Positions 1 through 64,000 of a DNA stretch of 64,000 nucleotides are shown piece after piece (the first letter of the stretch is position 1; each line of letters starts with the position of its first letter). The position numbers and the translations under genes are program-made. The notes under the pieces were generated by a model. That model saw nothing but the letters and a program-made list of their open reading frames with translations, did no database searches and was not told the DNA's origin. The DNA lies in the NCBI RefSeq assembly GCF_900111495.1, contig NZ_FOIU01000001.1, positions 682,001 through 746,000 on the forward strand, read 5' to 3'. The DNA comes from Chryseobacterium wanjuense. GTDB taxonomy: Bacteria; Bacteroidota; Bacteroidia; Flavobacteriales; Weeksellaceae.

Positions 1-298
1 CACAGATGATACTCAAAAGTATTTTTATGCTTTGTGCTATGACAGGTTTTACAAGCAAACTTCGGTTATCGGGAACATCAATTTCCATTCCCAGAAAGAA
101 CATCAGGAGCATAATTCCTATTTCGCCGACAAGTTCTATCTCGTCCGGCTCAGTGAAAACCCCCGATACGTGAGGTCCGAGCACAATACCGGCCATAATA
201 TAGGCAATCAGGTAAGGCTGCTTAAGTTTCTTGAGCAAAAACATTATTCCTAATGTGGTAAGACAGAGTAGGCATATTGACCAGAGTAATCCATTCAT
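1..298 (-). CDS. CPA2-type Na+(K+)/H+ antiporter, N-terminal part cut by the window edge
   Basis: Reading leftward from the ATG at 298 gives 99 uninterrupted codons to the window edge. The product is strongly hydrophobic. After a first membrane segment it has QPYLIAYIMAGIVLGPH and then EIGIMLLMFFLGMEID, the typical first segments of CPA2 (KefB/GerN-like) cation:proton antiporters, integral inner-membrane proteins that exchange Na+ or K+ for H+. The catalytic Asp pair and any C-terminal TrkA-N domain lie outside the window, so ion specificity cannot be judged. The opposite-strand reading frame over 32-253 is a shadow of this gene. Family assignment rests on motif recognition only. Confidence 0.8.
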   Translation of the reverse strand, partial: MNGLLWSICLLCLTTLGIMFLLKKLKQPYLIAYIMAGIVLGPHVSGVFTEPDEIELVGEIGIMLLMFFLGMEIDVPDNRSLLVKPVIAQSIKILLSIIC

Positions 299-356
299 AA
301 CCTTAATCAATGTTACAAATTAAAAATAGACTGATGGTTGGCAGATCTGATAGAAA

Positions 357-386
357 ATTGGTTTTCCTGAATTCAGGAAAACCAAT
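357..386 (-). terminator. Intrinsic terminator after the Hsp20 gene
   Basis: A perfect 30-bp palindrome with arms ATTGGTTTTCCTGAA and its complement lies 22 bp past the hsp20 stop. On the minus strand it is followed by TTTTC. It is placed to end the leftward hsp20 transcript before the antiporter gene. Confidence 0.8.
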
Positions 387-407
387 ATAGATGTAAAAAA
401 GTGATAG

Positions 408-860
408 TTATTGGATCTCGATTAGGCGGGGAGCTTTCTTTTTGGCATCTTCCGTCTTCGGGATTATGAGTTTTAAAACACCATTTTCGTATTTAGCTTC
501 AATACGATCCTCATCCACTACATTCTTGGCCAGCTCAAAGCTGCGTTGGAAAGACTGATAGCTAAATTCTCTGCGGGTGTAATTGTCATTATTTTCTTCC
601 TGTTGGTTTTTCTTGGCAGAAGAAATGGTAAGAAAATTACCATCCAGGGTAATTTGGAAATCTTGTTTTTCCATACCCGGTGCGGCAACTTCCACTTCAA
701 AGTTCTCAGGATTTTCCTTGATATTGACCGAAGGAAGTGTGCTGAGGGTGGAAGAAAAATTGTTGTTGCCCCAGTTAAAAAGTTCGCGGCTGAAAAAGTC
801 ATCGAACAGTGTACGATTGGCAGGGAGCAAGCTGCCATTGTTTCTTTTTACGATTGACAT
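408..860 (-). CDS. Hsp20 / alpha-crystallin small heat-shock protein
   Basis: This is a 150-residue small heat-shock protein, an ATP-independent cytoplasmic holdase that binds unfolding proteins. The alpha-crystallin domain spans about residues 42-145, with the typical NGVLKLIIPK strand near the C-terminus and a terminal I-x-I type tail (LIEIQ). The length is usual for bacterial members. I start at MSIVKRNN (ATG at 860), since the longer frame starting at 911 adds 17 residues (MIEIIKIYCLTFKN...) that do not look like the family. It is a single-gene unit with its own terminator. A TATCGTTTG sequence about 55 bp upstream resembles a Bacteroidota -7 element with one extra base. Family call is firm; the heat-shock regulation is inferred. 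Confidence 0.93.
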   Translation of the reverse strand: MSIVKRNNGSLLPANRTLFDDFFSRELFNWGNNNFSSTLSTLPSVNIKENPENFEVEVAAPGMEKQDFQITLDGNFLTISSAKKNQQEENNDNYTRREFSYQSFQRSFELAKNVVDEDRIEAKYENGVLKLIIPKTEDAKKKAPRLIEIQ

Positions 861-1018
861 AATAAACGAGTTTTTAAAGGTTAAACAATATATTTTAATG
901 ATCTCAATCAAAAATTTGCAAACGATATACCAAGGCCAATATTTGGAAAAAATGTCACATTGTGAATGAAAAAATGTCAGAATGAGAAGGTGTATCTATT
1001 AAATCGGTCTAATAAAAC

Positions 1019-1627
1019 ATGGTAAATAAAATTCTAATAGCTGATGATCATCACGTTGTACGTGTAGGAACATCAATCATTGTAAAGGAAACATTTCCGG
1101 AAGTATCCATTGATTTTGCTACGACTTATGATGAAGTCAAAGAGAAGCTGGAAGCTGAGAATTATGATCTTATCATTCTTGATATCGATATGCCTGGCAC
1201 CATCTATAAATCAATGGTGAAAGAAATTAAAATGTTAAGAGAAGAAATCCTAATCTTAATATTTTCGTTTTATGAAGAAGATATCGCTTTGCAATATTAT
1301 AAAGAAGGAGTACACGGTTTTCTGAGCAAACTTTGTGACCCGAATGACATTGTCTCAGCCATTAGCTCAATTTGTGAGAAAGGGCATTATTATTCCTCAT
1401 ATATTATTAACCAAATGATTGAGAATAAGAATTCACCCGTAGAGACATTATCACAAAGGGAGCTTGAAATATTCAAACTTTTGGCCCAGGGAAACGGAAA
1501 TCTTGAAATTGCGAACCTTTTAAATATTGAAGAATCGACTATTGCCACACATAAAAGAAAATTATATAAGAAACTCAAAATTTCCAATCTGGTAGAGCTG
1601 ATAAGAATTTATAATACACTTCATTAG
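1019..1627 (+). CDS. NarL/FixJ-type response regulator (REC + LuxR HTH)
   Basis: This is a 202-residue two-component response regulator. The receiver domain (about 1-120) keeps the acidic pair Asp9-Asp10, the phospho-acceptor Asp55 (LIILD) and the signalling Lys104. A LuxR-type helix-turn-helix occupies about 143-200 (TLSQRELEIFKLLAQG ... STIATHKRKLYKKL). It should be a DNA-binding transcription factor switched by phosphorylation. No sensor kinase gene is adjacent, so it is an orphan here; neighbours are hsp20 on the other strand and a debris field downstream. The ATG at 1019 fits the start of REC exactly. Target genes cannot be told from the sequence. Confidence 0.92.
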   Translation: MVNKILIADDHHVVRVGTSIIVKETFPEVSIDFATTYDEVKEKLEAENYDLIILDIDMPGTIYKSMVKEIKMLREEILILIFSFYEEDIALQYYKEGVHGFLSKLCDPNDIVSAISSICEKGHYYSSYIINQMIENKNSPVETLSQRELEIFKLLAQGNGNLEIANLLNIEESTIATHKRKLYKKLKISNLVELIRIYNTLH

Positions 1628-1910
1628 AATTATTTGAAAGCCATAACATAAACAGCAATAAAAAAGACAAACTGGGCAGTATAGAAACCTTGACAAAACT
1701 TCAGATAATACATGCTTTTCAGCACAACATTTGAATTTTCAAGAGGATGAAACATTGAAGAAAGACTCTGGCACTTTATGGAGTTTTTTCTTTTATGTAT
1801 TGTGTACTTTAATTATAACATCCTATTTACTTTTACAAAGCTGTAGTTATATAAATCAGATTGATACAATGTGTAAATTTGAAAGTTATAGGCTATTTTA
1901 AAAAGACACA
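1628..1910. other. Non-coding, AT-rich stretch
   Basis: No convincing gene. A stop-bounded frame around 1736-1900 reads as a weakly hydrophobic peptide without a clear start or family resemblance, and may be another decayed gene end. Confidence 0.4.
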
Positions 1911-2133
1911 GTGAACAAGAAACGCATATTACGAATTCTGACAATTTTACTAGCATTGGTTGTACGACTTTTCGGATTCTACAGATTTTATAACCTACGA
2001 CAGAAATTATACTTTTGCCAAAGAATATGAAGAAGAACTAAAATACATCTCATCAAACGTTTACTTTGGAGAAGAAAAATATTTTACAGTATTTGAATTA
2101 AAAGGTCTAGAATCCAGAATACACTCCTACTGA
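1911..2133 (+). pseudogene. Small membrane-anchored protein gene broken by a frameshift
   Basis: A GTG at 1911 opens a frame coding for a basic N-terminus and a hydrophobic helix (RILRILTILLALVV) that stops at 2030. From about 1960 a different frame continues with YDFSDSTDFITYDRNY and a soluble, lysine/glutamate-rich tail ending ...LESRIHSY at the TGA at 2131. Joining the two frames near 1960 gives a plausible protein of about 75 residues with one membrane anchor. I do not recognise the family. Either the gene is a pseudogene, or the sequence has an indel there. The end overlaps a short hairpin (ACTCC/GGAGT) followed by TTTTTATTT at about 2123-2150, a possible terminator. Confidence 0.45.
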
Positions 2134-2426
2134 AAGCGGGAGTTTTTATTTAATTCCTAAATCAAATCTCATAGAAAATCCTCGTTTGTCTCTGCGTAAA
2201 TGAGATAAAATGCATTTTCCAATTTATCTTTGCTAATGCGATCCAAATTTTAGTTCTTTTTTTTGCAACTCTAAATTGCTAATTTTCTGGAAACTTATTT
2301 CTAAATAAGTTTAAATAAGTTCATTAATTCTCTGTTTTTTCACGGTATTAAACTTGAATTGACAAGAATTTCCTTATCACTTGGAGTTAAGATAAACAAT
2401 AACATTTCATTAAAATAATAAAAAAA
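2134..2426. other. Intergenic stretch, nothing recognised
   Basis: AT-rich, no open frame of note in either direction apart from the hairpin tail described for the upstream pseudogene. Confidence 0.4.
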
Positions 2427-2450
2427 TAGCAGGAGACTATGCTCCTGCTA
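2427..2450 (-). terminator. Hairpin with T-tract, leftward
   Basis: Arms TAGCAGGAG and CTCCTGCTA form a perfect 9-bp stem with a 6-base loop, followed on the minus strand by TTTTTTATTATTTT. It can end transcripts from the serine hydrolase block at 2708-6753 and overlaps the end of the Crp/Fnr fragment. Confidence 0.75.
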
Positions 2451-2559
2451 CCTGAGAAAATAAATGTGGCTGGCTTCTTGCATGGAAAATAATATCATTA
2501 TCTTTATAATGATTATAGTCTGCGCCATATTCTAATAGTAAAGTCTCATTAATAATCAT
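2437..2559 (-). pseudogene. N-terminal fragment of a Crp/Fnr-type regulator
   Basis: From the ATG at 2559 a 40-codon frame reads MIINETLLLEYGADYNHYKD and then NDIIFHARSQPHLFSQVAGA before a TAG. The spacing of 'LLLxxGAxYxxYxxNxIIF' and 'FxQVxxGA' is that of the first strands of the cyclic-nucleotide-binding domain in flavobacterial Crp/Fnr regulators. The remaining roughly 150-180 residues, including the HTH, are absent, and the frame ends inside a terminator hairpin. I read it as a truncated remnant. It could instead be a chance short frame, so the family call is tentative. Confidence 0.5.
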
Positions 2560-2707
2560 AATTAAATATTTTATGGTGTAGTCGAACATACAGCAATAGT
2601 AAACCGCTGAAACAGATCATAATTAAAATCGATACCTCATATTCAAGTTTATTTAATATGGAATAGAGGATTTTTTCTATAAATTTCTTTATTCTTGTTA
2701 TGAGAAA

Positions 2708-3856
2708 TTATAAAGCTTGTGAAGTTTCAACTATATCCTGCATATTATATTTTAAAAGTTTAACTATTTCTTTACTTATTTCTACGGCTATCGGTCGATG
2801 TGAGGCTTCTAATACTGCAATTGCAATCGATGCGTTCAGCTCTGGAATATAGATAAGATCTGTCCCGAGGCCACCACCATGATTATAACCTAAGATTCCT
2901 GCATATGTAATTTTGCGGATTCCAAGGCAATAATTTACCTCTAAATTAGGAAGAACATCTTGTGTCATCAAAGCGAGTACTCTTTTATTTTTAATAATCT
3001 TTCCATTGAACAGTTGTTGAAAATAACTTGACATTTCTTTTACATTGGTAATTATGCCACCACCGCCATATAAGTCCCAAGATGGATCAAGATTATAAGT
3101 ATCCCATCCAAATTCATCCCAATATTGGTGAGCCTGTTCAGGAGTATTTTTTCTTTCTTTTTCAAACTTGGCGAAGCGTGTAATCAGCAGTCCATTATTT
3201 TTGTAGCTGAGCAGCTTTCTGATCGAAAGATAATAGGGAAGATGGGTAATATTTTCAATTATTTCGGTTAGAAGTACATAGTTGATATCTGCATATTTAA
3301 AACCTTCGCCAGGCTGTGAAAGCGGTTTTCCAAGCCTTGTAGCCTTAGCGATCTGTTCGTCCCTTGTCCAGATGTATTTTGGGTGCTCACCAATAAATTT
3401 GAAATATTCGGCATCGACATAATCCCTGATGCCTGAAGTGTGTGAAAGTAGATTTTTTATTGTTATACGGGATGTATTATAACCTGCCTGGGTAAGTTCT
3501 GTTTCTGATCGCTGGCTGAGATAATCTTTGATGGGCTGCTCGATGTCAAGTTTTCCTTTTTCAACAAGTCTTAATATGGAGGCTGCCACATAGGGCTTGG
3601 TTGTACTGGCTATCAATACAGGCTGGTCCATAGAGAGTTTATGTTTGGTATCTCTATTTTCATAACCTGTGGCATAGCCAAAAGATAGCTTTTGGTCCGG
3701 CGCTTCAACGTAGACTGCAAAACCAACTGCTTTTAGATTAGCAGCGTAAATGGAATCAACAGTATTTTTTATTTTTTGCTGGATATTCTGAGCACACACA
3801 TTCACACTGGCCAGCATGATCAGAAATATGGCTTGAAGATTTTTTAAGATATGCAT
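2708..3856 (-). CDS. Serine hydrolase of the beta-lactamase / penicillin-binding fold (class C type), exported
   Basis: This is a 382-residue protein with a signal peptide (MHILKNLQAIFLIMLASVNV, cut after CAQ), so it acts in the periplasm or on the envelope. It has the Ser-x-x-Lys nucleophile motif STTK at 84-87 and a C-terminal HGG (326-328) in place of KTG. The second motif is odd: the expected Tyr-x-Asn is YAD at 188-190. Such proteins are mostly esterases or D-aminopeptidase-like enzymes, so beta-lactam resistance should not be assumed. It is the last gene of a leftward block with an AraC regulator and two SDRs; the 112-bp gap before it may hold its own promoter. Confidence 0.85.
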   Translation of the reverse strand: MHILKNLQAIFLIMLASVNVCAQNIQQKIKNTVDSIYAANLKAVGFAVYVEAPDQKLSFGYATGYENRDTKHKLSMDQPVLIASTTKPYVAASILRLVEKGKLDIEQPIKDYLSQRSETELTQAGYNTSRITIKNLLSHTSGIRDYVDAEYFKFIGEHPKYIWTRDEQIAKATRLGKPLSQPGEGFKYADINYVLLTEIIENITHLPYYLSIRKLLSYKNNGLLITRFAKFEKERKNTPEQAHQYWDEFGWDTYNLDPSWDLYGGGGIITNVKEMSSYFQQLFNGKIIKNKRVLALMTQDVLPNLEVNYCLGIRKITYAGILGYNHGGGLGTDLIYIPELNASIAIAVLEASHRPIAVEISKEIVKLLKYNMQDIVETSQAL

Positions 3857-3968
3857 ATTGTATTTAAATATTTTTGAGAGAGAATAAAAATTAACAGGAA
3901 ATAAAATACGTAAGCAAATTTTATTCTCTGTATAATCATAAATCTACTTTTTTTAGCTTATTGATAAC

Positions 3969-4886
3969 TTAATTGAGGTGTTCTCTAAATTGCAATGGTG
4001 TCAATCCCGTTTTGTTTTTGAAGAGCTTATTAAATGATTGAGGATACTCGAACCCCAGTTCATAGGCAATTTCAGCTGCAGTAAGTTCTGATGTAGACAG
4101 CTTCTGCTTGGCAACTTCGATCAATTTGGCGTGGATATGCTGCTGTGTATTCATTCCAGTCATATTTCTTAGCATATCGCCCAGATACCCATATGATACA
4201 TTGAGCAAAGCCGAAAAATAATTAACTGATGGGATACCTTTCTGAATGGACTGTTCGTCTTCGTAATAGTTGTTGAGTAGTGTTTCGAAACGCTCTATTA
4301 AAGGGCTACTTATAGCCTTTCTGGTGATAAACTGCCGCTTATAATAACGATTACTGTAATTGAGCAAAACTTCAAAGTATGAAATAATCAATTCTTGGCT
4401 TGTATCGTCTATTACCATTTCGATTTCTTCCTTAATATTTTCAAAAATAATCAGCACTTTATTTCTTTCTTTTTCTGAAAGATGAAGCGCTTCATTTATA
4501 TTGTAGCTGAAAAATCCGAATTTTGTTATTAACCTCGCAAGTGGGTGTCCAGCAAAAAAATCTGGATGGATGAATAGGCTACGTCCACTACACACCTCAT
4601 CATCAATGACGGAAAGAGCCTGTCCCGGGGCTACAAATATTAATCCACCTTCATCAAAATCATAGTAGCTCTGCCCATATTTCAATTTGCCCTTCAAGTT
4701 ACTTTTATAGGATACCATATAAAAATCGTGAACAAGGTATTGTACTTCCGATTCCGAAGGAATGTCAGCATGATTGACAGAAACAATAAGGGGATGTAGA
4801 GGACTGGCAACCCCCAGCCCTCTACATAAATCACTAATTGATTTATAATAATGCAGTTCCTTTTTTTTAACTGATTTATCGATCAT
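3969..4886 (-). CDS. AraC-family transcriptional regulator
   Basis: A 305-residue regulator. The N-terminal about 190 residues form a sensor region of the cupin-like AraC type. The C-terminal about 100 residues form the two-HTH AraC DNA-binding domain, with the family signature ELTAAEIAYELGFEYPQSFN followed by KLFKNKTGLTPLQFR. It lies 69 bp downstream of an SDR gene and on the same strand, so it may be cotranscribed and control the SDR/hydrolase block. The inducer is not evident. Length and domain order are normal for flavobacterial AraC proteins. Confidence 0.92.
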   Translation of the reverse strand: MIDKSVKKKELHYYKSISDLCRGLGVASPLHPLIVSVNHADIPSESEVQYLVHDFYMVSYKSNLKGKLKYGQSYYDFDEGGLIFVAPGQALSVIDDEVCSGRSLFIHPDFFAGHPLARLITKFGFFSYNINEALHLSEKERNKVLIIFENIKEEIEMVIDDTSQELIISYFEVLLNYSNRYYKRQFITRKAISSPLIERFETLLNNYYEDEQSIQKGIPSVNYFSALLNVSYGYLGDMLRNMTGMNTQQHIHAKLIEVAKQKLSTSELTAAEIAYELGFEYPQSFNKLFKNKTGLTPLQFREHLN

Positions 4887-4955
4887 GATTAATTTATGAA
4901 TTTTATTAAACAGGGATTGATGGTATAAAATTAGCTATTTTTAACTACAACGGGT

Positions 4956-5762
4956 TTAGCCCACCAATCCTTTTGCAATGAGTTTTCTGAACTTTTCCTG
5001 ACCAATATCTAATCTTTGCTGATACGTCGATATGGCATCATTGCCTGCAAGATAGCGGAGTTGATCTTTACCATCGGTTATTGCTTCGTAAACTATGGCG
5101 GCAATAGATTCAGCAGTTGAAAATTGAAGCGGGCTTTCATTATTCTCAAAGCTTGCTAAAAACTTGTCAAACTGCTCTGCATAGGCCTCATGCTTCCCAA
5201 AATCTAAAGACCTGCTCATAAAATCAGTGGCAATTCCGCCAGGAGAAATGGTCTTTATCTGAATATTATGTGCAGCTAACTCAAAAGACAGGCTTTCGCT
5301 CCAACCTTCAATAGCCCACTTTGTCGCATGGTAAATAGAAGCAAATGGGAATGCTACCAGTCCGCCTATAGAGGTAATACTGATAATTAAGCCACTACGT
5401 TTTTCCCTTAAATGAGGAAGAAATGCCTCTGTCACCCTGATCACGCCCAAAACATTCGTATCGAACTGTCGCGTAATCTGGTCATCTCGGTATCCTTCCA
5501 ATGGACCTGTCAGTCCGTATCCTGCATTATTGAAAACAACGTCTACAGGCCTAATTTGAACAGCTGCCGCTACCGCTTTTTCAATAGATGAAAGATCTGT
5601 CACATCTAACTGTAAAAGATGGATATTTTTGATTACATTCAGTTCAGTTTCTTTTTCAGGATGTCTCATCGTTGCAATTACGTTCCAGCCTTTGGATGCC
5701 AACAGCTTTGCTGTTGCTTTTCCCAAACCGGAAGATGCCCCGGTAATGAATATTGTACTCAT
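4956..5762 (-). CDS. Short-chain dehydrogenase/reductase (SDR)
   Basis: A 268-residue classical SDR, a soluble NAD(P)(H)-dependent oxidoreductase. The Rossmann motif TGASSGLG is at residues 7-14, NNAG at 78-81 and the catalytic YHATK at 144-148. The Arg after the second strand (ATMRHPEKE) suggests NADPH preference, an inference. Substrate unknown. It is paralogous to the SDR at 5923-6753, and a third decayed copy lies between the two, so this locus has seen repeated duplication of SDR genes. The AraC gene follows 69 bp downstream and may regulate it. Confidence 0.93.
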   Translation of the reverse strand: MSTIFITGASSGLGKATAKLLASKGWNVIATMRHPEKETELNVIKNIHLLQLDVTDLSSIEKAVAAAVQIRPVDVVFNNAGYGLTGPLEGYRDDQITRQFDTNVLGVIRVTEAFLPHLREKRSGLIISITSIGGLVAFPFASIYHATKWAIEGWSESLSFELAAHNIQIKTISPGGIATDFMSRSLDFGKHEAYAEQFDKFLASFENNESPLQFSTAESIAAIVYEAITDGKDQLRYLAGNDAISTYQQRLDIGQEKFRKLIAKGLVG

Positions 5763-5824
5763 ATTATTTGATTTAAAATTTAAAGGTCAATGAATTTCTT
5801 GAATTTTGTCAATAAGTACTTCAT

Positions 5825-5911
5825 CTATATCCCCTTATTGACATTAATGTAAAAGCGAGCAACATCAGTTCTATCTAGTCCATAAGAAGCACCTGTTATA
5901 AAGACCGTTTT
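5825..5911 (-). pseudogene. Remnant of the N-terminus of a third SDR gene
   Basis: On the minus strand this gap reads KTVFITGASYGLDRTDVARF and YINVNKGI before a stop. That is the first Rossmann motif (T-G-A-S-x-G-L) of an SDR, aligned with the start of both neighbours, after which the gene is lost. It shows that a copy between the two intact SDR genes has been deleted down to about 29 codons. Confidence 0.65.
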
Positions 5912-5922
5912 AATTTATCTGC

Positions 5923-6753
5923 TTATTTCGCTAGGAAAATACTATTTGTAAACGTCTGATATTCCTCCTCAGAAGTATTTCGGCGTGCATTTAGAATAGG
6001 CTTGATGTCGTCAGTAGGAGAATAACGCAAGCGATCAGTTCCATCTGTGGCAGCTTCATAAATGGCATGAACTACTTTTTCTACTGCATCGGCGTCTGCC
6101 GTTCCCTGCATGCCACCATAGACTTTACCAATTTGTTCTAAAAAAGGCAGATAATCCTCAATCAAATTCAAACCTGCACTTTCGCCACCCACACGGCTCA
6201 TAAAACCGGTTTGCATAGCACCTCCAGGTTCAATAATTTTTGCAGTGATACCTAATGATACTAATTCATATCTTAACCCTTCTGTCCATCCTTCTAAAGC
6301 AAATTTGGATGAACTGTACACGGAAGCCATAGGGAAGCCAATAGCACCGGCACCTGAACTGATATTGATGATAGTACCTGATCTATTGGAACGGAAATAA
6401 GGTAAAATAGCTCTTGTGACATCCATAGCCCCAAATACATTCACATCAAATTGTGTTTGGATGGCTTCGCGAGACGCGCTTTCAAAAATTCCGAAAAGCC
6501 CATATCCTGCATTATTTACCACTACATCAATACTTCCGAAATGGTTTATGCCCTCAACGATTGCTTTATCAATTGAATTCTTGTCCTGAACATCTAGTTG
6601 AGTGACAAAAATATTTCCTGACTTCTCAAGATTTCCATTTTTAGTGGTATCTCTCATTGTAGCAATAACATTCCATCCTTTTGCAGCAAAATAATTGGCA
6701 GTTGCGGCACCAAAGCCTGATGATGTTCCTGTGATTAGTATTGTTTTGTTCAT
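5923..6753 (-). CDS. Short-chain dehydrogenase/reductase (SDR)
   Basis: A 276-residue classical SDR. TGTSSGFG is at residues 8-15, NNAG at 80-83 and the catalytic YSSSK at 146-150, all intact. Cofactor-side sequence ATMRDTTKNG resembles that of its downstream paralogue, again pointing to NADPH. It is the first gene of the leftward block SDR - SDR remnant - SDR - AraC - serine hydrolase. Substrate is not identifiable. Start chosen at the ATG at 6753; the longer frame in another register upstream is a shadow. Confidence 0.93.
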   Translation of the reverse strand: MNKTILITGTSSGFGAATANYFAAKGWNVIATMRDTTKNGNLEKSGNIFVTQLDVQDKNSIDKAIVEGINHFGSIDVVVNNAGYGLFGIFESASREAIQTQFDVNVFGAMDVTRAILPYFRSNRSGTIINISSGAGAIGFPMASVYSSSKFALEGWTEGLRYELVSLGITAKIIEPGGAMQTGFMSRVGGESAGLNLIEDYLPFLEQIGKVYGGMQGTADADAVEKVVHAIYEAATDGTDRLRYSPTDDIKPILNARRNTSEEEYQTFTNSIFLAK

Positions 6754-6960
6754 TTGTTTGATATTTAAATTTGTCTAACACTTTTGATATTACAAATATC
6801 CCATGTATCTTGACCTTCTGATAAACCATATTAAGGAATTGATAATCCAAAATGAGGATTCTTATTGATCAGGTATTTTTATGGTGCAGTAAAAAAACAC
6901 TTTCCTGCGGGCTTAATTGCAGACTTTTCAATAATGCAATATTTTAATGATTGCTTAAAA

Positions 6961-7086
6961 TCAAGCCTTTGAACTAGATGTTGGTTTCACAGCTCTTGGC
7001 TCCAGGAATGCTCCAAACCAAAAGGACCGAATTCACGCCCGACACCAGACTGCTTAAATCCTCCAAATGGATATCGTAGTCTTAAT
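6961..7086 (-). pseudogene. C-terminal remnant of an NAD(P)-dependent aldehyde dehydrogenase
   Basis: The minus strand reads RYPFGGFKQSGVGREFGPFG followed by LE, a hallmark C-terminal block of aldehyde dehydrogenases. One base later, in the next frame, the normal ending resumes as AFLEPRAVKPTSSSKA and a stop at 6961. About 440 upstream residues, including the catalytic Cys, are missing, and there is a frameshift in what remains. It is non-functional debris, but it shows that the SDR block once neighboured another oxidoreductase. Confidence 0.8.
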
Positions 7087-7191
7087 ACAGAAGGAGATGG
7101 ATGTTGCAGAAAAACAGATGAAGCATTGACGGAAAAAAGCTCAAGAAACCGGAGAAAATCACAGTAGAAACGCAAAAAGAAATCGTTAATT

Positions 7192-7471
7192 ATGAAATTA
7201 TTTAGTTTTATTTTACAATATTCAGAGGGAACATTTATCTCTCAAGTAGAAGCCGAAAATAAAGAAAAAAGCTATGAGGAAATGGCTTAGGGAGATAGAT
7301 ATAACTCAATATCCAAATTTTTATCAAGAAGAAAGGAAAAGATTAATAGAAGAAGATTTTGAAGACGAAGATCCTATTCTTATTCAAGGATGTAAAAATA
7401 TATGGTGTTTTGGAATGAGGATTAACGGAGAGTTAGCATTCATTAACTTCATTCAAACAGAAAATTTATAA
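7192..7471 (+). pseudogene. Small protein gene (about 92 aa) split by a frameshift
   Basis: An ATG at 7192 opens MKLFSFILQYSEGTFISQVE and AENKEKSYEE, then stops at 7288-7290. Overlapping from 7274 a second frame continues WLREIDITQYPNFYQEERKR ... FINFIQTENL to 7471. Joined at KSYEE/WLREID, they give one coherent acidic protein of about 92 residues of a kind common in Bacteroidota, function unknown to me. The two halves are most simply one gene with a 1-base indel. The alternative is that only the 65-codon second frame (7274-7471) is translated. Confidence 0.5.
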
Positions 7472-7477
7472 TATCAG

Positions 7478-8120
7478 AGTTTTAATTCCTATCAATGGGC
7501 CACGAGGACGTTTTTCTGACCCGAAAAATAACAGCCATTTATCAGGAAGCTCCGGCGTAAGCAGTAATTCGAATGGCCACATCTGGGGACAAGGTGGCAC
7601 AGGTACAACGGGACTGTTCGGAGATAGCAGGTCTATCGATACCTGGACTTTCATTCCTGGCATACCTGCCCATATTACAGCTGATGTAACGGTCAAGGTT
7701 GCCGATCTGAAGGTCACACAAATTGTGCCGGACAAAACAAGTGTTGTTGTTGGTGATCAGGTGCTTTATACAGTAAAGGTGAAAAATGATGGACCTAGCG
7801 GTGTCGAAAATGCAACATTTACATTTTCTCTCCCATCTGGTTTTAATCATCAGAATGTAGTGTTTCAGGGTAATGGATGCGGTAGCCAAGGAGCGGTAAT
7901 AATTTACAACTCCCAGACCGGGAAATATACATCTAAGCTTAATCTTCCCAGCGGATGTGAAATAACATATATTTTTACTGCAGGAGTTACAGCTACCACA
8001 TCAGGAACCAACCAGCAGGCCGAAGCTACTATTTTAAGGCCTAATGATGTAACAGATCCTGATGCTACCAATACAAGTTTGAATATTCCACCTGCCGATC
8101 CGCATTTTTTTTCAGCATGA
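7478..8120 (+). pseudogene. Fragment of a large secreted protein with a DUF11 repeat domain, 5' end missing
   Basis: A frame open from about 7478 to the stop at 8120 codes for about 213 residues without a proper start; the GTG at 7725 lies inside a domain. It reads GPRGRFSDPKNNSHLSGSSG ... IDTWTFIPGIPAHITADVTV, then a DUF11-type Ig-like repeat: LKVTQIVPDKTSVVVGDQVL, YTVKVKNDGPSGVENATF, LPSGF. Such repeats occur in long cell-surface proteins of Bacteroidota. The N-terminus with signal peptide and any C-terminal sorting domain are absent, so this is a leftover fragment that ends abruptly (DPHFFSA). Confidence 0.7.
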
Positions 8121-8499
8121 GAATATATAAGACAAAAAATACTAATCTAGTTGTAAAATCTAAAAAATAATGTTTAATACACTCTCATCGGATAGATTAC
8201 ATAAAAGATGATTGAAATAATCTTTAAAAATAAAGAAAGTAAATTTCAATAATTCAAATAAATGAAAGCGTAAATGAATTTTTACGCTTTTTTGTAAATC
8301 AATACCATCAATGATTGGCAGATTTTTTTAAAAAAATTGTAAACCTTTCGTTACTACGAAAAAGTAGTGATTTTATATGATTTCTGTTGTTCAATTTTAC
8401 ACTACCAATATAGCTAGAATGTGACATCTTAAAAAAGGCAGTAGGCATCTTCTTGGGGAGAGACGGGTAAGATATAAATTTATCAAGGATCACATTAGG
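8121..8499. other. Intergenic stretch, terminator only
   Basis: Nothing coding is convincing. A 61-codon leftward frame at 8308-8493 has no recognisable features. The only element is the hairpin at 8265-8293. Confidence 0.4.
8265..8293 (+). terminator. Intrinsic terminator
   Basis: Arms AAAGCGTAAA and TTTACGCTTT with a 6-base loop and a following run of T. It closes the DUF11 fragment transcript; being nearly symmetrical it may work in both directions. Confidence 0.8.
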
Positions 8500-9300
8500 A
8501 TGTTTCCTGTCGGGAGGATGTGTGAAGTATTAAAAGTTAAGCAGGAGCAGCTTCTATCATTGGAAGAAAAGAAAATCTACTAGACGATCAGAAATAAGAG
8601 CCGTTTTATCTGCTGAGATCTTCAGTATTTATCACTAGAGCCGTGACAGATATGAAAGTCCTCGCATCACCAGGGAATTAGAAACAAAAGAGATGAAAAC
8701 TTCACATCCTTTCGTTGCGAGACTGATGAGAGAACGTAGCCTGAGAAGTATAGTAAAGAAAAAATTTAAGAAAACTATCAATTCTTCGCACAGATATCCC
8801 CCTTGTAGAGAATTATTTGAATCAAAATTTTCAGGCTAACAACAGCAAAGAAGTCTGGGTTTCCGATATTACCTATATCCGCGCTGGTCAAGGCTGGTTG
8901 TATCTCATGACGGTCATTGATTTGTTTGGCAGAAAGGTTTAGAGTGGTAGCTAAGTAAAACGATGAAAGCTAAGGACATCAGTATTGATGCCTTAAAAAT
9001 GGCACGGCTTCACCATCCTTATACAGGATCAAGACAGTTTAATTTCATTTAGAAGGATACCATATGCCTGCACAGAATATACGTCAATAATCGGGAAACC
9101 ATTATCCGCAGCATGAGTGGAAAATGAAATGCTGTAGCAGAGAGCTTTTTCAAGACCCTTAAAACAGAACTTATTTGTCAAAATAGATATGAAACTAGGA
9201 ATCATGTCAAAACTCTCTGCTTGAATATATAGAAACATTTACAATACTCAGAGAGGGCATTGACTCCGTCGAATCTTCGATTTCTGCTTTAGGAAATTAA
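8500..9300 (+). mobile_element. Decayed IS3-family transposase (OrfB, rve type)
   Basis: Pieces in several frames line up in order with an IS3-type OrfB. There is RMCEVLKVKQEQ at the start, then PRITRELETKE-like sequence and LMRERSLRSIVKKKFK. Next comes the catalytic-core segment EVWVSDITYIRAGQGWLYLM followed by TVIDLFGRKV, then QYACTEYTSIIGKPLS, and finally NAVAESFFKTLKTEL and HLQYSERALTPSNLRF. At least four stops and several frame changes interrupt it, so it cannot make transposase. No terminal inverted repeats could be located with confidence. The first Asp of the DDE triad is visible in VSDIT. Confidence 0.85.
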
Positions 9301-9652
9301 CCATGAAAGAGTGTCAAAATTTAATGTCTAATCCATCTAAAAATGTAGCATAAAGAAGTATATAAATTTTGTCTCAAAAATAGTTGCAAATTTAACTTCT
9401 CTATAGCATCTTACTGTATACAGTATCTAATTAAAATATGAAAGATAGTTACAAAACGATTTTTTTATTACATTTTTCAATAGCGATGACGAATTATAGA
9501 GGTACTGCAATTTTACTGCATTGAATAATTAAGTGATTGAAATTTAAGAAATTATATTGTACAGTGAAATTGCAGTATCGTTATTTGTCCTCAGTTGCTC
9601 TAGATTTGCATTCGAATATTTCAACGATTCAAATTATTAAACACTAGATAAA
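9301..9652. other. Upstream region of the secreted repeat protein
   Basis: No gene seen. It holds the -7 element at 9601-9608 and otherwise AT-rich sequence after the end of the transposase remnant. Confidence 0.4.
9601..9608 (+). promoter_or_regulatory. Bacteroidota -7 element
   Basis: TAGATTTG matches TAnnTTTG and lies 44 bp before the ATG at 9653. A well-spaced TTG -33 box was not found. Confidence 0.5.
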
Positions 9653-11902
9653 ATGAAAAACAAAACCATTACAAGCTTGTTCCTTGTATTAGGTACTATG
9701 ACCTTTGCTCAAGTTGGGTTCAATACGCCAGAACCCAAAGTGACTGTAGATATTGTGGCTAAAAGTGCAACCGGCACCACAACAAATCCCGAAGGGCTAT
9801 TGATCCCCAGAGTTGATAGACAGAAAGCCCAATCTATGAAAGAGATACCTGTTTCAACTTTAATTTTTGTAGATAATGTAACAACGGGATCCACGACAGG
9901 AATCGCTACAAATATTTATCAGGTAGGATTTTATTATTTTGATGGGGAAAGATGGGTAAGATTAAATTTTGACCCTGTTTTATATGCTCCCATCAATTTG
10001 TATAACACTGATGGAACTTTAGAAGCCGATAGAGTTGTTACCCAGAATGATAAGAAGTTGGCTTTTACTTCAACAGCTAATAACGCTTTTTCTATTGATG
10101 GCGACACCTTTTCGGTGGATGCCAAAGCTGATCGAGTTGGTATAGGAACGATAGCTCCGGCTGAAAGGTTAGACATAAGTGGGGCGGTGTCAGTTAGGGG
10201 ACGAGCAGCTATTGATAAAACTTCAGCTGGGACTTTTGATTATGGGCTAGGCCAAACAAGAATTTTATCTTGGGGAGACACAACCTCCGGAGTTATTGGT
10301 TTCTGGACAGGTGCAGGAGGGAAACCTACGAGTGAGAAAATGCGTATTCATTCCGATGGAAATGTCGGTATCAACACAAATGCACCTAAAGCTAAGTTAG
10401 ATATTATTGGATCTACTTTTGGACTTAGAAATTCTGTTGGAAGTTGGGATAATATTTGGTTTGATGTTAACAACACGAGTGCTCCTTCTATCAATGCATC
10501 AGGAGCTGAGACCGGTCTTCAATTTAAAGTCGGAAAAAATGCTACGGGTACCTATGGAGATGAAAATCAGTCTTTAATAACAGTTGCAACAATGTCTCCC
10601 GACGGAAATATAGGAATAGGAACTGTTTCACCTGCAAATAGTGCCATATTAGAATTAAATGCTACTAATAAGGGATTTCTACCACCAAGACTTACGACAG
10701 CCCAAAGAGATGCATTAAACCCAAAACCAGCTGGATTGATGGTGTATAATGTTAATACCAACTGTATGGAATTTTGGAATTCTGCATCGTGGGTATCTAC
10801 CTGTGCTATTACAGCTCCTCCAGTTGGAGTGGTTACTACGCTTAACTGTGGAGGGGCTACTCATAACGGGACTATTTTAACAGGAACTAATGCATCGGTG
10901 TCTTCGGTAATTCCTTACGATGGCGGAAATGGCGGAACGTATGGTGGGCAGACTATTGCTTCTACAGGAGTAACGGGTTTAACAGCTACTTTAACGGCAG
11001 GAAATTTTGATAATGGAGCAGGAAGCCTAACTTACACAATTACAGGAACTCCTTCAGGAGCAGGAACAGCGAATTTTGTCATTAACATCGGAGGACAAGC
11101 TTGTACTCTTTCCAGAACTGTGAGTGCTGCACCTGGATCTGTTCTAAACTTAAATTGTGGTGGTGCCACAAACAACGGAACTTTAACATCCGAAACTCTA
11201 GCAGCAGGTGTATCTTCTATAATCTCTTATACAGGTGGAAACGGAGGTACTCATAACGGACAAGTTGTAAATTCGACAGGAGTGGTAGGTCTAACGGCTA
11301 CCTTAGCAGCAGGAAACTTTGCGAACGGGTCAGGAAACCTTACCTATACTATTACTGGAACTCCTACGACAGCAGGTACCGCATATTTTACTATTAATAT
11401 TGGGGGGCAGACCTGTATTTTATCAAGAATTGTGAATGCTCCGACTGGGGTGATTACAAATTTAGACTGTGCTAGTGTTACAAGAAATGGAAATTTACAG
11501 TTGGGAGCTGTTGCATCTAATGTTTCATTTGAAATTCCTTATACAGGAGGAAATGGGGGGGCTCATAATGGGCAGACTGTCACTTCTACAGGAGTAACAG
11601 GTTTAACAGCTACTTTATCTGCAGGAAATTTTAACGCAACTGGAACGTTAACTTATATTATAACAGGAACGCCTTCTGCGGCGGGTACAGCAAATTTTGC
11701 GATTAACATAGGTGGAAAGACTTGTATTATATCAGTTGGAGTTTTAGCTCCATGTACGGCAGAAGGAGTATATGCATATCCTCATGATGTAAGGAAATAT
11801 TATAGATGTATTAGGATTGGAGGAGATTTGTATCGATATATTTATACTTGTCCTAATGGATCAGTATTTGATCCTATAAAGAAAATTTGTGTTGCTCAGT
11901 AA
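9653..11902 (+). CDS. Secreted modular surface protein with three Gly-rich repeats and a CBM14-like C-terminal module
   Basis: A 749-residue secreted protein. It has a signal peptide (residues 1-19, ending TFAQ), then the QVGFNTPEPKVTVDI leader block shared with six other proteins in the window, including LLIPRVDRQKAQSM and GFYYFDGERWVRL. A middle region has GIGT.P motifs typical of fibre-like proteins. Three tandem repeats of about 100 residues follow (LNCGGAT.NGT ... YTITGTP ... INIGGQTC). The last about 50 residues have cysteines at 701, 719, 733 and 746 in the order C..YYRC..YTCPNGSVFD..C, as in peritrophin-A chitin-binding modules (CBM14). I infer an extracellular adhesin or carbohydrate-binding protein. 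No clear type IX sorting domain is visible. Confidence 0.8.
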   Translation: MKNKTITSLFLVLGTMTFAQVGFNTPEPKVTVDIVAKSATGTTTNPEGLLIPRVDRQKAQSMKEIPVSTLIFVDNVTTGSTTGIATNIYQVGFYYFDGERWVRLNFDPVLYAPINLYNTDGTLEADRVVTQNDKKLAFTSTANNAFSIDGDTFSVDAKADRVGIGTIAPAERLDISGAVSVRGRAAIDKTSAGTFDYGLGQTRILSWGDTTSGVIGFWTGAGGKPTSEKMRIHSDGNVGINTNAPKAKLDIIGSTFGLRNSVGSWDNIWFDVNNTSAPSINASGAETGLQFKVGKNATGTYGDENQSLITVATMSPDGNIGIGTVSPANSAILELNATNKGFLPPRLTTAQRDALNPKPAGLMVYNVNTNCMEFWNSASWVSTCAITAPPVGVVTTLNCGGATHNGTILTGTNASVSSVIPYDGGNGGTYGGQTIASTGVTGLTATLTAGNFDNGAGSLTYTITGTPSGAGTANFVINIGGQACTLSRTVSAAPGSVLNLNCGGATNNGTLTSETLAAGVSSIISYTGGNGGTHNGQVVNSTGVVGLTATLAAGNFANGSGNLTYTITGTPTTAGTAYFTINIGGQTCILSRIVNAPTGVITNLDCASVTRNGNLQLGAVASNVSFEIPYTGGNGGAHNGQTVTSTGVTGLTATLSAGNFNATGTLTYIITGTPSAAGTANFAINIGGKTCIISVGVLAPCTAEGVYAYPHDVRKYYRCIRIGGDLYRYIYTCPNGSVFDPIKKICVAQ
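10823..11751 (+). repeat. Three tandem coding repeats of about 300 bp
   Basis: Units start near 10823, 11134 and 11444, each coding for LxCxxxTxNGxL, then IPY.GGNGG..GQ, STGVTGLTATL.AGNF, LTYxITGTP and INIGGxxC. They are similar at DNA level but not identical, so copy number could change by recombination. Confidence 0.85.
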
Positions 11903-12042
11903 ATGCCTAAATTAATATTTATAAGAAGTATATAAGAAGATCAATTAGTCGTAAGCAATAACATAAATGCTATTATAAGTAATCTTAATTATTCTACTTA
12001 AAATTAGAGTAAAAAAAGACTAATATTTTTCTTAGTGTTTGT

Positions 12043-12085
12043 AGCATGAGTACTTTAAAATTTAAGGTCTCATGCTTTTATTTTC
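12043..12085 (+). terminator. Intrinsic terminator after the CBM14-like protein gene
   Basis: Arms AGCATGAG (12043-12050) and CTCATGCT (12069-12076), followed by TTTATTTTC. Confidence 0.75.
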
Positions 12086-12323
12086 ATTAAAAAAAGTCTT
12101 TAACCGAAAAAACTGTAACCATTGAGTTATGTATATATGGTAGCATTTAGTAAGAAAATGTAATAAATAAAATGAAAGCTTAGTAATCGGCAAATCCATA
12201 AAATTAAGCAATACAATTAGAGAATAACAAATGTGATACTTTGACGCAGTGGCTTATACATTAATATCTAGTTATCAATTAATGTTAATATAATTAATAA
12301 CCAAACTTAAAATATTATGCTGA
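12086..12323. other. Intergenic stretch, nothing recognised
   Basis: AT-rich sequence between the terminator and a decayed coding remnant; no signal seen. Confidence 0.4.
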
Positions 12324-12500
12324 TTAGTGACCAGAGCTGGAGACCATAGTTTTTATAACAACAAAGGTATTTATACTTACACTACTTTAAAAACGAATTG
12401 GATGCTTAGTAAAAGTGAAAAAGAAACAGACCTGGGTTATACAAATGAAACAAATTAAACAATAGCCTATAACTATAAAAAAGATATTCTCCAGCGAAGT
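12324..12500 (+). pseudogene. Decayed coding remnant truncated by the IS256-type element
   Basis: One frame reads LVTRAGDHSFYNNKGIYTYT, TLKTNWMLSKSEKETDLGYT and, after one TAA, TIAYNYKKDILQRS, and runs straight into the left end of the insertion sequence. The composition looks protein-like but I do not recognise the family. No start is visible upstream. Confidence 0.35.
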
Positions 12501-13845
12501 GTGTAAGTTAAAAAGTTAGGCTTGGATTTTATAATCTGAGCCTTTTTTCAAAAATAAGTATAAATTGATTGAGAACAATACCCCAATTTTGGATAGGCAT
12601 CGTCCATTTTTTAGCAGCTTCTTTTAATGCCATCCACTGATTTTATTACGGCATCATCGGTAGGAAAGGACATTTTATTTTTGGTGTATTTACGGATTTT
12701 TCCGTTGAGATTTTCAATTAAATTAATGGTATAAATGATTTTTCGGATTTCGAGAGGAAATTCAAAGAATACGGTCAACTCATCCCAATTGTTTCGCCAG
12801 GATTGGATAGCATAAGAATATTTACTTTCCCATTTGTCTGCAAAATCACCCAGAGCTGCTTCAGTTGCTTGTTTTGTTGGAGCTGTGTAAATATGTTTCA
12901 TATCGGCAGGAAATTCTTTTCTGTCCTTCCAAACTACATATTTGCAGGCATTTCTGATTTGATGAACCACACAAATTTGGGTTTGAGATTCAGGAAAAAC
13001 AGAACGGATAGTCTGGGTAAATCCGTTTAGATTATCGGTGGCGGTGATGAGAATATCTTCTACACCACGGGCTTTTAAATCCATGAGAACGCCCATCCAG
13101 AAAGCTGAACTTTCATTTTTTGCAAGCCACATTCCTAACACCTCCTTTCTCCCGTCACGGTTTAACCCCACAGCCAGATAAACGGTTTTATTAATGACTT
13201 TGGAGTTTTCCCTTACCTTGAAAACAATGCCATCCATCCAAACAATGAGATACAAATCTTCAAGCGGGCGGTTTTGCCAATTCACCACTTCACTTGCAAT
13301 AGCATTGGTTATTCGTGATATGGTGGAAGTAGAAACCTCAAAATCATACATCTCACGGATCTGTTCTTCAATGTCTGATACGCTCATTCCTTTGGCATAG
13401 AATGAGATGATGATGTTTTCCAAACCATCGATAATGTTGTGCCTTTTGGGAACTAATGCGGGCTCAAAATTTCCTTCACGATCTCTGGGAACTTTAATTT
13501 CAGACTCTCCAAACGACGACTTTATTTTCTTGCTTCCGTGACCGTTTCGGTAATTTCCAGTGGGTAGATTTCTAATGTTTCTCATTATCCAGATGAGAGT
13601 CCAGTTCTGCATCAAGCATATGCTCTACAGCTCGTTTGTGCATTTCTTTGAAGAAAGAAATTAAGTCTTCTCTATTTTTAAAGGACTTATAGAAATCCTT
13701 GTTGTTTAATAATTCTTCTTTGTCCATCATAAACTATGTAGGTTTAAAATTAATAAAAAGTTATTTCCGTAAAATTTTTTGAGCTATAAGGGCTCAAAAT
13801 TTTCCAGAATAACTTTTTAACTTACACAGTTAGTGAAACACTACC
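12501..13845 (-). mobile_element. IS256-family insertion sequence with intact inverted repeats but broken transposase
   Basis: A perfect 18-bp terminal inverted repeat (GTGTAAGTTAAAAAGTTA) stands at 12501-12518 and, inverted, at 13810-13827. Outside the right repeat the sequence GGTAGTGTTTCACTAACTG (complement of 13827-13845) also precedes a second partial copy at 26911, so it probably belongs to the element. It is lacking at the left end, which may be trimmed. Flanking 8-bp sequences do not match, so no target duplication is visible. The transposase gene fills the inside and is disrupted. Confidence 0.85.
12529..13729 (-). pseudogene. IS256-family (mutator-type) transposase, frameshifted
   Basis: The original gene starts at ATG 13729 (MMDKEELLNNKDFYKSFKNR) and runs to EKH, where an in-frame TAG and a +1 shift near 13565 break it. 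The central part stays open (12611-13615), with the family motifs [54 protein letters not shown] and [15 protein letters not shown]. Near 12640 a second shift occurs, after which the normal end [17 protein letters not shown] ... FILIFEKRLRL stops at 12529. Full length would be about 400 residues. Catalytic Asp residues (WMDG, TATDN) are kept, but the protein cannot be made whole. Confidence 0.88.
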
Positions 13846-13856
13846 CACTTAATCTT

Positions 13857-13974
13857 ACAATAATTTGCATATTAACATAGAACATCGGGGTTGTAAACTC
13901 TTTTTTGATTGCATTTCGATGAACTTATTTTGGTTTAGATTTCCTAATGAAGCATGAGGTCTGTAATATATCAT
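13857..13974 (-). pseudogene. C-terminal remnant of an IS3-type transposase
   Basis: The minus strand reads MIYYRPHASLGNLNQNKFIE then MQSKK. 'YRPHxSLGNLxPxxF' is the usual end of IS3/IS481-type transposases. No other part is present, and it abuts the IS256-type element. Confidence 0.6.
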
Positions 13975-14012
13975 CTAGAAGAACGAGTATTTCCTCTCTT
14001 TTAATTAACATT

Positions 14013-15719
14013 TTAGACACTTTTTAAAAACTGATCTAAGCTAGAATTTTTATCGAGACCTATTTTTGTTTTTATTTTTGTCTTATATACTCTTATAGTA
14101 TTTGGAGTTGTATTTTCAAAAGAAGCAATTTCCTTTGAAGAAAGCTCAAGTCTAAAGTAGACACAGAGTTTCAATTCGTATTTTGTCAGACGTGAAAATT
14201 GCAGTGAAAGTTTTTTGATAAAATGTTCATTTTGTAAAGAACTCTCTGTTAACAAATCATAATCCCTTTTGTCGATGTCAAGTAGGTTTGTTACTTTCAG
14301 CAGAAGATCTTTTAAGATCTGCTCTGGTTCTTGAATTCTAAGTTTTTTTAAATTTTTTAAACTTTCAAGAAAAGCTTTCTCCGTTTCCATTTTAAGATTA
14401 AGTCTTAAATATAAATTCTTTAGTTTCTGATCCTGAATTTCTAGATCTTGCTCAAGAAGTTTCTTATTATCTTCAAGGATAATTTTTTGGTTCTCCATCA
14501 ACTCTCGTTCTTTTTTATTATGAGTAATAATATATATAATGATAGTTGCAGATAAAATAATGGAAAGGAAGAAAACCAATTTAAGCAAAAAGCTTCTTTT
14601 TTTTTCATAATCATATTTTTGATTTACATTTTTTATAATATATTGATTAAGTAGATCAGAGGTTTCCATGTGACTTTTCTCTACCTGAGCCTTGTACTGG
14701 TCATTCAGTTTGATACCTTTTTCAGAAAATATTTTTAAATTTTGAAAATCATTATGATTCGCGTAATAAATTTGAATAAATTTGTTAGCTTGTATCTTGT
14801 CTTGTATTGTTACTAATTCTTCCTCTTTTTTGATCAGATATACAATAAGTTCTTTGAGACCTTGATGGTCGTTTGTCAGAGTAAGCAAATTAAATAATCT
14901 TTTGCTAGGACCCATAATTTCATTTAGAAAATTGCCGCTCTTGTCAAAATTGAATTCGGCATTATATAATTCTTTTGCTTTGTCATAATTTTTGAGTTCC
15001 ATATAATAATCTCCTAGGTTTCCTAGTATATAATATAAAAAAAGATCATCTTCTGCAACTTTATTTTTCTTTTCCTTTAATAATTGTATTGCCCTATTGG
15101 TCTCCTTAATAGCTAAATTTGTTTTCCCTAATTTGTAATAACACAATGCAAAATTATTATGCATTGAGGCTATAAAAAGAATATTGTTTTTATCAAGGGC
15201 TTTTAAAGATTTATTAAAATAGATTAATGCTTTGTTGTAATCTTTAGATTTATAGTAATATCTACCTTTTTGATGATACAAGTGAGGAAGAAAATATTTC
15301 TTTTTTGATTTTTCATCAAGGCATATAGCTTTATTCAGAAATTCTAGAGAGAGTTCAGGAGAAGTATTTTCGTATTGGATGGAAAGATGGTAATTACATA
15401 CGATAGAAATATAATTGTATTGACCATTGTTTATTTGGATAAGTTTATATAGCAATAGTTGCTTTTTTTTATTATAATTATTTTGATAAAGGGAAAGTTC
15501 TACAAATTTGCTGCTTATTAGATACTGATTAGTTTTAAATTCTTTATATTTTTTAAGCTCTCGGTCATAAATAGCTTTGATCCTTTCCGGTTGGTGTTCA
15601 TCAACGGCTATGGAAACTTCTTGATTAATATCAAAAAAATATTGATTAAGTTCATTTTGAGGACGTGTGCAAGAATTAAATGTCAACATTCCGATCAGAA
15701 ATAATAAAATTTTCTTCAT
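14013..15719 (-). CDS. TPR lipoprotein with membrane helix, coiled coil and C-terminal LuxR-like HTH
   Basis: A 568-residue regulator-like protein. The N-terminus has a lipobox-like signal (LTFNSC, Cys17). About residues 60-350 carry tetratricopeptide repeats (YYKSKDYNKALIYFNKSLKA, YYMELKNYDKAKELYNAEF). One membrane helix lies near 375-395 (LVFFLSIILSATIIIYIITH), then a coiled coil, then a C-terminal helix-turn-helix (LTKYELKLCVYFRLELSSKE ... TPNTIRVYKTKIKTKIG). This architecture is frequent in Flavobacteriia, where a periplasmic TPR sensor is joined through one helix to a cytoplasmic DNA-binding domain. Ligand and targets are unknown. A TAAATTTG -7 box lies 23 bp upstream. The genes for secreted modular proteins on both sides are possible targets, an inference only. 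Confidence 0.85.
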   Translation of the reverse strand: MKKILLFLIGMLTFNSCTRPQNELNQYFFDINQEVSIAVDEHQPERIKAIYDRELKKYKEFKTNQYLISSKFVELSLYQNNYNKKKQLLLYKLIQINNGQYNYISIVCNYHLSIQYENTSPELSLEFLNKAICLDEKSKKKYFLPHLYHQKGRYYYKSKDYNKALIYFNKSLKALDKNNILFIASMHNNFALCYYKLGKTNLAIKETNRAIQLLKEKKNKVAEDDLFLYYILGNLGDYYMELKNYDKAKELYNAEFNFDKSGNFLNEIMGPSKRLFNLLTLTNDHQGLKELIVYLIKKEEELVTIQDKIQANKFIQIYYANHNDFQNLKIFSEKGIKLNDQYKAQVEKSHMETSDLLNQYIIKNVNQKYDYEKKRSFLLKLVFFLSIILSATIIIYIITHNKKERELMENQKIILEDNKKLLEQDLEIQDQKLKNLYLRLNLKMETEKAFLESLKNLKKLRIQEPEQILKDLLLKVTNLLDIDKRDYDLLTESSLQNEHFIKKLSLQFSRLTKYELKLCVYFRLELSSKEIASFENTTPNTIRVYKTKIKTKIGLDKNSSLDQFLKSV

Positions 15720-15741
15720 AATGTTATTTTTACAGTTTTTA

Positions 15742-15749
15742 CAAATTTA
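15742..15749 (-). promoter_or_regulatory. Bacteroidota -7 element of the TPR/HTH gene
   Basis: On the minus strand TAAATTTG, exact match to TAnnTTTG, 22 bp before the start codon. No clear TTG -33 box. Confidence 0.5.
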
Positions 15750-17438
15750 ATTATTTATGCTGCTTCATATTGCTTATAATAAACTGTTATGCATGATTTA
15801 AAATTAAAAATAAATAGTTTTTTAGATTTTTAATATGTTTTTGATAAAATTTTTTATCTATTTTATTGATTTAATAAATCTGAAGGGGCCAATGTGTTAT
15901 GCTTATTAGCTTCTTTTTCAATTAGATTGTTTAAAAGAAGCTGAAAATACTATGTAAGGTACAAAGAATATCATTGGATTTATAGAAAAGTAAATACTTT
16001 GTTCAAATCCTTTAAGTCACATACTTTATAAAAGGCAAAAAAGCCAGAAATTATTATTAATAATTTTGGAGCTTGAAAAAATATGGTTAGATAGGAATAT
16101 GTAGTTAAAGTAAAATAGATCAATTAATCAATGCAGCTCGAATGATTTGCTTGATCAAGTTAAACTCCGTACCTGTAAACAAAAATATTTTTAAAAAACT
16201 CAAGTTTTGATCAATAATTAAAATTGGAAGATACAAGCTTAAAATAATTTATTCAAAACTACTCACAATTCTATTTTTAATCACAAATTAATATATTTAA
16301 AAATTGTCAAATTTTTGTCTATGTCTTTGTTACAGACTTGAAAGCAGATACAAAATAATTTTAACAATGTAATTTTACTTCTACTAAGAAATAAAAATTG
16401 TTTTATAAAATTTAAAAAATTATGATGATGAAAAAAAAATGGTATACTGATTATATTTAGTATATGTAACCTATTAGAGACACCAAGCATATAAAAATAT
16501 TCTTAAAACCGATATTATAATAGATGAATATTTTTTGAATATTCATCCCGATGATCTTAGAAAAGCATTCTTAAGCGAAGATTAATAGATATTAAAAATA
16601 CTGTTTGGGTTCAAGGTGCAAAAGCTACAAAACCGATGGTTTCAAGACCTCTATAAACTATAATAGTTAATGATAATTCTAATGAATTTGAGGGATTTTA
16701 AAATTAATTGCCTCATCTCCCGAAAAGCACAAAGAGTATACGATGGTGGTTCGCCCGATTGCGGAATATCGTAATAGTTACTGAAAGGAAAATCGCATAA
16801 AGAATTAGGATTACCCTGTAATGAGGAAGTTTTTAAGTCTGGATGATTTTTCTGAAGATATGCCTTTGGTGAAAGGTCGAATTTAATTGAACAAGAATCT
16901 AAAGTTGATTATCTTAATCTGTTAAAGGTTAAAAGAACCTGGATATTAGCAAGAAAGTTTATCATAGAGCTAACGGTTGAATAATTTTACATTAAACATT
17001 TTATTTAAATAAAAAATCATTTTTTATATCTGTGTCTTGTGTTGAAAATCCTCTCTATAAAGAGAGGACTCTTTGGTAGCTAAATTTGCAAAAATTTATT
17101 TCTTTTTTAATTCACTAGTTATAATGCCGGTTGTTTATTATTTTAATCAATTGACGAAGAAACAAAACTTATTTGTAGTTGATTATGATTTTGAGTTTAA
17201 ATTATTAATGGGTTTATAATTTAATTGAATTGATAATCAGTTGTTTATTTTTTTTAAGCTAATGTTTTTTTAATAAAAATTGGTTGATTACTAATGAAAA
17301 TTAATACATTAAAATTTGTGTAAGAGGTATTATTCTATATACCTTTAAAACAATAAAAGCCTATTTCGCATTAAATTAAAAAAATATCATATTGTATTTC
17401 TCTTTAATCCTTAATAATATTTTATATATAGCCTGAAT
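15750..17438. other. 1.7 kb without an intact gene; scattered decayed coding pieces
   Basis: Very AT-rich. At about 16741-16984 broken frames read MVVRPIAEYRNSY, MRKFLSLDDFSEDMPLVKG and, in another frame, IEQESKVDYLNLLKVKRTWI then LARKFIIELTVE with a stop. These are likely remains of a gene I cannot name. Near 17050-17067 is a 7-bp hairpin (CCTCTCT/AGAGAGG) without a T-tract, followed by a TAAATTTG box that leads to no gene. The rest shows nothing. Confidence 0.45.
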
Positions 17439-17517
17439 TAGTGTTTGTGATGAGAAAGAAGAAAGTTCCCAAATTAAGGAGGGTTTATATTTTTACAAAC
17501 TTCTAAATATATATACT
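17439..17517 (+). promoter_or_regulatory. Conserved leader, copy 1 of 3
   Basis: The block TGATGAGAAAGAAGAAAGTT followed by CCCAAATTAAGGAGGG recurs almost unchanged before 18961 and 20370. A -7-like TAGTGTTTG precedes it. In this copy it could encode a short peptide, 17450-17506 (MRKKKVPKLRR plus seven residues). It ends just before the start of the truncated secreted protein. Confidence 0.6.
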
Positions 17518-17688
17518 ATGAAGAAAATTACAGTTTTTTGCTTTATACTTGTTTCTTTATTTGGATGTTCTCAGGTTGGGATAAATACTCCAAATCCGTT
17601 AGCGAGTTTAGATGTAACATCAAAGAATCCTACTGGTAATTCTTCTAACATAGACGAATTACTAATACATTATGTGGAGGGGAATTAA
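17518..17688 (+). pseudogene. N-terminal stub of a secreted modular protein
   Basis: A 56-codon frame, MKKITVFCFILVSLFGCSQV followed by GINTPNPLASLDVTSKNPTG, is nearly the same as the first 50 residues of the 627-residue protein at 20370, down to NSSNIDE, and then runs into unrelated sequence and a stop. Signal peptide and leader are intact but all other domains are lost. The downstream SDR gene starts 20 bp later, so the stub may now serve mainly as its upstream region. Confidence 0.8.
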
Positions 17689-17708
17689 TATCTATGTATA
17701 CTTGAAAT

Positions 17709-18467
17709 ATGAAAACAAAAATTGCATTAATAACGGGTGCTAGCCGTGGGATAGGTAGAAACGCTGCTTTGAAAATTGCTGAAAAAGGACTGGATATAAT
17801 CATTACATATAATAACCGCAAAGAGGAAGCCGAAACTGTCGTAAAACAAATAAAAATGAAGGGAAGACATGCTGTAGCTTATCAATTAAATACTAAGGAT
17901 TTTAAAAGTTTTGATCAATTTGTAAAAGACGTTACATCATATTTACAGCAACATAGAGGGAGTCCAGCTATAGATTACCTTATAAATAATGCTGGAACGG
18001 CATTAAATTCACTTATTAGTCAAACAACAGAAGATCAAATTGATGACATAATTGATATACATTTCAAAGGAATGTTCCTTTTAACCCAAAAAATGCTTCC
18101 TTATCTTAACGATGGCGGTGGAATTGTAAATATTTCATCAGGACTGGCAAGAATTGCATTACCTAGCTCTTCTGTTTACGGCTCCATAAAGGCTGCTGTG
18201 GAAATGATGACAAGATACATGGCAAAAGAACTGGGTAATAGGAAAATTAAGGCAAATGTCGTAGCTCCCGGTGCTGTAGAAACTGATTTTGGAGATGGAA
18301 GAATACGAGATGACAAGGAATTAAACAAAATAATTGCCAGTAGAATAGCCTTAGGAAGAGTGGGAATTCCAGATGATATCGGAGGGGTTATTGCCTTTTT
18401 GTGCACTGAGGAAGCTCGATGGATTAATGGACAAAGGATTGAGGTGGCCGGAGGAATGTGTTTGTAA
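17709..18467 (+). CDS. Short-chain dehydrogenase/reductase, FabG-like
   Basis: A 252-residue classical SDR. TGASRGIG is at residues 9-16, NNAG at 93-96, catalytic YGSIK at 157-161, and the C-terminal GRVGIPDDIGGVIAFL ... WINGQRIEVAGGM block is typical of 3-oxoacyl-ACP reductase (FabG)-like enzymes and of sugar or alcohol dehydrogenases. It is not in a fatty-acid operon, so a housekeeping FabG role is unlikely. It follows the conserved leader and the truncated secreted-protein stub, and may be transcribed from that leader. The true substrate is unknown. Confidence 0.92.
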   Translation: MKTKIALITGASRGIGRNAALKIAEKGLDIIITYNNRKEEAETVVKQIKMKGRHAVAYQLNTKDFKSFDQFVKDVTSYLQQHRGSPAIDYLINNAGTALNSLISQTTEDQIDDIIDIHFKGMFLLTQKMLPYLNDGGGIVNISSGLARIALPSSSVYGSIKAAVEMMTRYMAKELGNRKIKANVVAPGAVETDFGDGRIRDDKELNKIIASRIALGRVGIPDDIGGVIAFLCTEEARWINGQRIEVAGGMCL

Positions 18468-18884
18468 AAAATAATTATTCAATTGTATGAGAAATATTTT
18501 TTATTTACCTTTGAGAGGTTAGTATGTTAATTTAATAATAATATTTAGGTTTTGTTAATGTTTTCGTAAATATTACACTGTAATAATCAATTAATTGAAA
18601 TCAGATTTTATTGATGCTAAATAATAAATAATCAAAATTATTTTTATATGAATTAGATTATTGTCAATAGTTTGTACGTAATGAAATAAAAACTTGGTAT
18701 GCCTGCTTTCGGCGGATATCGCTGATATTTTATTCAGTTAACGATTTCCAATATGGTGATTATTTTATAAAAGATATAAAGTTGGAAGATCTATTGAAAG
18801 CCAGCTATTAAAATATAAAATCCAGTAAAAAAAATACTGAAATAAGCTTCACTCCCTTCTTATTTACTGACCCTAGAAACGCTG
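18468..18884. other. Intergenic stretch, nothing recognised
   Basis: AT-rich, no open frame of note and no clear terminator. Confidence 0.4.
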
Positions 18885-18960
18885 CTGATGAGAAAGAAGA
18901 ATGTTCCCAAAAAATAAGAAGGGGTTTTACATCTAATTATAACCTTTAAATATTATTATT
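18885..18960 (+). promoter_or_regulatory. Conserved leader, copy 2 of 3
   Basis: Diverged copy: TGATGAGAAAGAAGAATGTT, CCCAAAAAATAAGAAGGGG. The short frame seen in copy 1 ends here after nine codons (18888-18917). Confidence 0.55.
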
Positions 18961-20037
18961 ATGAAAAAAAGTACACTTTTTTGTTTTATGGTTGCTTCTT
19001 TATCGGGCTATTCTCAGGTTGGGATAAATACTTCGTCTCCACTGGCAATTCTTCATGTAGATGGATCTAAAGATAATCCTTCAACAGGTACACCTAGCGC
19101 AAACGCACAAGCAAACGACTTTGTAGTATCATCATTAGGAAATATAGGTGTTGGCACCATCTCTCCTGCTAATAAAATAGATGTACTAGCTACTGCAGGA
19201 ACTGGTGATGTCATTGGCATGAGATTGCGCGCTAATAGCAATAACGCATTAACTGGACAATCAATACTGATCGGTTTTCATCCCAATACCGTTCTAGGTG
19301 GAAATGCACCATGGGGAATTGGAGCTCAGTTTTTAGCTTCCGCCACAGGACAAGGCAGTGCTGATTTCATTTTTAAATCTTCAAATGGTGCAGCATATAG
19401 TAACCGGATGATTATTAAAAATAATGGAAATGTAGGCATTGGTTTAGATTCCCCAAGCTCCAGATTAGAAGTTTCTTCCGGACTAGCTGGAGCATCTGGA
19501 CTCAAATTTACCAATATGAATAGTGCCAGTACTGCAACTGCAAATGCAGCTACATTAGGGGTAGATGCAACAGGAAATGTTGTAATACAAGATGTCCAAA
19601 AAGCTAGATTTAAGGGAAGTGTGAGTACAGCCAGCTTCCCCGGTAACAGTAATTCCGATTCGGGTCCCTTCACTCAATTGTCTTATACAGAAAATTTTGA
19701 TGAAGGAAATAATTTTGCAATAAACACATTTACTGCCCCTAGGACTGGTTTTTATATTGTTAATGCAAATGTGAGTCTGAGCCGTACTAGCGACTGGAAT
19801 ACATCAAGAAATGAATTATATCTGGATGCGAGAGTAAATGGAACTCTGGTATTAGCTAACTCCAATATATTTTCTGTTTCAGCAGCTTCTAGCGAGGCAG
19901 GTCCTACAATAAGTATAAATGGTATCCTTCAGATGATTGCCGGACAACAACTGGCAGTCTTTGGTTGGATGCAGAATAATAATATCCTTAGACCAATACT
20001 CGGCGGACGTAGTTATTTATCTATTGCTGAATTATAA
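18961..20037 (+). CDS. Secreted fibre-like protein with C1q-like C-terminal domain
   Basis: A 358-residue secreted protein. Signal peptide MKKSTLFCFMVASLSGYSQ is followed by VGINTSSPLAILHVDGSKDN and GIGT/GVGT..SP motifs. Residues about 75-165 (ILIGFHPNTVLGG ... ADFIFKSSNG ... IIKNNGNVGIG) are closely paralogous to a block in the next gene. The last about 145 residues resemble the C1q/TNF-like jelly roll: FTAPRTGFYIVNANVSL, ELYLDARVNGTLVLANS, SINGILQMIAGQQLAVFGWM and a final YLSIAEL strand. C1q-like domains trimerise, so I infer a trimeric extracellular binding protein. Preceded by the conserved leader. Function and ligand unknown. Confidence 0.78.
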   Translation: MKKSTLFCFMVASLSGYSQVGINTSSPLAILHVDGSKDNPSTGTPSANAQANDFVVSSLGNIGVGTISPANKIDVLATAGTGDVIGMRLRANSNNALTGQSILIGFHPNTVLGGNAPWGIGAQFLASATGQGSADFIFKSSNGAAYSNRMIIKNNGNVGIGLDSPSSRLEVSSGLAGASGLKFTNMNSASTATANAATLGVDATGNVVIQDVQKARFKGSVSTASFPGNSNSDSGPFTQLSYTENFDEGNNFAINTFTAPRTGFYIVNANVSLSRTSDWNTSRNELYLDARVNGTLVLANSNIFSVSAASSEAGPTISINGILQMIAGQQLAVFGWMQNNNILRPILGGRSYLSIAEL

Positions 20038-20294
20038 ATTATTAACTCTTTTGCCTGTTTAATTTAAGATGATGTTAAATTTCTTGCCTTTATCATAAGA
20101 CTTGATGAAAGTCATTAATAATATTTCGTTTTATAATACAATGCAATCTGATCTGTACCCCGTAATTTTATACCCCTAAAGCTGCTTCAATAATCTGCAA
20201 TATAAATAGATACAAATAATTGAAATAAAAACACTTACAAATTTGAAATGTAAATGAATTAATACATCCCTTCTTATTGCTTTACTTGAATTAT

Positions 20295-20369
20295 TGCTTG
20301 TGATGAGAAAGAAGAAAGTTCCCAAATTAAGGAGGGATTTATATTTTATAAATTCTAAATATATACACT
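20295..20369 (+). promoter_or_regulatory. Conserved leader, copy 3 of 3
   Basis: Almost identical to copy 1 over TGATGAGAAAGAAGAAAGTT and CCCAAATTAAGGAGGG, preceded by a TATTGCTTG at the same distance. The short frame from 20303 here reads on into the main gene out of register. So the DNA or RNA, more than a fixed peptide, seems to be what is kept. Confidence 0.6.
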
Positions 20370-22253
20370 ATGAAAAAAATTACAATTTTTTGCTTTATGC
20401 TTGTTTCCTTATTAGTATATTCTCAGGTTGGGATAAATACAACTAATCCTGCAGCAAGTTTAGACATAACAGCCAAGAACCCTACAGGCAATACGTCTAA
20501 TATAGATGGTATTATAGTTCCAAGGGTTGACAGAGAGCGTGCTCAGTCTATGACAACACCTACAGTTTCTACATTAATATATGTAAATGATGCCTCTACT
20601 GGAACCGCAGCTGGAACCGCTATAGATATAAATACTGTAGGCTTCTATTATTTTGATGGAACGAAATGGACAGCAATCAACACAACAGCAACAAACAATG
20701 ATTGGAAAACTATAGGAAATGCAGGAACAAATCCTGCTAATAATTTTATTGGAACTACAGACAATCAAAACCTTATTTTTAAAAGGAATAATGCTGATGC
20801 TGGTTTTTTAGGTAATTTAAATACTGCATTTGGACTTAATTCTTTACCATTTACTTCTTCAGCAATACAAAACACAGCATTTGGTATTAATGCTTTAGGT
20901 AACAGTGCAGGACCTGCTTCATCAGCTTTTGGGCATCAGGCTCTTGCCGCTAATACTACAGGCGGTAATAACTCGGCTTTTGGCTGGCAGGCTCTCAATG
21001 CCAATACCACAGGTACAAGCAACACGGCTTTTGGTTCAAGAGCCCTTGCTAGTACTATTTCTGGAGGTTTTAATACGGCAGTAGGACACTTATCCATGCA
21101 AACTATTACTACTGGTGGTTTTAATACAGCATTGGGTTATGCCTCATTAAATAATTTAACTAGTGGAACCGCGAATGTGGGGATTGGGCACAATGCAGGA
21201 AATGAAGGTACAGGAGGTGTTTCATTAACATCTGGAGATGGAAATATAATAGTAGGAAGACAAGCTGGTTTACCCAATGGTAATAACCAAATGAATATTG
21301 GAAGCATAATCTTTGGAACCAATATTAATGGGACTTTAGCTAATCGTACAGGAAATATAGGAATAGGAACAGTAAATCCGCAAGGAACATTCCATGTTGA
21401 CGGAGCAAAGGATAATCCAATAACAGGTGCTCCAACGACTGTTCAACAAGAGAATGACGTTGTTGTTTCACCAACAGGAGATGTAGGTGTAGGAACTACA
21501 TCACCAACGACAACTCTTGAAGTAATTACTAGGAAAGTAAATTCTGGAAATGTGGGAATAAGATTTGCGGGGTATAATGCAACTCCAGCAATAAATCAAA
21601 ATGTTTTAATTGGATTTAATCCTAATACCGCAGCAGGGGGATATGCACATTGGGCGATAGGGTCACAATTTTTTACTGGCACTTCATTAGGTGAAGCAGA
21701 TTTTATCTTTAAATCTTCAAATGGAGGAGGTTATAGTGATAGAGTGATTATTAAAAATAATGGGAACGTAGGAATAGGAATTATTGCACCTACAGCTAAG
21801 CTTCATGTAAGTGGTACTACTATTCTTGAAGGGGCGACTTCTGTTACTGGAGCTGCCAATCTCTTTGGTACAACAAGCCCACTTCAAATGAATGGAATAT
21901 CTGGTAACTCAGGACAGGTTTTAGTTTCCAATGGTACAGGTACTCCTGCGTGGAAAAATGTGGTGCAATCAAGTTTTACTGCCGCATTTGACCTGTCATA
22001 TCCGATTGGTTACTATGAGCGAACAGCAAACTTCATATTGCCAGCCATTACAGGTCCTGCTGATTCAGGTAAACTATTCTACATAAAAAATGTTGGTTTA
22101 GCACCAATTGATGCAGCAGTCGCGGCAGGCAATTCAATCTTTGGTCCAAATAATGGTTCCGTTAGTATACCAGTTAATGGAACCGTCGGTTATGTCGCTT
22201 ATTATGTGAGTGCAGGTAGTCGAGGATGGATTGCAGTGAGTAAAACATGGTAA
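20370..22253 (+). CDS. Secreted fibre-like protein with TAFG-repeat region
   Basis: A 627-residue secreted protein. It has signal peptide (MKKITIFCFMLVSLLVYSQ), the leader block NPTGNTSNIDGIIVPRVDRE, and GFYYFDGTKWTAI. A run of short repeats follows, of the kind NTAFG.NAL.. / NSAFGWQALNANTTG / NTALGYASL, as in phage tail-fibre and Bacteroidota surface proteins. Next is a block paralogous to the 18961 protein (VLIGFNPNTAAGG ... ADFIFKSSNGGGYSD ... IIKNNGNVGIG). A C-terminal all-beta segment ends GWIAVSKTW. I infer an extended extracellular fibre. No catalytic signature is seen, and no obvious type IX sorting signal. It is the parent-like paralogue of the stub at 17518. Confidence 0.78.
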   Translation: MKKITIFCFMLVSLLVYSQVGINTTNPAASLDITAKNPTGNTSNIDGIIVPRVDRERAQSMTTPTVSTLIYVNDASTGTAAGTAIDINTVGFYYFDGTKWTAINTTATNNDWKTIGNAGTNPANNFIGTTDNQNLIFKRNNADAGFLGNLNTAFGLNSLPFTSSAIQNTAFGINALGNSAGPASSAFGHQALAANTTGGNNSAFGWQALNANTTGTSNTAFGSRALASTISGGFNTAVGHLSMQTITTGGFNTALGYASLNNLTSGTANVGIGHNAGNEGTGGVSLTSGDGNIIVGRQAGLPNGNNQMNIGSIIFGTNINGTLANRTGNIGIGTVNPQGTFHVDGAKDNPITGAPTTVQQENDVVVSPTGDVGVGTTSPTTTLEVITRKVNSGNVGIRFAGYNATPAINQNVLIGFNPNTAAGGYAHWAIGSQFFTGTSLGEADFIFKSSNGGGYSDRVIIKNNGNVGIGIIAPTAKLHVSGTTILEGATSVTGAANLFGTTSPLQMNGISGNSGQVLVSNGTGTPAWKNVVQSSFTAAFDLSYPIGYYERTANFILPAITGPADSGKLFYIKNVGLAPIDAAVAAGNSIFGPNNGSVSIPVNGTVGYVAYYVSAGSRGWIAVSKTW

Positions 22254-22645
22254 GGAATATGAGAATTCTTCTGTTTTAAGTAGTAAATAAATTATAGGCT
22301 TGCACTTTATTTCTTGAATGTTATAATTAATCTAATTTCTCTAACTGCTAGTATGACTTAAGAAAAGTAAATAATTCCACATACAAAAAAACGGAGTAAA
22401 AAAAATACATTTATGGGCAAATTTTTAATCAAAAAGCTGGAAGTAATATGATTTAAAGTATAACTTTATAGATCTTGCGCTTTAGTTTAAAATTATAAAT
22501 CACAGATATTTGAGAATAATAAATGATTTTTTTCATCACCTTATGTTAAGTGAGATTTTCCCTTTGTGAGAGGAACTTTTTATTTTCTCATCAACTTCAG
22601 AAATCTAAATAAAGGAAATATTAAATAATGTTTTTTGATTATTAA
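22254..22645. other. Intergenic stretch, nothing recognised
   Basis: AT-rich; no intact frame, no clear hairpin terminator. It separates the fibre gene from the dead recombinase. Confidence 0.4.
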
Positions 22646-24240
22646 ATGAGTTTCGAATCTTCAGTTATGTATATACCAAATAAAAAGATTGTCTTTAAAG
22701 GTTATTCCCAAAGAGATCAGGAAGAGAGATTACGGAGGTATTGTGAAAATTACCACATCATAATTGGTGAAATCATTTATGAAGATTACTCGGCCAAGGC
22801 CTTCAACAGACCTGAGTGGATAAAATTACTTGAAACACTAAAGAAAAGAAGTTCTAAGACAAATTTATTATTATTTACAAAATGGGATCGTTTTAGCCGA
22901 AATGCAGGTGATGCCTATCAAATGATAAATTTACTCAAAAAGTATAACGTTGAGCCACAAGCAATCGAACAACCTTTAGACCTTTCCATTCCTGAAAATA
23001 AAATGATGTAGGCTATCTATCTTGCAGCACCGGAAGTTGAAAACGACAGGCGTGCCTTAAATACTTATTACGGAATGCGTCGTGCTAAAAAAGAAGGTAG
23101 ATTAATGGGGAGAGCTCCTTACGGGTATGTCAATAAAATAACAGAGAATGGTAGAAAGTATGTCACTTAAAAAGAACCGGAGGCTTCCAACATGAAATGG
23201 GCATTCAACGAAATGGCAAAGGTATATTTTCAGCAAGTCAGATAATGGAAATGATGAACAAAAGTGGAGGTAAGCAAATAAAGATTAGCGCTTTCCTTGC
23301 CGGACTGAGGAATCCGGCATATTGCGGAAAAATATATATTGAACAGTACAATGAAGAGGAAGCTCATTTTGTTCCAAGTATTCATGAACCCTTGATCAGT
23401 GAAGAATTATTCGAAAAGGTTCAAAGTGTAATGGATGGAAATGTTAATCCTGCTAGACCTAATGCTAAGATATTATGTGATGAAAATCTTCCACTTCGTG
23501 GGTTTCTGGTTTGCCCTGAATGTCATCATTTGATAACAGGTAGTGCATCAACAGGGCGGACAGGACAGAAGTATTACTATTACCACTGTAAATCGTCTTG
23601 TGGATATCGTTATAAATCAGAAATTGTCAATAACAAATTTATTCAATTACTGGAAGCATTAGAGATGAGGGAATCCATTAAAAAATATTTAAGGAAAGTA
23701 TTGAAACAAAACTTTGAAAAGTTTATAAGTAATCCTCAACATGAAAGAAAAACAATACTATCAGAAATTGATTGCTTAAACAGCAGGTTGAAATCGGCAA
23801 GAACCAAATTGCTAGAAGATGTTATTGATAATGACGAATACCTAGAAATCAAGGCTGATTGCAAAGATCAGATTGATAAGTTAGAGAGCAAACTATCCAA
23901 AGTAAAAGATAAGAAAAAAATAGATTTTCCAAAACTACTAGACCAAGCATTATCGAACCTTGTAAACCTGTCTAAAGTCTATGCTGATGGGGATATTGAG
24001 GTAAAACGTAAAATAGTTGGTTCGATATTCCCCGAAAAATTAGAATTTTTTGAAAATCATTATCGAACCACCAAGGCTAATGTTCTATTGTCATATATCT
24101 ATCATATTAATAACGAGTTAGGAGTTAGAAAAAACCGGAAAGAAAGTGAATTATCACCTCTTTCCGGTCTTGTACCGGATAAAAAACAGCTTGAAAATCA
24201 ATTGAATAAATTATTGGACAACGAGGAATCTTCCCTATAG
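22646..24240 (+). pseudogene. Large serine recombinase (resolvase/invertase family), inactivated
   Basis: Three pieces make up one gene: 22646-23011, a middle part after a TAG and then a TAA at about 23168, and 23197-24240 in another frame (shift near 23220). In order they give the resolvase core (GYSQRDQEERLRRYC, LLLFTKWDRFSRNAGDAYQM, EQPLDLSIPENKMM, YLAAPEVENDRRA), the recombinase domain (APYGYVNK, LAGLRNPAYCGKIYIEQYNE), the zinc ribbon (CPECHHLITG ... YHCKSSCGYRYKSE) and a long coiled coil. The N-terminal strand with the catalytic Ser (normally in RVS) is missing, replaced by MYIPNKKIVFKGY. It probably marks an old integrative element. Confidence 0.85.
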
Positions 24241-24504
24241 TGTTCCCAATTAATGGCATAATTGGATAAAATCTAGTGATAAATTTGAGAAATAATATTA
24301 TTATCAATTATTAGAATTAATAATAAGTGAATTTAAAAGAGAAATAAATAACTAATTAAAGTAACGAAAATATTGAAAATTGTACACCCTATGTACATCT
24401 TTAAAATCATAATAGGCTGATTGTCAAAACAAATGAAGATTTTGTATCGGAAAGTAACCAGCGCAAAACAAACAATTGTAAAATATATAATAAACTTGTA
24501 TTAG
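24241..24504. other. Intergenic stretch after the recombinase
   Basis: No gene seen. An attachment site for the recombinase could lie here but no repeated or palindromic core was recognised. Confidence 0.35.
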
Positions 24505-24527
24505 TCCCTTTTTATAGGGATTTTTTT
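24505..24527 (+). terminator. Intrinsic terminator
   Basis: Arms TCCCT (24505-24509) and AGGGA (24516-24520) with a run of seven T. It insulates the fusion gene downstream. Confidence 0.75.
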
Positions 24528-24561
24528 ATGCTTCAAATATATGGTTATTTTGTTTTGTTAT

Positions 24562-24590
24562 TTGCTTATTTATGAATGTTTGTACCTTTG
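24562..24590 (+). promoter_or_regulatory. Promoter of the CrtC-prenyl synthase fusion gene
   Basis: TTG at 24562-24564 and TACCTTTG at 24583-24590, 18 bp apart: a full match to the Bacteroidota primary-sigma consensus TTG / TAnnTTTG. It lies about 80 bp before the ATG at 24671. Confidence 0.7.
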
Positions 24591-24670
24591 TTGTATCTCA
24601 ATCCCTATTTTCTTAATGAAAAAATTATCATAGATTGTGAGAACATAACCTAATATAAAAACTTCTAACT

Positions 24671-26899
24671 TTGAAAATGAAAAATTATTCTGTTGAAAAT
24701 AATTCCGAAAAGATAGGTATTAATTTACTTATTGATGATTTACCGCATAAGACATCTAATTTAGAATGGTGGTATTTTCATGCACATGTTGAAGATGATG
24801 CAGGAAAAGCTTTTGCGTTCTTTTGCTCATTTTTTAGAATTGCTAGAGATTTTAATGTATTTCCTTTTGAGTTTACTCATTCGCTTACCTGGTCTTTGGT
24901 TGATATAGAAGATCAAAAATACCATAGCGAGACCAGCCATGACGATAAGATTTTGTCTAAAATTAGTGATGATTTGAAAGAAAAGAAAGAGTTGAAACCA
25001 ATTGATAATGCCTTTAAAGAAATTATTGACAAAGGAAATTTTCCGGCTCCAGATTTTCTTATGAAAAAAAGTGTTGTTACTTCTAACAATGAATTAAAAT
25101 TAAATTATGATCTTGGTCATCTTGAAAAAGATGAGAAAGGGAACTACCTTGTTAAAATTGGTAATCAGATAGGAAATAGTAATGTTAATTTTTGCTTTAC
25201 TCCTCTTAAAAATCCTGTTCATCATGGTGAAAACGGACTTGTGAAATCATCAATGAATGCAGCCAACAATATGCATTATTACTTTATTCCGGAAAATGCT
25301 GTAGAAGGTAATATTACTCTTAATAATAAAACTTTTCGGGTAAAAGGGTCTGGATGGTATGATCATGAATTTAGCGAATCGTACAACCCTGCTCAAAAAG
25401 TGGAGCAAAATACTTCAAAACATTGGATGTGGTTTGCAATACAATTTGATAATCATTGTCAGCTTACTTTTTATTCCCTGACTGACAAAAATACAACGCA
25501 ATCAGATAGACTTATTGTTTGGATTGATGAAAAAGGAGAGTCTTTTACGCTTAAAGATGATAACATTGTTATTGAAATAATTGACTATTATATAAGTAAA
25601 AAGACCTGCGCAAAATATCCTGTGGAATGGCAAGTGAAAATTCCAGCGTGGAATCTTGATTTTAATGTAAAGGCAGAACTTTCAGATCAGGAAGTTATGA
25701 CATTCTTATATGCTCCGGGATTTTGGGAAGGACGGGCAAAGGTTTCTGGTACATTAGAAAATGAAAAAATTACAGGAAATGCTTTCGTAGAAATCACAAC
25801 AGATAAAGGATGGAATAATATGAATGATCTTTTAGATCAGGCAGCAGAAGAGGTTTTGGATATTATCCATGAGGTAGTACCATATCCCCATGAAAAAGAA
25901 AAGATTAAGAAATTGATGAAAGATTATTATTCATCATACTTGAATGCTGTACCGTCCGAGATACTTCATGAGGCCTTAATAAAACCTTTACTTGAAATGC
26001 TTGACAGAAAAGGAAAAGGATGGCGTTCTCATTTATTACGTTTGTTAGTAGGTCTTTGTGAAGGTAATATTTCTCAATACGATCCTTTTGTTGCACTTGT
26101 TCAATTAATCCATTGTAGTTCACTTATTATTGATGATGTTCAGGATCAATCGCCATTGCGAAGAGGTGATGCAAGCTGCCACGTCATTTATGGAATTCCT
26201 GCAGCAATAAATTCCGGCACTTTCGGATATTTTGTGGGCGAAATATTGATTCGCAATATGACACATTTATCTGATTCTAAAATGAAAAAAGTATACGAAG
26301 CATATTTTGATACAATGAGACTTTGTCATGCCGGGCAGGCTTTAGATATCAGAACTTTTACAGATTTACTTCCTCAGGCTTTTGAAACGGGTGATACCTA
26401 TTCAATATCTGAAAGCATGAGAGAAATCCATATACTTAAGACAGGTGTTCCTATTAAAATGATGGCAAATATCATAACTATATTAGAAGATCTGAGCCTA
26501 GAAAAGCATAAAGCAATTTGTCATTATGGTGAAGCTTTTGGGCTTGCTTATCAAATAATTGATGATGTGAGAGATCTGAACGGTAGTTTTAAGGGAAGTA
26601 AGGTAGAATTGGAAGATATCCGCGAAGGGAAAGTGACATTACCTTTGATAAAAGCTATTGAGCTTTCCCAACCGGAAATTCGTCTGAAAATGAAAAACCT
26701 CTGGAGTAAACCCAATAAATCTTCACAGGATATTCATGATATTGCAGATTGGATTATTAGTTCAGGTGCACTTACGCAATGTCGAAAAGATGCTATTAAT
26801 CTTATCGACGAAAAGTGGATCGAGATTGATAAAATATTTCCTGATTCCCACTATAAACTTATGATTCGGGCAATGAGCAACTATTTTTTAAATTTATAA
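24671..26899 (+). CDS. Fusion of a CrtC/AttH lipocalin-like domain with a polyprenyl diphosphate synthase domain
   Basis: A 742-residue soluble protein with no signal peptide. Residues 1-380 match the CrtC/AttH (hydroxyneurosporene-hydratase-like) double-lipocalin fold: LEWWYFHAHV (31-40), GSGWYDHEFS (227-236), HWMWFAIQFD (251-260) and FWEGRAKVSG (351-360). Residues 395-742 are an all-helical trans-prenyltransferase: GKGWR (448-452), first Asp-rich motif DDVQD (488-492) with RRG (497-499), GQALD (555-559), KTG (590-592), second motif DDVRD (631-635). All metal- and diphosphate-binding residues appear present. It could make a prenyl diphosphate and pass it to the CrtC-like domain for hydration, isomerisation or cyclisation. 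That coupling is inference. It has its own promoter and no pathway neighbours. Confidence 0.88.
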   Translation: MKMKNYSVENNSEKIGINLLIDDLPHKTSNLEWWYFHAHVEDDAGKAFAFFCSFFRIARDFNVFPFEFTHSLTWSLVDIEDQKYHSETSHDDKILSKISDDLKEKKELKPIDNAFKEIIDKGNFPAPDFLMKKSVVTSNNELKLNYDLGHLEKDEKGNYLVKIGNQIGNSNVNFCFTPLKNPVHHGENGLVKSSMNAANNMHYYFIPENAVEGNITLNNKTFRVKGSGWYDHEFSESYNPAQKVEQNTSKHWMWFAIQFDNHCQLTFYSLTDKNTTQSDRLIVWIDEKGESFTLKDDNIVIEIIDYYISKKTCAKYPVEWQVKIPAWNLDFNVKAELSDQEVMTFLYAPGFWEGRAKVSGTLENEKITGNAFVEITTDKGWNNMNDLLDQAAEEVLDIIHEVVPYPHEKEKIKKLMKDYYSSYLNAVPSEILHEALIKPLLEMLDRKGKGWRSHLLRLLVGLCEGNISQYDPFVALVQLIHCSSLIIDDVQDQSPLRRGDASCHVIYGIPAAINSGTFGYFVGEILIRNMTHLSDSKMKKVYEAYFDTMRLCHAGQALDIRTFTDLLPQAFETGDTYSISESMREIHILKTGVPIKMMANIITILEDLSLEKHKAICHYGEAFGLAYQIIDDVRDLNGSFKGSKVELEDIREGKVTLPLIKAIELSQPEIRLKMKNLWSKPNKSSQDIHDIADWIISSGALTQCRKDAINLIDEKWIEIDKIFPDSHYKLMIRAMSNYFLNL

Positions 26900-26910
26900 T
26901 AATCTTAAAT

Positions 26911-27078
26911 GGTAGTGTTTCACTAACTGGCTAAGTTAATTTTAAACCTACATAGTTTACGATGAACAAAGGAGAATTATTAAACAATAAGGCTTTCTAT
27001 AAATCCTTTTAAAAATGAAGAAGATTTGACATCTTTCTTCAAAGAGATGCACAAACTGTTGTAGAACATATTTACGCA
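26911..27078 (+). mobile_element. Left-end remnant of a second IS256-type element
   Basis: GGTAGTGTTTCACTAACTG, then CTAAGTTAATTTTAAACCTA and the first codons of the transposase (ATGAACAAAGGAGAATTATT, coding LLNNKAFYKSF) match the start of the element at 13845-13620. The internal inverted-repeat half and about 50 bp are deleted, and stops follow. About 170 bp of the roughly 1.35 kb element remain. Confidence 0.8.
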
Positions 27079-27140
27079 AAGGTTGTTGAGTTGGTAGACA
27101 AGAATATTATAATTGAAACTTATGAGGGATTGTTTATTAA

Positions 27141-27503
27141 TTAGACCATTTTAATGGAAATTTGTATGTTTTAATTGATGGAGCTACTTTTTCTTCTGCT
27201 GCACTTTTTACTGCTGCACTTAAATCACAGCGTAAAGCGACAAAATTTATTGGCAGAGAAACTGCAGGTGGTGAGGAAGGCTGTAACGGAATGGTTATCC
27301 AGGAGTTTACGTTGCCAAATACAAAGGTTTTAATTGATTTTCCTTGGATGTGCGTCGAATCAGTTGCTCATAATCCAACACATGGCAGGGGCATATTGCC
27401 GGATTACGAGGTGAATTATGATCCCTTAGATGTAGTAATTAATAAAGATCGTGATCTTGAAAAGGTTATGGAACTGATCCGGGAGGACGGAAAAAACGAG
27501 TAA
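27141..27503 (+). pseudogene. C-terminal fragment of an S41-family peptidase
   Basis: The frame open from 27141 reads NLYVLIDGATFSSAALFTAA, LKSQRKATKFIGRETAGGEE, GCNG and then GRGILPDYEVNYDP. This is the tail-specific protease (TSPc) domain of C-terminal processing peptidases, with the nucleophile Ser in TFSSAAL and the conserved GRETAGG loop. Everything upstream is missing: the frame begins just after the IS256-type remnant. A short frame at 27079-27147 (YAKVVELVDKNIIIETYEG) could be a relic of the N-terminal part. Starts at TTG 27162 or later are possible but would give only a partial domain, so I treat it as a pseudogene. Confidence 0.75.
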
Positions 27504-27528
27504 CTATTTAAATTACTCGTTTGTATTA
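27495..27528 (+). terminator. Intrinsic terminator after the S41 fragment
   Basis: Arms AACGAGTAA (27495-27503) and TTACTCGTT (27513-27521) with TTGTATT following. The 5' arm overlaps the stop codon. Confidence 0.7.
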
Positions 27529-27603
27529 TTTAAGAATAAGCCCTTTGTAGAATCTTATTTTTTATTTAAAATAATGTCATTTGCGACAAAAAAGCCTTAT
27601 TTA

Positions 27604-28425
27604 CTATTCTTCAATAAACTTCAAAAGATCTTTATTGATTGTTGCTGCTTCTGTAGTCGGCATTCCGTGAGGGAAACCTGGGTAAGTCTTTATTGTTCCG
27701 TTTTTTAATAATTTAATTGATTTTAAAGCGGCATTTTGGTAAGGAACGATTTGGTCGTCTTCACCGTGAAGCACTAAAACCGGAATATCAACGGCTTGCA
27801 AATCTTCTCTGAAATCAGTTTCAGAAAACGCTTTGATTCCGTCATAATGGGCAACGATTCCTCCCATCATTCCTTGTCTCCACCAATTTCTCTGGATGCC
27901 TTCCTTCACATCAGCACCTTCTCTGTTGTATCCATAGAAAGGAATGGTCAAATCGATGTAAAACTGCTGTCTGTTGTTCAAAGTCTGATTTCTGATGTTA
28001 TCGAAAACTTCCATCGGAACACCGTCAGGATTGCTTTCGCTTGCTACCATAATCGGTGGAACAGCACTGATTAAAACAGCTTTTTTCGCTCTTCCTTTTG
28101 CATATTTATTTACATATCGGATCACTTCACCGCCACCTGTAGAGTGTCCGATGTGAACAACGTCTTTCAGGTCTAAGAATTCTACCAATTCAGCTGCATC
28201 AGCTGCGTACTGCTCAATCGTGTGACCGTAGATGTTCTGGCTAGATCTGCCGTGACCTCTTCTGTCGTGCGTTACCACTCTGTAACCTCTTTGTAAGAAG
28301 AAAATAACCTGTGCGTCCCAGTCATCTGATGACAATGGCCATCCGTGGTGAAACATCAATGTTGGTCCTTCTCCTTGATCTTTGTAAAAAATTTCTGTTC
28401 CGTCTTTTAATGTTAGTGTGCTCAT
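27604..28425 (-). CDS. Alpha/beta hydrolase, non-heme chloroperoxidase-like
   Basis: A 273-residue cytoplasmic alpha/beta hydrolase. The nucleophile elbow GHSTGG (Ser95), acid in GEDDQIVP (Asp223 or Asp224) and His253 in GFPHGM form the triad. The oxyanion region HHGWPLSSDDW and DRRGHGRSS are signatures of the cofactor-free haloperoxidase / aryl-esterase group. These enzymes hydrolyse esters, and with organic acids and peroxide can form peracids. The gene is monocistronic, with a TACATTTG -7 box upstream. It sits next to the stress island (bicupin, Dps, LytTR system), but the repeat operator found at those genes is not convincingly present here. Confidence 0.92.
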   Translation of the reverse strand: MSTLTLKDGTEIFYKDQGEGPTLMFHHGWPLSSDDWDAQVIFFLQRGYRVVTHDRRGHGRSSQNIYGHTIEQYAADAAELVEFLDLKDVVHIGHSTGGGEVIRYVNKYAKGRAKKAVLISAVPPIMVASESNPDGVPMEVFDNIRNQTLNNRQQFYIDLTIPFYGYNREGADVKEGIQRNWWRQGMMGGIVAHYDGIKAFSETDFREDLQAVDIPVLVLHGEDDQIVPYQNAALKSIKLLKNGTIKTYPGFPHGMPTTEAATINKDLLKFIEE

Positions 28426-28487
28426 TTTTTTAATTTTTTAATGTTGTGATTAATTTATTTTAATATTTTGTTGTCTTAATTCTTTAG

Positions 28488-28495
28488 CAAATGTA
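28488..28495 (-). promoter_or_regulatory. Bacteroidota -7 element of the hydrolase gene
   Basis: Minus strand TACATTTG, exact TAnnTTTG, about 62 bp before the start codon. No clear TTG -33 box. Confidence 0.5.
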
Positions 28496-28574
28496 GGATG
28501 GCTCGATTCATTTCTCGTTAATCTAGTTTAATATCGTACATTTTTAAAAAGAAATTATCTGATTGTCGTAACAA

Positions 28575-29276
28575 TTAGTTTTTAGAGTTAATTCTTGAAA
28601 TCAATAATCCGCAAATCATTAGCAATAATGCAGGAAGAATAAAAGTCCAGTTTCTTAAAAAGTCGAGTAGGAAAGGAGCAATAAACGCACCGGATAAAAA
28701 GCCAACCCATAAGAATAAAAGATGAATGGCGTTGGATTTATATTCTACTTTTGCCACTTTATCATCCGTCATGCTCAGCATTGCAACGTTTCTTGCCAGG
28801 CTGTTCAAGGTTCCTGTCACAAAATCTGTATTTACCTTTTGATTTCCTACAGAAGTCACAATGGTGTTCATCAATCCCATAGAAAACCCTATAATCCCAA
28901 TGGATGATAAAATATTGAGAGTATAAAAATAATCAGCTATCGTATAGAAAATCAGAATTCCTGAAACGATGTAAAATATTAATGCTTTATTCTTTATCCT
29001 CTTCCATAATGACAGACAGGTTCCCGTGTAAATTCCTGATAAAAAGCAGGCAATGACCGTAACAGACGTTATGATGACCCCTGGCTTATCAGTAGAAAGT
29101 GCAGCTCCTAATTGCGTGGTATTTCCACTCATAAAAGAAACGTATGTTTTCCATTTTATCAATCCTGTTGCATCGATGTATCCTGCGATTAAGGCTAAAA
29201 ATAGGGCTAATTTCTCCTGTATCCCAATCGATTCAGATGATGCGGAAACGCTTTTCGTATCGTCGGAATTATCCAT
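28575..29276 (-). CDS. DUF1275 (YoaK-like) membrane protein
   Basis: A 233-residue integral membrane protein with about six hydrophobic segments (LALFLALIAGYIDATGLIKW, VTVIACFLSGIYTGTCLSLW, IGIIGFSMGLMNTIVTS, LPALLLMICGLLISRI). The motifs 'AGYIDATG', 'FMSGNTTQLG' and 'VNTDFVTGTLNSL' are those of DUF1275. The family's biochemical role is not established. It starts 25 bp after the bicupin gene on the same strand, so it should be part of that operon and share its 21-bp repeat operator. Confidence 0.9.
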   Translation of the reverse strand: MDNSDDTKSVSASSESIGIQEKLALFLALIAGYIDATGLIKWKTYVSFMSGNTTQLGAALSTDKPGVIITSVTVIACFLSGIYTGTCLSLWKRIKNKALIFYIVSGILIFYTIADYFYTLNILSSIGIIGFSMGLMNTIVTSVGNQKVNTDFVTGTLNSLARNVAMLSMTDDKVAKVEYKSNAIHLLFLWVGFLSGAFIAPFLLDFLRNWTFILPALLLMICGLLISRINSKN

Positions 29277-29301
29277 TATTTCCAGAAATTGAGTTTAAAT
29301 C

Positions 29302-30348
29302 TTATTTCTTTGGCTGGATAAATACTTTTTCAGTAGGGAACTTTTCAATTTCGCCTTCTTTCAGCCCAAAATTAGTAATGACTACATCTTTCGGATTCCC
29401 GGCCAGCCATTCGCTCAAATCAATGGATTCATATTTTCCACTGTTAAAACCTATTAGAATTCTGCAAACCGTGTCGCCTGTATTTTTGATGTAATGTCCC
29501 GCTCCCATTGGTACATACCCTACATCTCCGGCATTGAATTGCTCTGTAACACAAGTAGATTCTGCTAAGAAAACCGACATTTCTGCCTGTCCGGATATAA
29601 AATATTGCCATTCGTCTGCGTTGGGATGCCAATGCATTTCTCTCAAAGCGCCGGGCTGAAGTTCCAAAATAGAACCGGACATTGTACTGCTGATAGGGAA
29701 TTCTTTGCTCGTGACCAATCTCTGCAAACCGCCACCAGGAACAATTCTCGGTTGTTGAGAATGCAATGGATATCGATGAAAACTGGTCAGTTCTATATCA
29801 GATTCATTAGGACGGGCTTCTGCATTGAAAGACATTTCATCCGGGACAATTCCTGCTGCGAAATACGCTTCTTTCTGAGGTAGAGCCGCCACTTCTTCCA
29901 AAGTTAAACCTAAATTCTGAGCCACAATTTCCGGTGGAACGCTTGAAACAAAATCTGTCACACTGAATGTATGGTCTTCAGAAAAATTACCGTTATCAAA
30001 TATCAGAATAAAATGACATTCTTCTGTTCCGGTTGCCTGAATCGAGTGGCCATAACCTTTTGGAAAATACCAAACGTCACCCGGTTCAAAATTATCCGTA
30101 TAACTATGTCCGTCGGGATGAATTATTGTTGTTCGCACAGTTCCGGAAATCACGTAAGCCCATTCTGCAGCGTTGGCGTGCCAGTGCAATTCTCTCATAC
30201 TTCCCGGCTGCAGTCTCATGGAAACTCCGGCAATTCCGATGGAAGCAGGAAAATCTGTAACAGAAGCTCCTCTTGTTGTTCCACCGTCATTGGTGCGGGG
30301 TTCTTTTTTTTCTAATTCATATTTAAAACTTAGTGATGTCGTTTTCAT
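29302..30348 (-). CDS. Bicupin of the oxalate decarboxylase family
   Basis: A 348-residue bicupin without signal peptide. Both cupins have complete metal sites: His55, His57, Glu62, His101 and His239, His241, Glu246, His285 (HWHANAAEW, GYGHS; HWHPNADEW, GAGHY). Mn-dependent oxalate decarboxylases of this fold turn oxalate into formate and CO2. The flexible lid that carries SENST in the Bacillus subtilis enzyme is SEDHT here (123-127): the lid Glu is kept but neighbours differ, so decarboxylase versus oxidase or another substrate is open. First gene of an operon with a DUF1275 protein. A repeat operator lies about 90 bp upstream. Confidence 0.9.
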   Translation of the reverse strand: MKTTSLSFKYELEKKEPRTNDGGTTRGASVTDFPASIGIAGVSMRLQPGSMRELHWHANAAEWAYVISGTVRTTIIHPDGHSYTDNFEPGDVWYFPKGYGHSIQATGTEECHFILIFDNGNFSEDHTFSVTDFVSSVPPEIVAQNLGLTLEEVAALPQKEAYFAAGIVPDEMSFNAEARPNESDIELTSFHRYPLHSQQPRIVPGGGLQRLVTSKEFPISSTMSGSILELQPGALREMHWHPNADEWQYFISGQAEMSVFLAESTCVTEQFNAGDVGYVPMGAGHYIKNTGDTVCRILIGFNSGKYESIDLSEWLAGNPKDVVITNFGLKEGEIEKFPTEKVFIQPKK

Positions 30349-30398
30349 AGCAGTAGATTTTATGATTATTAATAAATAGTTTGTTTTTATTTCTATTG

Positions 30399-30406
30399 TA
30401 AAGCTA
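30399..30406 (-). promoter_or_regulatory. -7 element of the bicupin operon
   Basis: Minus strand TAGCTTTA, close to TAnnTTTG. The same sequence stands at the same distance from the repeat operator at two other genes. Confidence 0.55.
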
Positions 30407-30436
30407 CTTCGGAATCATCCGGTTTTGAAGTGGTTT

Positions 30437-30465
30437 TCGGTGAATGGGCAAAAAGAGTCGGTGAA
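30437..30465 (-). promoter_or_regulatory. Direct-repeat operator, bicupin operon
   Basis: TCGGTGAA at 30437-30444 and again at 30458-30465, exactly 21 bp apart, with GGGCAAAA between. It starts 40 bp from the TGTAAAG that contains the -7 element. The same layout is seen upstream of 31068 and 35424. Confidence 0.75.
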
Positions 30466-30510
30466 AATTTCAAAAGAATAGCTGATGTGTTTCTCCTTTA
30501 TCTTTTTTAA

Positions 30511-31068
30511 TTAAAAGGGTTGATTATATTTTCCTGTTAGCGCTTTGTTTTCGATACTTTTTGCAAAGTTGGGTGTTTCTTCGTGGTTGTGGGCATCGGA
30601 TGCAGCTTGTCTGGACGCGGCGGCATCGGCAAGATTTACATTGTGCTCTTTCAGATATTCAAACATTTCCGGTGTAGCGGTTGCATGAATTTCGTTGGTG
30701 TACAATGTGGTATTGTCGTCAATTTTCGTGGCTTTCAGCTCCCATAAAACCTGAACTTTGGTACGGCCGCCTTTGGTGATAGAATCTGAAATTGATAACA
30801 TTCTGCAGTAATCCGGACGGTGCTCTACAGCGACATAATGCTGTACCATCAATGCATCTCCGATTGTTTCAACGTTCAAGGATACAGGTTCGCCATCATA
30901 AGTGGTAGAAATTGCCGCTCCGATGTGCTGTGTTGAGCATCTCTGATATTCTGCATCGGGAAGGTTAAGCAACCAATCTGCGATGTTTACTTTTTCGATA
31001 GGTGCATTGATGATCGCTGTTACTGTAGAGTGAGACAATGCGTTTTCTGGTGTTTGAATAATTTCCAT
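30511..31068 (-). CDS. SRPBCC (START/Bet v1)-like protein
   Basis: A 185-residue soluble protein. The beginning (STVTAIINAPIEKVNIADWL) and middle (YCRMLSISDSITKGGRTKVQ, VLWELKATKIDDNTTLYTNE) resemble SRPBCC proteins, which form a deep pocket for hydrophobic ligands; the last about 50 residues are Ala/His/Asn-rich and probably disordered. No catalytic residues can be named. It is monocistronic and has the 21-bp repeat operator and the TAGCTTTA -7 box in the same positions as dps and the bicupin operon, which suggests a shared stress-type regulation. Function unknown; family call moderate. Confidence 0.72.
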   Translation of the reverse strand: MEIIQTPENALSHSTVTAIINAPIEKVNIADWLLNLPDAEYQRCSTQHIGAAISTTYDGEPVSLNVETIGDALMVQHYVAVEHRPDYCRMLSISDSITKGGRTKVQVLWELKATKIDDNTTLYTNEIHATATPEMFEYLKEHNVNLADAAASRQAASDAHNHEETPNFAKSIENKALTGKYNQPF

Positions 31069-31120
31069 AATGTTTAAAGTTTAAGTGTTTAAATTAAATT
31101 GTTTGATTTATTTGATGGTG

Positions 31121-31128
31121 TAAAGCTA
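31121..31128 (-). promoter_or_regulatory. -7 element of the SRPBCC-like gene
   Basis: Minus strand TAGCTTTA, identical to that of the bicupin operon, about 53 bp before the start codon. Confidence 0.55.
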
Positions 31129-31158
31129 CGCTCAACAAGTGTCAAAATCAATTGGTCT

Positions 31159-31187
31159 TCGATGAACAGGCGAAAACTGTCGTTGAA
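31159..31187 (-). promoter_or_regulatory. Direct-repeat operator, SRPBCC-like gene
   Basis: TCGATGAA at 31159-31166 and TCGTTGAA at 31180-31187, 21 bp apart, 40 bp from TGTAAAG. The spacer also keeps the AGGCGAAAA element. Confidence 0.75.
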
Positions 31188-31316
31188 TAGTCTGAAATTT
31201 AAAGAAAGGAAAAGAAAAAGTTTGTCATTCTGTAAGAATTTAAAATTATTAAAAAAAACTATGTTCAAATTCCGACGGAATAACAAAAACCGATAAGTTA
31301 CCTTTATCGCAAATAA

Positions 31317-31343
31317 AAAATCACTGTAAAAAACAGTGATTTT
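31317..31343 (-). terminator. Terminator of the LytTR operon
   Basis: An 11-bp perfect stem (AAAATCACTGT / ACAGTGATTTT) with a 5-base loop. On the minus strand it is followed by TTATTTG after a T run. It lies 27 bp past the last gene of the operon. Confidence 0.85.
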
Positions 31344-31370
31344 CAATGTATAAATAAATCATTAATATTA

Positions 31371-31919
31371 TCATTTATACAGCCATTTCCTGATTAATTT
31401 CGTGTAATTCGGCATCACCACATAAATCACCAGAAAAACCAGACAGCCTGTGCTCACCAAAGTGTCAAAGTATCTGTTGGCCGGGATATTCACGAATCGT
31501 AAACCGGGTAATAATACCAATTGCATCAGCAATGATAAAGGATAAATGGCTGACCAGGTGGCCAGATATTGTTTCCAGCGAACCGGAACTTTGTCCGTTT
31601 TTTCACCATAAAAAAGAAAATCCAGACCCGATTTGATCTCGTAATTATCTTCTTTGGTGAATAACGGATGTGCTTTTTCAATCAATTTTCTGCGTGCGTC
31701 AGATTCCATCCAGCTTCTGAGATGATCAATGGTATCGAAGCGGATAATAACGGTATACACAAAAGTAAGATTAGGAATCGGGCGCACGATCTGCCAATCA
31801 ATAAAGCCCAAAGCACTTTTTGAAACGGGCAGGATTTCATCGAGCCATTTTTCATATTCAGCCTGTTTTCCGTCCAGAACGTGATGGGTAATGACCACAG
31901 AGGCACCTTGAGTTTCCAT
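31371..31919 (-). CDS. Antibiotic-biosynthesis-monooxygenase (ABM)-like protein with membrane tail
   Basis: I start at METQGASVV (ATG at 31919), 11 bp after the kinase stop, giving 182 residues; the 17-residue longer form would run back into the kinase gene. Residues 1-100 look like a dimeric alpha/beta barrel of the ABM family (VVITHHVLDGKQAEYEKWLD, FVYTVIIRFDTIDHLRSWME). Residues about 105-175 contain two to three membrane segments (IYPLSLLMQLVLLPGLRF, LVSTGCLVFLVIYVVM). This ABM-plus-membrane-tail architecture is common in bacteria but its substrate is unknown. It is third in the operon after a LytTR regulator and a hybrid kinase. Confidence 0.85.
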   Translation of the reverse strand: METQGASVVITHHVLDGKQAEYEKWLDEILPVSKSALGFIDWQIVRPIPNLTFVYTVIIRFDTIDHLRSWMESDARRKLIEKAHPLFTKEDNYEIKSGLDFLFYGEKTDKVPVRWKQYLATWSAIYPLSLLMQLVLLPGLRFVNIPANRYFDTLVSTGCLVFLVIYVVMPNYTKLIRKWLYK

Positions 31920-31929
31920 AATTTTCGAT

Positions 31930-34137
31930 TTATAGCTGTTTGAGAAATTGTTTCGCTTCGTCAAGTGCAAAATTGAGAATGTTTTTTACGTTTTCTAAAT
32001 CATTTTGCGCTGTCGTATTTTTTTCTGTTGACCTTTCAAGTGCCGTAAGCTTTTCCTCCAAAATGGGTAGAAGTCCCATGATTGCAACACTTGATTTCAG
32101 GTCGTGTGCTCTCAGTTTTACAGTGGTAAAATCCTGATTTTCGTAAGCGGTTGAAAGTTGCTCCAAATGGGGAGGAATATTATCAATAAACTGTTTGGTA
32201 ACGGTTTGTTCGAAACTTTTATTGCCACCACTTATCGACTGCATATAGCTTAAATCAATATATTGGAATGTAACAGGAGTTGTTTCTGCTGTAATTTTTG
32301 ATGATTCTGTTTTCTGCAATCCGAAATTGGCTATTAATTTAAACAATTCTTCTTCTTTAATCGGTTTAGAGATGTATTCATTCATTCCCCGGCTCAGGCA
32401 TTTTTCCCGTTCGCCTGCTAATGCGTGTGCAGTCATTGCGATAATGGGAATATCTAATTTCAGCACCTCACGGATTTGCTGAGTGGCAGCATAGCCGTCC
32501 ATTTTTGGCATCTGAATATCCATTAAAACCAGATCATACGTTTGGTTAACTAGCTGTTCTACCGCCTCCAAACCATTAGAAACGATATCAAAATTGATGT
32601 TCCACTGTAAAAGCAGATGCTTCATCAGGCTTTGGTTGATCGCATTGTCATCCACCACCAAAACACGCAAAGGAGTATTGGTTTTATCCTTGAAATAATC
32701 GGTATTTGCGGTTGTAATCGTAGTAAGCTGTTCTTCTGAAATACCGTAAGGAATATAAAAATCGAAAGTCGTTCCTTTTCCCGGTTCGCTGCTGACTTCT
32801 ATACTTCCATCCTGCAAAATCACCAGATTTTTGACAATGGACAATCCTAAGCCGGTACCTCCGAAATTTCGTGTGATAGAATCTTCACCCTGGTTAAATC
32901 TTTCAAAAACTTCACCCAGTTTTTCTTTATCGATTCCGATTCCGGTATCAGAAATTTTGAATCCCAGCACAATATTTTTTTCAGTTTGAGACTTGTTGTA
33001 AACTTCAATGTCAATTTTTCCATGATGAGTAAATTTGATGGCATTTCCGATCAGATTAACTAAAATCTGCGTGAGTCTCGTAGCATCGCCCGTGAGTGTA
33101 TCCGGAATCGACGGATCTACTGTACTTGAAATGATCAGTCCTTTTTCTTTTGCCCGTTCCAGGAAAAGTGTTTCCACAGAATCGATTAAACCATTAATGC
33201 TGAAGATTCCCGGAGTAATGCGCATCATTCCGGCCTCAATTTTAGAAAGATCTAAAATATCATTAATAATGGTCATCAGGTTTTCTCCCGACCGCTGAAT
33301 CGATGAAACAAATTCCTTAGAAGTTTCATCCAAAGGCCTTTTTTGTAATAAATTGGTAAAACCTAAAATTCCACTCAAAGGAGTACGGATTTCGTGACTC
33401 ATATTGGCGAGGAAATTTTCTTTGGTCTGTGCAGCTACTGAGGCTTTTTTCTCGGAAATATCCAGCTCCTGAATAAGTAAACGTTGTCTTTTGAACTGGC
33501 GGAGGATATGAAAACCTACAATTCCGCCGCTCAAAACCAATAATGCCAGTAATGAAATGTCATACAATTTGGCTTTTTTACCCATCTCAGCACTTTGTTG
33601 GCTGAGTTCCACCATCTGAAGTCTTCGGCTTTTGTAAATTTTAGCGGTTATATTGGTGATTTCATTGGAAATTTTTCTGGCTCTCGGGTTGGCAATTGAT
33701 GTCTGATCATCCATATCTCCAATGGTGTTGTAACGGAGCAGCAATTTTTCTTTGACGAGTTTTTTCTCCAATGCAAGCTCGCTGAGTCTGTGTATCAGTT
33801 TCTGCTCTTCGGGATCTGTATTGTCTTTTGACAGGGAATCGAGGAAATTTTCCACTTCATCAATTTTCTGGTCGACGCCGTTAAGATGCGTTGTATCATT
33901 AGTCGCTATCGAAGCCCTGATTCTGCTTTCCACACCCAGAATATCACGGTCAATTTCTCTCAGATGATTGCTCGATCGCAACTCGTTGAGAAGGGTATTG
34001 TTATTTTTTATCAGCTCTTTGGTGTTTTTAGCCGAATTGATCTGAACAATGATCAGCAGGAAAGTACCAATAATGAACGAAATAATGATGAAATAACTGA
34101 AACGTTTGTTGCCCATTACCGAGGATATATTTTTCAT
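31930..34137 (-). CDS. Hybrid sensor histidine kinase (TM-HisKA-HATPase-REC-HPt)
   Basis: A 735-residue membrane sensor. Membrane helices at 14-32 and 193-212 enclose a helical, coiled periplasmic sensor. HisKA has phospho-acceptor His248 (NMSHEIRTPLSG); the ATPase domain has the N box LIGNAIKFT (362-370), DTGIGI and GGTGLGLSIVK; the receiver domain (490-610) has Asp540 (LVLMDIQMPKMDG); and an HPt domain follows with His678 (RAHDLKSSV). It is thus a complete intramolecular phosphorelay that should end on a separate response regulator. The LytTR regulator immediately upstream (49 bp, same strand) is the obvious partner. The signal is not evident. Confidence 0.95.
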   Translation of the reverse strand: MKNISSVMGNKRFSYFIIISFIIGTFLLIIVQINSAKNTKELIKNNNTLLNELRSSNHLREIDRDILGVESRIRASIATNDTTHLNGVDQKIDEVENFLDSLSKDNTDPEEQKLIHRLSELALEKKLVKEKLLLRYNTIGDMDDQTSIANPRARKISNEITNITAKIYKSRRLQMVELSQQSAEMGKKAKLYDISLLALLVLSGGIVGFHILRQFKRQRLLIQELDISEKKASVAAQTKENFLANMSHEIRTPLSGILGFTNLLQKRPLDETSKEFVSSIQRSGENLMTIINDILDLSKIEAGMMRITPGIFSINGLIDSVETLFLERAKEKGLIISSTVDPSIPDTLTGDATRLTQILVNLIGNAIKFTHHGKIDIEVYNKSQTEKNIVLGFKISDTGIGIDKEKLGEVFERFNQGEDSITRNFGGTGLGLSIVKNLVILQDGSIEVSSEPGKGTTFDFYIPYGISEEQLTTITTANTDYFKDKTNTPLRVLVVDDNAINQSLMKHLLLQWNINFDIVSNGLEAVEQLVNQTYDLVLMDIQMPKMDGYAATQQIREVLKLDIPIIAMTAHALAGEREKCLSRGMNEYISKPIKEEELFKLIANFGLQKTESSKITAETTPVTFQYIDLSYMQSISGGNKSFEQTVTKQFIDNIPPHLEQLSTAYENQDFTTVKLRAHDLKSSVAIMGLLPILEEKLTALERSTEKNTTAQNDLENVKNILNFALDEAKQFLKQL

Positions 34138-34186
34138 AATTAATGCTAAAATGAATGACCAGAATTAAACAGACAAAAGGAAAATA

Positions 34187-34882
34187 TTAAAAAACATTCA
34201 TCCTCGCGTTGAGTGCCTTCCGGTAAGCATCTGCAACAGGAATGAACTTTCCGTTGATCATAATTCCGCCATCCTGTAAAGTGTCAATCTTGCCGACGGA
34301 AACGATATAAGAGCGATGGACTCTGATGAAAGCATCTTTCGGCAAGCGTTCTTCAGCCGTTTTCATCTTACCGTGAATGGCAAACATTTTTTCCCGCGTG
34401 TAGAATTTTACATAATCGCCCATTGCTTCTGCATAGAAAATATCGTCGAGCTTCAAACGTCTCGTGATATTGGAATCTCTGACGAAAAGAAACTCATCCT
34501 TGGTGACTTCCACATCTTCTTTTTTGCTTTCAAAAATTGACTGTGCTTTGCTCACCGCCTGTAAAAACCTCGCAGGCATCACTGGTTTGAGGATATAATC
34601 TGCGATATTCAGCTCGAAGGCTTCGAGTGCATATTCTTTGTTGGAAGAAGTGAAAATGATAATAACGTCTTTCCCGGAAAGGTTTTTTGTAAGTTCGATC
34701 CCTGTCATTTCCGGCATTTCAATATCCAGGAATATCAGGTCTACATGATTGGTCTGCAGGTGGTTGTAAGCTTCAATAGCGTTGGAATATTCATTAACAA
34801 TGGTCAGATTGGGGATCTGTTTTGCCAGATGCGCCAAAGTGGTTCTTGCAATCTCATTGTCATCGACAATTAAAGCTTTCAT
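34187..34882 (-). CDS. LytTR-type response regulator
   Basis: A 231-residue response regulator. The receiver domain (1-120) has the acidic residues DDNE, phospho-acceptor Asp53 (LIFLDIEMPEMTG) and Lys99. The LytTR DNA-binding domain covers about 130-228 (FLFVRDSNITRRLKLDDIFY, FIRVHRSYIVSVGKIDTLQD). LytTR proteins bind two short direct repeats one or two helical turns apart. Such repeats, 21 bp apart, are present at three neighbouring promoters (30437, 31159, 35507), making this protein their most likely regulator, an inference. It is the first gene of an operon with the hybrid kinase and the ABM-like protein. Confidence 0.95.
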   Translation of the reverse strand: MKALIVDDNEIARTTLAHLAKQIPNLTIVNEYSNAIEAYNHLQTNHVDLIFLDIEMPEMTGIELTKNLSGKDVIIIFTSSNKEYALEAFELNIADYILKPVMPARFLQAVSKAQSIFESKKEDVEVTKDEFLFVRDSNITRRLKLDDIFYAEAMGDYVKFYTREKMFAIHGKMKTAEERLPKDAFIRVHRSYIVSVGKIDTLQDGGIMINGKFIPVADAYRKALNARMNVF

Positions 34883-34906
34883 AGGGATAGTTATTTAGGA
34901 TGTACA

Positions 34907-34914
34907 CAAATATA
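34907..34914 (-). promoter_or_regulatory. -7 element of the LytTR operon
   Basis: Minus strand TATATTTG, exact TAnnTTTG, 24 bp before the start codon. No TTG -33 box at usual spacing. Confidence 0.5.
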
Positions 34915-34950
34915 ATTATTCCTTTTTATTTTCAGGCCTTCCCAGTCTGT

Positions 34951-35424
34951 TTATCTGAAATACGAACGGATCATCCAGGCCATTTCCTCGTGGGTTTCCA
35001 TCACACCTGTAATGAAATCACTTGTCCCGTAATCTTTGTATTTTTCAGCAAAAGGCGTGATGTTTCCTCTCAGAAAATCGATAATGCTTTCGTGGTCTTT
35101 TAAGAGATCTTTCATAAAGCCGGGCCCGTCGTTGGTTCTTTCGCTGTATTCGGTAAGGTGGGTTAATTCAAGATAAATTTTCATTGTAGCCGGTGCGTAA
35201 TGACCAATTTTACGCATACGTTCTGCAACGCTGTCGATCAATTCATCCAATTGTTTATACTGTTCTTCAAAGAAAATATGATTGGCGTGAAAATTTTCGC
35301 CATTTACATTCCAATGTGCATTTCTTGTTTTGATGTAAAGTACAGTTTCATCAGCTAATAATTTGGCCAATTGTTCTGCTACTGCTTCAGTGTTTTTTTC
35401 TGTAATTCCGATGTTTGTTTTCAT
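34951..35424 (-). CDS. dps: Dps ferritin-like DNA-protection / iron-storage protein
   Basis: A 157-residue Dps protein. Dps dodecamers oxidise and store iron with hydrogen peroxide and shield DNA in starvation and oxidative stress. The inter-subunit ferroxidase ligands are visible in NAHWNVNGENFHANHIFFEE (His37, His49, Glu53) and LIDSVAERMRKIG (Asp64, Glu68). The N-terminus is short, without the Lys-rich tail that lets Escherichia coli Dps bind DNA, so peroxide detoxification may be the main role. Monocistronic; a 21-bp direct-repeat operator lies about 85 bp upstream and a TAACTTTA -7 element about 45 bp upstream. Confidence 0.95.
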   Translation of the reverse strand: MKTNIGITEKNTEAVAEQLAKLLADETVLYIKTRNAHWNVNGENFHANHIFFEEQYKQLDELIDSVAERMRKIGHYAPATMKIYLELTHLTEYSERTNDGPGFMKDLLKDHESIIDFLRGNITPFAEKYKDYGTSDFITGVMETHEEMAWMIRSYFR

Positions 35425-35468
35425 AATTGTAAGATTTAAGTTTGAGCGGTATTGCTCTTTTTCTAATG

Positions 35469-35476
35469 TAAAGTTA
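35469..35476 (-). promoter_or_regulatory. -7 element of dps
   Basis: Minus strand TAACTTTA, same position relative to the operator as at the bicupin and SRPBCC-like genes. Confidence 0.55.
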
Positions 35477-35506
35477 TGTCGAAATCCTGTTATTTTGATG
35501 AATTTT

Positions 35507-35535
35507 TCGATGAACGGGCAAAATGAATCGGTGAA
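35507..35535 (-). promoter_or_regulatory. Direct-repeat operator, dps
   Basis: TCGATGAA at 35507-35514 and TCGGTGAA at 35528-35535, 21 bp apart, spacer with GGGCAAAA, 40 bp from TGTAAAG. Confidence 0.75.
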
Positions 35536-35834
35536 ACAGTTTTTTTTAATCTTTTACTGGAGCTGATCTTTTCTATGCTGCGAAAAAGCATCTATTACAA
35601 TTCACATCATTTCTCCTTTGGCTGGGTTTGAATGAGCTCGCAAGGAGACTTTGAGACCTTTTTCTTTTTATATAGTAAAGAGTTTAAGCTTCTCAGACAA
35701 GTTATTAATGGATAATAAGTTCAGTTTCAACAAATAAAAATTCTTTGTAGATCTTTCCACTTATGCAAATTATTGATATTTAACAATAAGAACTTTGCGG
35801 TCAGCTTTTATCAGCTTGAAAAAAAATTTAAAAT
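35536..35834. other. Intergenic stretch, nothing recognised
   Basis: No gene seen between the dps promoter and the downstream hairpin of the collar-protein genes. Confidence 0.4.
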
Positions 35835-35899
35835 AAAACCATATTTATCCTTATGAATACGGAAAATTCTCTCCATAAAACAAGGACAAATATGGTTTA
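35835..35899 (-). terminator. Long inverted repeat downstream of the collar-like genes
   Basis: AAAACCATATTTATCCTT (35835-35852) pairs with AAGGACAAATATGGTTTT (35882-35899) at 17 of 18 positions, with a 29-base loop and T-rich sequence beyond on the minus strand. It is likely the terminator of the three-gene block. Confidence 0.6.
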
Positions 35900-35922
35900 T
35901 ATAATATTAATTATTCAAAACT

Positions 35923-36798
35923 TTATTGCCCTAAATAGATAAAAGAGTTGACAACAACATAGGCAGACCGATTGTTTATGGATTGACCCGAACCTAATGT
36001 TGTAGATGTCGTTCCGGAGAAGCTATGGGCATGATTTCCAGAAACATTTGTAATACCTATCCCCACACCTCCAAACAAAGTGGGACTTATATTGCCTCCA
36101 TGTCCGGTGCCATTGTTCCCATTACTTGTCCCACCATATAAAAATGAACCTCCCGTATCTGAACCGTGAGTGTGTGATCCTGCAGACAAGGCAGTACCGC
36201 TGACAGTAGTGGTTAAATTGATATTAGGCAGATTGCTCTGTAAAATGGTAAAAGAATCGCTTCCTCCTGTATCACCTATATTTTCTGTCGCGTTTTTAGT
36301 TTTTAAAGTTCTGTCTGTGGCATCAAAAAGGGTAGTCGTTAAACCTAAACTTGCCGCCGCTACCTGCGCTGCAGCCGGAAGTGTAGAGATTGCTCTTCCG
36401 TTTAAAAGATACCATCCGCTGTAATCCGCAGATTTAAATGACTGTGTAATACTTCCGATCGGGTATGATAAAAGAGTTTTGTTGATTTTTTCCCAAACAC
36501 TTCCATTGAAATAATAGAATCCGTTAGCATCAATATTCTGGGCTTTTGCTGTCTGGCTGCCCGTAGTATAATCATTAACATATATAATTGTAGAAACTTC
36601 TACCGTTCCCATGTTCTGTGCACGCTGTCTGTCCACCCTCGGAATTAGCATTCCATCTGTATTAGTGGTAGTACCGGTAGGATTTTTGGCATTAATATCC
36701 AGCGTTGATTGAGGTGTGGATGTATTTATTCCGATCTGGCTGTAGACTGTATTAATGACTGACAAGAATATAATTGATAATAATGTTTTTTTACTCAT
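35923..36798 (-). CDS. Secreted tail-collar-like protein, copy 1
   Basis: A 291-residue secreted protein with signal peptide (MSKKTLLSIIFLSVINTVYS), the shared leader (IGINTSTPQSTLDINAKNPT, MLIPRVDRQRAQNM, GFYYFNGSVWEKI) and a C-terminal domain like the phage tail-collar / microcystin-dependent-protein fold: GWYLLNGRAISTLP, SNLPNINL, AGSHTHG, GNHAHSFSG and a final NNRSAYVVVNSFIYLGQ. In phage, collar domains cap tail fibres; in secreted bacterial proteins the role is unknown, probably surface binding. One of three tandem paralogues reading leftward, with gaps of about 40 bp. Third gene of the presumed operon. Confidence 0.8.
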   Translation of the reverse strand: MSKKTLLSIIFLSVINTVYSQIGINTSTPQSTLDINAKNPTGTTTNTDGMLIPRVDRQRAQNMGTVEVSTIIYVNDYTTGSQTAKAQNIDANGFYYFNGSVWEKINKTLLSYPIGSITQSFKSADYSGWYLLNGRAISTLPAAAQVAAASLGLTTTLFDATDRTLKTKNATENIGDTGGSDSFTILQSNLPNINLTTTVSGTALSAGSHTHGSDTGGSFLYGGTSNGNNGTGHGGNISPTLFGGVGIGITNVSGNHAHSFSGTTSTTLGSGQSINNRSAYVVVNSFIYLGQ

Positions 36799-36836
36799 GA
36801 TTTTTTGTTTGATGGTTTACTATGAAATAATAACAG

Positions 36837-37715
36837 TTATTCACCTAAATAGATAAAAGTATTTACAGATAAGTAAGGAGCTCTGTTATCAATTGACTGG
36901 CCGCCTCCGCCCAGAGGAGTACTTGCCACTCCACTGAATGTATGAGCATGGGCACCTGCAGCAGCTGTATTGGCTCTCCAGTTTACTCCTCCCCAGGCTC
37001 CACTTCCGGCATTACCGTAACCCTGTCCGTTGTTTGAATAACTTGTTCCGGAAAGCAGGTAAGCACTTCCTACTGCAGTACCGTGCGCATGGGCTCCCGA
37101 TGCAGTAGTTGTTCCACTTGTATTGCTTGTAAGTGTTATATTGGGCAAATTACTCTGTGAAATTGCAAATAAATTGCTTCCGCCTATAGTACCCAAGCTT
37201 TCTGCAGTATTTTTTGATTTTAAAACCTTGTCGGATGCATTAGGGATATTAGTGGTAAACCCTAAAGCCTGTGCCTTTGCCTGAACTGTAGCCGGAAAAG
37301 TAGAAACAGCCCTGCCGTCTAATAAATACCACCCATCATGATCGGTTGTTTTGATGGAATATTTTACATTTCCCACAAGAGAGCTTTTGTCGGTAAAAAA
37401 CAACTTTTCCCATATACTGCCATTGTAATAGTAAAATCCTGTGTTATCGATATTCTGAGCTTTTCCTGTTTGGCTTCCCGTAGCAGCATTATTTACATAA
37501 ATAATAGTAGACGTCTCAATAGAAGCCATGTTCTGTGCCCGCTGGCGATCAACACGGGGAACTAAAATCCCATCCGCATTAGTAAACGCTCCCGTAGGAT
37601 TTATAGCTTTAATATCTAAAGTTGATTGAGGAGCCGAAATATTAAATCCCACCTGTCCATATGCTATATTTACAATTGAAAGGAATATAATTGACGATAC
37701 ATATATCTTTTTCAT
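36837..37715 (-). CDS. Secreted tail-collar-like protein, copy 2
   Basis: A 292-residue paralogue of its neighbours. Signal peptide (MKKIYVSSIIFLSIVNIAYG), leader block (VGFNISAPQSTLDIKAINPT, LVPRVDRQRAQNM, GFYYYNGSIWEKL) and collar-like end: GWYLLDGRAVSTFP, SNLPNITL, GAHAHG, GAHAHTFSG, NRAPYLSVNTFIYLGE. The His-x-His pairs of the two loops are kept, as in collar proteins that bind metal at the trimer axis, an inference from phage fibres. The Gly/Ser/Thr-rich loop between the two His motifs differs most between copies and could be the ligand-contacting part. Confidence 0.8.
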   Translation of the reverse strand: MKKIYVSSIIFLSIVNIAYGQVGFNISAPQSTLDIKAINPTGAFTNADGILVPRVDRQRAQNMASIETSTIIYVNNAATGSQTGKAQNIDNTGFYYYNGSIWEKLFFTDKSSLVGNVKYSIKTTDHDGWYLLDGRAVSTFPATVQAKAQALGFTTNIPNASDKVLKSKNTAESLGTIGGSNLFAISQSNLPNITLTSNTSGTTTASGAHAHGTAVGSAYLLSGTSYSNNGQGYGNAGSGAWGGVNWRANTAAAGAHAHTFSGVASTPLGGGGQSIDNRAPYLSVNTFIYLGE

Positions 37716-37758
37716 ATTCTATGTCTGATAAGTTTTTGGTTAATGATTAGTTATAATT

Positions 37759-38619
37759 TTATTCACCTAAATAAATAAAAGTGTTCAAAGCCAGATAAGC
37801 AGATCTGTTATCTATGGGTTGATTGGATCCCCCCAATGCAACAGGTATTGCCTGGGATAGCGTATGCGTGTGGGCTCCTGCTGCTCCTGTAGTACTTGCC
37901 ACACCAGTTCCTCCCCAAGAGCCGGCATCACCGCCTCCGTATCCTCCTCCGGCCAATCCGGTAATTAAAAAACCTGTGCCTTTATCAGGACCGTGGGCAT
38001 GGCTCCCTGCTGAATTTATGGTTATGCTGGTACTCCCCGCCAGAGATATATTGGGTAAATTGCTTTGTGAAATTGTGAAAGAATTGGCTCCTCCCACAGT
38101 ACCGATGCTTTCGGCTGTGCTTTTGGTTTTCAGTGTTTTATCGCTTGCATCGAATAAGTTGCCTGCCAATCCCAGACTTGCAGCCGCCGACTGCGCATTT
38201 GCAGGAAGACTTGCAATGGATCTCCCGTCTAAAAGATACCACCCCTCATGATCAGCTGCTCTTGCAGAGTACTGAATATCACCTAAAGAGTAAGAATTAT
38301 TATTAAAAGCAAGTTTTTGCCAAACATTTCCGTCAAAATAGTAAAAGCCTGTTGCGTCAATATGAATGGCTTTTCCTGTGTTTGTTCCTGTTGATATATC
38401 ATTCACATATATCATGGTGGAAGTGGCTACTGTAGCCATATTCTGTGCACGTAACCTGTCGGTGTGCGGAATAAGAATTCCATCGGTATCCGTTACTGTA
38501 CCTGTTGCATTTTTTGCCCCAATGTCTAATGTCGCTTTTGGCTCAACGCTGTTAATACCTACTTGGGAAAACACGAAGCTACCTATCAGCAATAATGCTG
38601 TTGTGTATAACCTTTTCAT
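37759..38619 (-). CDS. Secreted tail-collar-like protein, copy 3
   Basis: A 286-residue paralogue and first gene of the leftward tandem. Signal peptide (MKRLYTTALLLIGSFVFS), leader (VGINSVEPKATLDIGAKNAT, ILIPHTDRLRAQNM, GFYYFDGNVWQKL), collar-like end (GWYLLDGRSIASLP, SNLPNISL, GSHAHG, GAHTHTLSQ, NRSAYLALNTFIYLGE). Upstream lie a TAAATTTG -7 box and a compact palindrome plus 21-bp direct repeat (38858-38889), so the three genes are probably regulated together. The histidine kinase gene next door and its divergent sigma54 activator are candidates, but this is not shown by the sequence. Confidence 0.8.
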   Translation of the reverse strand: MKRLYTTALLLIGSFVFSQVGINSVEPKATLDIGAKNATGTVTDTDGILIPHTDRLRAQNMATVATSTMIYVNDISTGTNTGKAIHIDATGFYYFDGNVWQKLAFNNNSYSLGDIQYSARAADHEGWYLLDGRSIASLPANAQSAAASLGLAGNLFDASDKTLKTKSTAESIGTVGGANSFTISQSNLPNISLAGSTSITINSAGSHAHGPDKGTGFLITGLAGGGYGGGDAGSWGGTGVASTTGAAGAHTHTLSQAIPVALGGSNQPIDNRSAYLALNTFIYLGE

Positions 38620-38807
38620 TTCTTGTATTCTTTTATTTTAATGGTTAAAATTTTCATGGTATAATTGCACTATCAAGAAAGTTTAGAGAAAATAAAATTC
38701 CGCTTTGATAGTGTTTTTGAGATAAAAATTAATTGTTTAATTAAATATTTTGAGTTATTAACTACAAATAAGAGTATAAGGGGGTTATTACGATTTCCGA
38801 TTCGTCA

Positions 38808-38815
38808 CAAATTTA
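38808..38815 (-). promoter_or_regulatory. Bacteroidota -7 element, collar-like operon
   Basis: Minus strand TAAATTTG, exact TAnnTTTG, about 190 bp before the start codon at 38619. No clear TTG -33 box. Confidence 0.4.
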
Positions 38816-38857
38816 AATTTTTAGAGTAAAAACGAACGCTTAATTTTGTACTAATAC

Positions 38858-38889
38858 TACTACACGGTGTAGTAAAAGAACTACACGGT
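38858..38889. promoter_or_regulatory. Palindrome and 21-bp direct repeat, candidate operator
   Basis: TACTACAC-G-GTGTAGTA (38858-38874) is a perfect 8-bp inverted repeat. CTACACGGT occurs at 38860-38868 and again at 38881-38889, exactly 21 bp apart. It lies 40-80 bp upstream of the presumed -7 box, a usual place for an activator site. Confidence 0.55.
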
Positions 38890-38950
38890 TAATGAAAAAA
38901 CTGTGGTATTTAAGTATAATTTTTAGTGCTGCATTGTAGTTTATAGCTGC

Positions 38951-41380
38951 CTAAATTGTATGTTTTCGCGTCTGCTCATTTTTTTCAAAAGACAACTGTA
39001 ATAAGGTACCGTTGCTGTTTTCAATTGAAAATTTACCGTCCAGATCATCTGAGAGTCCTCTGATAAGGCTCATTCCGAACGAATTTTTTGTTTTTTTGTC
39101 CGGATCCAAGATAATTCCGGTTCCGTTATCTGCAATAGTCAGTAGATAGTGGTCTGTATCTTTTGTAATCAGTGATATAGAAATGATTCCTTGTGAGTTA
39201 TCAGGAAATGCATATTTTATGGAATTGGTGACGGCTTCGTTTATAATTAATCCTAAAGGTATCGCCTGTGATACATCCAGTTCTATTTCATCGATATTGA
39301 TTTTAAATCGGATATTCTGTTTTAGGTTAAAAGAATCTTTTAAATATTCAACCAGCTCATTGATATAGATGGGCATATTAATGGTTGAAATATTTTCGGA
39401 CATATAAAGTTTTTGATGAATCAGGGACATCGCATGAATCCTGTGTTGGCTGTTCTTGATGGTAGATAATGCCAGATCGTCATCAATATACGCAGACTGT
39501 GAATTGAGCAGGCTGATGACGGTCTGGAGATTATTTTTAACCCTGTGATGAATTTCCTTGATAAGCCATTCTTTGTCTTCCAGCAAATGCTGAAGCTTTA
39601 TATTCTGTTGGCTGATTTCATTTTCTTTGATCATTAATTCCTTATTGTTTTTCTGTTTCACCTTGTAGCTGTTGTACAGCAATCCGATGATCACGACGAG
39701 CAGCAATATAGATCCGATTGACAGGTTAATCAGAAGTCTTGAACGGTGGAGTTTGCTTTGCTGTAATTTGCTCTGCATTTCCAAAGTCTTAATATTATCT
39801 TCTTTTTTTAAGGTTTCATATTGAATTTTTAATTCTTCGATTTCTCTGTTTTTTGAAACATTGTACAAAGAGTCATTAACCTTGTTATAGTCCTGATAGT
39901 GCCCTATTGCAGAAAGGTAATTGCCTTTAAGGGAATCGATTTTAAATAACGAAAGATCGAGCTCCTGAATAGTAAAATTTTGATTTGTTTTTTTGCTGAC
40001 ATCCAATGCTTTGTCGGCATAGAATTTGGCTTGATCCGGTTTTCCTGTTTTTGCATAAAATAATGATACCTGAGAATATCCTATGGCAACATTTCTGGAG
40101 GTTCTGGTAGACATCATGTTTTCTGCATTTCGCGCCATTTCCAGATAATACTTTTCAGCTAATACATTATTTCCGATTTTCTCATACAGGGACGCTCTGG
40201 TTTGGGAGAGGTAAAAAATATCTATTGCGGTATTAGGCGGGTATGTATCTGCTTTTTTTAAATAATCAAGGGCTTCTTTGTATCTTTTATCTTTTATAAA
40301 TAATTGAATCGTTAATGGAAAACTTTTGTACCAGCTCCCGCTGTTAATGTTTTTCGTGCCGACATCGAAACTCTTTTTGTATAATTCCAAAGCTTCTTTT
40401 GTATGTTCCATTTTCTCGTAGATGTTACCCAAACGGAGGTAGAAATTATCTGCGCAGATCATATCATTTGTTGCTTCCATCGTCTCTATACTGTTGATGG
40501 AATAAAATAGTGACTTATTCAGATTATATTTCACAGAATATATAAACGCCAGTGGAGCAGAAGTATAGTGAAGATGCTTAAATCCAATCTTTTTTTGAAG
40601 GGCAGAAGCTTGTAAAAGCTCTTTCTCCGCAAGATCGATATTTCCCTTCCAGAAATGCACCGTTAATAGTTTCATCAACAATTCTATTTCCAATTCCTTT
40701 TCACCAACAGACCGATATAATATCATGGATTCGGATAAGGCTTTTTCTTTATCAGGATCGTCCAAAGAGAGATAAGTTCCCTGGTTACTTAAGGCTTCGG
40801 CTAAAGATTTTCTGTCATTAAAATTTCGGCTTTCAATAACAACTTTTGCAAAAATCTTTTTGCTCTCCACAGGATTATTTGCCTGTACATAGTATTTTCC
40901 CAGTAGGATATTGCTTTGTTGCTTCCATTTAGGAATCCCCATGGCATTGCTCAGTTCAATAGCCTGTTGTATGAAAAATAATGATTGTTGAAGGTCTTCC
41001 TTTTTTTCTCCGGTTTTAAAAAGATAATGGCTTCCCAAGTGTAATAGCAAGCGTATTTTGTCGGTTTTTTTTAATTGTTTAAGTATATCTTTTGCAGTAT
41101 CAATATTATTCTCGTCGACCATTTTTCCGCCAGGCAAATAACTCCCGTCATTATATCCTTCATCAAATGACATCGAAACCGGGAATTTATTGGCTGTACA
41201 GGCCAGAACCACAGCACTGTCCATATCTATAAAACCTTGGTTTACAGAGTGGATGTACATGGCAGTAGCTTTTATTAATAATCTGTTTTTTTTGATGTCA
41301 TAATTATTTTTAATCGAAGTCTGACCATAGCCCAACAAGGAAAATGATAGGAGAAAACAAAAAAGATATTTGGCTTTCAT
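38951..41380 (-). CDS. TPR sensor histidine kinase (HisKA_2 type)
   Basis: An 809-residue membrane sensor. Signal peptide (1-20), a long periplasmic tetratricopeptide region to about residue 500, coiled coil, one membrane helix (551-572), then a HisKA_2 phospho-acceptor box IKEIHHRVKNNLQTVISLLN (His611-His612) and a HATPase domain (NEAVTNSIKYAFPD, IADNGTGI, SFGMSLIRGLSDDLDGKF). Such kinases usually pair with a separate response regulator; the divergent REC-GAF-sigma54 gene 210 bp away is the natural candidate. TPR sensors probably bind proteins or peptides in the periplasm. Next to secreted collar-like proteins, it might sense envelope or surface status, an inference. Confidence 0.92.
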   Translation of the reverse strand: MKAKYLFCFLLSFSLLGYGQTSIKNNYDIKKNRLLIKATAMYIHSVNQGFIDMDSAVVLACTANKFPVSMSFDEGYNDGSYLPGGKMVDENNIDTAKDILKQLKKTDKIRLLLHLGSHYLFKTGEKKEDLQQSLFFIQQAIELSNAMGIPKWKQQSNILLGKYYVQANNPVESKKIFAKVVIESRNFNDRKSLAEALSNQGTYLSLDDPDKEKALSESMILYRSVGEKELEIELLMKLLTVHFWKGNIDLAEKELLQASALQKKIGFKHLHYTSAPLAFIYSVKYNLNKSLFYSINSIETMEATNDMICADNFYLRLGNIYEKMEHTKEALELYKKSFDVGTKNINSGSWYKSFPLTIQLFIKDKRYKEALDYLKKADTYPPNTAIDIFYLSQTRASLYEKIGNNVLAEKYYLEMARNAENMMSTRTSRNVAIGYSQVSLFYAKTGKPDQAKFYADKALDVSKKTNQNFTIQELDLSLFKIDSLKGNYLSAIGHYQDYNKVNDSLYNVSKNREIEELKIQYETLKKEDNIKTLEMQSKLQQSKLHRSRLLINLSIGSILLLVVIIGLLYNSYKVKQKNNKELMIKENEISQQNIKLQHLLEDKEWLIKEIHHRVKNNLQTVISLLNSQSAYIDDDLALSTIKNSQHRIHAMSLIHQKLYMSENISTINMPIYINELVEYLKDSFNLKQNIRFKINIDEIELDVSQAIPLGLIINEAVTNSIKYAFPDNSQGIISISLITKDTDHYLLTIADNGTGIILDPDKKTKNSFGMSLIRGLSDDLDGKFSIENSNGTLLQLSFEKNEQTRKHTI

Positions 41381-41590
41381 GTTTGATTATTCTTTAGTTT
41401 TTTAGTATAAAATTATTAACTTTAGGTGAAAGTTATGGTGATAATTTATTGATGTTTAAATTAATAATTATCTACCATACTGTGATGAATTTTTTATTGA
41501 TTTTTAAAAGCAGGCCATTCAATCTTGAATCCTTCTTTCAGCTGAAGTCAGCAGTTAAAAAAATCCTTTTTTCATTAAAAAAGCAGAGCC

Positions 41591-43537
41591 ATGGAATTAG
41601 AAAAAAATGAGATTGATAAAAAAAAGAAAATACTCATTGTTGAAGACCAGTTTATTGAAGCGCACGATTTACAGTTAATCCTTGAAAAAGCGCAATATGA
41701 AGTCATCGGAATTGCACGTTCCGTAGTTCAGGCTCTTACTTTTATTGATGAAGAAAAGCCGGATTTGGTTTTTGTAGATATCTTCCTCAAAGGCACGGAA
41801 ACGGGGATTGATTTGGCTAAAAAGTTACACGAAAAGCATATCGGATTTATCTTTTTGTCTGCCAATTCCAGCAGATCGGTACTGGAAGAAGCCAAAAAAA
41901 CGCAGCCTTACGGTTTTATTGTGAAACCGTTCAGAGAACAAGATGTGCTGATAACCTTAGAGATCGCTTTTTATCGTCACAATCATGGGATCGAATCGCA
42001 AATGCAGCAGGAAAATATTTTACGGGAAAGTATTGATGCGATTTCCTGCCAACCTGTAAAATGGGAGCAGGCCTTGTTGCAGCTAGCCAGACTTTTTCAA
42101 ACCTACATACCGTTTGATTATCTGCAGCTAGAGCCTGTTCATAATGGCTATAGCCCGACAGGACTGCTCAGGAAAGATTTTGAAAATTATGAAATAATCG
42201 ATGCCGACAAAATAGCCAAGATCAGCGGAAAAAATAAGTCAGAAATAGACGAAATACAGTCAGGGTCCCCAAAACATGAATTTCCAAAAGTGTATTACGA
42301 CCAATCTTTCAGGGAAATTTTTCAAAACTCAGGTTTTGTAAGGTTAATTGCAGCCACTTTCGGCATCAGGTCTTTTATGGTATTGCCGGTAAGGATGGGG
42401 GAAGATGTTTTTAATTTTTCCTTTTTCAGCCGAAATTCTGATGCTTACAACAATGAACATTTGCAGCTTTTGACCAAACTTGAATCCAAATTGGCCAAGC
42501 TGGTAAGCAATCTACATAATACAAAGAAAAAACAGCCTAATATAATTACTAATAAAAAGGTTGATATTGATCAGATGTCAAACGGATTTTCCTCTATGGT
42601 AGGCAACAGCCAAAAGATGATTTCCGTGTTTGATTATATTAAAAGAGTAGCGCCTTCGGATACGTCAGTATTAATTATGGGAGAAAGCGGCACCGGAAAG
42701 GAAAAAGTAGCACAGAGTATACATAATTTATCACCCAGAAAAAATAAGCCTTTGGTGGTCATTAATTGTGGTGCTATTCCCAATAATCTGGCAGAATCTC
42801 TTCTTTTTGGTCATGAAAAAGGAGCTTTCACCGGAGCCTTCGAAAAACGCATCGGAAAGTTTGAAGCAGCAGACGGCGGTACTGTTTTTTTGGATGAAAT
42901 AGGTGAAATGCCGATGGATATTCAGGTAAAGCTTTTACGGGTGCTTCAGGAAAAAGAAATCGAAAGGATAGGAAGCAGTTCTCCGGTCAAATTAAACGTT
43001 CGCATTATAGCTGCGACCAATCGTAACCTGGAAGATGAGGTGGCAGCCGGACGTTTCAGGCTCGATCTGTATTACAGGCTTCATGTTTTTCCAATAACGG
43101 TACCGCCGCTTAGAGAACGAAGAGAGGATATCCCTGTTCTGGTAGCTCATTTTATTACGATATTCAGTAAAACACTGGGAATTGATGAGCCTGCGGTTTC
43201 GGATCATGCATTGACACAAATGAAAGCCTACGACTGGCCGGGCAATGTGAGGGAGCTGGAACATGTCATTCATAGAAGTATGCTGATGAAGGATGGTAAT
43301 TTGATCAAGGATATCATACTTCCCAATTTTCCGAAAAACCAGGGTGAGGAAAAAACGCAGGAATTTTCGATTAAAACCATTCATGAAAATGAAAGAGATT
43401 ACATTAATTATATTTTAAAAACATGTAGAGGAAAGGTTTCCGGGGCAGGTGGTGCTGCAGAAATCCTGAATATTCCGGCATCTACTTTATATTCAAAAAT
43501 GAAAAAGCTGGGCATAAAAAACAACCCGCTTCTGTAA
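41591..43537 (+). CDS. Response regulator with GAF and sigma54-activator AAA+ domains (NtrC-like)
   Basis: A 648-residue transcription activator. Receiver domain 12-130 with Asp63 (LVFVDIFLKG); a GAF-like sensor about 140-310; AAA+ domain from 340 with Walker A GESGTGK (364-370), the sigma54-contacting GAFTGA (411-416), Walker B TVFLDEIGE (431-439) and the arginine-finger region LRERREDI; C-terminal Fis-type HTH (GAAEILNIPASTLYSKMKKL). It should open sigma54 promoters when phosphorylated. A GAF domain between REC and AAA+ is less usual than plain NtrC and suggests a second, small-molecule input. Divergent from the TPR histidine kinase, its likely partner. Target promoters (GG-N10-GC) were not found in the window. 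Confidence 0.95.
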   Translation: MELEKNEIDKKKKILIVEDQFIEAHDLQLILEKAQYEVIGIARSVVQALTFIDEEKPDLVFVDIFLKGTETGIDLAKKLHEKHIGFIFLSANSSRSVLEEAKKTQPYGFIVKPFREQDVLITLEIAFYRHNHGIESQMQQENILRESIDAISCQPVKWEQALLQLARLFQTYIPFDYLQLEPVHNGYSPTGLLRKDFENYEIIDADKIAKISGKNKSEIDEIQSGSPKHEFPKVYYDQSFREIFQNSGFVRLIAATFGIRSFMVLPVRMGEDVFNFSFFSRNSDAYNNEHLQLLTKLESKLAKLVSNLHNTKKKQPNIITNKKVDIDQMSNGFSSMVGNSQKMISVFDYIKRVAPSDTSVLIMGESGTGKEKVAQSIHNLSPRKNKPLVVINCGAIPNNLAESLLFGHEKGAFTGAFEKRIGKFEAADGGTVFLDEIGEMPMDIQVKLLRVLQEKEIERIGSSSPVKLNVRIIAATNRNLEDEVAAGRFRLDLYYRLHVFPITVPPLRERREDIPVLVAHFITIFSKTLGIDEPAVSDHALTQMKAYDWPGNVRELEHVIHRSMLMKDGNLIKDIILPNFPKNQGEEKTQEFSIKTIHENERDYINYILKTCRGKVSGAGGAAEILNIPASTLYSKMKKLGIKNNPLL

Positions 43538-43574
43538 ACAGGTTGCTTAATGTTTTATTTCCGACGAAAACTTT

Positions 43575-44483
43575 CTAGGCGATCATTTTTCGGAATTCGG
43601 TGGGGGTAAATCCGGTATGTTTTTTAAAAAATATTGTGAAATAGGAGATATAAGGAAATCCCAGCCGGTAAGAAATTTCTTTTATTGAAAACGAAAAATT
43701 TTCGAGCAGTCTTTTAGAAATTAAAATTGTTTTTTCTGAAATCCAATGGCTTACGGTTTTGCCTGTTTTTTCTTTCACAATATTGGAAAGATAATTTTCA
43801 TGGATGCCCTGTTTTTTTGCATAATCATTTACCCTGAGTTGTATTGATGCTGTACCTTGCTGTATTTGCTGATAATGATCCTCAAGATGTATTATAAATT
43901 TCCTTACAATATCATGATTTTTCTTTCTATCGGCATTCATGTCATATTCTGTCCAGAAATTCCGTTTTATTTTTAAAAGCAATTGAGTAAGCAGATTAGC
44001 GATAATATTTTTACTTATGCTAAAATTTTCTTGATATTCGTGGGCAATTTCCTCAAAAATAATCCTGAAATCGTCAATAATTTCCTGATTACCATATTTC
44101 GGGGCATAGTTTTCTAAAAATAAAAAGGGAAATGTTTTGAAAAGTTCTACTCCGGCATATTTCTGCAGAAAATGTTCAGAAAAGCAGACATGGTAAATTT
44201 CATGTAATCCCGTCCACTCCATGAGTCGGAATGTTTCGGGTCTGCTAAAAAAGAAAGTTCCGGGTACAATATCGTAGGTATTTGCCTTTGTTTTGTACTG
44301 TCCGCTGGCATCCACTGCAAAAGTAAGGGTAAAGCAGTTGGGCTCAAACCATGTCAGGTCGGCAAAATATTCCGAAGGAACCCGTCTTATATTGATGCAT
44401 CCGAATTCTTCATCCCTGTCCGACGATGGAAACCGGATTTGCTTTGGAGTCAATAGCCTTTTATTGTTCTCAGTGATTATCAT
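43575..44483 (-). CDS. AraC-family transcriptional regulator
   Basis: A 302-residue AraC regulator. The N-terminal about 190 residues form a cupin-like sensor (CFTLTFAVDASGQYKTKANT, VPGTFFFSRPETFRLMEW). The C-terminal AraC HTH domain is complete (VNDYAKKQGIHENYLSNIVK, ENFSFSIKEISYRLGFPYIS, FFKKHTGFTPTEFRKM). It ends 38 bp from the sigma54-type activator gene (convergent) and starts 38 bp after the next AraC gene on the same strand, so the two AraC genes may form one operon. Ligand and targets unknown; the hydrolase cluster at 45824 onward is a nearby candidate. Confidence 0.92.
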   Translation of the reverse strand: MIITENNKRLLTPKQIRFPSSDRDEEFGCINIRRVPSEYFADLTWFEPNCFTLTFAVDASGQYKTKANTYDIVPGTFFFSRPETFRLMEWTGLHEIYHVCFSEHFLQKYAGVELFKTFPFLFLENYAPKYGNQEIIDDFRIIFEEIAHEYQENFSISKNIIANLLTQLLLKIKRNFWTEYDMNADRKKNHDIVRKFIIHLEDHYQQIQQGTASIQLRVNDYAKKQGIHENYLSNIVKEKTGKTVSHWISEKTILISKRLLENFSFSIKEISYRLGFPYISYFTIFFKKHTGFTPTEFRKMIA

Positions 44484-44520
44484 TTCAGTTATTAATTAAG
44501 TGTGAATTATGTTTTAATCT

Positions 44521-45438
44521 TCAGGTAGTAAAGCTTTTTCTAAATAAACCCGGAGCATTTTTAGTATGTCTTTTAAAATAATTATAAAAATAATTAAGGT
44601 CATGGAAACCGTATAAGCTTGCGATTTCGCGCATAGATTTGTCGGTATATTTCAGCAAAAATTTAATCTCGTTAATCAGTTTTTCATGGATCCACTGGCT
44701 TACAGTTTTTCCGCTATGGGTGCAAACTGTTTTTGAAAGGTAATTTTCATTCAGGTTTTGCCGATTTGCATAATCTTTGGCGCGGAGCAGTACTTTGGTT
44801 TCTCCGGAAATGATGGTGCTGAAATTATTTTCGAGATCCAAAAAAAATTGCGTGACATACGGATTTGAAGTATTAACGGGCACTTCCTGCTGTTTTGTTT
44901 GCTGTTGGCGCCGTATCAGTAAGAGAAGATTGAGAATGAGATTGGTGATGAGCTCATATTTGTAAGGAATTTGTGAGGTCGTTTCTTTGTAAATATTCTG
45001 ACAGATCTGTTCTACGTTTTTCATCATTTTTTCTGTAAGGTTGGTGATATAGCCTTTAGAATTGTCAAGCCTCTGAATTTCATTGATTCCCGAAGCCCAA
45101 AACTGCAAAAAGAAACTGGCGCTGAAGCTTATCATATAAGCTCTGCCAACATGCAGCCAGCGGTAGGAAAGAAAAGTGTCGGGTCGTATAAAAAGTATCT
45201 GGTGGGAAGAAATCTCGAAGATCGTATCATTGATAAGATAGGTTGCACTACCGTCAGGCACGACAATAATATTAAAATGATCCGGCCGGAAGACGGGGCT
45301 GTTGTGGGGAATTTTCATTCCTAATTCTTCCACACGGACAATTGCAAAATCATCGCGCTCAATGTATGTAAAAACAGGCAGGTTCATAAAAGCCAGGCTG
45401 TCTGTAAATTTTCTTATTTCGGTTAGTTGTGGTTTCAT
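44521..45438 (-). CDS. AraC-family transcriptional regulator
   Basis: A 305-residue paralogue of the gene downstream, with the same layout: sensor region (FNIIVVPDGSATYLINDTIF, EISSHQILFIRPDTF) and AraC HTH domain (AKDYANRQNLNENYLSKTVC, LLKYTDKSMREIASLYGFHD, YFKRHTKNAPGLFRKS). The last motif departs from the usual TGxxPxxFR (TKNAPGLFR). It is divergent from the alpha/beta hydrolase cluster beginning at 45824, with a 385-bp shared upstream region that carries a good promoter on the other side. It is therefore the best candidate to regulate that cluster. Confidence 0.92.
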   Translation of the reverse strand: MKPQLTEIRKFTDSLAFMNLPVFTYIERDDFAIVRVEELGMKIPHNSPVFRPDHFNIIVVPDGSATYLINDTIFEISSHQILFIRPDTFLSYRWLHVGRAYMISFSASFFLQFWASGINEIQRLDNSKGYITNLTEKMMKNVEQICQNIYKETTSQIPYKYELITNLILNLLLLIRRQQQTKQQEVPVNTSNPYVTQFFLDLENNFSTIISGETKVLLRAKDYANRQNLNENYLSKTVCTHSGKTVSQWIHEKLINEIKFLLKYTDKSMREIASLYGFHDLNYFYNYFKRHTKNAPGLFRKSFTT

Positions 45439-45823
45439 AGTACTTATTTTTGCGGTGTATCATTCGTGATATGATAATTGCATTTCAAAATAAATACCCT
45501 GTAGTGTAAGTTTTTGATTATTAAATTTTTACATTGTTTATCCTCACCGTTTATTTACGATATATCGCTATTTTTTAATAATTTTTATTATATATAACAA
45601 AAACTATGTTGGTGATAATGGCTTTATTCAAAATATAACAGTCTATTATTTTCAAGATATTCCAAAATTCTATTTGTACTCCTGAACATTAGCTTTTCAG
45701 CATTTAATTATAATTATCTAAGATTTTTTGTAAGGGGCATTTGATTGTAACTAACTTTGATAATGCAAATAATCAAAATACTGTTATTCAGTTGATTATA
45801 TATAATTTTTAAAATCTGAAATC
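45439..45823. other. Divergent regulatory gap between AraC and hydrolase cluster
   Basis: No gene seen. It carries the rightward promoter at 45728-45759 and, presumably, the leftward promoter of the AraC pair, for which no consensus match was recognised. Confidence 0.45.
45728..45759 (+). promoter_or_regulatory. Promoter of the hydrolase cluster
   Basis: TTG at 45728-45730 and TAACTTTG at 45752-45759, 21 bp apart, matching the Bacteroidota consensus; 64 bp before the ATG. The downstream context TAACTTTGATAATG is repeated exactly at 50530 before the paralogous gene. Confidence 0.65.
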
Positions 45824-46639
45824 ATGAAAATATATAGACTTTCGAGAAGCTTTGCTATTATAGCTTTGTTAATAATCAGCTTTTTCTCCATTGCCTGGAT
45901 TCCCGAAAATCGGCACAACAATGTAGAATCTTCTACAAAAGCAAAACCAACCATTGTTTTGGTGCATGGTGCATTTGCAGACGGTTCCTCTTGGAGTAAA
46001 GTGATTCCCATATTGCAAAAAGAAGGATTTCGCACTGTTGCGGTACAAAATCCGCTGACTTCTCTACAGGACGATGTGGCGTTTGTCAATCGGATATTGG
46101 AAGAAATCGACGGTTCTGTCGTACTGGTTGGGCACTCTTGGGCAGGAATGGTAATTACAGAAGCCGGAAATAATCCTAAGGTAAAATCTTTGGTATATGT
46201 AGCGGCTTATGCACCGGATGCTAATGAGAGCATTTCCGATCTTAGTAAAGAAGCGTATGAAATCAAGAAATTTCCTCCTGTACCGGGACGTGATAATCCT
46301 AAAATCAGCAACGGATACATCCAATTGCGTGAAGAAACTGTAATAAAACATTTTGCCCATGATCTTCCGATAGAGGAAGCTAAAATACTTGCAGCGGTAC
46401 AGGGGCGTTTTCATACAGGGAATCCAACGGCAAAAATTTCTAAACCCGCATGGAAGGATAAACCAAGCTTTTATATAGTTGCAGATGAAGATCATATCAT
46501 CTCTCCGCTTATGGAACAGGAAATGGCCAGGAAAATAAAGGCTACAACTTATCATCTCAAAGCGAGTCATGCTGTAATGCTGTCTAAACCACAGGAAGTG
46601 GCAAAAGTGATTATAAAAGCATCGGAAGGTATAGAATAA
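45824..46639 (+). CDS. Alpha/beta hydrolase (EstC/salicylate-esterase-like), exported
   Basis: A 271-residue alpha/beta hydrolase with an N-terminal membrane or signal segment (FAIIALLIISFFSIAWI). The oxyanion region is VLVHGAFADGSSWSKVIPIL, nucleophile GHSWAG (Ser105), acid in VADEDHIISP, and His in KASHAVML. It is closely paralogous to 50650-51462, at the other end of the cluster, and shares that gene's promoter context. This group hydrolyses small aromatic and plant esters; the natural substrate here is unknown. First gene of the rightward series hydrolase - hydrolase - hydrolase - ABM - DJ-1 - SDR. Confidence 0.9.
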   Translation: MKIYRLSRSFAIIALLIISFFSIAWIPENRHNNVESSTKAKPTIVLVHGAFADGSSWSKVIPILQKEGFRTVAVQNPLTSLQDDVAFVNRILEEIDGSVVLVGHSWAGMVITEAGNNPKVKSLVYVAAYAPDANESISDLSKEAYEIKKFPPVPGRDNPKISNGYIQLREETVIKHFAHDLPIEEAKILAAVQGRFHTGNPTAKISKPAWKDKPSFYIVADEDHIISPLMEQEMARKIKATTYHLKASHAVMLSKPQEVAKVIIKASEGIE

Positions 46640-46655
46640 TAACCATTCGATATGA

Positions 46656-47498
46656 ATGATTAAAATAGTAAAGTTCAATTCATTACAATCAGCTTATATG
46701 GAAACTGCAAAGCAAAAATCAAATATCATTGTATTTATTCATGGCCTGTTTTTAAATAATGAAAGCTGGACAGAATGGAAAAACTATTTTGAAGCAATAG
46801 GATATACGGTGTATGCTCCTGCTTATCCCGGCCATACCGGAAATCCGGTTTCTTTAAGGGCGAATATCGATCCCGAACTCATCACAGCAGGGTTCACGGA
46901 TGTCATGAACGTCATGAACAGCTTTGTCGATTCGCTTTCAGAAAAACCGATTGTTATCGGGCATTCAATGGGAGGGCTTGTTGCGCAAAAGCTTGCAGAA
47001 GCTGGTAAAGCTGTAGCTTGTGTAAGTATCGACGGTGCTCCGCCCAAAAATGTAATGCCGCCTTTTACAACGATAAAAACAACCTGGCCTGCACTGAATA
47101 TCTTTAAAAATAATTCACATGCATATCTCGGGACTAGAAAGTGGTATCGGAAATCGTTTTTCAATACCGTCTCAGAAGAGGAAAGCAATAGTTTCTATGA
47201 AAAACATGCCGTTCCGGAAAGCAGGAAAATCGTGAAAGAATCTGCTTTCAGTAGTGCCTCAAAAATTAATTTTAAAAAACCGCATGTTCCGCTATTGTTT
47301 ATTTCAGGGGAAATGGATGCTTTTTTTCCTCCCGGGTTTATCAAAAAAATAGCAGGTATGTACAGTGATAAAAACAGCATTGTTCAGTTTAAAATGTTTG
47401 AAAAACGCAGCCACTTTATCTGTGGGGAAAAAAACTGGATGCAAGTGGCAGATTATATCAATATCTGGCTTTGTGATGTATTAAATAAGATTAAATGA
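46656..47498 (+). CDS. Alpha/beta hydrolase
   Basis: A 280-residue alpha/beta hydrolase. Features: IVFIHGLFLNNESWTEWKNY (oxyanion region), GHSMGG nucleophile elbow, FISGEMDAFFPP acid and RSHFICGE histidine. It begins 16 bp after the previous gene and its stop overlaps the start of the next, so all three hydrolases should be cotranscribed. The start could instead be METAKQKSN at 46698, which fits typical family N-termini better. No signal peptide, so cytoplasmic. Substrate unknown. Confidence 0.88.
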   Translation: MIKIVKFNSLQSAYMETAKQKSNIIVFIHGLFLNNESWTEWKNYFEAIGYTVYAPAYPGHTGNPVSLRANIDPELITAGFTDVMNVMNSFVDSLSEKPIVIGHSMGGLVAQKLAEAGKAVACVSIDGAPPKNVMPPFTTIKTTWPALNIFKNNSHAYLGTRKWYRKSFFNTVSEEESNSFYEKHAVPESRKIVKESAFSSASKINFKKPHVPLLFISGEMDAFFPPGFIKKIAGMYSDKNSIVQFKMFEKRSHFICGEKNWMQVADYINIWLCDVLNKIK

Positions 47499-48364
47499 TT
47501 TTTAGTATGAAAAATAATATTTATTACCGAAAAATAAAAATTGACACGATAGATATTTTTTACCGGGAAGCAGGCAGTAAAGAAAACCCCGTATTATTGC
47601 TGTTGCATGGTTTTCCTTCTTCGTCGCACATGTACAGGGATCTTATCCGTGAGCTTTCAGGAACATTTTACATAATTGCTCCGGATTATCCGGGATTTGG
47701 CCAAAGCAGCACCCCGGAAATCAAAGATTTTACCTTCAGTTTTCACAATCTGTCTGTGGTGATGGAGGCTTTTATAGATGCACTTGAACTTAAAGATATT
47801 AATCTCTTTGTTCAGGATTACGGAGGTCCGATCGGCTTCAGGATTGCTTTACGCAGACCTGGATTGATCAAATCATTTATTATACAAAATGCCAATGCAT
47901 ATGAAGAAGGACTTGGGGAAGCCCTTGCTCCTTTGGCTGCTTATATTGAAAATAACAGCGATGAAGCTGAACAGGGCGCAAGAGCATTCTTAAAGCCCGA
48001 AGCAACCCAATGGCAATATCTTGAAGGGGCATCACAACCGGAAAAAGTAAGTCCCGACAGCTATTCAATGGATCAGTTTTACCTGCAGCGTCCGGGAAAT
48101 GATCTTATTCAGCTGGCTTTATTCCGTGATTATGGAAATAATATGGCTTTATATCCGGAATGGCAGCATTATTTAAAGACCAATCAGCCGAAAACTCTTG
48201 TTGTATGGGGTAAAAATGATAAAATGTTTGTAGAAGCCGGAGGAGAAGCATATCGAAAAGATTTACCCGATGCGGAAATTCATCAGTTGGAGGGAGGCCA
48301 TTTCTTACTTGAAGAACATTCTGAGAAAGTAGCCCGTCTCGTTGAAAAATTTCTTATGAATTGA
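47495..48364 (+). CDS. Alpha/beta hydrolase of the haloalkane-dehalogenase / epoxide-hydrolase type
   Basis: A 289-residue cytoplasmic hydrolase overlapping the previous gene by 4 bp; MKNNIYYRKI at 47507 is an alternative start. The nucleophile elbow is FVQDYGGPIG, with Asp in place of Ser. This is typical of haloalkane dehalogenases, haloacetate dehalogenases and epoxide hydrolases, which form an ester intermediate on Asp. HGFPSSSHMY (oxyanion), WGKNDKMF (acid) and GGHFLLEEH (His) complete the picture. With the neighbouring esterases, ABM and DJ-1 proteins it suggests a xenobiotic or reactive-metabolite detoxification role, an inference. Confidence 0.88.
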   Translation: MIFSMKNNIYYRKIKIDTIDIFYREAGSKENPVLLLLHGFPSSSHMYRDLIRELSGTFYIIAPDYPGFGQSSTPEIKDFTFSFHNLSVVMEAFIDALELKDINLFVQDYGGPIGFRIALRRPGLIKSFIIQNANAYEEGLGEALAPLAAYIENNSDEAEQGARAFLKPEATQWQYLEGASQPEKVSPDSYSMDQFYLQRPGNDLIQLALFRDYGNNMALYPEWQHYLKTNQPKTLVVWGKNDKMFVEAGGEAYRKDLPDAEIHQLEGGHFLLEEHSEKVARLVEKFLMN

Positions 48365-48389
48365 TAATCAATTTTTTAATATTAAAATT

Positions 48390-48680
48390 ATGGAAAAAGA
48401 AGTCATCGTAAAATGGAAAATCGAGGAAACAAAGATTGACGAAATTCTGACATTGTTGCCGACTCTTGCAGAAGAAACAAAAAAAGAGGAAGGAAACGTT
48501 CATTATGCAATTTATCAGTCTGAAACCGATCCTAATGAGCTTATTCTGCATGAGCGGTATCGAAGTCCAGAGGCTCAGGAAGCCCATAGAAATTCAAAAC
48601 ATTATCAATCCATTGTTGTAGAAAAGATAATGCCTTACCTCATAGAACGTGAGGTGAATGTGGTAAAAAAAATAATCTGA
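48390..48680 (+). CDS. Antibiotic-biosynthesis-monooxygenase (YgiN-like) family protein
   Basis: A 96-residue dimeric ferredoxin-like-barrel protein: VKWKIEETKIDEILTLLPTL, EEGNVHYAIYQSETDPNELI, LHERYRSPEAQEAHRNSKHY. It matches cofactor-free ABM-domain proteins such as YgiN, which oxidise quinols, or act on reactive quinones. Length is normal. It lies 25 bp after the Asp-type hydrolase and 34 bp before a DJ-1/PfpI gene on the same strand. Distinct from the membrane-tailed ABM-like protein at 31371. Confidence 0.9.
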   Translation: MEKEVIVKWKIEETKIDEILTLLPTLAEETKKEEGNVHYAIYQSETDPNELILHERYRSPEAQEAHRNSKHYQSIVVEKIMPYLIEREVNVVKKII

Positions 48681-48714
48681 AAATATTACTGTTTAATTTT
48701 AAAAAACTAACATT

Positions 48715-49386
48715 ATGAAAAAAGTTTTAATCATTGTATCAAACACCAATGCAATTGGTCCGAACAACAGAAGAACAGGTAATTTTCTGCCTGAAGTAGC
48801 ACATCCTTATGCTGAGTTTCAAAGAGCTAACTATCATGTAGATTTTGCATCTCTCAGTGGAGACACTCCATATCTTGATGATCTCGAATCTGCTGCAGAC
48901 CCTGACAATCTTGCCTTTTTAACAGGAAAAGGGTGGGTCGATATGCGAAAAGCCGTGAAGCTGGAAACAGTAGACGTAAGCCAGTATGACGCAATTTTCA
49001 TCCCGGGCGGTCTTGCTCCTCTCGTAGATATGGCAGATGCCCCGCTGATCAAGAAAGTGGTGAAAGAAACTTATGAACGCGGAGCAGTCGTAGGCGCCGT
49101 ATGTCACGGTCCTGTATCGTTATTGAATGTTAAGCTTAGCGACGGCAGCTATCTGGTAAATGGCAAAAATATCTCATCTTTCACGACTGAGGAAGAGGAT
49201 GGCTATGCCAGAGCTGATGTTCCGTTTGATCTTCAGACGGCGCTTACAGAGCAGGGTGCTATCTACCATACCGTAGAGCCGTGGCAGCCTTTCAGTATTA
49301 CGGACGGTAATTTGGTTACAGGCCAGAACCCCGCGTCCGGTAAAGGGGTTGGTGAGAAAATGGTGAAGCTCTTAGAAGGAGCCTGA
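48715..49386 (+). CDS. DJ-1/PfpI family protein (Hsp31-like glyoxalase/deglycase group)
   Basis: A 223-residue class I glutamine-amidotransferase-fold protein. Nucleophile Cys130 sits in GAVCHGP with His131, and Glu27 is the usual partner. Other motifs: YDAIFIPGGLAPLVDMADAP, SFTTEEEDGYA, LVTGQNPASGKGVGEKM. Members act as glutathione-independent glyoxalases or stress proteins that handle methylglyoxal-type electrophiles; a protein-deglycase role is debated. In this cluster it supports a detoxification theme. Cytoplasmic, no signal peptide. Confidence 0.92.
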   Translation: MKKVLIIVSNTNAIGPNNRRTGNFLPEVAHPYAEFQRANYHVDFASLSGDTPYLDDLESAADPDNLAFLTGKGWVDMRKAVKLETVDVSQYDAIFIPGGLAPLVDMADAPLIKKVVKETYERGAVVGAVCHGPVSLLNVKLSDGSYLVNGKNISSFTTEEEDGYARADVPFDLQTALTEQGAIYHTVEPWQPFSITDGNLVTGQNPASGKGVGEKMVKLLEGA

Positions 49387-49504
49387 TCCGTACTATTATT
49401 TGGGCATATTTTGATAGATAATATTTAAATAAATCTGTTTAAAATATGTCCAATTTTTTCAAAGTGTTTTTAATCTCACTTTTATTCATAAAAACTAATA
49501 GAAA

Positions 49505-50248
49505 ATGGAAAATAATATAATAAATAAAGTAATTGTCATTACAGGAGCCAGTAGTGGTCTTGGTGAAGCTACCGCGATGCATCTGGCAGAAAGGGGAGCT
49601 AAAGTTATTCTTGGTGCAAGAAGGACCGATTTGCTGGAAAATTTGGTCAATAATATCTCTGCAATGGGCGGAATCGCAGATTTTCGTCAGACAGATGTTA
49701 CCAAAAAAGAAGAAGTTCAGGCATTGGTTGATTTTGCGGTAAATAATTATGGTAAAATTGACGTTATCATTAATAACGCAGGAATTATGCCGATCGCACC
49801 TATATCGGAGCTTCGTACAGATGAATGGGACAGCATGATTGATATCAATATCAAAGGAGTACTTTACGGAATCGCTGCTGCATTACCGTTTTTTCAAAAG
49901 CAAAAATCAGGGCATATTATCAATTTGGGATCTGTTGCAGGAATTAAAGTTTTCAGTCCCGGAGGAACGGTGTACAGCGGAACTAAATTTGCTGTTCGAG
50001 CCATCAGTGACGGACTAAGGCATGAAGTGGGAGCAGATATTCGTGTAACAACCATCGAACCCGGAGCTATTGAATCTGAGTTGAAAAACAGCACAAAGCA
50101 CGAAACAAGTTCAGTGATCGTCAATGAATTTTATAAACAGGCGATTCCTGCCTCATCGGTTGCCAGAGCAATTGCCTATGCTATCGAACAGCCGGCGGAT
50201 GTAGACATCAACGAAATCGTTATCAGACCTACCGTTCAGGAATTTTAA
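49505..50248 (+). CDS. Short-chain dehydrogenase/reductase (SDR)
   Basis: A 247-residue classical SDR. TGASSGLG is at 13-20, an Arg-Arg pair follows the second strand (LGARRTD, NADPH-type), NNAG at 90-93, catalytic YSGTK at 157-161. The sequence is of the YdfG / serine-3-dehydrogenase-like group (SELRTDEWDSMIDINIKGVL, ATIEPGAIESEL-like end). It is 118 bp after the DJ-1 gene, same strand, and probably belongs to the detoxification cluster. Substrate unknown. Confidence 0.92.
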   Translation: MENNIINKVIVITGASSGLGEATAMHLAERGAKVILGARRTDLLENLVNNISAMGGIADFRQTDVTKKEEVQALVDFAVNNYGKIDVIINNAGIMPIAPISELRTDEWDSMIDINIKGVLYGIAAALPFFQKQKSGHIINLGSVAGIKVFSPGGTVYSGTKFAVRAISDGLRHEVGADIRVTTIEPGAIESELKNSTKHETSSVIVNEFYKQAIPASSVARAIAYAIEQPADVDINEIVIRPTVQEF

Positions 50249-50649
50249 TATTTTTTAAAGCTAATAATTTGATGAAGTATGGAAATGATCAAAAAACTGC
50301 AGGTTAGTTTGCAAAGAAGCGGTAAGTTATTAATCATGATAAGCTGCTTCATTAGGTGAGACAGAGATTTGATTTCAGCAAACCCAAAATGAAACCCGAA
50401 TAGCTATTTATATATCTTACCAGTACATTTTTTTGGGTTTCTATCCTGATAAATTTGTAAAAACATATTCATTTAAGACAATAAATTATAAATATCAAAG
50501 GGGTTCCTTACAATTTCATGCAATGTATTTAACTTTGATAATGAGCTTGTTATAAGGGAATTTTATTAACTCGGAAGTTTTTCTTAAAACTATCATAAAT
50601 CCCACATAACAGCAGTGAAAAAATATCAACCAATAAAAAACCTGAAATT
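50249..50649. other. Intergenic gap with the promoter of the second esterase
   Basis: No gene. An imperfect hairpin (GAAGC ... GCTTC, about 50317-50352) without T-tract may end the cluster. The -7 element is at 50530-50537. Confidence 0.45.
50530..50537 (+). promoter_or_regulatory. -7 element of the second esterase gene
   Basis: TAACTTTG, followed by ATAATG as at 45752. The two paralogous esterases thus share promoter sequence as well as coding sequence. Confidence 0.55.
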
Positions 50650-51462
50650 ATGAAACTATTTATCTCTTCCCGAAAAACAATCTTTTCTGTGATCATTTTC
50701 GGAATCTTTGCTTTAGCAAGTCAAGTGTCATTATCCGGACAAAAATCTTCTGAGCCGATTTCCGGTAAAGAAAAACCGACTATTATATTGGTACATGGAG
50801 CTTTTGCAGACGGCTCATCATGGAGTAAAGTAATTCCCATATTACAAAAACAGGGATACAATACGATATCGGTACAAAATCCCCTTACTTCTCTTGCAGA
50901 TGATGTGAGTTTTGTCAACAGAGCCATTGCGGAAGTGGACGGGCCTGTTGTTCTTGTAGGACATTCATGGGCTGGTGTTGTTATTACCGAAGCCGGAAAC
51001 GACCCGAAGGTGAAGTCGCTGGTATATGTTGCGGCGTATGCACCGGATGTTAATGAAAGTGCTTTAGGACTTACTAAAGATGCCCACGAAGTCAGAAAAC
51101 TTCCTGCTGTTCCCGGACTTGATAATCCGATAATTACCGATGGATATATCCGTCTTCGTGAGGAAACGGTGGTAAAGCATTTCGCCCAGGATCTTCCGGA
51201 ATCTGAAGCAAAAGTAGTTGCTGCAGTACAGGGACGTTTTCATACAAGTACCCTTACCGCCACTGTTACAAAACCTGCCTGGAAAACCAAGCCAAGCTTT
51301 TATGTAGTGGCAGATAATGACCATATCATTTCACCTCTTATGGAGCAGGAAATGGCTAAAAAAATCGGCGCCGAAACTTATCATGTTAAATCCAGCCACG
51401 TAGCGATGCTTGCGCGTCCTGAAGAGGTAAGCAAGATAATTATCAAGGCTGCTCAAAAATAG
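50650..51462 (+). CDS. Alpha/beta hydrolase (EstC/salicylate-esterase-like), paralogue of 45824-46639
   Basis: A 270-residue exported alpha/beta hydrolase. N-terminal signal-type segment (TIFSVIIFGIFALASQVSLS), LVHGAFADGSSWSKVIPILQ, GHSWAG (Ser106), VVADNDHIISP and KSSHVAML. Long stretches equal its paralogue (QNPLTSL, EAGND/NPKVKSLVYVAAYAPD, VQGRFHT). The two flank the hydrolase/ABM/DJ-1/SDR cluster and share the TAACTTTGATAATG promoter, so a duplication of a gene together with its promoter is likely. Ends with a strong terminator. Confidence 0.9.
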   Translation: MKLFISSRKTIFSVIIFGIFALASQVSLSGQKSSEPISGKEKPTIILVHGAFADGSSWSKVIPILQKQGYNTISVQNPLTSLADDVSFVNRAIAEVDGPVVLVGHSWAGVVITEAGNDPKVKSLVYVAAYAPDVNESALGLTKDAHEVRKLPAVPGLDNPIITDGYIRLREETVVKHFAQDLPESEAKVVAAVQGRFHTSTLTATVTKPAWKTKPSFYVVADNDHIISPLMEQEMAKKIGAETYHVKSSHVAMLARPEEVSKIIIKAAQK

Positions 51463-51478
51463 AATGATGCCGTGAAAT

Positions 51479-51526
51479 CAAATGGTTTGAAGTGTTTTAA
51501 TGATCTTCAGACCATTTGGTTTTGTT
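51479..51526 (+). terminator. Intrinsic terminator
   Basis: CAAATGGT and ACCATTTG arms extended by TGAAG/CTTCA, then GTTTTGTTC. Confidence 0.75.
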
Positions 51527-51658
51527 CTTATGCGATATTTGTAGTTGAGATTCAGGAAAAATAGAAATGTAGTTTTATTACAAAACTATTTTTATACTTT
51601 TAGCACGTTTAATGAGCCTTACTGTAAGGTATCTAAAACTTGAAATCCCAAATCTATA

Positions 51659-52156
51659 ATGATAGAAGAATTAAAACGAATTGAAAATTTAATTTTAAAA
51701 GCAAAAGGGCACAAAATTCTGAATTTAACTGAAGACTTAGAATGTAAAGAATATTTTGGATTTAATTTTCAAGCTGGGCAATTAACCATTAAGTTTAGAA
51801 AAGCAAAAATAACACCCAAGAAAGTAGGGCATTTTGTAACTCTTTGGAAACGAAATGCTGAAAAAGTAACTGAACCATTTAATATAAATGACCATTTTGA
51901 TTTTTATTTGGTATTCACAGAATATGAAAACGACATGGGTTTTTTCCTGTTTCCCAAACAAATTTTAATGGAAAGACAAATTTTAAGTACAGATCAAAAA
52001 GAGGGGAAAAGAGGTTTCAGGGTCTATCCTAAGTGGACGAAGACAGAAAATAAGCAGGCTGAAAAAACTCAATCATGGCAAATAAAATACTTTATTGATT
52101 TAGCAAATAGTGAACTGAAAAATGTTGAAAAATTTAATTCAATCCTACTCATTTGA
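51659..52156 (+). CDS. MepB family protein
   Basis: A 165-residue protein with the MepB (DUF) pattern: ECKEYFGFNFQAGQLTIKFR, KITPKKVGHFVTLWKRN, HFDFYLVFTEYENDMGFFLF, KGKRGFRVYPKW-like end. MepB was named from the Staphylococcus aureus mepRAB locus, where its function is not defined; no MATE pump or MarR regulator is near here. Cytoplasmic, normal length for the family, a single-gene unit between two terminated neighbours. Confidence 0.88.
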   Translation: MIEELKRIENLILKAKGHKILNLTEDLECKEYFGFNFQAGQLTIKFRKAKITPKKVGHFVTLWKRNAEKVTEPFNINDHFDFYLVFTEYENDMGFFLFPKQILMERQILSTDQKEGKRGFRVYPKWTKTENKQAEKTQSWQIKYFIDLANSELKNVEKFNSILLI

Positions 52157-52184
52157 TTACACTTTTCATAATAAGTTTTAATGA

Positions 52185-53258
52185 TTATTTAGTTGGTTTA
52201 TCAAGCTTTACGGTAAGTTTTGCCAGATCTCTGACCAGTTGGGTAGGAGAGTTACAGTCACAATTGCTGAAACCCAGTACATAGATGTCTTTATTGGGTA
52301 TGTAAACGCCCATGGATTTGAACCCGAACACACTGCCGCCATGCTCGCGTGTTGCTGTACCCTCCATGTTTTTCAGGTGCCATCCGTATCCATATTCTAC
52401 TTCCTGACCATTGTTGAGTTGGTATTTAATGAAGGCTTTCTGTGTTTCTTTGGAACCCAGCAGCTGATTCCTATTAAGGGCATTCTGCCATTTCAGCATA
52501 TCGTCCAGAGTTGACATCAGCGAGCCTGAGGAAAACGGGACACTAAAATTGATTACCGTTTTATTCACATAACCGAAGCTCTTTTTATGGTAACCGTAAG
52601 CTCTGTTTTTAATGATTTTACGGTCGGTCGCGTAATAGGAATGGCTCATCCCTAATTTTTCAAAGATATTTTTAACAATAAAATCTTCATAGCTCTGGCC
52701 TGAAACCAATTCAATAAGATAGCCCAGAACGACATAACCGGAATTATTGTATTCAAATTTTTCCCCGGGGATAAAATCTACCGGTTCATTCTTGAAAAAA
52801 TCCACCATCTGCTTTGGAGTCATTTCTTTTTGGGCAATATCCCCCAAAGCTTTCATTTTCGTGAAGTCTTTGATGCCGGAGGTGTGATTTAAGAGCTGGT
52901 GAATGGTAATATTAGCGCCATTGGGATAATCAGGAATATACTTAGAGATAGGGTCATTCACCGTCAGCTTTCCCTGTTCTTCCAGCATCAGAACAGCGAT
53001 GGCCGTAAATTGTTTGGTCATGGAGCCTATCTGGAAGACATTATCGGGAGTCATTTTCACTTCGAGCTCGAGGTTAGCCATACCAAATGCTTTCTTATAA
53101 ATGGGCTGTCCCTTTCTGGCGATCATAAAGACACCACCTGGGCCATTTGCCTCTTTAAATTCCGACAGGATCAAGCTATCTGCTTTATCTTCAAGAGTCT
53201 GGGCATAGGAGCAGTTAATCAGTAGTATAGCCGTAAAAAATAAAATTAGTTTTTGCAT
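52185..53258 (-). CDS. Serine hydrolase, beta-lactamase / PBP fold, exported
   Basis: A 357-residue exported hydrolase. Signal peptide MQKLILFFTAILLINCSYAQ, nucleophile motif SMTK (in IGSMTKQFTAIA), YNN (in EYNNSGYVVLGYLIE) as the Tyr-x-Asn motif, and HGG (in REHGGSVFGF) as the third. All three active-site motifs are intact. The family (Pfam beta-lactamase, MEROPS S12) includes D-aminopeptidases, esterases and class C enzymes. Convergent with MepB. It is one of three such proteins in the window and more typical than the one at 2708. Substrate unknown. Confidence 0.9.
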   Translation of the reverse strand: MQKLILFFTAILLINCSYAQTLEDKADSLILSEFKEANGPGGVFMIARKGQPIYKKAFGMANLELEVKMTPDNVFQIGSMTKQFTAIAVLMLEEQGKLTVNDPISKYIPDYPNGANITIHQLLNHTSGIKDFTKMKALGDIAQKEMTPKQMVDFFKNEPVDFIPGEKFEYNNSGYVVLGYLIELVSGQSYEDFIVKNIFEKLGMSHSYYATDRKIIKNRAYGYHKKSFGYVNKTVINFSVPFSSGSLMSTLDDMLKWQNALNRNQLLGSKETQKAFIKYQLNNGQEVEYGYGWHLKNMEGTATREHGGSVFGFKSMGVYIPNKDIYVLGFSNCDCNSPTQLVRDLAKLTVKLDKPTK

Positions 53259-53553
53259 AATTGTTTGTATTTAATACAAAGATATATTATTAAAATGATA
53301 CTATGCAATACAAAGTAGTGAAATTTTAAAAACAAAATAAATCTCATCCATCTATTTGATAAATTTTAGTTGAATTTTAAAGACTATTGAATTAATTACT
53401 AATAGGATGGATGAAAAATAATTTATAATAATTCATCATATGTTGATTTTTTTATTAATTTTAAACTTATTAAAAGAAAATTATTAATACCTATTGTCTT
53501 GTTGATGAAACTTTTAAAATTATATGTTTAGGTAGGAATTAAGATTTTAATAA

Positions 53554-56500
53554 ATGCTAAAAAAATATTTACCAAACCACACAAAAACTAAACCCATGAA
53601 AAAAGAACTTACCGCAGTAAACTTTCATTATGCCAATGATTTTTTTGAACATAATTTTCTGGAAAATGCGGACGATATTGTAAAGCAGATTGAGAAAATC
53701 GCTGAAGAATATCCGGAAAAAGTTGCCATTACTAATGGCTCTGAAAAAACTACATATGAAAAACTCAATCAAAAAGCCAATCAATTAGCGTACTATTTAC
53801 AAACGCAGAATATTGAAAAAGGAGCATTAATCGGAGTTTGTATCCCTCAGTCAACAAGCCGTATTATTGCTTTCTTAGCTATTTTAAAAACTGGCGCTAC
53901 CTATTTACCTATTGACGGAGAATTACCACAGGCCCGAATCCGGATGATGATTGATGATTCAAAAATCAAACTGATGCTCAGCGTAGATCAATATTTAGAT
54001 AAAGTAAGCAATGACCAAATTCAAAGTATTGCATTAGATTCTTTATTTTCTGATGAAAGTTTTCAAAAAATCTCAACCGAAAATCTTTTAATTGACATTG
54101 TTCCTGAAAATTCGGCTTATGTAATTTATACCTCCGGCAGTACGGGAATGCCAAAAGGAGTGATTATCTCGCATCAGTCGTTTTATAATTTTGTGCAATA
54201 TCAGGCAGAACTTTTGGGCTTATCGGCTGATAATATCACACTGCAGTTTGCTTCTCCAAGTTTTGATGCTGCTGTAATAGACATTTGGACACCCTTAATT
54301 AAGGGGGCTACGATGCATTTATACCCAAATAATAAAATTGTGGGCGAACCGCTTTTGGATTTTATTGTCACTCATAACATAGATACTGTTCCTTTGATGC
54401 CGCCAATGGTTTTAGCGTCGTTACCTTTAAACAAACCTCTCGGAAATCTTCAAACTGTAGCTATCGGAGGGGAAGCCTGCAGTGAAAATACTGTGAAGGC
54501 ATGGTATAAAAAAATACGTTTAATTAATAGCTATGGACCAACCGAAGCCACCGTTGCAGTAAGTAATTATGAATTTAAAGAAGAAATCAATCCAAAAATT
54601 ATCGGGGCTGCAATGCCGTTTGTAGATATTTTTTTATTGGATGAAAGCTTAAAGCCTGTAACAGATGGAACAGTTGGAGAAATTTATATCGGAGGTTCTC
54701 AATTGGCACTAGGATATTTACATCGTGACGAAGACACAAAAAAATCTTTTATTCAAGCTCCGGAATGGCTTTCAGATCAATTAAATAATAAAAAACTTTA
54801 TAAAACAGGAGACATGGCTCTGCGAAGAGAAGACGGCAATCTTGAGTTTTATGGAAGAAAAGACGATCAGGTTAAAATCAGAGGGTACAGAATCGAACTT
54901 GCTGAAATAGAATATCATATCTCAAAATTACCACAAGTCACTCAAAGTGCTGTTAAAGTTCAAAGAAAAGAAAATGGTTTACCGGTTTTAATTTCTTTTA
55001 TACAGCTTGCAACAGATGAAGATCAGGCAAAAGTTTTACAGAATATAAAGGCAAAATTACAACAGGTAATGCCTGCCTATATGCTTCCGGACAAGATTTT
55101 TATTGTAGATCAAATGCCGTTGAACCATGCCGGAAAAATAGATAAAACGCTTTTGGAAATTCCGGAAAATCAAACGAAAAATAGCAATTTACCGAAATGG
55201 AAAGAAGATAATTTAACCCAAGTCGTAACGCATATCTGGAAAGATCTTCTTTCACTGGAAGACATTAATGAAGAAGATGATTTTTTTGAATTGGGAGGGC
55301 ATTCGCTGTTGCTTGCTCAACTTCATATGCTGCTTCCCGAGCCTGTCAGAAATTTGATCAGTTTGCCGGAACTTTATATTTATACCACTATTTCAGCTTT
55401 TGTTAAAGAGGTGGAAACCCGAATGGTAAAAACCGAGATTTCGCAAAAAAGTAAAGCTGAAATCATGATCCGTGAACTGATAAAAGATTCAGAATTACAT
55501 ATTGATTTTAATATAAGTGAGTCACCGGATCCAAATATTTTAAAGAATCCTAAGAGTATTTTTTTAACAGGCACAACTGGTTTTGTAGGATCACATTTAT
55601 TAGAAGAACTTTTGCTGCAAACCTCAGCCAATATTTACTGTTTGGTGCGTGCTTCATCTTCAGGAGAAGGCCTGGAGCGTATTAAAGCTACTTTTAAAAA
55701 ATTTAAATTATCATGGTCGGTCGACTATGACAACCGAGTTATTGCGATGATTGGAGACTTGTCTTTGCCTCATTTCGGGATGGAGCATGAAAACTATAAT
55801 TTCATTACAAATCATATCGAAGTCATTTATCATTCGGGAAGTTCGGTGAGTTATGTACAGCCTTATTCTTTAATTAAAAAATCAAATATCGATGGTCTGC
55901 ATAATATCATTGATCTTGCGGTGACGGGAAAAATAAAATTCCTGATGCTGTTATCTTCTATGGGCGTTTTTAGCTGGGGAAGACCTTTCACAAAGAAAAC
56001 CTGGATGTATGAAGATGATTCTATCGATCAAAATATGGAAGCAGTTTCACGAGATCTGGGATATATAAAAAGCAAATGGGTGATGGAAAGTATTGCCGAA
56101 AAAGCCCGACAAAAAGGGCTTCCCATTACAAATTTCAGGCTAGGTTTTGCGGTTTGTCACAGTACATCCGGAGCCACTGTGATGAATCAGTGGTGGGGAT
56201 CGCTGATCAGAAGCTGTGTTGAGCTTAATTCGTTTCCGCTTGTCATGGGATTAAAAGACGAACTGACGACGGTAGATTATATGTGTAAGGCAATCATGCA
56301 TATCAGTAAAAAGAAAGAAGCGGTAGGACTCAATTTCCACCTTTCTCCATTGCCTGAAAATGATGTTTCGCTCACCGATTTCTGCGCCAAAATAAATGAA
56401 TATTACGATATTGATTTGAAAGGAATGGAATATCATCAGTGGCTCAGACAATGGAAATATGATAGTAATTTACCAATTTATCCTTTACTAAGCTTATTTA

Positions 56501-56691
56501 CAGAAGATGTACACGAAGGAAAATCATTAGTGGAAGCCTACGAAAACACCTATTATTACGACAGAAGCAATACAAAGCAATTTTTAGCGGATACTGATTT
56601 GGTGCCTCCTGTTTTTAATAAAAAGCTGATGACGCCATATCTGGAATTTATGGGGATTTTGAGTGTAAAAGCAGTTAAAGAAAATTATTAA
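53554..56691 (+). CDS. Stand-alone NRPS-like A-T-R enzyme (adenylation - carrier - thioester reductase)
   Basis: A 1045-residue single-module enzyme. Adenylation domain about 40-545 with A3 YVIYTSGSTGMPKG (189-202), A5 NSYGPTE, A7 YKTGD, A8 GRKDDQVKIRGYRIE, A10 NHAGKIDK. Carrier domain with Ser584 in LGGHSL for phosphopantetheine. Reductase domain from about 665: NAD(P) motif TGTTGFVG (672-679) and catalytic YIKSK (Tyr837, Lys841). It should activate a carboxylate, load it, and release it reductively as aldehyde or alcohol, like Lys2-type reductases. My hand-aligned ten-residue pocket code is D-A-I-L-A-G-S-V-A-K; Asp at the first position suggests an amino acid. Alternative start: MKKELTAV at 53596. 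No phosphopantetheinyl transferase nearby. Confidence 0.92.
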   Translation: MLKKYLPNHTKTKPMKKELTAVNFHYANDFFEHNFLENADDIVKQIEKIAEEYPEKVAITNGSEKTTYEKLNQKANQLAYYLQTQNIEKGALIGVCIPQSTSRIIAFLAILKTGATYLPIDGELPQARIRMMIDDSKIKLMLSVDQYLDKVSNDQIQSIALDSLFSDESFQKISTENLLIDIVPENSAYVIYTSGSTGMPKGVIISHQSFYNFVQYQAELLGLSADNITLQFASPSFDAAVIDIWTPLIKGATMHLYPNNKIVGEPLLDFIVTHNIDTVPLMPPMVLASLPLNKPLGNLQTVAIGGEACSENTVKAWYKKIRLINSYGPTEATVAVSNYEFKEEINPKIIGAAMPFVDIFLLDESLKPVTDGTVGEIYIGGSQLALGYLHRDEDTKKSFIQAPEWLSDQLNNKKLYKTGDMALRREDGNLEFYGRKDDQVKIRGYRIELAEIEYHISKLPQVTQSAVKVQRKENGLPVLISFIQLATDEDQAKVLQNIKAKLQQVMPAYMLPDKIFIVDQMPLNHAGKIDKTLLEIPENQTKNSNLPKWKEDNLTQVVTHIWKDLLSLEDINEEDDFFELGGHSLLLAQLHMLLPEPVRNLISLPELYIYTTISAFVKEVETRMVKTEISQKSKAEIMIRELIKDSELHIDFNISESPDPNILKNPKSIFLTGTTGFVGSHLLEELLLQTSANIYCLVRASSSGEGLERIKATFKKFKLSWSVDYDNRVIAMIGDLSLPHFGMEHENYNFITNHIEVIYHSGSSVSYVQPYSLIKKSNIDGLHNIIDLAVTGKIKFLMLLSSMGVFSWGRPFTKKTWMYEDDSIDQNMEAVSRDLGYIKSKWVMESIAEKARQKGLPITNFRLGFAVCHSTSGATVMNQWWGSLIRSCVELNSFPLVMGLKDELTTVDYMCKAIMHISKKKEAVGLNFHLSPLPENDVSLTDFCAKINEYYDIDLKGMEYHQWLRQWKYDSNLPIYPLLSLFTEDVHEGKSLVEAYENTYYYDRSNTKQFLADTDLVPPVFNKKLMTPYLEFMGILSVKAVKENY

Positions 56692-56976
56692 TGTTATTTT
56701 GTGGGCATGTATTAATAAATATAAACATAAATACTTGCCGGATAAATTTAATGGCTTTCCGGAAGATTTTTAAAGCTAAAATTCTGAGATAAGATTAAAG
56801 GAAAAATATTGTTTTAACATTCCACAGTCAGAAAAATTGGCGGTTTGTAAAATCGCTGATTTTCCTGTGGAAGTTGAATATATAATTGAGAATAAAAATT
56901 AAAAAATCAGAAGCTGATTTCAGTACGTCGAAGAAATTAACATTTTCCAAGATCATAAATTTATTTATTTTTGTGT

Positions 56977-57531
56977 ATGATGACTTCTAAATTAGCTCAT
57001 TACAGACGTAAGAAAGGACTAAGCCAGGAACAGCTGGCCGTGGTTTCCGGTGTGAGCGCCAGAACCATACAGCGCATTGAAAGCGGCAAAGTAGAAGCTC
57101 ATCCCGCAACCTTGAAGATGCTTGCCGATGCACTCGAAATGAAAAGTGAAGAACTGACAGTAAAAGAAGAGGTTTTGCTTCCTTCTGAAACTAATAATGA
57201 AAATAAGGTAAAGCCGATTTTTCATATATTAGCCTTGATCGGACTTTGTTTTCCAATTTTCAATATTATTCTTCCATTACTCTTTTGGTTCTTAAAAAAG
57301 GATGAATCGCCGGCTTACGATCTCGAAGGGAAGTTAGTTGTTAACTTTCAGATCACGATATCAATTGTTTTTGTACCAGCGATTATCTTTATGATCTTTG
57401 TATTTTCTGTTGGATTTCCATTGGTGATAATCATTTATTTTTATGCACTTATCATGTGTCTGATTAATATTTTTAGAACCATCAACAAACAAGAGAGTCG
57501 CTATCCTTTGACCTGTCAATTTTTAAAATAA
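56977..57531 (+). CDS. XRE-type HTH regulator with DUF4870 membrane domain
   Basis: A 184-residue protein starting at ATG 56977 (the TTG two codons earlier is less likely). Residues about 1-55 form a Cro/C1-type HTH (LAHYRRKKGLSQEQLAVVSG, SARTIQRIESGKVEAHP). Residues 80-184 form a DUF4870 domain with three membrane segments (ILALIGLCFPIFNIILPLLF, ISIVFVPAIIFMIFVF, FPLVIIIYFYALIMCLI). So it is a membrane-tethered regulator, a known layout in Flavobacteriia. TATTTTTG, a -7-like box at 56966-56973, lies so close to the start that a leaderless mRNA is possible. Targets unknown. Confidence 0.88.
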   Translation: MMTSKLAHYRRKKGLSQEQLAVVSGVSARTIQRIESGKVEAHPATLKMLADALEMKSEELTVKEEVLLPSETNNENKVKPIFHILALIGLCFPIFNIILPLLFWFLKKDESPAYDLEGKLVVNFQITISIVFVPAIIFMIFVFSVGFPLVIIIYFYALIMCLINIFRTINKQESRYPLTCQFLK

Positions 57532-57611
57532 ACCTTCAAAATGTGCCTTCCAGAGGCAAATGGCGTGAACATGTCGTGAAAGTGTCTTAATAAATTATAC
57601 CATCTTACTGC

Positions 57612-57619
57612 TAAATTTG
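57612..57619 (+). promoter_or_regulatory. Bacteroidota -7 element
   Basis: TAAATTTG, exact match, 17 bp before the ATG of the serine hydrolase gene at 57637. Confidence 0.5.
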
Positions 57620-57636
57620 CCACAAATATTTTTAAC

Positions 57637-58788
57637 ATGAAAAAACTATTAGCCCTTGCTTTTTGGATTTGGATGCTGCCTTTATATGGTCAGAATAATT
57701 CTCATATCAGACACCTTAATGGAAAAAAAATCGATGCCAAAATTCTGGATCAGCAGTTGGCTCGGTTGGTTGATAGTGCCAAGATTGCCGGTTTGCAAGT
57801 AACAATTGTTAATCATAATAAAGTAGTGTATTCATCCAGCTTTGGTTTCAAGGATATTGAAAACAAAAAGAAGCTGAATGACAGTACCGTAATGTATGCA
57901 GCCTCGCTCACCAAACCGGTAAGTGCATATATTTTCATGCGTCTGGTAGACAAAGGAATATTCAACCTTGACCAGCCTGTTTACACCTATCTGAAAAAAC
58001 CGATAAGAGAATATGCCAAATGGAAAGACCTGGCGGATGATCCCGCATCTTTCAACCGCATTACTCCAAGGATGTTATTAAGCCATAGCTCTGGTCTTCC
58101 GGTTCTGCGTCAATTATATGATAATAAAGTGAACCTTATTGCCAAACCTGGCGAGAAATTCTATTACTCCAACGAGGGGATCAACCTGCTGGGATTTATG
58201 ATAGAAGAATTTACCGGAAAGAAACTTGAAGTGATTGCCCGGGAAGAAGCCTTCGATCCACTGCAAATGAATCATACCGGGATGATCTGGGAAAAAAAAT
58301 TTGAGGATAATTTTTCTTATGCGTATTTCAAAGACGGAAAAAAATACGGTTCAGAAAGACGGGAAAGCAGTCGTGCCGCAGGTTCAATGTCGACCACGGC
58401 AAATGACTATGCTCAGTTTGTGATCAACCTGATGAAAAAGAAAGGCTTGTCGAGTAAAAGTTACCGTCAAATGTTTCTGCCGCAGATTATGGTAAAGAGC
58501 AAGCGCGGTTTTGGACCTTTGAAAGACAGCATTACCAATGAAAATGATACCATCAGGCTCGCCTGGGGATTAGGGATAGGTTTGTTCGAATCACCTTTTG
58601 GTAAGGCTTTTTTCCATACAGGGCATGGTGATGCCAATCAGAATTTTGCCGTGGCATATCCTAAAGCCGGTACTGCTGTCATTATCCTTAGCAATAGCGA
58701 AAACTTTGAAAAACACAACGCACAAATTTTAAAATTGTGTATAGGTGATACCTATTCTCCGTTGACATGGCTTGGCCACTTAGATTAG
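57637..58788 (+). CDS. Serine hydrolase, beta-lactamase / PBP fold, exported
   Basis: A 383-residue exported hydrolase. Signal peptide MKKLLALAFWIWMLPLYGQ, SLTK nucleophile motif (AASLTKPVSAYIF), YSN (FYYSNEGINLLGFMIEEF) and HTG (FFHTGHGDANQN). All motifs intact. Same S12 family as 2708-3856 and 52185-53258 but not a close copy of either. Likely an esterase or peptidase acting on cell-wall or small substrates; real beta-lactamase activity cannot be excluded. Own -7 box upstream; downstream gene is on the same strand but 268 bp away. Confidence 0.9.
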   Translation: MKKLLALAFWIWMLPLYGQNNSHIRHLNGKKIDAKILDQQLARLVDSAKIAGLQVTIVNHNKVVYSSSFGFKDIENKKKLNDSTVMYAASLTKPVSAYIFMRLVDKGIFNLDQPVYTYLKKPIREYAKWKDLADDPASFNRITPRMLLSHSSGLPVLRQLYDNKVNLIAKPGEKFYYSNEGINLLGFMIEEFTGKKLEVIAREEAFDPLQMNHTGMIWEKKFEDNFSYAYFKDGKKYGSERRESSRAAGSMSTTANDYAQFVINLMKKKGLSSKSYRQMFLPQIMVKSKRGFGPLKDSITNENDTIRLAWGLGIGLFESPFGKAFFHTGHGDANQNFAVAYPKAGTAVIILSNSENFEKHNAQILKLCIGDTYSPLTWLGHLD

Positions 58789-59056
58789 CTTTCTCTATAG
58801 AAATATTGTTAGGTGTAAGATCTGGATAATGATTATATTGAACTTTTATGAGTAAAAAGAGGTAATATTTTACTAAAATATATTTTTTATTTTAAAATAA
58901 TCTTTTATGCTGTTCGAATGTTTAGTTTAAATATCACCCAAACGGGTAATTGATAGATTGATGCAGGTTGATGAAATTTGTATTCATACAATACAACGGT
59001 GCTTTAAGGCATTTTCAAACTGTACTAATTTATTAATCATATCAAAAACTAAAACC

Positions 59057-60286
59057 ATGAGATCATTATTGATAACCATCGTCTTACTTGTCCAGTGTGC
59101 TTTTTGCTACGGGCAATGCCCAGAAGCTGTTTCTACCTGCGAAAAACTGTTGCAGGGAGGCTTGTACAGCTTTACCGGGATGACCAATACCGGCTCTTTC
59201 AGCCAGGATTTAAGAACATATTATTTGTCTGAACAATTTAAAACAGACATGAAAAACGGAAAATGGGGAGGCTCTCTTACGATTCCTGTGAAGGGAGTTC
59301 CGTTTACTTTAGGAGCTTCGGATAGTGAAGAAAAATTTCAGCAGTTCAGATCGATGATCATGTCGGAAACTACGCTCAATATTTCCAGCGACTATTACCA
59401 GACTACTTTTGCTTCAATCCCGAATACGAATTTGTATGAAGCCTTCAACCAGTGTATACAGACCATTTGCAATGAAAATCAGGTGGGTTTCTTGCCTGTA
59501 AAAGAATTAATTACAGAAGATTATGTGGTATTCACGATTCATTACAGACCGCAGGTATCGACCGATCCGCTTCCGAAAGTTGAATATTTTAAAGTTGAAA
59601 ATGCTTTGTCAGTGAGCAATGTTCCTGTGAAAGACCAAGTTTTGTCCCAAACAACGATCATTTCTGCCCGAAGAGATCCCGAAAAAGATATTTTGCTTAC
59701 CCTTCAGACCGACAGAGGAACAGTCAGCAGAAAAATAGACGCAGAAAATTCGCTGTCGAGTAACAAAGAATTGCCTATAGGAACTGTAATCACGTCCTTT
59801 CTTACTTTCGAGGAATTTAATTTTGCCTCAAAAAACAATCTGAAAAGCCCGGGAGAACTCTGGACCGCAGAAAAAAGCAAATGGGCGCCGTGTGATGGGA
59901 GAAGTATTGCCAATTCAGGGTATTCCAGGATTACATCCAAAGCTTTTACTCCGGATTTGAGAGGGCAGTTTATGAGAGGATTGAATTCTTTCGACCCTGT
60001 GAAAGGACCTGTTTTAAGGGCTGAAAGTGAAAGAGATCCCGACAGCAACAGAGCGGTGGGCAGTTATCAGGAAGATGCATTTCAGGGACACAAGCATTTC
60101 CAGGCCGAAAACCTGATGAAAAGCAGAAACAACGACGATATCCCCAATATGCCTGACAAAAGGCCTTACTGGGACAACATCCCAAATTCTGCCGGAATCT
60201 ACGATGCCGGATATGGCAAACCCCGCCTGAGTACGGAGACCAGACCTAAAAATGTTGCCGTGTATTATTATATTAAAATCAATTAA
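59057..60286 (+). CDS. Secreted protein with tail-collar-like C-terminal domain
   Basis: I start at MRSLLITIVL (ATG at 59057), a proper signal peptide ending CYGQ; the upstream extension to 58958 lacks one. 409 residues. The N-terminal about 270 residues (CPEAVSTCEKLLQGGLYSFT, YYLSEQFKTDMKNGKWGGSL) are not recognised. The C-terminal about 125 residues have the classic tail-fibre collar signature: KWAPCDGRSI, TPDLRGQFMRG, RAVGSYQEDAFQGHKH, ETRPKNVAVYYYIKIN. This differs from the QVGINT-type collar genes at 35923-38619 in its N-terminus and is closer to true phage tail-fibre ends. Surface or contractile-apparatus role is possible; no phage genes are nearby. Confidence 0.78.
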   Translation: MRSLLITIVLLVQCAFCYGQCPEAVSTCEKLLQGGLYSFTGMTNTGSFSQDLRTYYLSEQFKTDMKNGKWGGSLTIPVKGVPFTLGASDSEEKFQQFRSMIMSETTLNISSDYYQTTFASIPNTNLYEAFNQCIQTICNENQVGFLPVKELITEDYVVFTIHYRPQVSTDPLPKVEYFKVENALSVSNVPVKDQVLSQTTIISARRDPEKDILLTLQTDRGTVSRKIDAENSLSSNKELPIGTVITSFLTFEEFNFASKNNLKSPGELWTAEKSKWAPCDGRSIANSGYSRITSKAFTPDLRGQFMRGLNSFDPVKGPVLRAESERDPDSNRAVGSYQEDAFQGHKHFQAENLMKSRNNDDIPNMPDKRPYWDNIPNSAGIYDAGYGKPRLSTETRPKNVAVYYYIKIN

Positions 60287-60310
60287 TAGCAACCGAGATT
60301 AAAAACTGAT

Positions 60311-60353
60311 ATACTTTAATGTACCGCCAAAAGTGCATTAAAGTATATTTTTA
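60311..60353. terminator. Bidirectional terminator between convergent genes
   Basis: An 11-bp perfect stem, ATACTTTAATG (60311-60321) with CATTAAAGTAT (60336-60346), then TTTTTATTT on the plus strand and A/T-rich sequence on the other side. Confidence 0.8.
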
Positions 60354-60364
60354 TTTATTATTTT

Positions 60365-62641
60365 TTAAAAGCAATGTCTCGCCATCAGATAACTGACCGT
60401 AGATTCTGCGCCTTGGTTAAGGTTGATATTTTTTTCTTCAAGACCGTCATAACAGCCGCCGGTCACGGGATTATAAATTATTTGATTTAAATGATTTTTC
60501 CCCAAGAACCAGTTGAAGGAATTTCGCATCATCTTCAGGTATTTTTCATCATTAAAAACGTTGTAAAAAGTAGACAGCGCAAGAATAGTATAAGCAACAT
60601 CGATGGGCTGTTCGCCGCCGGCTGAGGTATTTTTTTCGGTATTTTCTTTTTGCAACCAGCCTTTGTTTGAGATCACTTTTATATCATCTCCAACCATTAT
60701 TTTAGAAAGTAAAAAACGGAAAGATTCGTGGGCGATTTGTTTATACATATCATCTTTGGCAGCAAGCCACGCGCAAAGTAAAGCTTCCGGTAGCAGGCTG
60801 TTTCCGTAGGTCATATAGCTTTCAAACCAATGCCAGTCTTCTTTTGCTTCGTGTTGGTACATTTTCACAAGACGGTCGGCCAGTTCTTTTAATAATGGAA
60901 TATTACTTCCAGAATTTTGATAGTATAATCCTTTTATGATAAAAGCCATAGCTCTTGTGGAATGGGTTTTTTGTGCACAGATGAGGTTTTTTTGAATGAT
61001 TTCTTCTGCGATTTCAGAAAATTCCAGAGGGAGAATTTCTTTTAGTGAAATTAAATATCCTAAAGACCAGATCGCTCTTCCATTTGAATCTTCGAGATTC
61101 ACGTCATCATTCTGAGGGGTAAATTTTCTTTGTTCATCTACATAATTAAGGAAACTTCCGTCTTTCTGCTGGCAAAATGCAATGAAATTAAGGTAAATTG
61201 AAATAAGTTCAAGGTTAGATTCTTCCCTTCTCACTTCAAAATCTCTGCAAATCGCGATCATTGCCCTTGCATTATCATCCAGCGTATATCCCGAATCGAT
61301 ATCCGGTTTGCTGATTTTTGAAAACTGAATCATCCCGAAATCTGTTGTCATATTTTTGATATGGCCAAGATTGATATTGGGCAGGGTATAATGAAATTTT
61401 ATTTTATCATCTCCAAATTTATCAAACAGCATAGAATGCAATATTGAAGAGTTTTCCCAGGCCGTCGGAGCCATTTTTTCTAAAGATTTTGAACGTAATT
61501 TTTCCCGCTTCGTTTCATTTTCCAACAAAGTGTTCACGGCAGCTGCCAATTGTTTGGGTGCTTCAAAATCAATGATGATTCCGGTGTCTTCTTTTAAAAC
61601 TTCCAAAGCGTGGGGAATGGGCGTTGAAACAATAGGGCAGCCACAGCTGATGGCATAAGAAAAAGTACCGCTTACCGCCTGATTTCTGTCTTTTGAGGTG
61701 AAAAGATAGACGTCCGTAAGCTGGAGATATTCTAAAAGCTCATCCAAAGGCAGGTATTCGTTGATAAAACGGGTATGTCTTTCGAGGTGGTGCTTTTTAA
61801 TGGTTTGATATAAAAATTCACGATACTCTTCACCTTCATTTTTTACGATGACGGGGTGTGTTTTTCCGAGAATTAAAAAAATGACATCGGGATTTCTAGA
61901 GATGATTTCCGGCAAGGCTTCCAATGTGGTTTCCAGGTTTTTTCCTGAGCCTAATAAGCCGAATGTGGAAAGCACTTTTTTGTCCTTGAGTCCGTATTTT
62001 TCTTTTAAAGAAATTTTATTGGTAAAAGGCAGCAAATGGGTTCCATGCGGAATCACAGTGATTTTATCGGCTGGAATATCATAATCAGTTGACAAAATCA
62101 ATGCAGAAATTCCGGTCATCACAATAATGGATTTTGAAAATGCTGCAATTTCCTCTACTTTCTCTTTAAGTTCCTGATCCGGTTTTGGTAAAACGGTGTG
62201 AAAAGTAATGATAACATCTTTTTTTAAGTTTCTGAGAAAAAGAGGCAGTCCGTTTTTGGCTTCATTAAAAAATCCGAACTCATGCTGAAGCATTACGAGC
62301 CGGATATTGTTATTTTTATTGATCTGGTCGGCAATTTCAAGGTAAGAGACTGCGTCAGAGGTATTTAATCGATATTTAATATGTTCTTCGTACTGGTAGT
62401 TTTCTTCTTCTGTTTCCATCGGGCAAATGACGGGAGTAAATGATTCGCCGAATTTTGACTGAAGAGATTGGATGAGATCCTGTGTGTAGGTTGCAATTCC
62501 GCACACCTTAGGAGGAAAAGTACTGATAAAGACAATTTCAGGTTTACTATTTTTGACTATGTGTTTTTTGCTGTTTTCAGCTTGTCTTTTTGCTTTATCC
62601 TCCACGTCTGAATTTATATTTTTATTCATTTTTAATTTCAT
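60365..62641 (-). CDS. GT4-type glycosyltransferase fused to an alpha/alpha-barrel glycoside-hydrolase-like domain
   Basis: A 758-residue cytoplasmic enzyme. Residues about 35-410 are a GT-B glycosyltransferase of family GT4 (ISTFPPKVCGIATYTQDL, VMLQHEFGFF, VIPHGTHLLPF, STFGLLGSGKNLETTLEALP, SCGCPIVSTPIPHALEVL). Residues about 430-758 look like an (alpha/alpha)6 barrel (SGYTLDDNARAMIAICRDFE, DSNGRAIWSLGYLI, DWHWFESYMTYGNSLLPEAL, QPIDVAYTILALSTFYN). It starts 5 bp after the GH130 phosphorylase, so the two work together, probably on a mannose-containing oligosaccharide; that substrate is inferred from GH130. Start could be MNKNINS, four codons later. Confidence 0.88.
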   Translation of the reverse strand: MKLKMNKNINSDVEDKAKRQAENSKKHIVKNSKPEIVFISTFPPKVCGIATYTQDLIQSLQSKFGESFTPVICPMETEEENYQYEEHIKYRLNTSDAVSYLEIADQINKNNNIRLVMLQHEFGFFNEAKNGLPLFLRNLKKDVIITFHTVLPKPDQELKEKVEEIAAFSKSIIVMTGISALILSTDYDIPADKITVIPHGTHLLPFTNKISLKEKYGLKDKKVLSTFGLLGSGKNLETTLEALPEIISRNPDVIFLILGKTHPVIVKNEGEEYREFLYQTIKKHHLERHTRFINEYLPLDELLEYLQLTDVYLFTSKDRNQAVSGTFSYAISCGCPIVSTPIPHALEVLKEDTGIIIDFEAPKQLAAAVNTLLENETKREKLRSKSLEKMAPTAWENSSILHSMLFDKFGDDKIKFHYTLPNINLGHIKNMTTDFGMIQFSKISKPDIDSGYTLDDNARAMIAICRDFEVRREESNLELISIYLNFIAFCQQKDGSFLNYVDEQRKFTPQNDDVNLEDSNGRAIWSLGYLISLKEILPLEFSEIAEEIIQKNLICAQKTHSTRAMAFIIKGLYYQNSGSNIPLLKELADRLVKMYQHEAKEDWHWFESYMTYGNSLLPEALLCAWLAAKDDMYKQIAHESFRFLLSKIMVGDDIKVISNKGWLQKENTEKNTSAGGEQPIDVAYTILALSTFYNVFNDEKYLKMMRNSFNWFLGKNHLNQIIYNPVTGGCYDGLEEKNINLNQGAESTVSYLMARHCF

Positions 62642-62646
62642 TTCGA

Positions 62647-63675
62647 TTATACTACATCCCGCATCAGCTCTTTCAGTAACTTGGAAATACTCAATGAGGC
62701 CACTGCAATTCTTTCATCCGCAGCTCCGTAATAAATATACAGAGTGTCGTTCTTTACCACCGTGCCGGTCGGGAAGCAGACATTGTTCACTTCTCCTTTC
62801 AGTTCCCATTTTTCTTCCGGTTTGAAGAGCGGATAAGAAAGCCTTGTGATTTCTTTTTCAGGATTATTAAGCTCCAATAAAGCAGCGCAAGCGCCATATA
62901 CATAACCATCGATGGTATCATGAACACCATGATAGATCATCAGCCAGCCGTATTCCGTTTCTATGGGCGGACATCCGCCTCCGATATAGCTTATTTCGTG
63001 ATCGTGCTTTGGAGATAAAAGAACGTGATCCTTAAAATGTAAAAAGTAATCTTTCCAGAAATCAGGAGTCAGGTCTTCGATGTTTTCGACACTTGCGATT
63101 TGAATATCGGGTCTTATGCGGTGCAGGAAATACAGTTTTCCGTTGATTCTTCTCGGGAAAAAAATAAGATTCTTATCCCAGAGAAATATGTCTTCATCAG
63201 TATTATGATTAAGCTGGAACTGGTTGTACCGCTGATATTTTTCAGGGATTAAACTTTCTGATTCTGACAGCAGTTTAAATTCATCATAAGGGATTTTCGG
63301 AACAACAATTCCTGTTTTTTTCCATGATTTCAGGTCTTGGGAAGTTGCTAATGTGCCTAATGCATTGATGCCGTCGTAGCTGGTATAGGTGAGATAAAAT
63401 GTATCATCTATTTTTACGATCCGGGGATCTTCTATGCCGTGTTTTTCGTGTTCGAATTCCGGAATGATGATCGGGATATCAGACCGTTTTTCTACCGTAA
63501 GCGGATCTGATAATAAACAATATCCGACACTTGAAAAATTGCCTTTGGCTACTGCCCGGTAAAATATATGTATTTTTCCGTTTTCGGAGATCACCGCAGG
63601 ATTCAAGACTCCTTCACATTCAAAACTTAATTCGGTTTTTTTAAGTATAATTCCTTCTTTTTTTATTAATACCAT
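62647..63675 (-). CDS. GH130-family glycoside phosphorylase (beta-mannoside phosphorylase type)
   Basis: A 342-residue five-bladed beta-propeller enzyme. The family proton donor is Asp83 in GIEDPRIV. Other signatures: ECEGVLNPAVISENGKIHIF, YIGGGCPPIETEYGWLMIYH, FPTGTVVKNDTLYIYYGAAD. GH130 enzymes cleave beta-mannosides with phosphate to give mannose-1-phosphate, or in some branches hydrolyse them. The exact linkage (beta-1,4 or beta-1,2) cannot be read from the sequence. It overlaps nothing but directly abuts the 43-aa gene upstream (TAG followed at once by ATG), and the GT4 fusion follows 5 bp downstream: one operon. Confidence 0.93.
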   Translation of the reverse strand: MVLIKKEGIILKKTELSFECEGVLNPAVISENGKIHIFYRAVAKGNFSSVGYCLLSDPLTVEKRSDIPIIIPEFEHEKHGIEDPRIVKIDDTFYLTYTSYDGINALGTLATSQDLKSWKKTGIVVPKIPYDEFKLLSESESLIPEKYQRYNQFQLNHNTDEDIFLWDKNLIFFPRRINGKLYFLHRIRPDIQIASVENIEDLTPDFWKDYFLHFKDHVLLSPKHDHEISYIGGGCPPIETEYGWLMIYHGVHDTIDGYVYGACAALLELNNPEKEITRLSYPLFKPEEKWELKGEVNNVCFPTGTVVKNDTLYIYYGAADERIAVASLSISKLLKELMRDVV

Positions 63676-63807
63676 CTAGGTGCTCGCGTTTCGGCTTTCG
63701 TTTTCTTTATCTATTCTTTTGTTTATCTTGTCTTCCCGCTTCTCTTTTGCCGATTTTAGGGGCGGTGTTTTGTCAGATTTTTTCTTCGAGTCTTTTTCTT
63801 TTGACAT
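63676..63807 (-). CDS. Small charged protein (43 aa), first gene of the GH130-GT4 operon
   Basis: A 43-codon frame from ATG at 63807: MSKEKDSKKKSDKTPPLKSA, KEKREDKINKRIDKENESRN, AST. Its TAG is followed directly by the ATG of the GH130 gene, which points to translational coupling. An AAAGAAG lies just upstream of the start. Nearly half of the residues are Lys, Arg, Glu or Asp; it is probably disordered. No family recognised. Confidence 0.65.
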   Translation of the reverse strand: MSKEKDSKKKSDKTPPLKSAKEKREDKINKRIDKENESRNAST

Positions 63808-63974
63808 TTTACTTCTTTTTTATTCTATGTAAAGATCATCTATTGAAAAGGGAAAGCTTTGTAATAGTCTTTCAATTTGTTACATAAATCATAGATATTC
63901 TGATTGTAAAGGAGTAACTTTGATGGAGAAGCTGTTAGTGCATTGATTAGCAAGCTGTAAATAATGTAAGGAGT

Positions 63975-64000
63975 ATGAAGTTGTATATAAAATATATGGT
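63975..64000 (+). CDS. Start of a rightward gene cut by the window edge, possibly an AraC-type regulator
   Basis: ATG at 63975 preceded by AAGGAG, then MKLYIKYMV. This opening is seen in a group of flavobacterial AraC-type regulators, but nine codons cannot prove it. Confidence 0.4.

Follow-up and report, generated by a model that had tools for sequence, protein, structure and literature searches.

A laterally acquired fusion of an AttH-like lipocalin and a prenyl diphosphate synthase in Chryseobacterium wanjuense: a candidate bifunctional terpenoid enzyme

Introduction

The protein analysed here joins a lipocalin half to a trans-prenyl diphosphate synthase in a single chain. Kievitone hydratase of Nectria haematococca (PDB 7a0q/7a0t) aligns with the lipocalin half both in fold and in sequence but, unlike the fusion, it is a fungal enzyme standing on its own, with a prenylated isoflavonoid as its substrate and no prenyl synthase domain. 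AttH and other lipocalin-like proteins (2ich; proteins of Rhizobium and Nitrospina) are also free-standing and devoid of a synthase domain, and the GGPP synthases (yeast 2dh4, Pyrococcus 1wy0) differ from the fusion in lacking a lipocalin domain. Carotenoid CrtC proteins are known from Rubrivivax and Roseobacter. RgCrtC hydrates more than 20 C12–C20 terpenes at the terminal prenyl unit, with D268 and three Trp as the protonation and cation-π residues; in mass spectra, terminal hydration is marked by a fragment at m/z 59 and a weaker one at m/z 69 (PMC12402844). In RgCrtC, H239, W241, Y266 and D268 are essential, their Ala mutants being dead (PMC4717167). The logic of terpene building or processing and a carbocation step in one chain is shared, as far as abstract openings describe them, by the fungal chimeric terpene synthases (e.g. 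fusicoccadiene synthase) and the HAD-fused drimenol synthases. The prenyltransferase of fusicoccadiene synthase is its C-terminal part, as in the fusion; the carbocation domain of these enzymes is, however, a class I cyclase or a HAD-fused terpene cyclase, whereas the fusion has a lipocalin. No published function for the fusion family, nor any mention of this domain pair, was found among the titles and abstract openings listed by searches of open-licence PMC papers, whose coverage is incomplete.

Results

Domains and motifs of the fusion protein

The window is the whole analysed stretch of 64,000 nucleotides from the C. wanjuense contig NZ_FOIU01000001.1, and all positions refer to it. A single frame at 24671–26899 (+) carrying a CrtC-type domain and a complete trans-prenyltransferase had been claimed in the original prediction. 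This was confirmed by the Pfam domains and by the presence of all quoted motifs, including EWWYFHAHV, GWYDHEFS and FWEGRAKVSG of the lipocalin half. Residue conservation was scored in 225 distinct sequences (230 minus 5 identical ones, with P0001 swapped for the window protein). The features are as follows.

24677..26899, + strand: fusion gene of 740 aa from an ATG start; the TTG at 24671 would give 742 aa, two residues more
24764..25378, + strand: first lipocalin domain, PF07143 'CrtC N-terminal' (Pfam, aa 30–234, E 1.6e-20), with EWWY (W31, W32) and WYDHEF (W227, D229)
25361..25363, + strand: codon of D229, candidate acid; CrtC, AttH and kievitone hydratase have their Asp at this alignment position (Rg D268 in PMC4717167 and PMC12402844)
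25412..25798, + strand: second lipocalin domain, PF17186 (Pfam, aa 246–374, E 3e-24), containing W250 and W252
25424..25432, + strand: W250-x-W252, aligned with the CrtC WxW, which is taken by motif as RgCrtC W283/W285 (PMC12402844)
25805..25948, + strand: interdomain stretch, aa 377–424, mostly helical in the predicted structure; fold-match boundary near 377
25973..26746, + strand: trans-prenyl diphosphate synthase domain, PF00348 (Pfam, aa 433–690, E 7e-45); fold match over aa 377–740
26012..26026, + strand: GKGWR motif, aa 446–450, from the sequence and its conservation in the 225 relatives
26132..26146, + strand: first Asp-rich motif DDVQD, aa 486–490; D486, D487 and D490 in 225/225 relatives
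26561..26575, + strand: second Asp-rich motif DDVRD, aa 629–633; the last position is Asn in 209/225 relatives

The copy in a second genome of the genus likewise starts at the ATG matching 24677. The PF00348 profile score was 153.6 bits against the Pfam cut-off of 27, and the active-site set of the synthase domain is complete: DDVQD, DDVRD, GKGWR, RR (within RRG, aa 495–497), K588 and Q626 are near-invariant among the 225 relatives. Seven residues (R450, H479, D486, D487, D490, R495 and R496) are present in all of them, and K588, Q626, D629 and D630 in 223, with 2 gaps. GKGWR is a motif with a role in IPP binding. The synthase domain is very probably active. Small residues before the first Asp-rich motif indicate a longer chain, and those in HCSSLIIDD suggest a product of C20 or more.

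As proposed in the original prediction, the structure of the whole chain was modelled; AlphaFold2 gave two well-folded halves (pLDDT 87). The N-terminal half matched both the profile and the fold of the two-domain PF07143–PF17186 lipocalin, and neither Pfam nor NCBIfam detected a terpene cyclase family in the protein. A weak match to Svf1, a protein with a lipid-handling role, was below the Pfam cut-off.

Character of the lipocalin half

The N-terminal half had been described as a CrtC-type domain, and a carotenoid CrtC by sequence it is not: 'CrtC' is only the Pfam label, and the domain is AttH-like by sequence. A carotenoid CrtC identity was rejected when profiles were compared with fetched crtC genes and with AttH-type proteins. 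Against seven CrtC sequences (Roseobacter litoralis crtC from the photosynthesis cluster and six homologues), hhalign gave the fused domain a probability of 3% (E 0.014), whereas profile alignment with three AttH-type proteins gave a probability of 100 (E 3.3e-44). The R. litoralis CrtC (L113:10801-11673) had no Pfam match at 1e-3, PF07143 included, and two AttH-type proteins matched PF07143 at 1e-48 and 7e-59. The Pfam name may mislead the annotation of AttH-like proteins.

In the weak CrtC alignment the catalytic Asp falls on D229 and the WxW on W250/W252 (the RgCrtC numbers D268, W283 and W285 being matched by motif), but RgCrtC H239, W241 and Y266 are not kept and fall on N198, H200 and W227; D268 is thus the only one of the four essential RgCrtC residues retained. 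Kievitone hydratase was found by sequence with the family profile (E 5.5e-15), with WYD and WxW aligned. Since AttH proteins carry the same Asp/Trp set, WxW included, the set permits but does not prove hydration. Within the family, W32 and W227 are each kept in 222, W250 in 223 and W252 in 218 of the 225 sequences. At position 229, 216 sequences have Asp and 6 have Glu; the nine that lack the Asp comprise P0137, P0140, P0144 and six from Streptomyces, the latter with Glu. Five Streptomyces sequences combine Glu at 229 with Arg at W31, and four of these also have Arg at W252.

With the N-terminal lipocalin domain alone as the query, three proteins were found, two of them free-standing at 23% identity. 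The Rhizobium AttH-type gene follows genes of an ABC ATPase and a permease. A free-standing gene beside an ABC exporter, as is a feature of AttH, was not found here: the lipocalin is fused to the synthase, and no ABC transporter was present among the ten neighbour proteins scanned.

Lateral transfer and the local neighbourhood

The fusion gene was found in only 2 of 173 genomes of the genus, the own genome counted. It was rare on other scales as well (6/395 genomes drawn from the phylum, 2/59 relatives, the own genome counted in both). The local features are listed below.

22646..24240, + strand: serine recombinase split between two frames (Resolvase; Recombinase plus zinc ribbon), from the scan of neighbours
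24561..24590, + strand: TTTG-N18-TANNTTTG, match to a Bacteroidota promoter consensus, not common with the second copy
24654..26914, + strand: whole segment common with the second genome of the genus, G549 (95.9% nt identity), comprising the gene, 23 bp upstream and 15 bp downstream
27162..27503, + strand: S41 peptidase gene fragment, from the neighbour scan

Over the 19.5 kb fetched from G549, 24654–26914 was the sole part in common with the window. Projected onto the genome that contains the window, the G549 site lies about 170 kb away; core genes next to either copy are 76–83% identical between the two genomes. The copies thus occupy different sites, and their 96% identity extends little beyond the gene, whereas core genes reach only 76–83%. 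Lateral transfer, suggested in the original prediction, is well supported by these comparisons, the transferred unit being hardly larger than the gene itself. The two copies differ by 50 synonymous and 38 nonsynonymous changes (dN/dS 0.175), with values of 0.195 for the lipocalin and 0.171 for the synthase half.

The mobile debris described around the gene was also recovered, with the split serine recombinase upstream and the S41 peptidase fragment downstream; the recombinase looks inactivated, a gap separating its frames. Synteny conserved in the genus ends sharply at 27611 in all four relatives compared, and no repeats attributable to transposon ends were found in 21900–28700.

The consensus promoter of the original prediction is a real match at 24561–24590 to the Bacteroidota promoter consensus. 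Such matches are, however, at chance level in the window (8 observed, 5.65 expected), and this one lies outside the segment common with the second copy; it was consequently rejected as a distinguishing feature. The only PSY/squalene-synthase-type gene of the genome is on the same contig at a distance of about 1.1 Mb, so the fusion gene lies outside any carotenoid cluster.

Size, spread and history of the family

The fusion, taken for an unusual terpene synthase in the original prediction, is not unusual in itself. A search for the domain pair in other proteins, which had been recommended as a check, revealed a large family: at least 454 homologues in one protein search, in which scoring was restricted to the 8000 candidates with most words in common with the query, and all three Pfam domains in 120/120 among the matches listed. 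This recurrence places the domain combination far beyond chance. Among the matches listed, P0002–P0004 were closest (55–57% identity) and the others showed 32–36%. Names in the source records, where given, were 'polyprenyl synthetase', 'geranylgeranyl pyrophosphate synthase/predicted secreted hydrolase' and similar. In a scan of species genomes, 80 of the 220 confirmed loci comprised Flavobacterium, Spirosoma, Telluribacter, Cyanosarcina, Myxococcales, Acidobacteriota, Thermoplasmata and other records; many loci come from metagenome assemblies, so that the archaeal placements could be binning errors. Fungal fusions (Gymnopilus, Paramarasmius, Dendrothele) and those of Streptomyces and Kitasatospora were among 33 proteins matching the C-terminal part of a Tolypothrix protein described below. 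As the queries were fused proteins, the homologue sets over-represent fusions.

The histories of the two halves were compared in 221 of the 225 sequences (P0003, P0004, P0144 and a Nitrosomonas protein were dropped for coverage). The distance matrices of the lipocalin and synthase halves were correlated (Mantel r 0.92; 0/999 permutations as high), and the trees of the two halves, with 218 and 216 splits, had 119 splits in common; 93 of the 125 N-tree splits with support >0.9 were found again in the C-tree. The matrix correlation and the common splits indicate that the fusion is old and has been inherited as a unit within the sampled family.

Two variants were observed besides. P0141, P0142 and P0143 have an additional PX (phosphoinositide-binding) domain, located at the N-terminus of P0141, that points to a eukaryotic origin. 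A 649-aa relative on a conjugative plasmid of Nitrosomonas stercoris (L092:5416-7365), the N-terminal half of which has no Pfam lipocalin match, is possibly a degenerate fusion.

Fused domains and neighbouring genes of relatives

A plasmid of Tolypothrix PCC 7601 (L089:7604-12133) encodes a single chain of 1509 aa comprising a sulfotransferase, a glycosyltransferase, two lipocalin domains and a prenyl synthase, although it is annotated merely as polyprenyl synthetase. Among the 33 proteins found with its C-terminal part, Pfam detected Sulfotransfer_3 in 13, a glycosyltransferase domain in 14 and both in 8. P0121–P0140 form one clade with support 1.0 in both trees; among these 20 proteins, the sulfotransferase occurs in 12, the glycosyltransferase in 13 and the two together in 7, whereas P0138 and P0139 lack both. 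P0144, a marine-eukaryote transcript by its label, was not in the tree set.

Neighbouring genes were compared in 76 of 88 loci, those in which the fusion was recovered by a simple ORF caller; of the remaining 12, L002 and L003 have unfused synthases and 10 escaped the caller. In Spirosoma and Telluribacter (L005:8743-18130, L006, L009, L073) the fusion is followed by genes for an LMF1-like protein, an FkbM methyltransferase and two P450s, and a GT28-type glycosyltransferase gene adjoins the fusion or lies a few genes further. This is a candidate terpenoid cluster in which the LMF1-like member (lipase maturation factor family) is unexpected. FkbM and UGT genes lie near the Cyanosarcina fusion (L007), and a UGT-type gene 35 bp downstream of the Membranihabitans fusion (L081). 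Overall, a same-strand glycosyltransferase gene within about 3.3 kb was present in 7/76 loci, L061 being counted by a match below the Pfam cut-off. The tailoring-gene survey relied on nine chosen query sequences and may have overlooked further genes of this kind.

The fusion gene often stands alone: in 40 of 75 loci (L001 not included), no same-strand ORF of ≥120 aa directly adjoins it within 200 bp, although 8 of these loci are at an end of the sequence retrieved. Eight of ten same-strand neighbours scanned had no terpenoid-tailoring family; they were a penicillin amidase, an Fe-alcohol dehydrogenase, a subtilase, a DUF4215 protein and four without any family. No conserved operon around the fusion was found, the best-shared neighbour cluster occurring in 8/76 loci and being non-terpenoid by its look. 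The claim that the gene has no pathway partners thus stands for this genome and for many relatives, but not for those with P450, methyltransferase or glycosyltransferase genes nearby or with fused domains.

Separate adjacent genes of unrelated roles for the two domains, which the original prediction regarded as speaking against it, were seen only in a loose sense: about 1.6 kb separate R. litoralis crtC from a gene annotated as polyprenyl synthetase. Both belong to one carotenoid cluster and hence have related roles, and this CrtC is a different branch from the lipocalin half of the fusion. At the one locus checked for a separate lipocalin gene beside an unfused synthase (Streptomyces NBC_01431), the single hypothetical protein examined had no Pfam match. 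On the Streptomyces plasmids L090 and L091, a divergent ABC permease/ATPase gene pair adjoins the prenyl synthase, both the fused one (S. canus) and the unfused one (NBC_01431).

Discussion

The reading that we favour, tentatively and at a little under even chances, is that of a laterally acquired bifunctional terpenoid enzyme which makes a prenyl diphosphate and then hydrates its far end by Asp catalysis. The C-terminal domain would join IPP to an allylic diphosphate, and the resulting all-trans prenyl diphosphate would probably be C20 or longer. The lipocalin domain, of the AttH/kievitone-hydratase type, may then take the chain into its cavity, where D229, set among W32, W227, W250 and W252, would protonate the terminal (ω) isopropylidene double bond, the tertiary cation being quenched by water. 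The product would be an ω-hydroxy prenyl diphosphate or prenol, e.g. 15-hydroxy-14,15-dihydro-geranylgeranyl diphosphate; from this inferred chemistry, a tertiary alcohol is expected and a ring is less likely. In some relatives only, the new hydroxyl could be a handle for glycosylation, sulfation or methylation by fused or clustered enzymes. A precedent for hydration followed by glycosylation is CruF, whose hydration step starts the route to the glycosylated carotenoid myxoxanthophyll (PMC6013536). As the gene stands alone in the C. wanjuense genome, its product would be the alcohol without further decoration, or an alcohol modified by enzymes encoded elsewhere in the genome.

Hydration or cyclisation by the lipocalin half is chemically plausible by analogy, hydration because kievitone hydratase, the nearest relative found with a known activity, hydrates a prenyl double bond. 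We put the hydration of the ω double bond by this domain at about even odds. Of the original prediction of a bifunctional enzyme, the intact and selected two-domain protein and its lateral acquisition remain, and a carotenoid CrtC identity does not; some relatives, moreover, have candidate terpenoid-tailoring enzymes beside or within the fusion. Against the hydratase reading speak the presence of the Asp/Trp set in AttH, the retention of one of four essential RgCrtC residues, the loss of the Asp at 229 in nine family members and the many solitary loci.

A bifunctional terpene cyclase, in which the lipocalin protonates a terminal or internal double bond and a second double bond captures the cation, so that a cyclic prenyl diphosphate is formed in the manner of class II cyclases, appears unlikely. 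In its favour, the design of CrtC, with an acid Asp among aromatics, has been likened to that of terpenoid cyclases (PMC4717167), the CrtC-domain proteins PenF and AsqC catalyse epoxide rearrangements (PMC6013536), and fusions of prenyl synthase and cyclase are well known in fungi; the P450s of the Spirosoma/Telluribacter cluster would suit a cyclic scaffold too. However, both prenyl-acting members found described, CrtC and kievitone hydratase, hydrate, and the glycosyltransferase and sulfotransferase domains linked to some fusions require a hydroxyl, which, however, a ring quenched by water would provide as well.

It is likewise improbable that the lipocalin half is a non-catalytic carrier that receives the hydrophobic chain from the synthase and passes it on to a partner enzyme, an exporter or a membrane, a role that AttH may play towards its ABC exporter. 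The strong conservation of the acid and of four Trp and the absence of an ABC transporter from the ten proteins scanned beside the window gene are at odds with a carrier, to which the AttH type of the nearest free-standing relatives, the ABC genes preceding the Rhizobium one, those near the Tolypothrix and S. canus fusions, the similar pair at the unfused Streptomyces synthase and the weak Svf1 match nevertheless point. A plain prenyl diphosphate synthase bearing the fused domain as a structural or regulatory relic is very unlikely: the Nitrosomonas relative and the family members lacking the Asp would fit a relic, but purifying selection is similar on both halves between the two copies in the genus and the halves have congruent histories.

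Returning to the hydratase reading, the expected product of the fusion would likely be an unusual hydroxylated terpene. More doubtful, although possible, is that the domain pair forms the core of uncharacterised terpenoid 'assembly-line' proteins of bacteria, fungi and possibly algae and archaea, in which the chain is made, its far end hydrated and the alcohol decorated by the fused glycosyltransferase and sulfotransferase of the longest members. If this were true, sulfated ω-glycosylated polyprenoids would be made by one polypeptide, and the versions with both fused domains predict a concrete and checkable product class. If the lipocalin half does act on the prenyl chain, the at least 454 homologues would represent a large family of bifunctional terpenoid enzymes and natural cofactor-free terpene hydratases already coupled to their substrate supply, and a testable activity would be suggested for AttH-like lipocalins.
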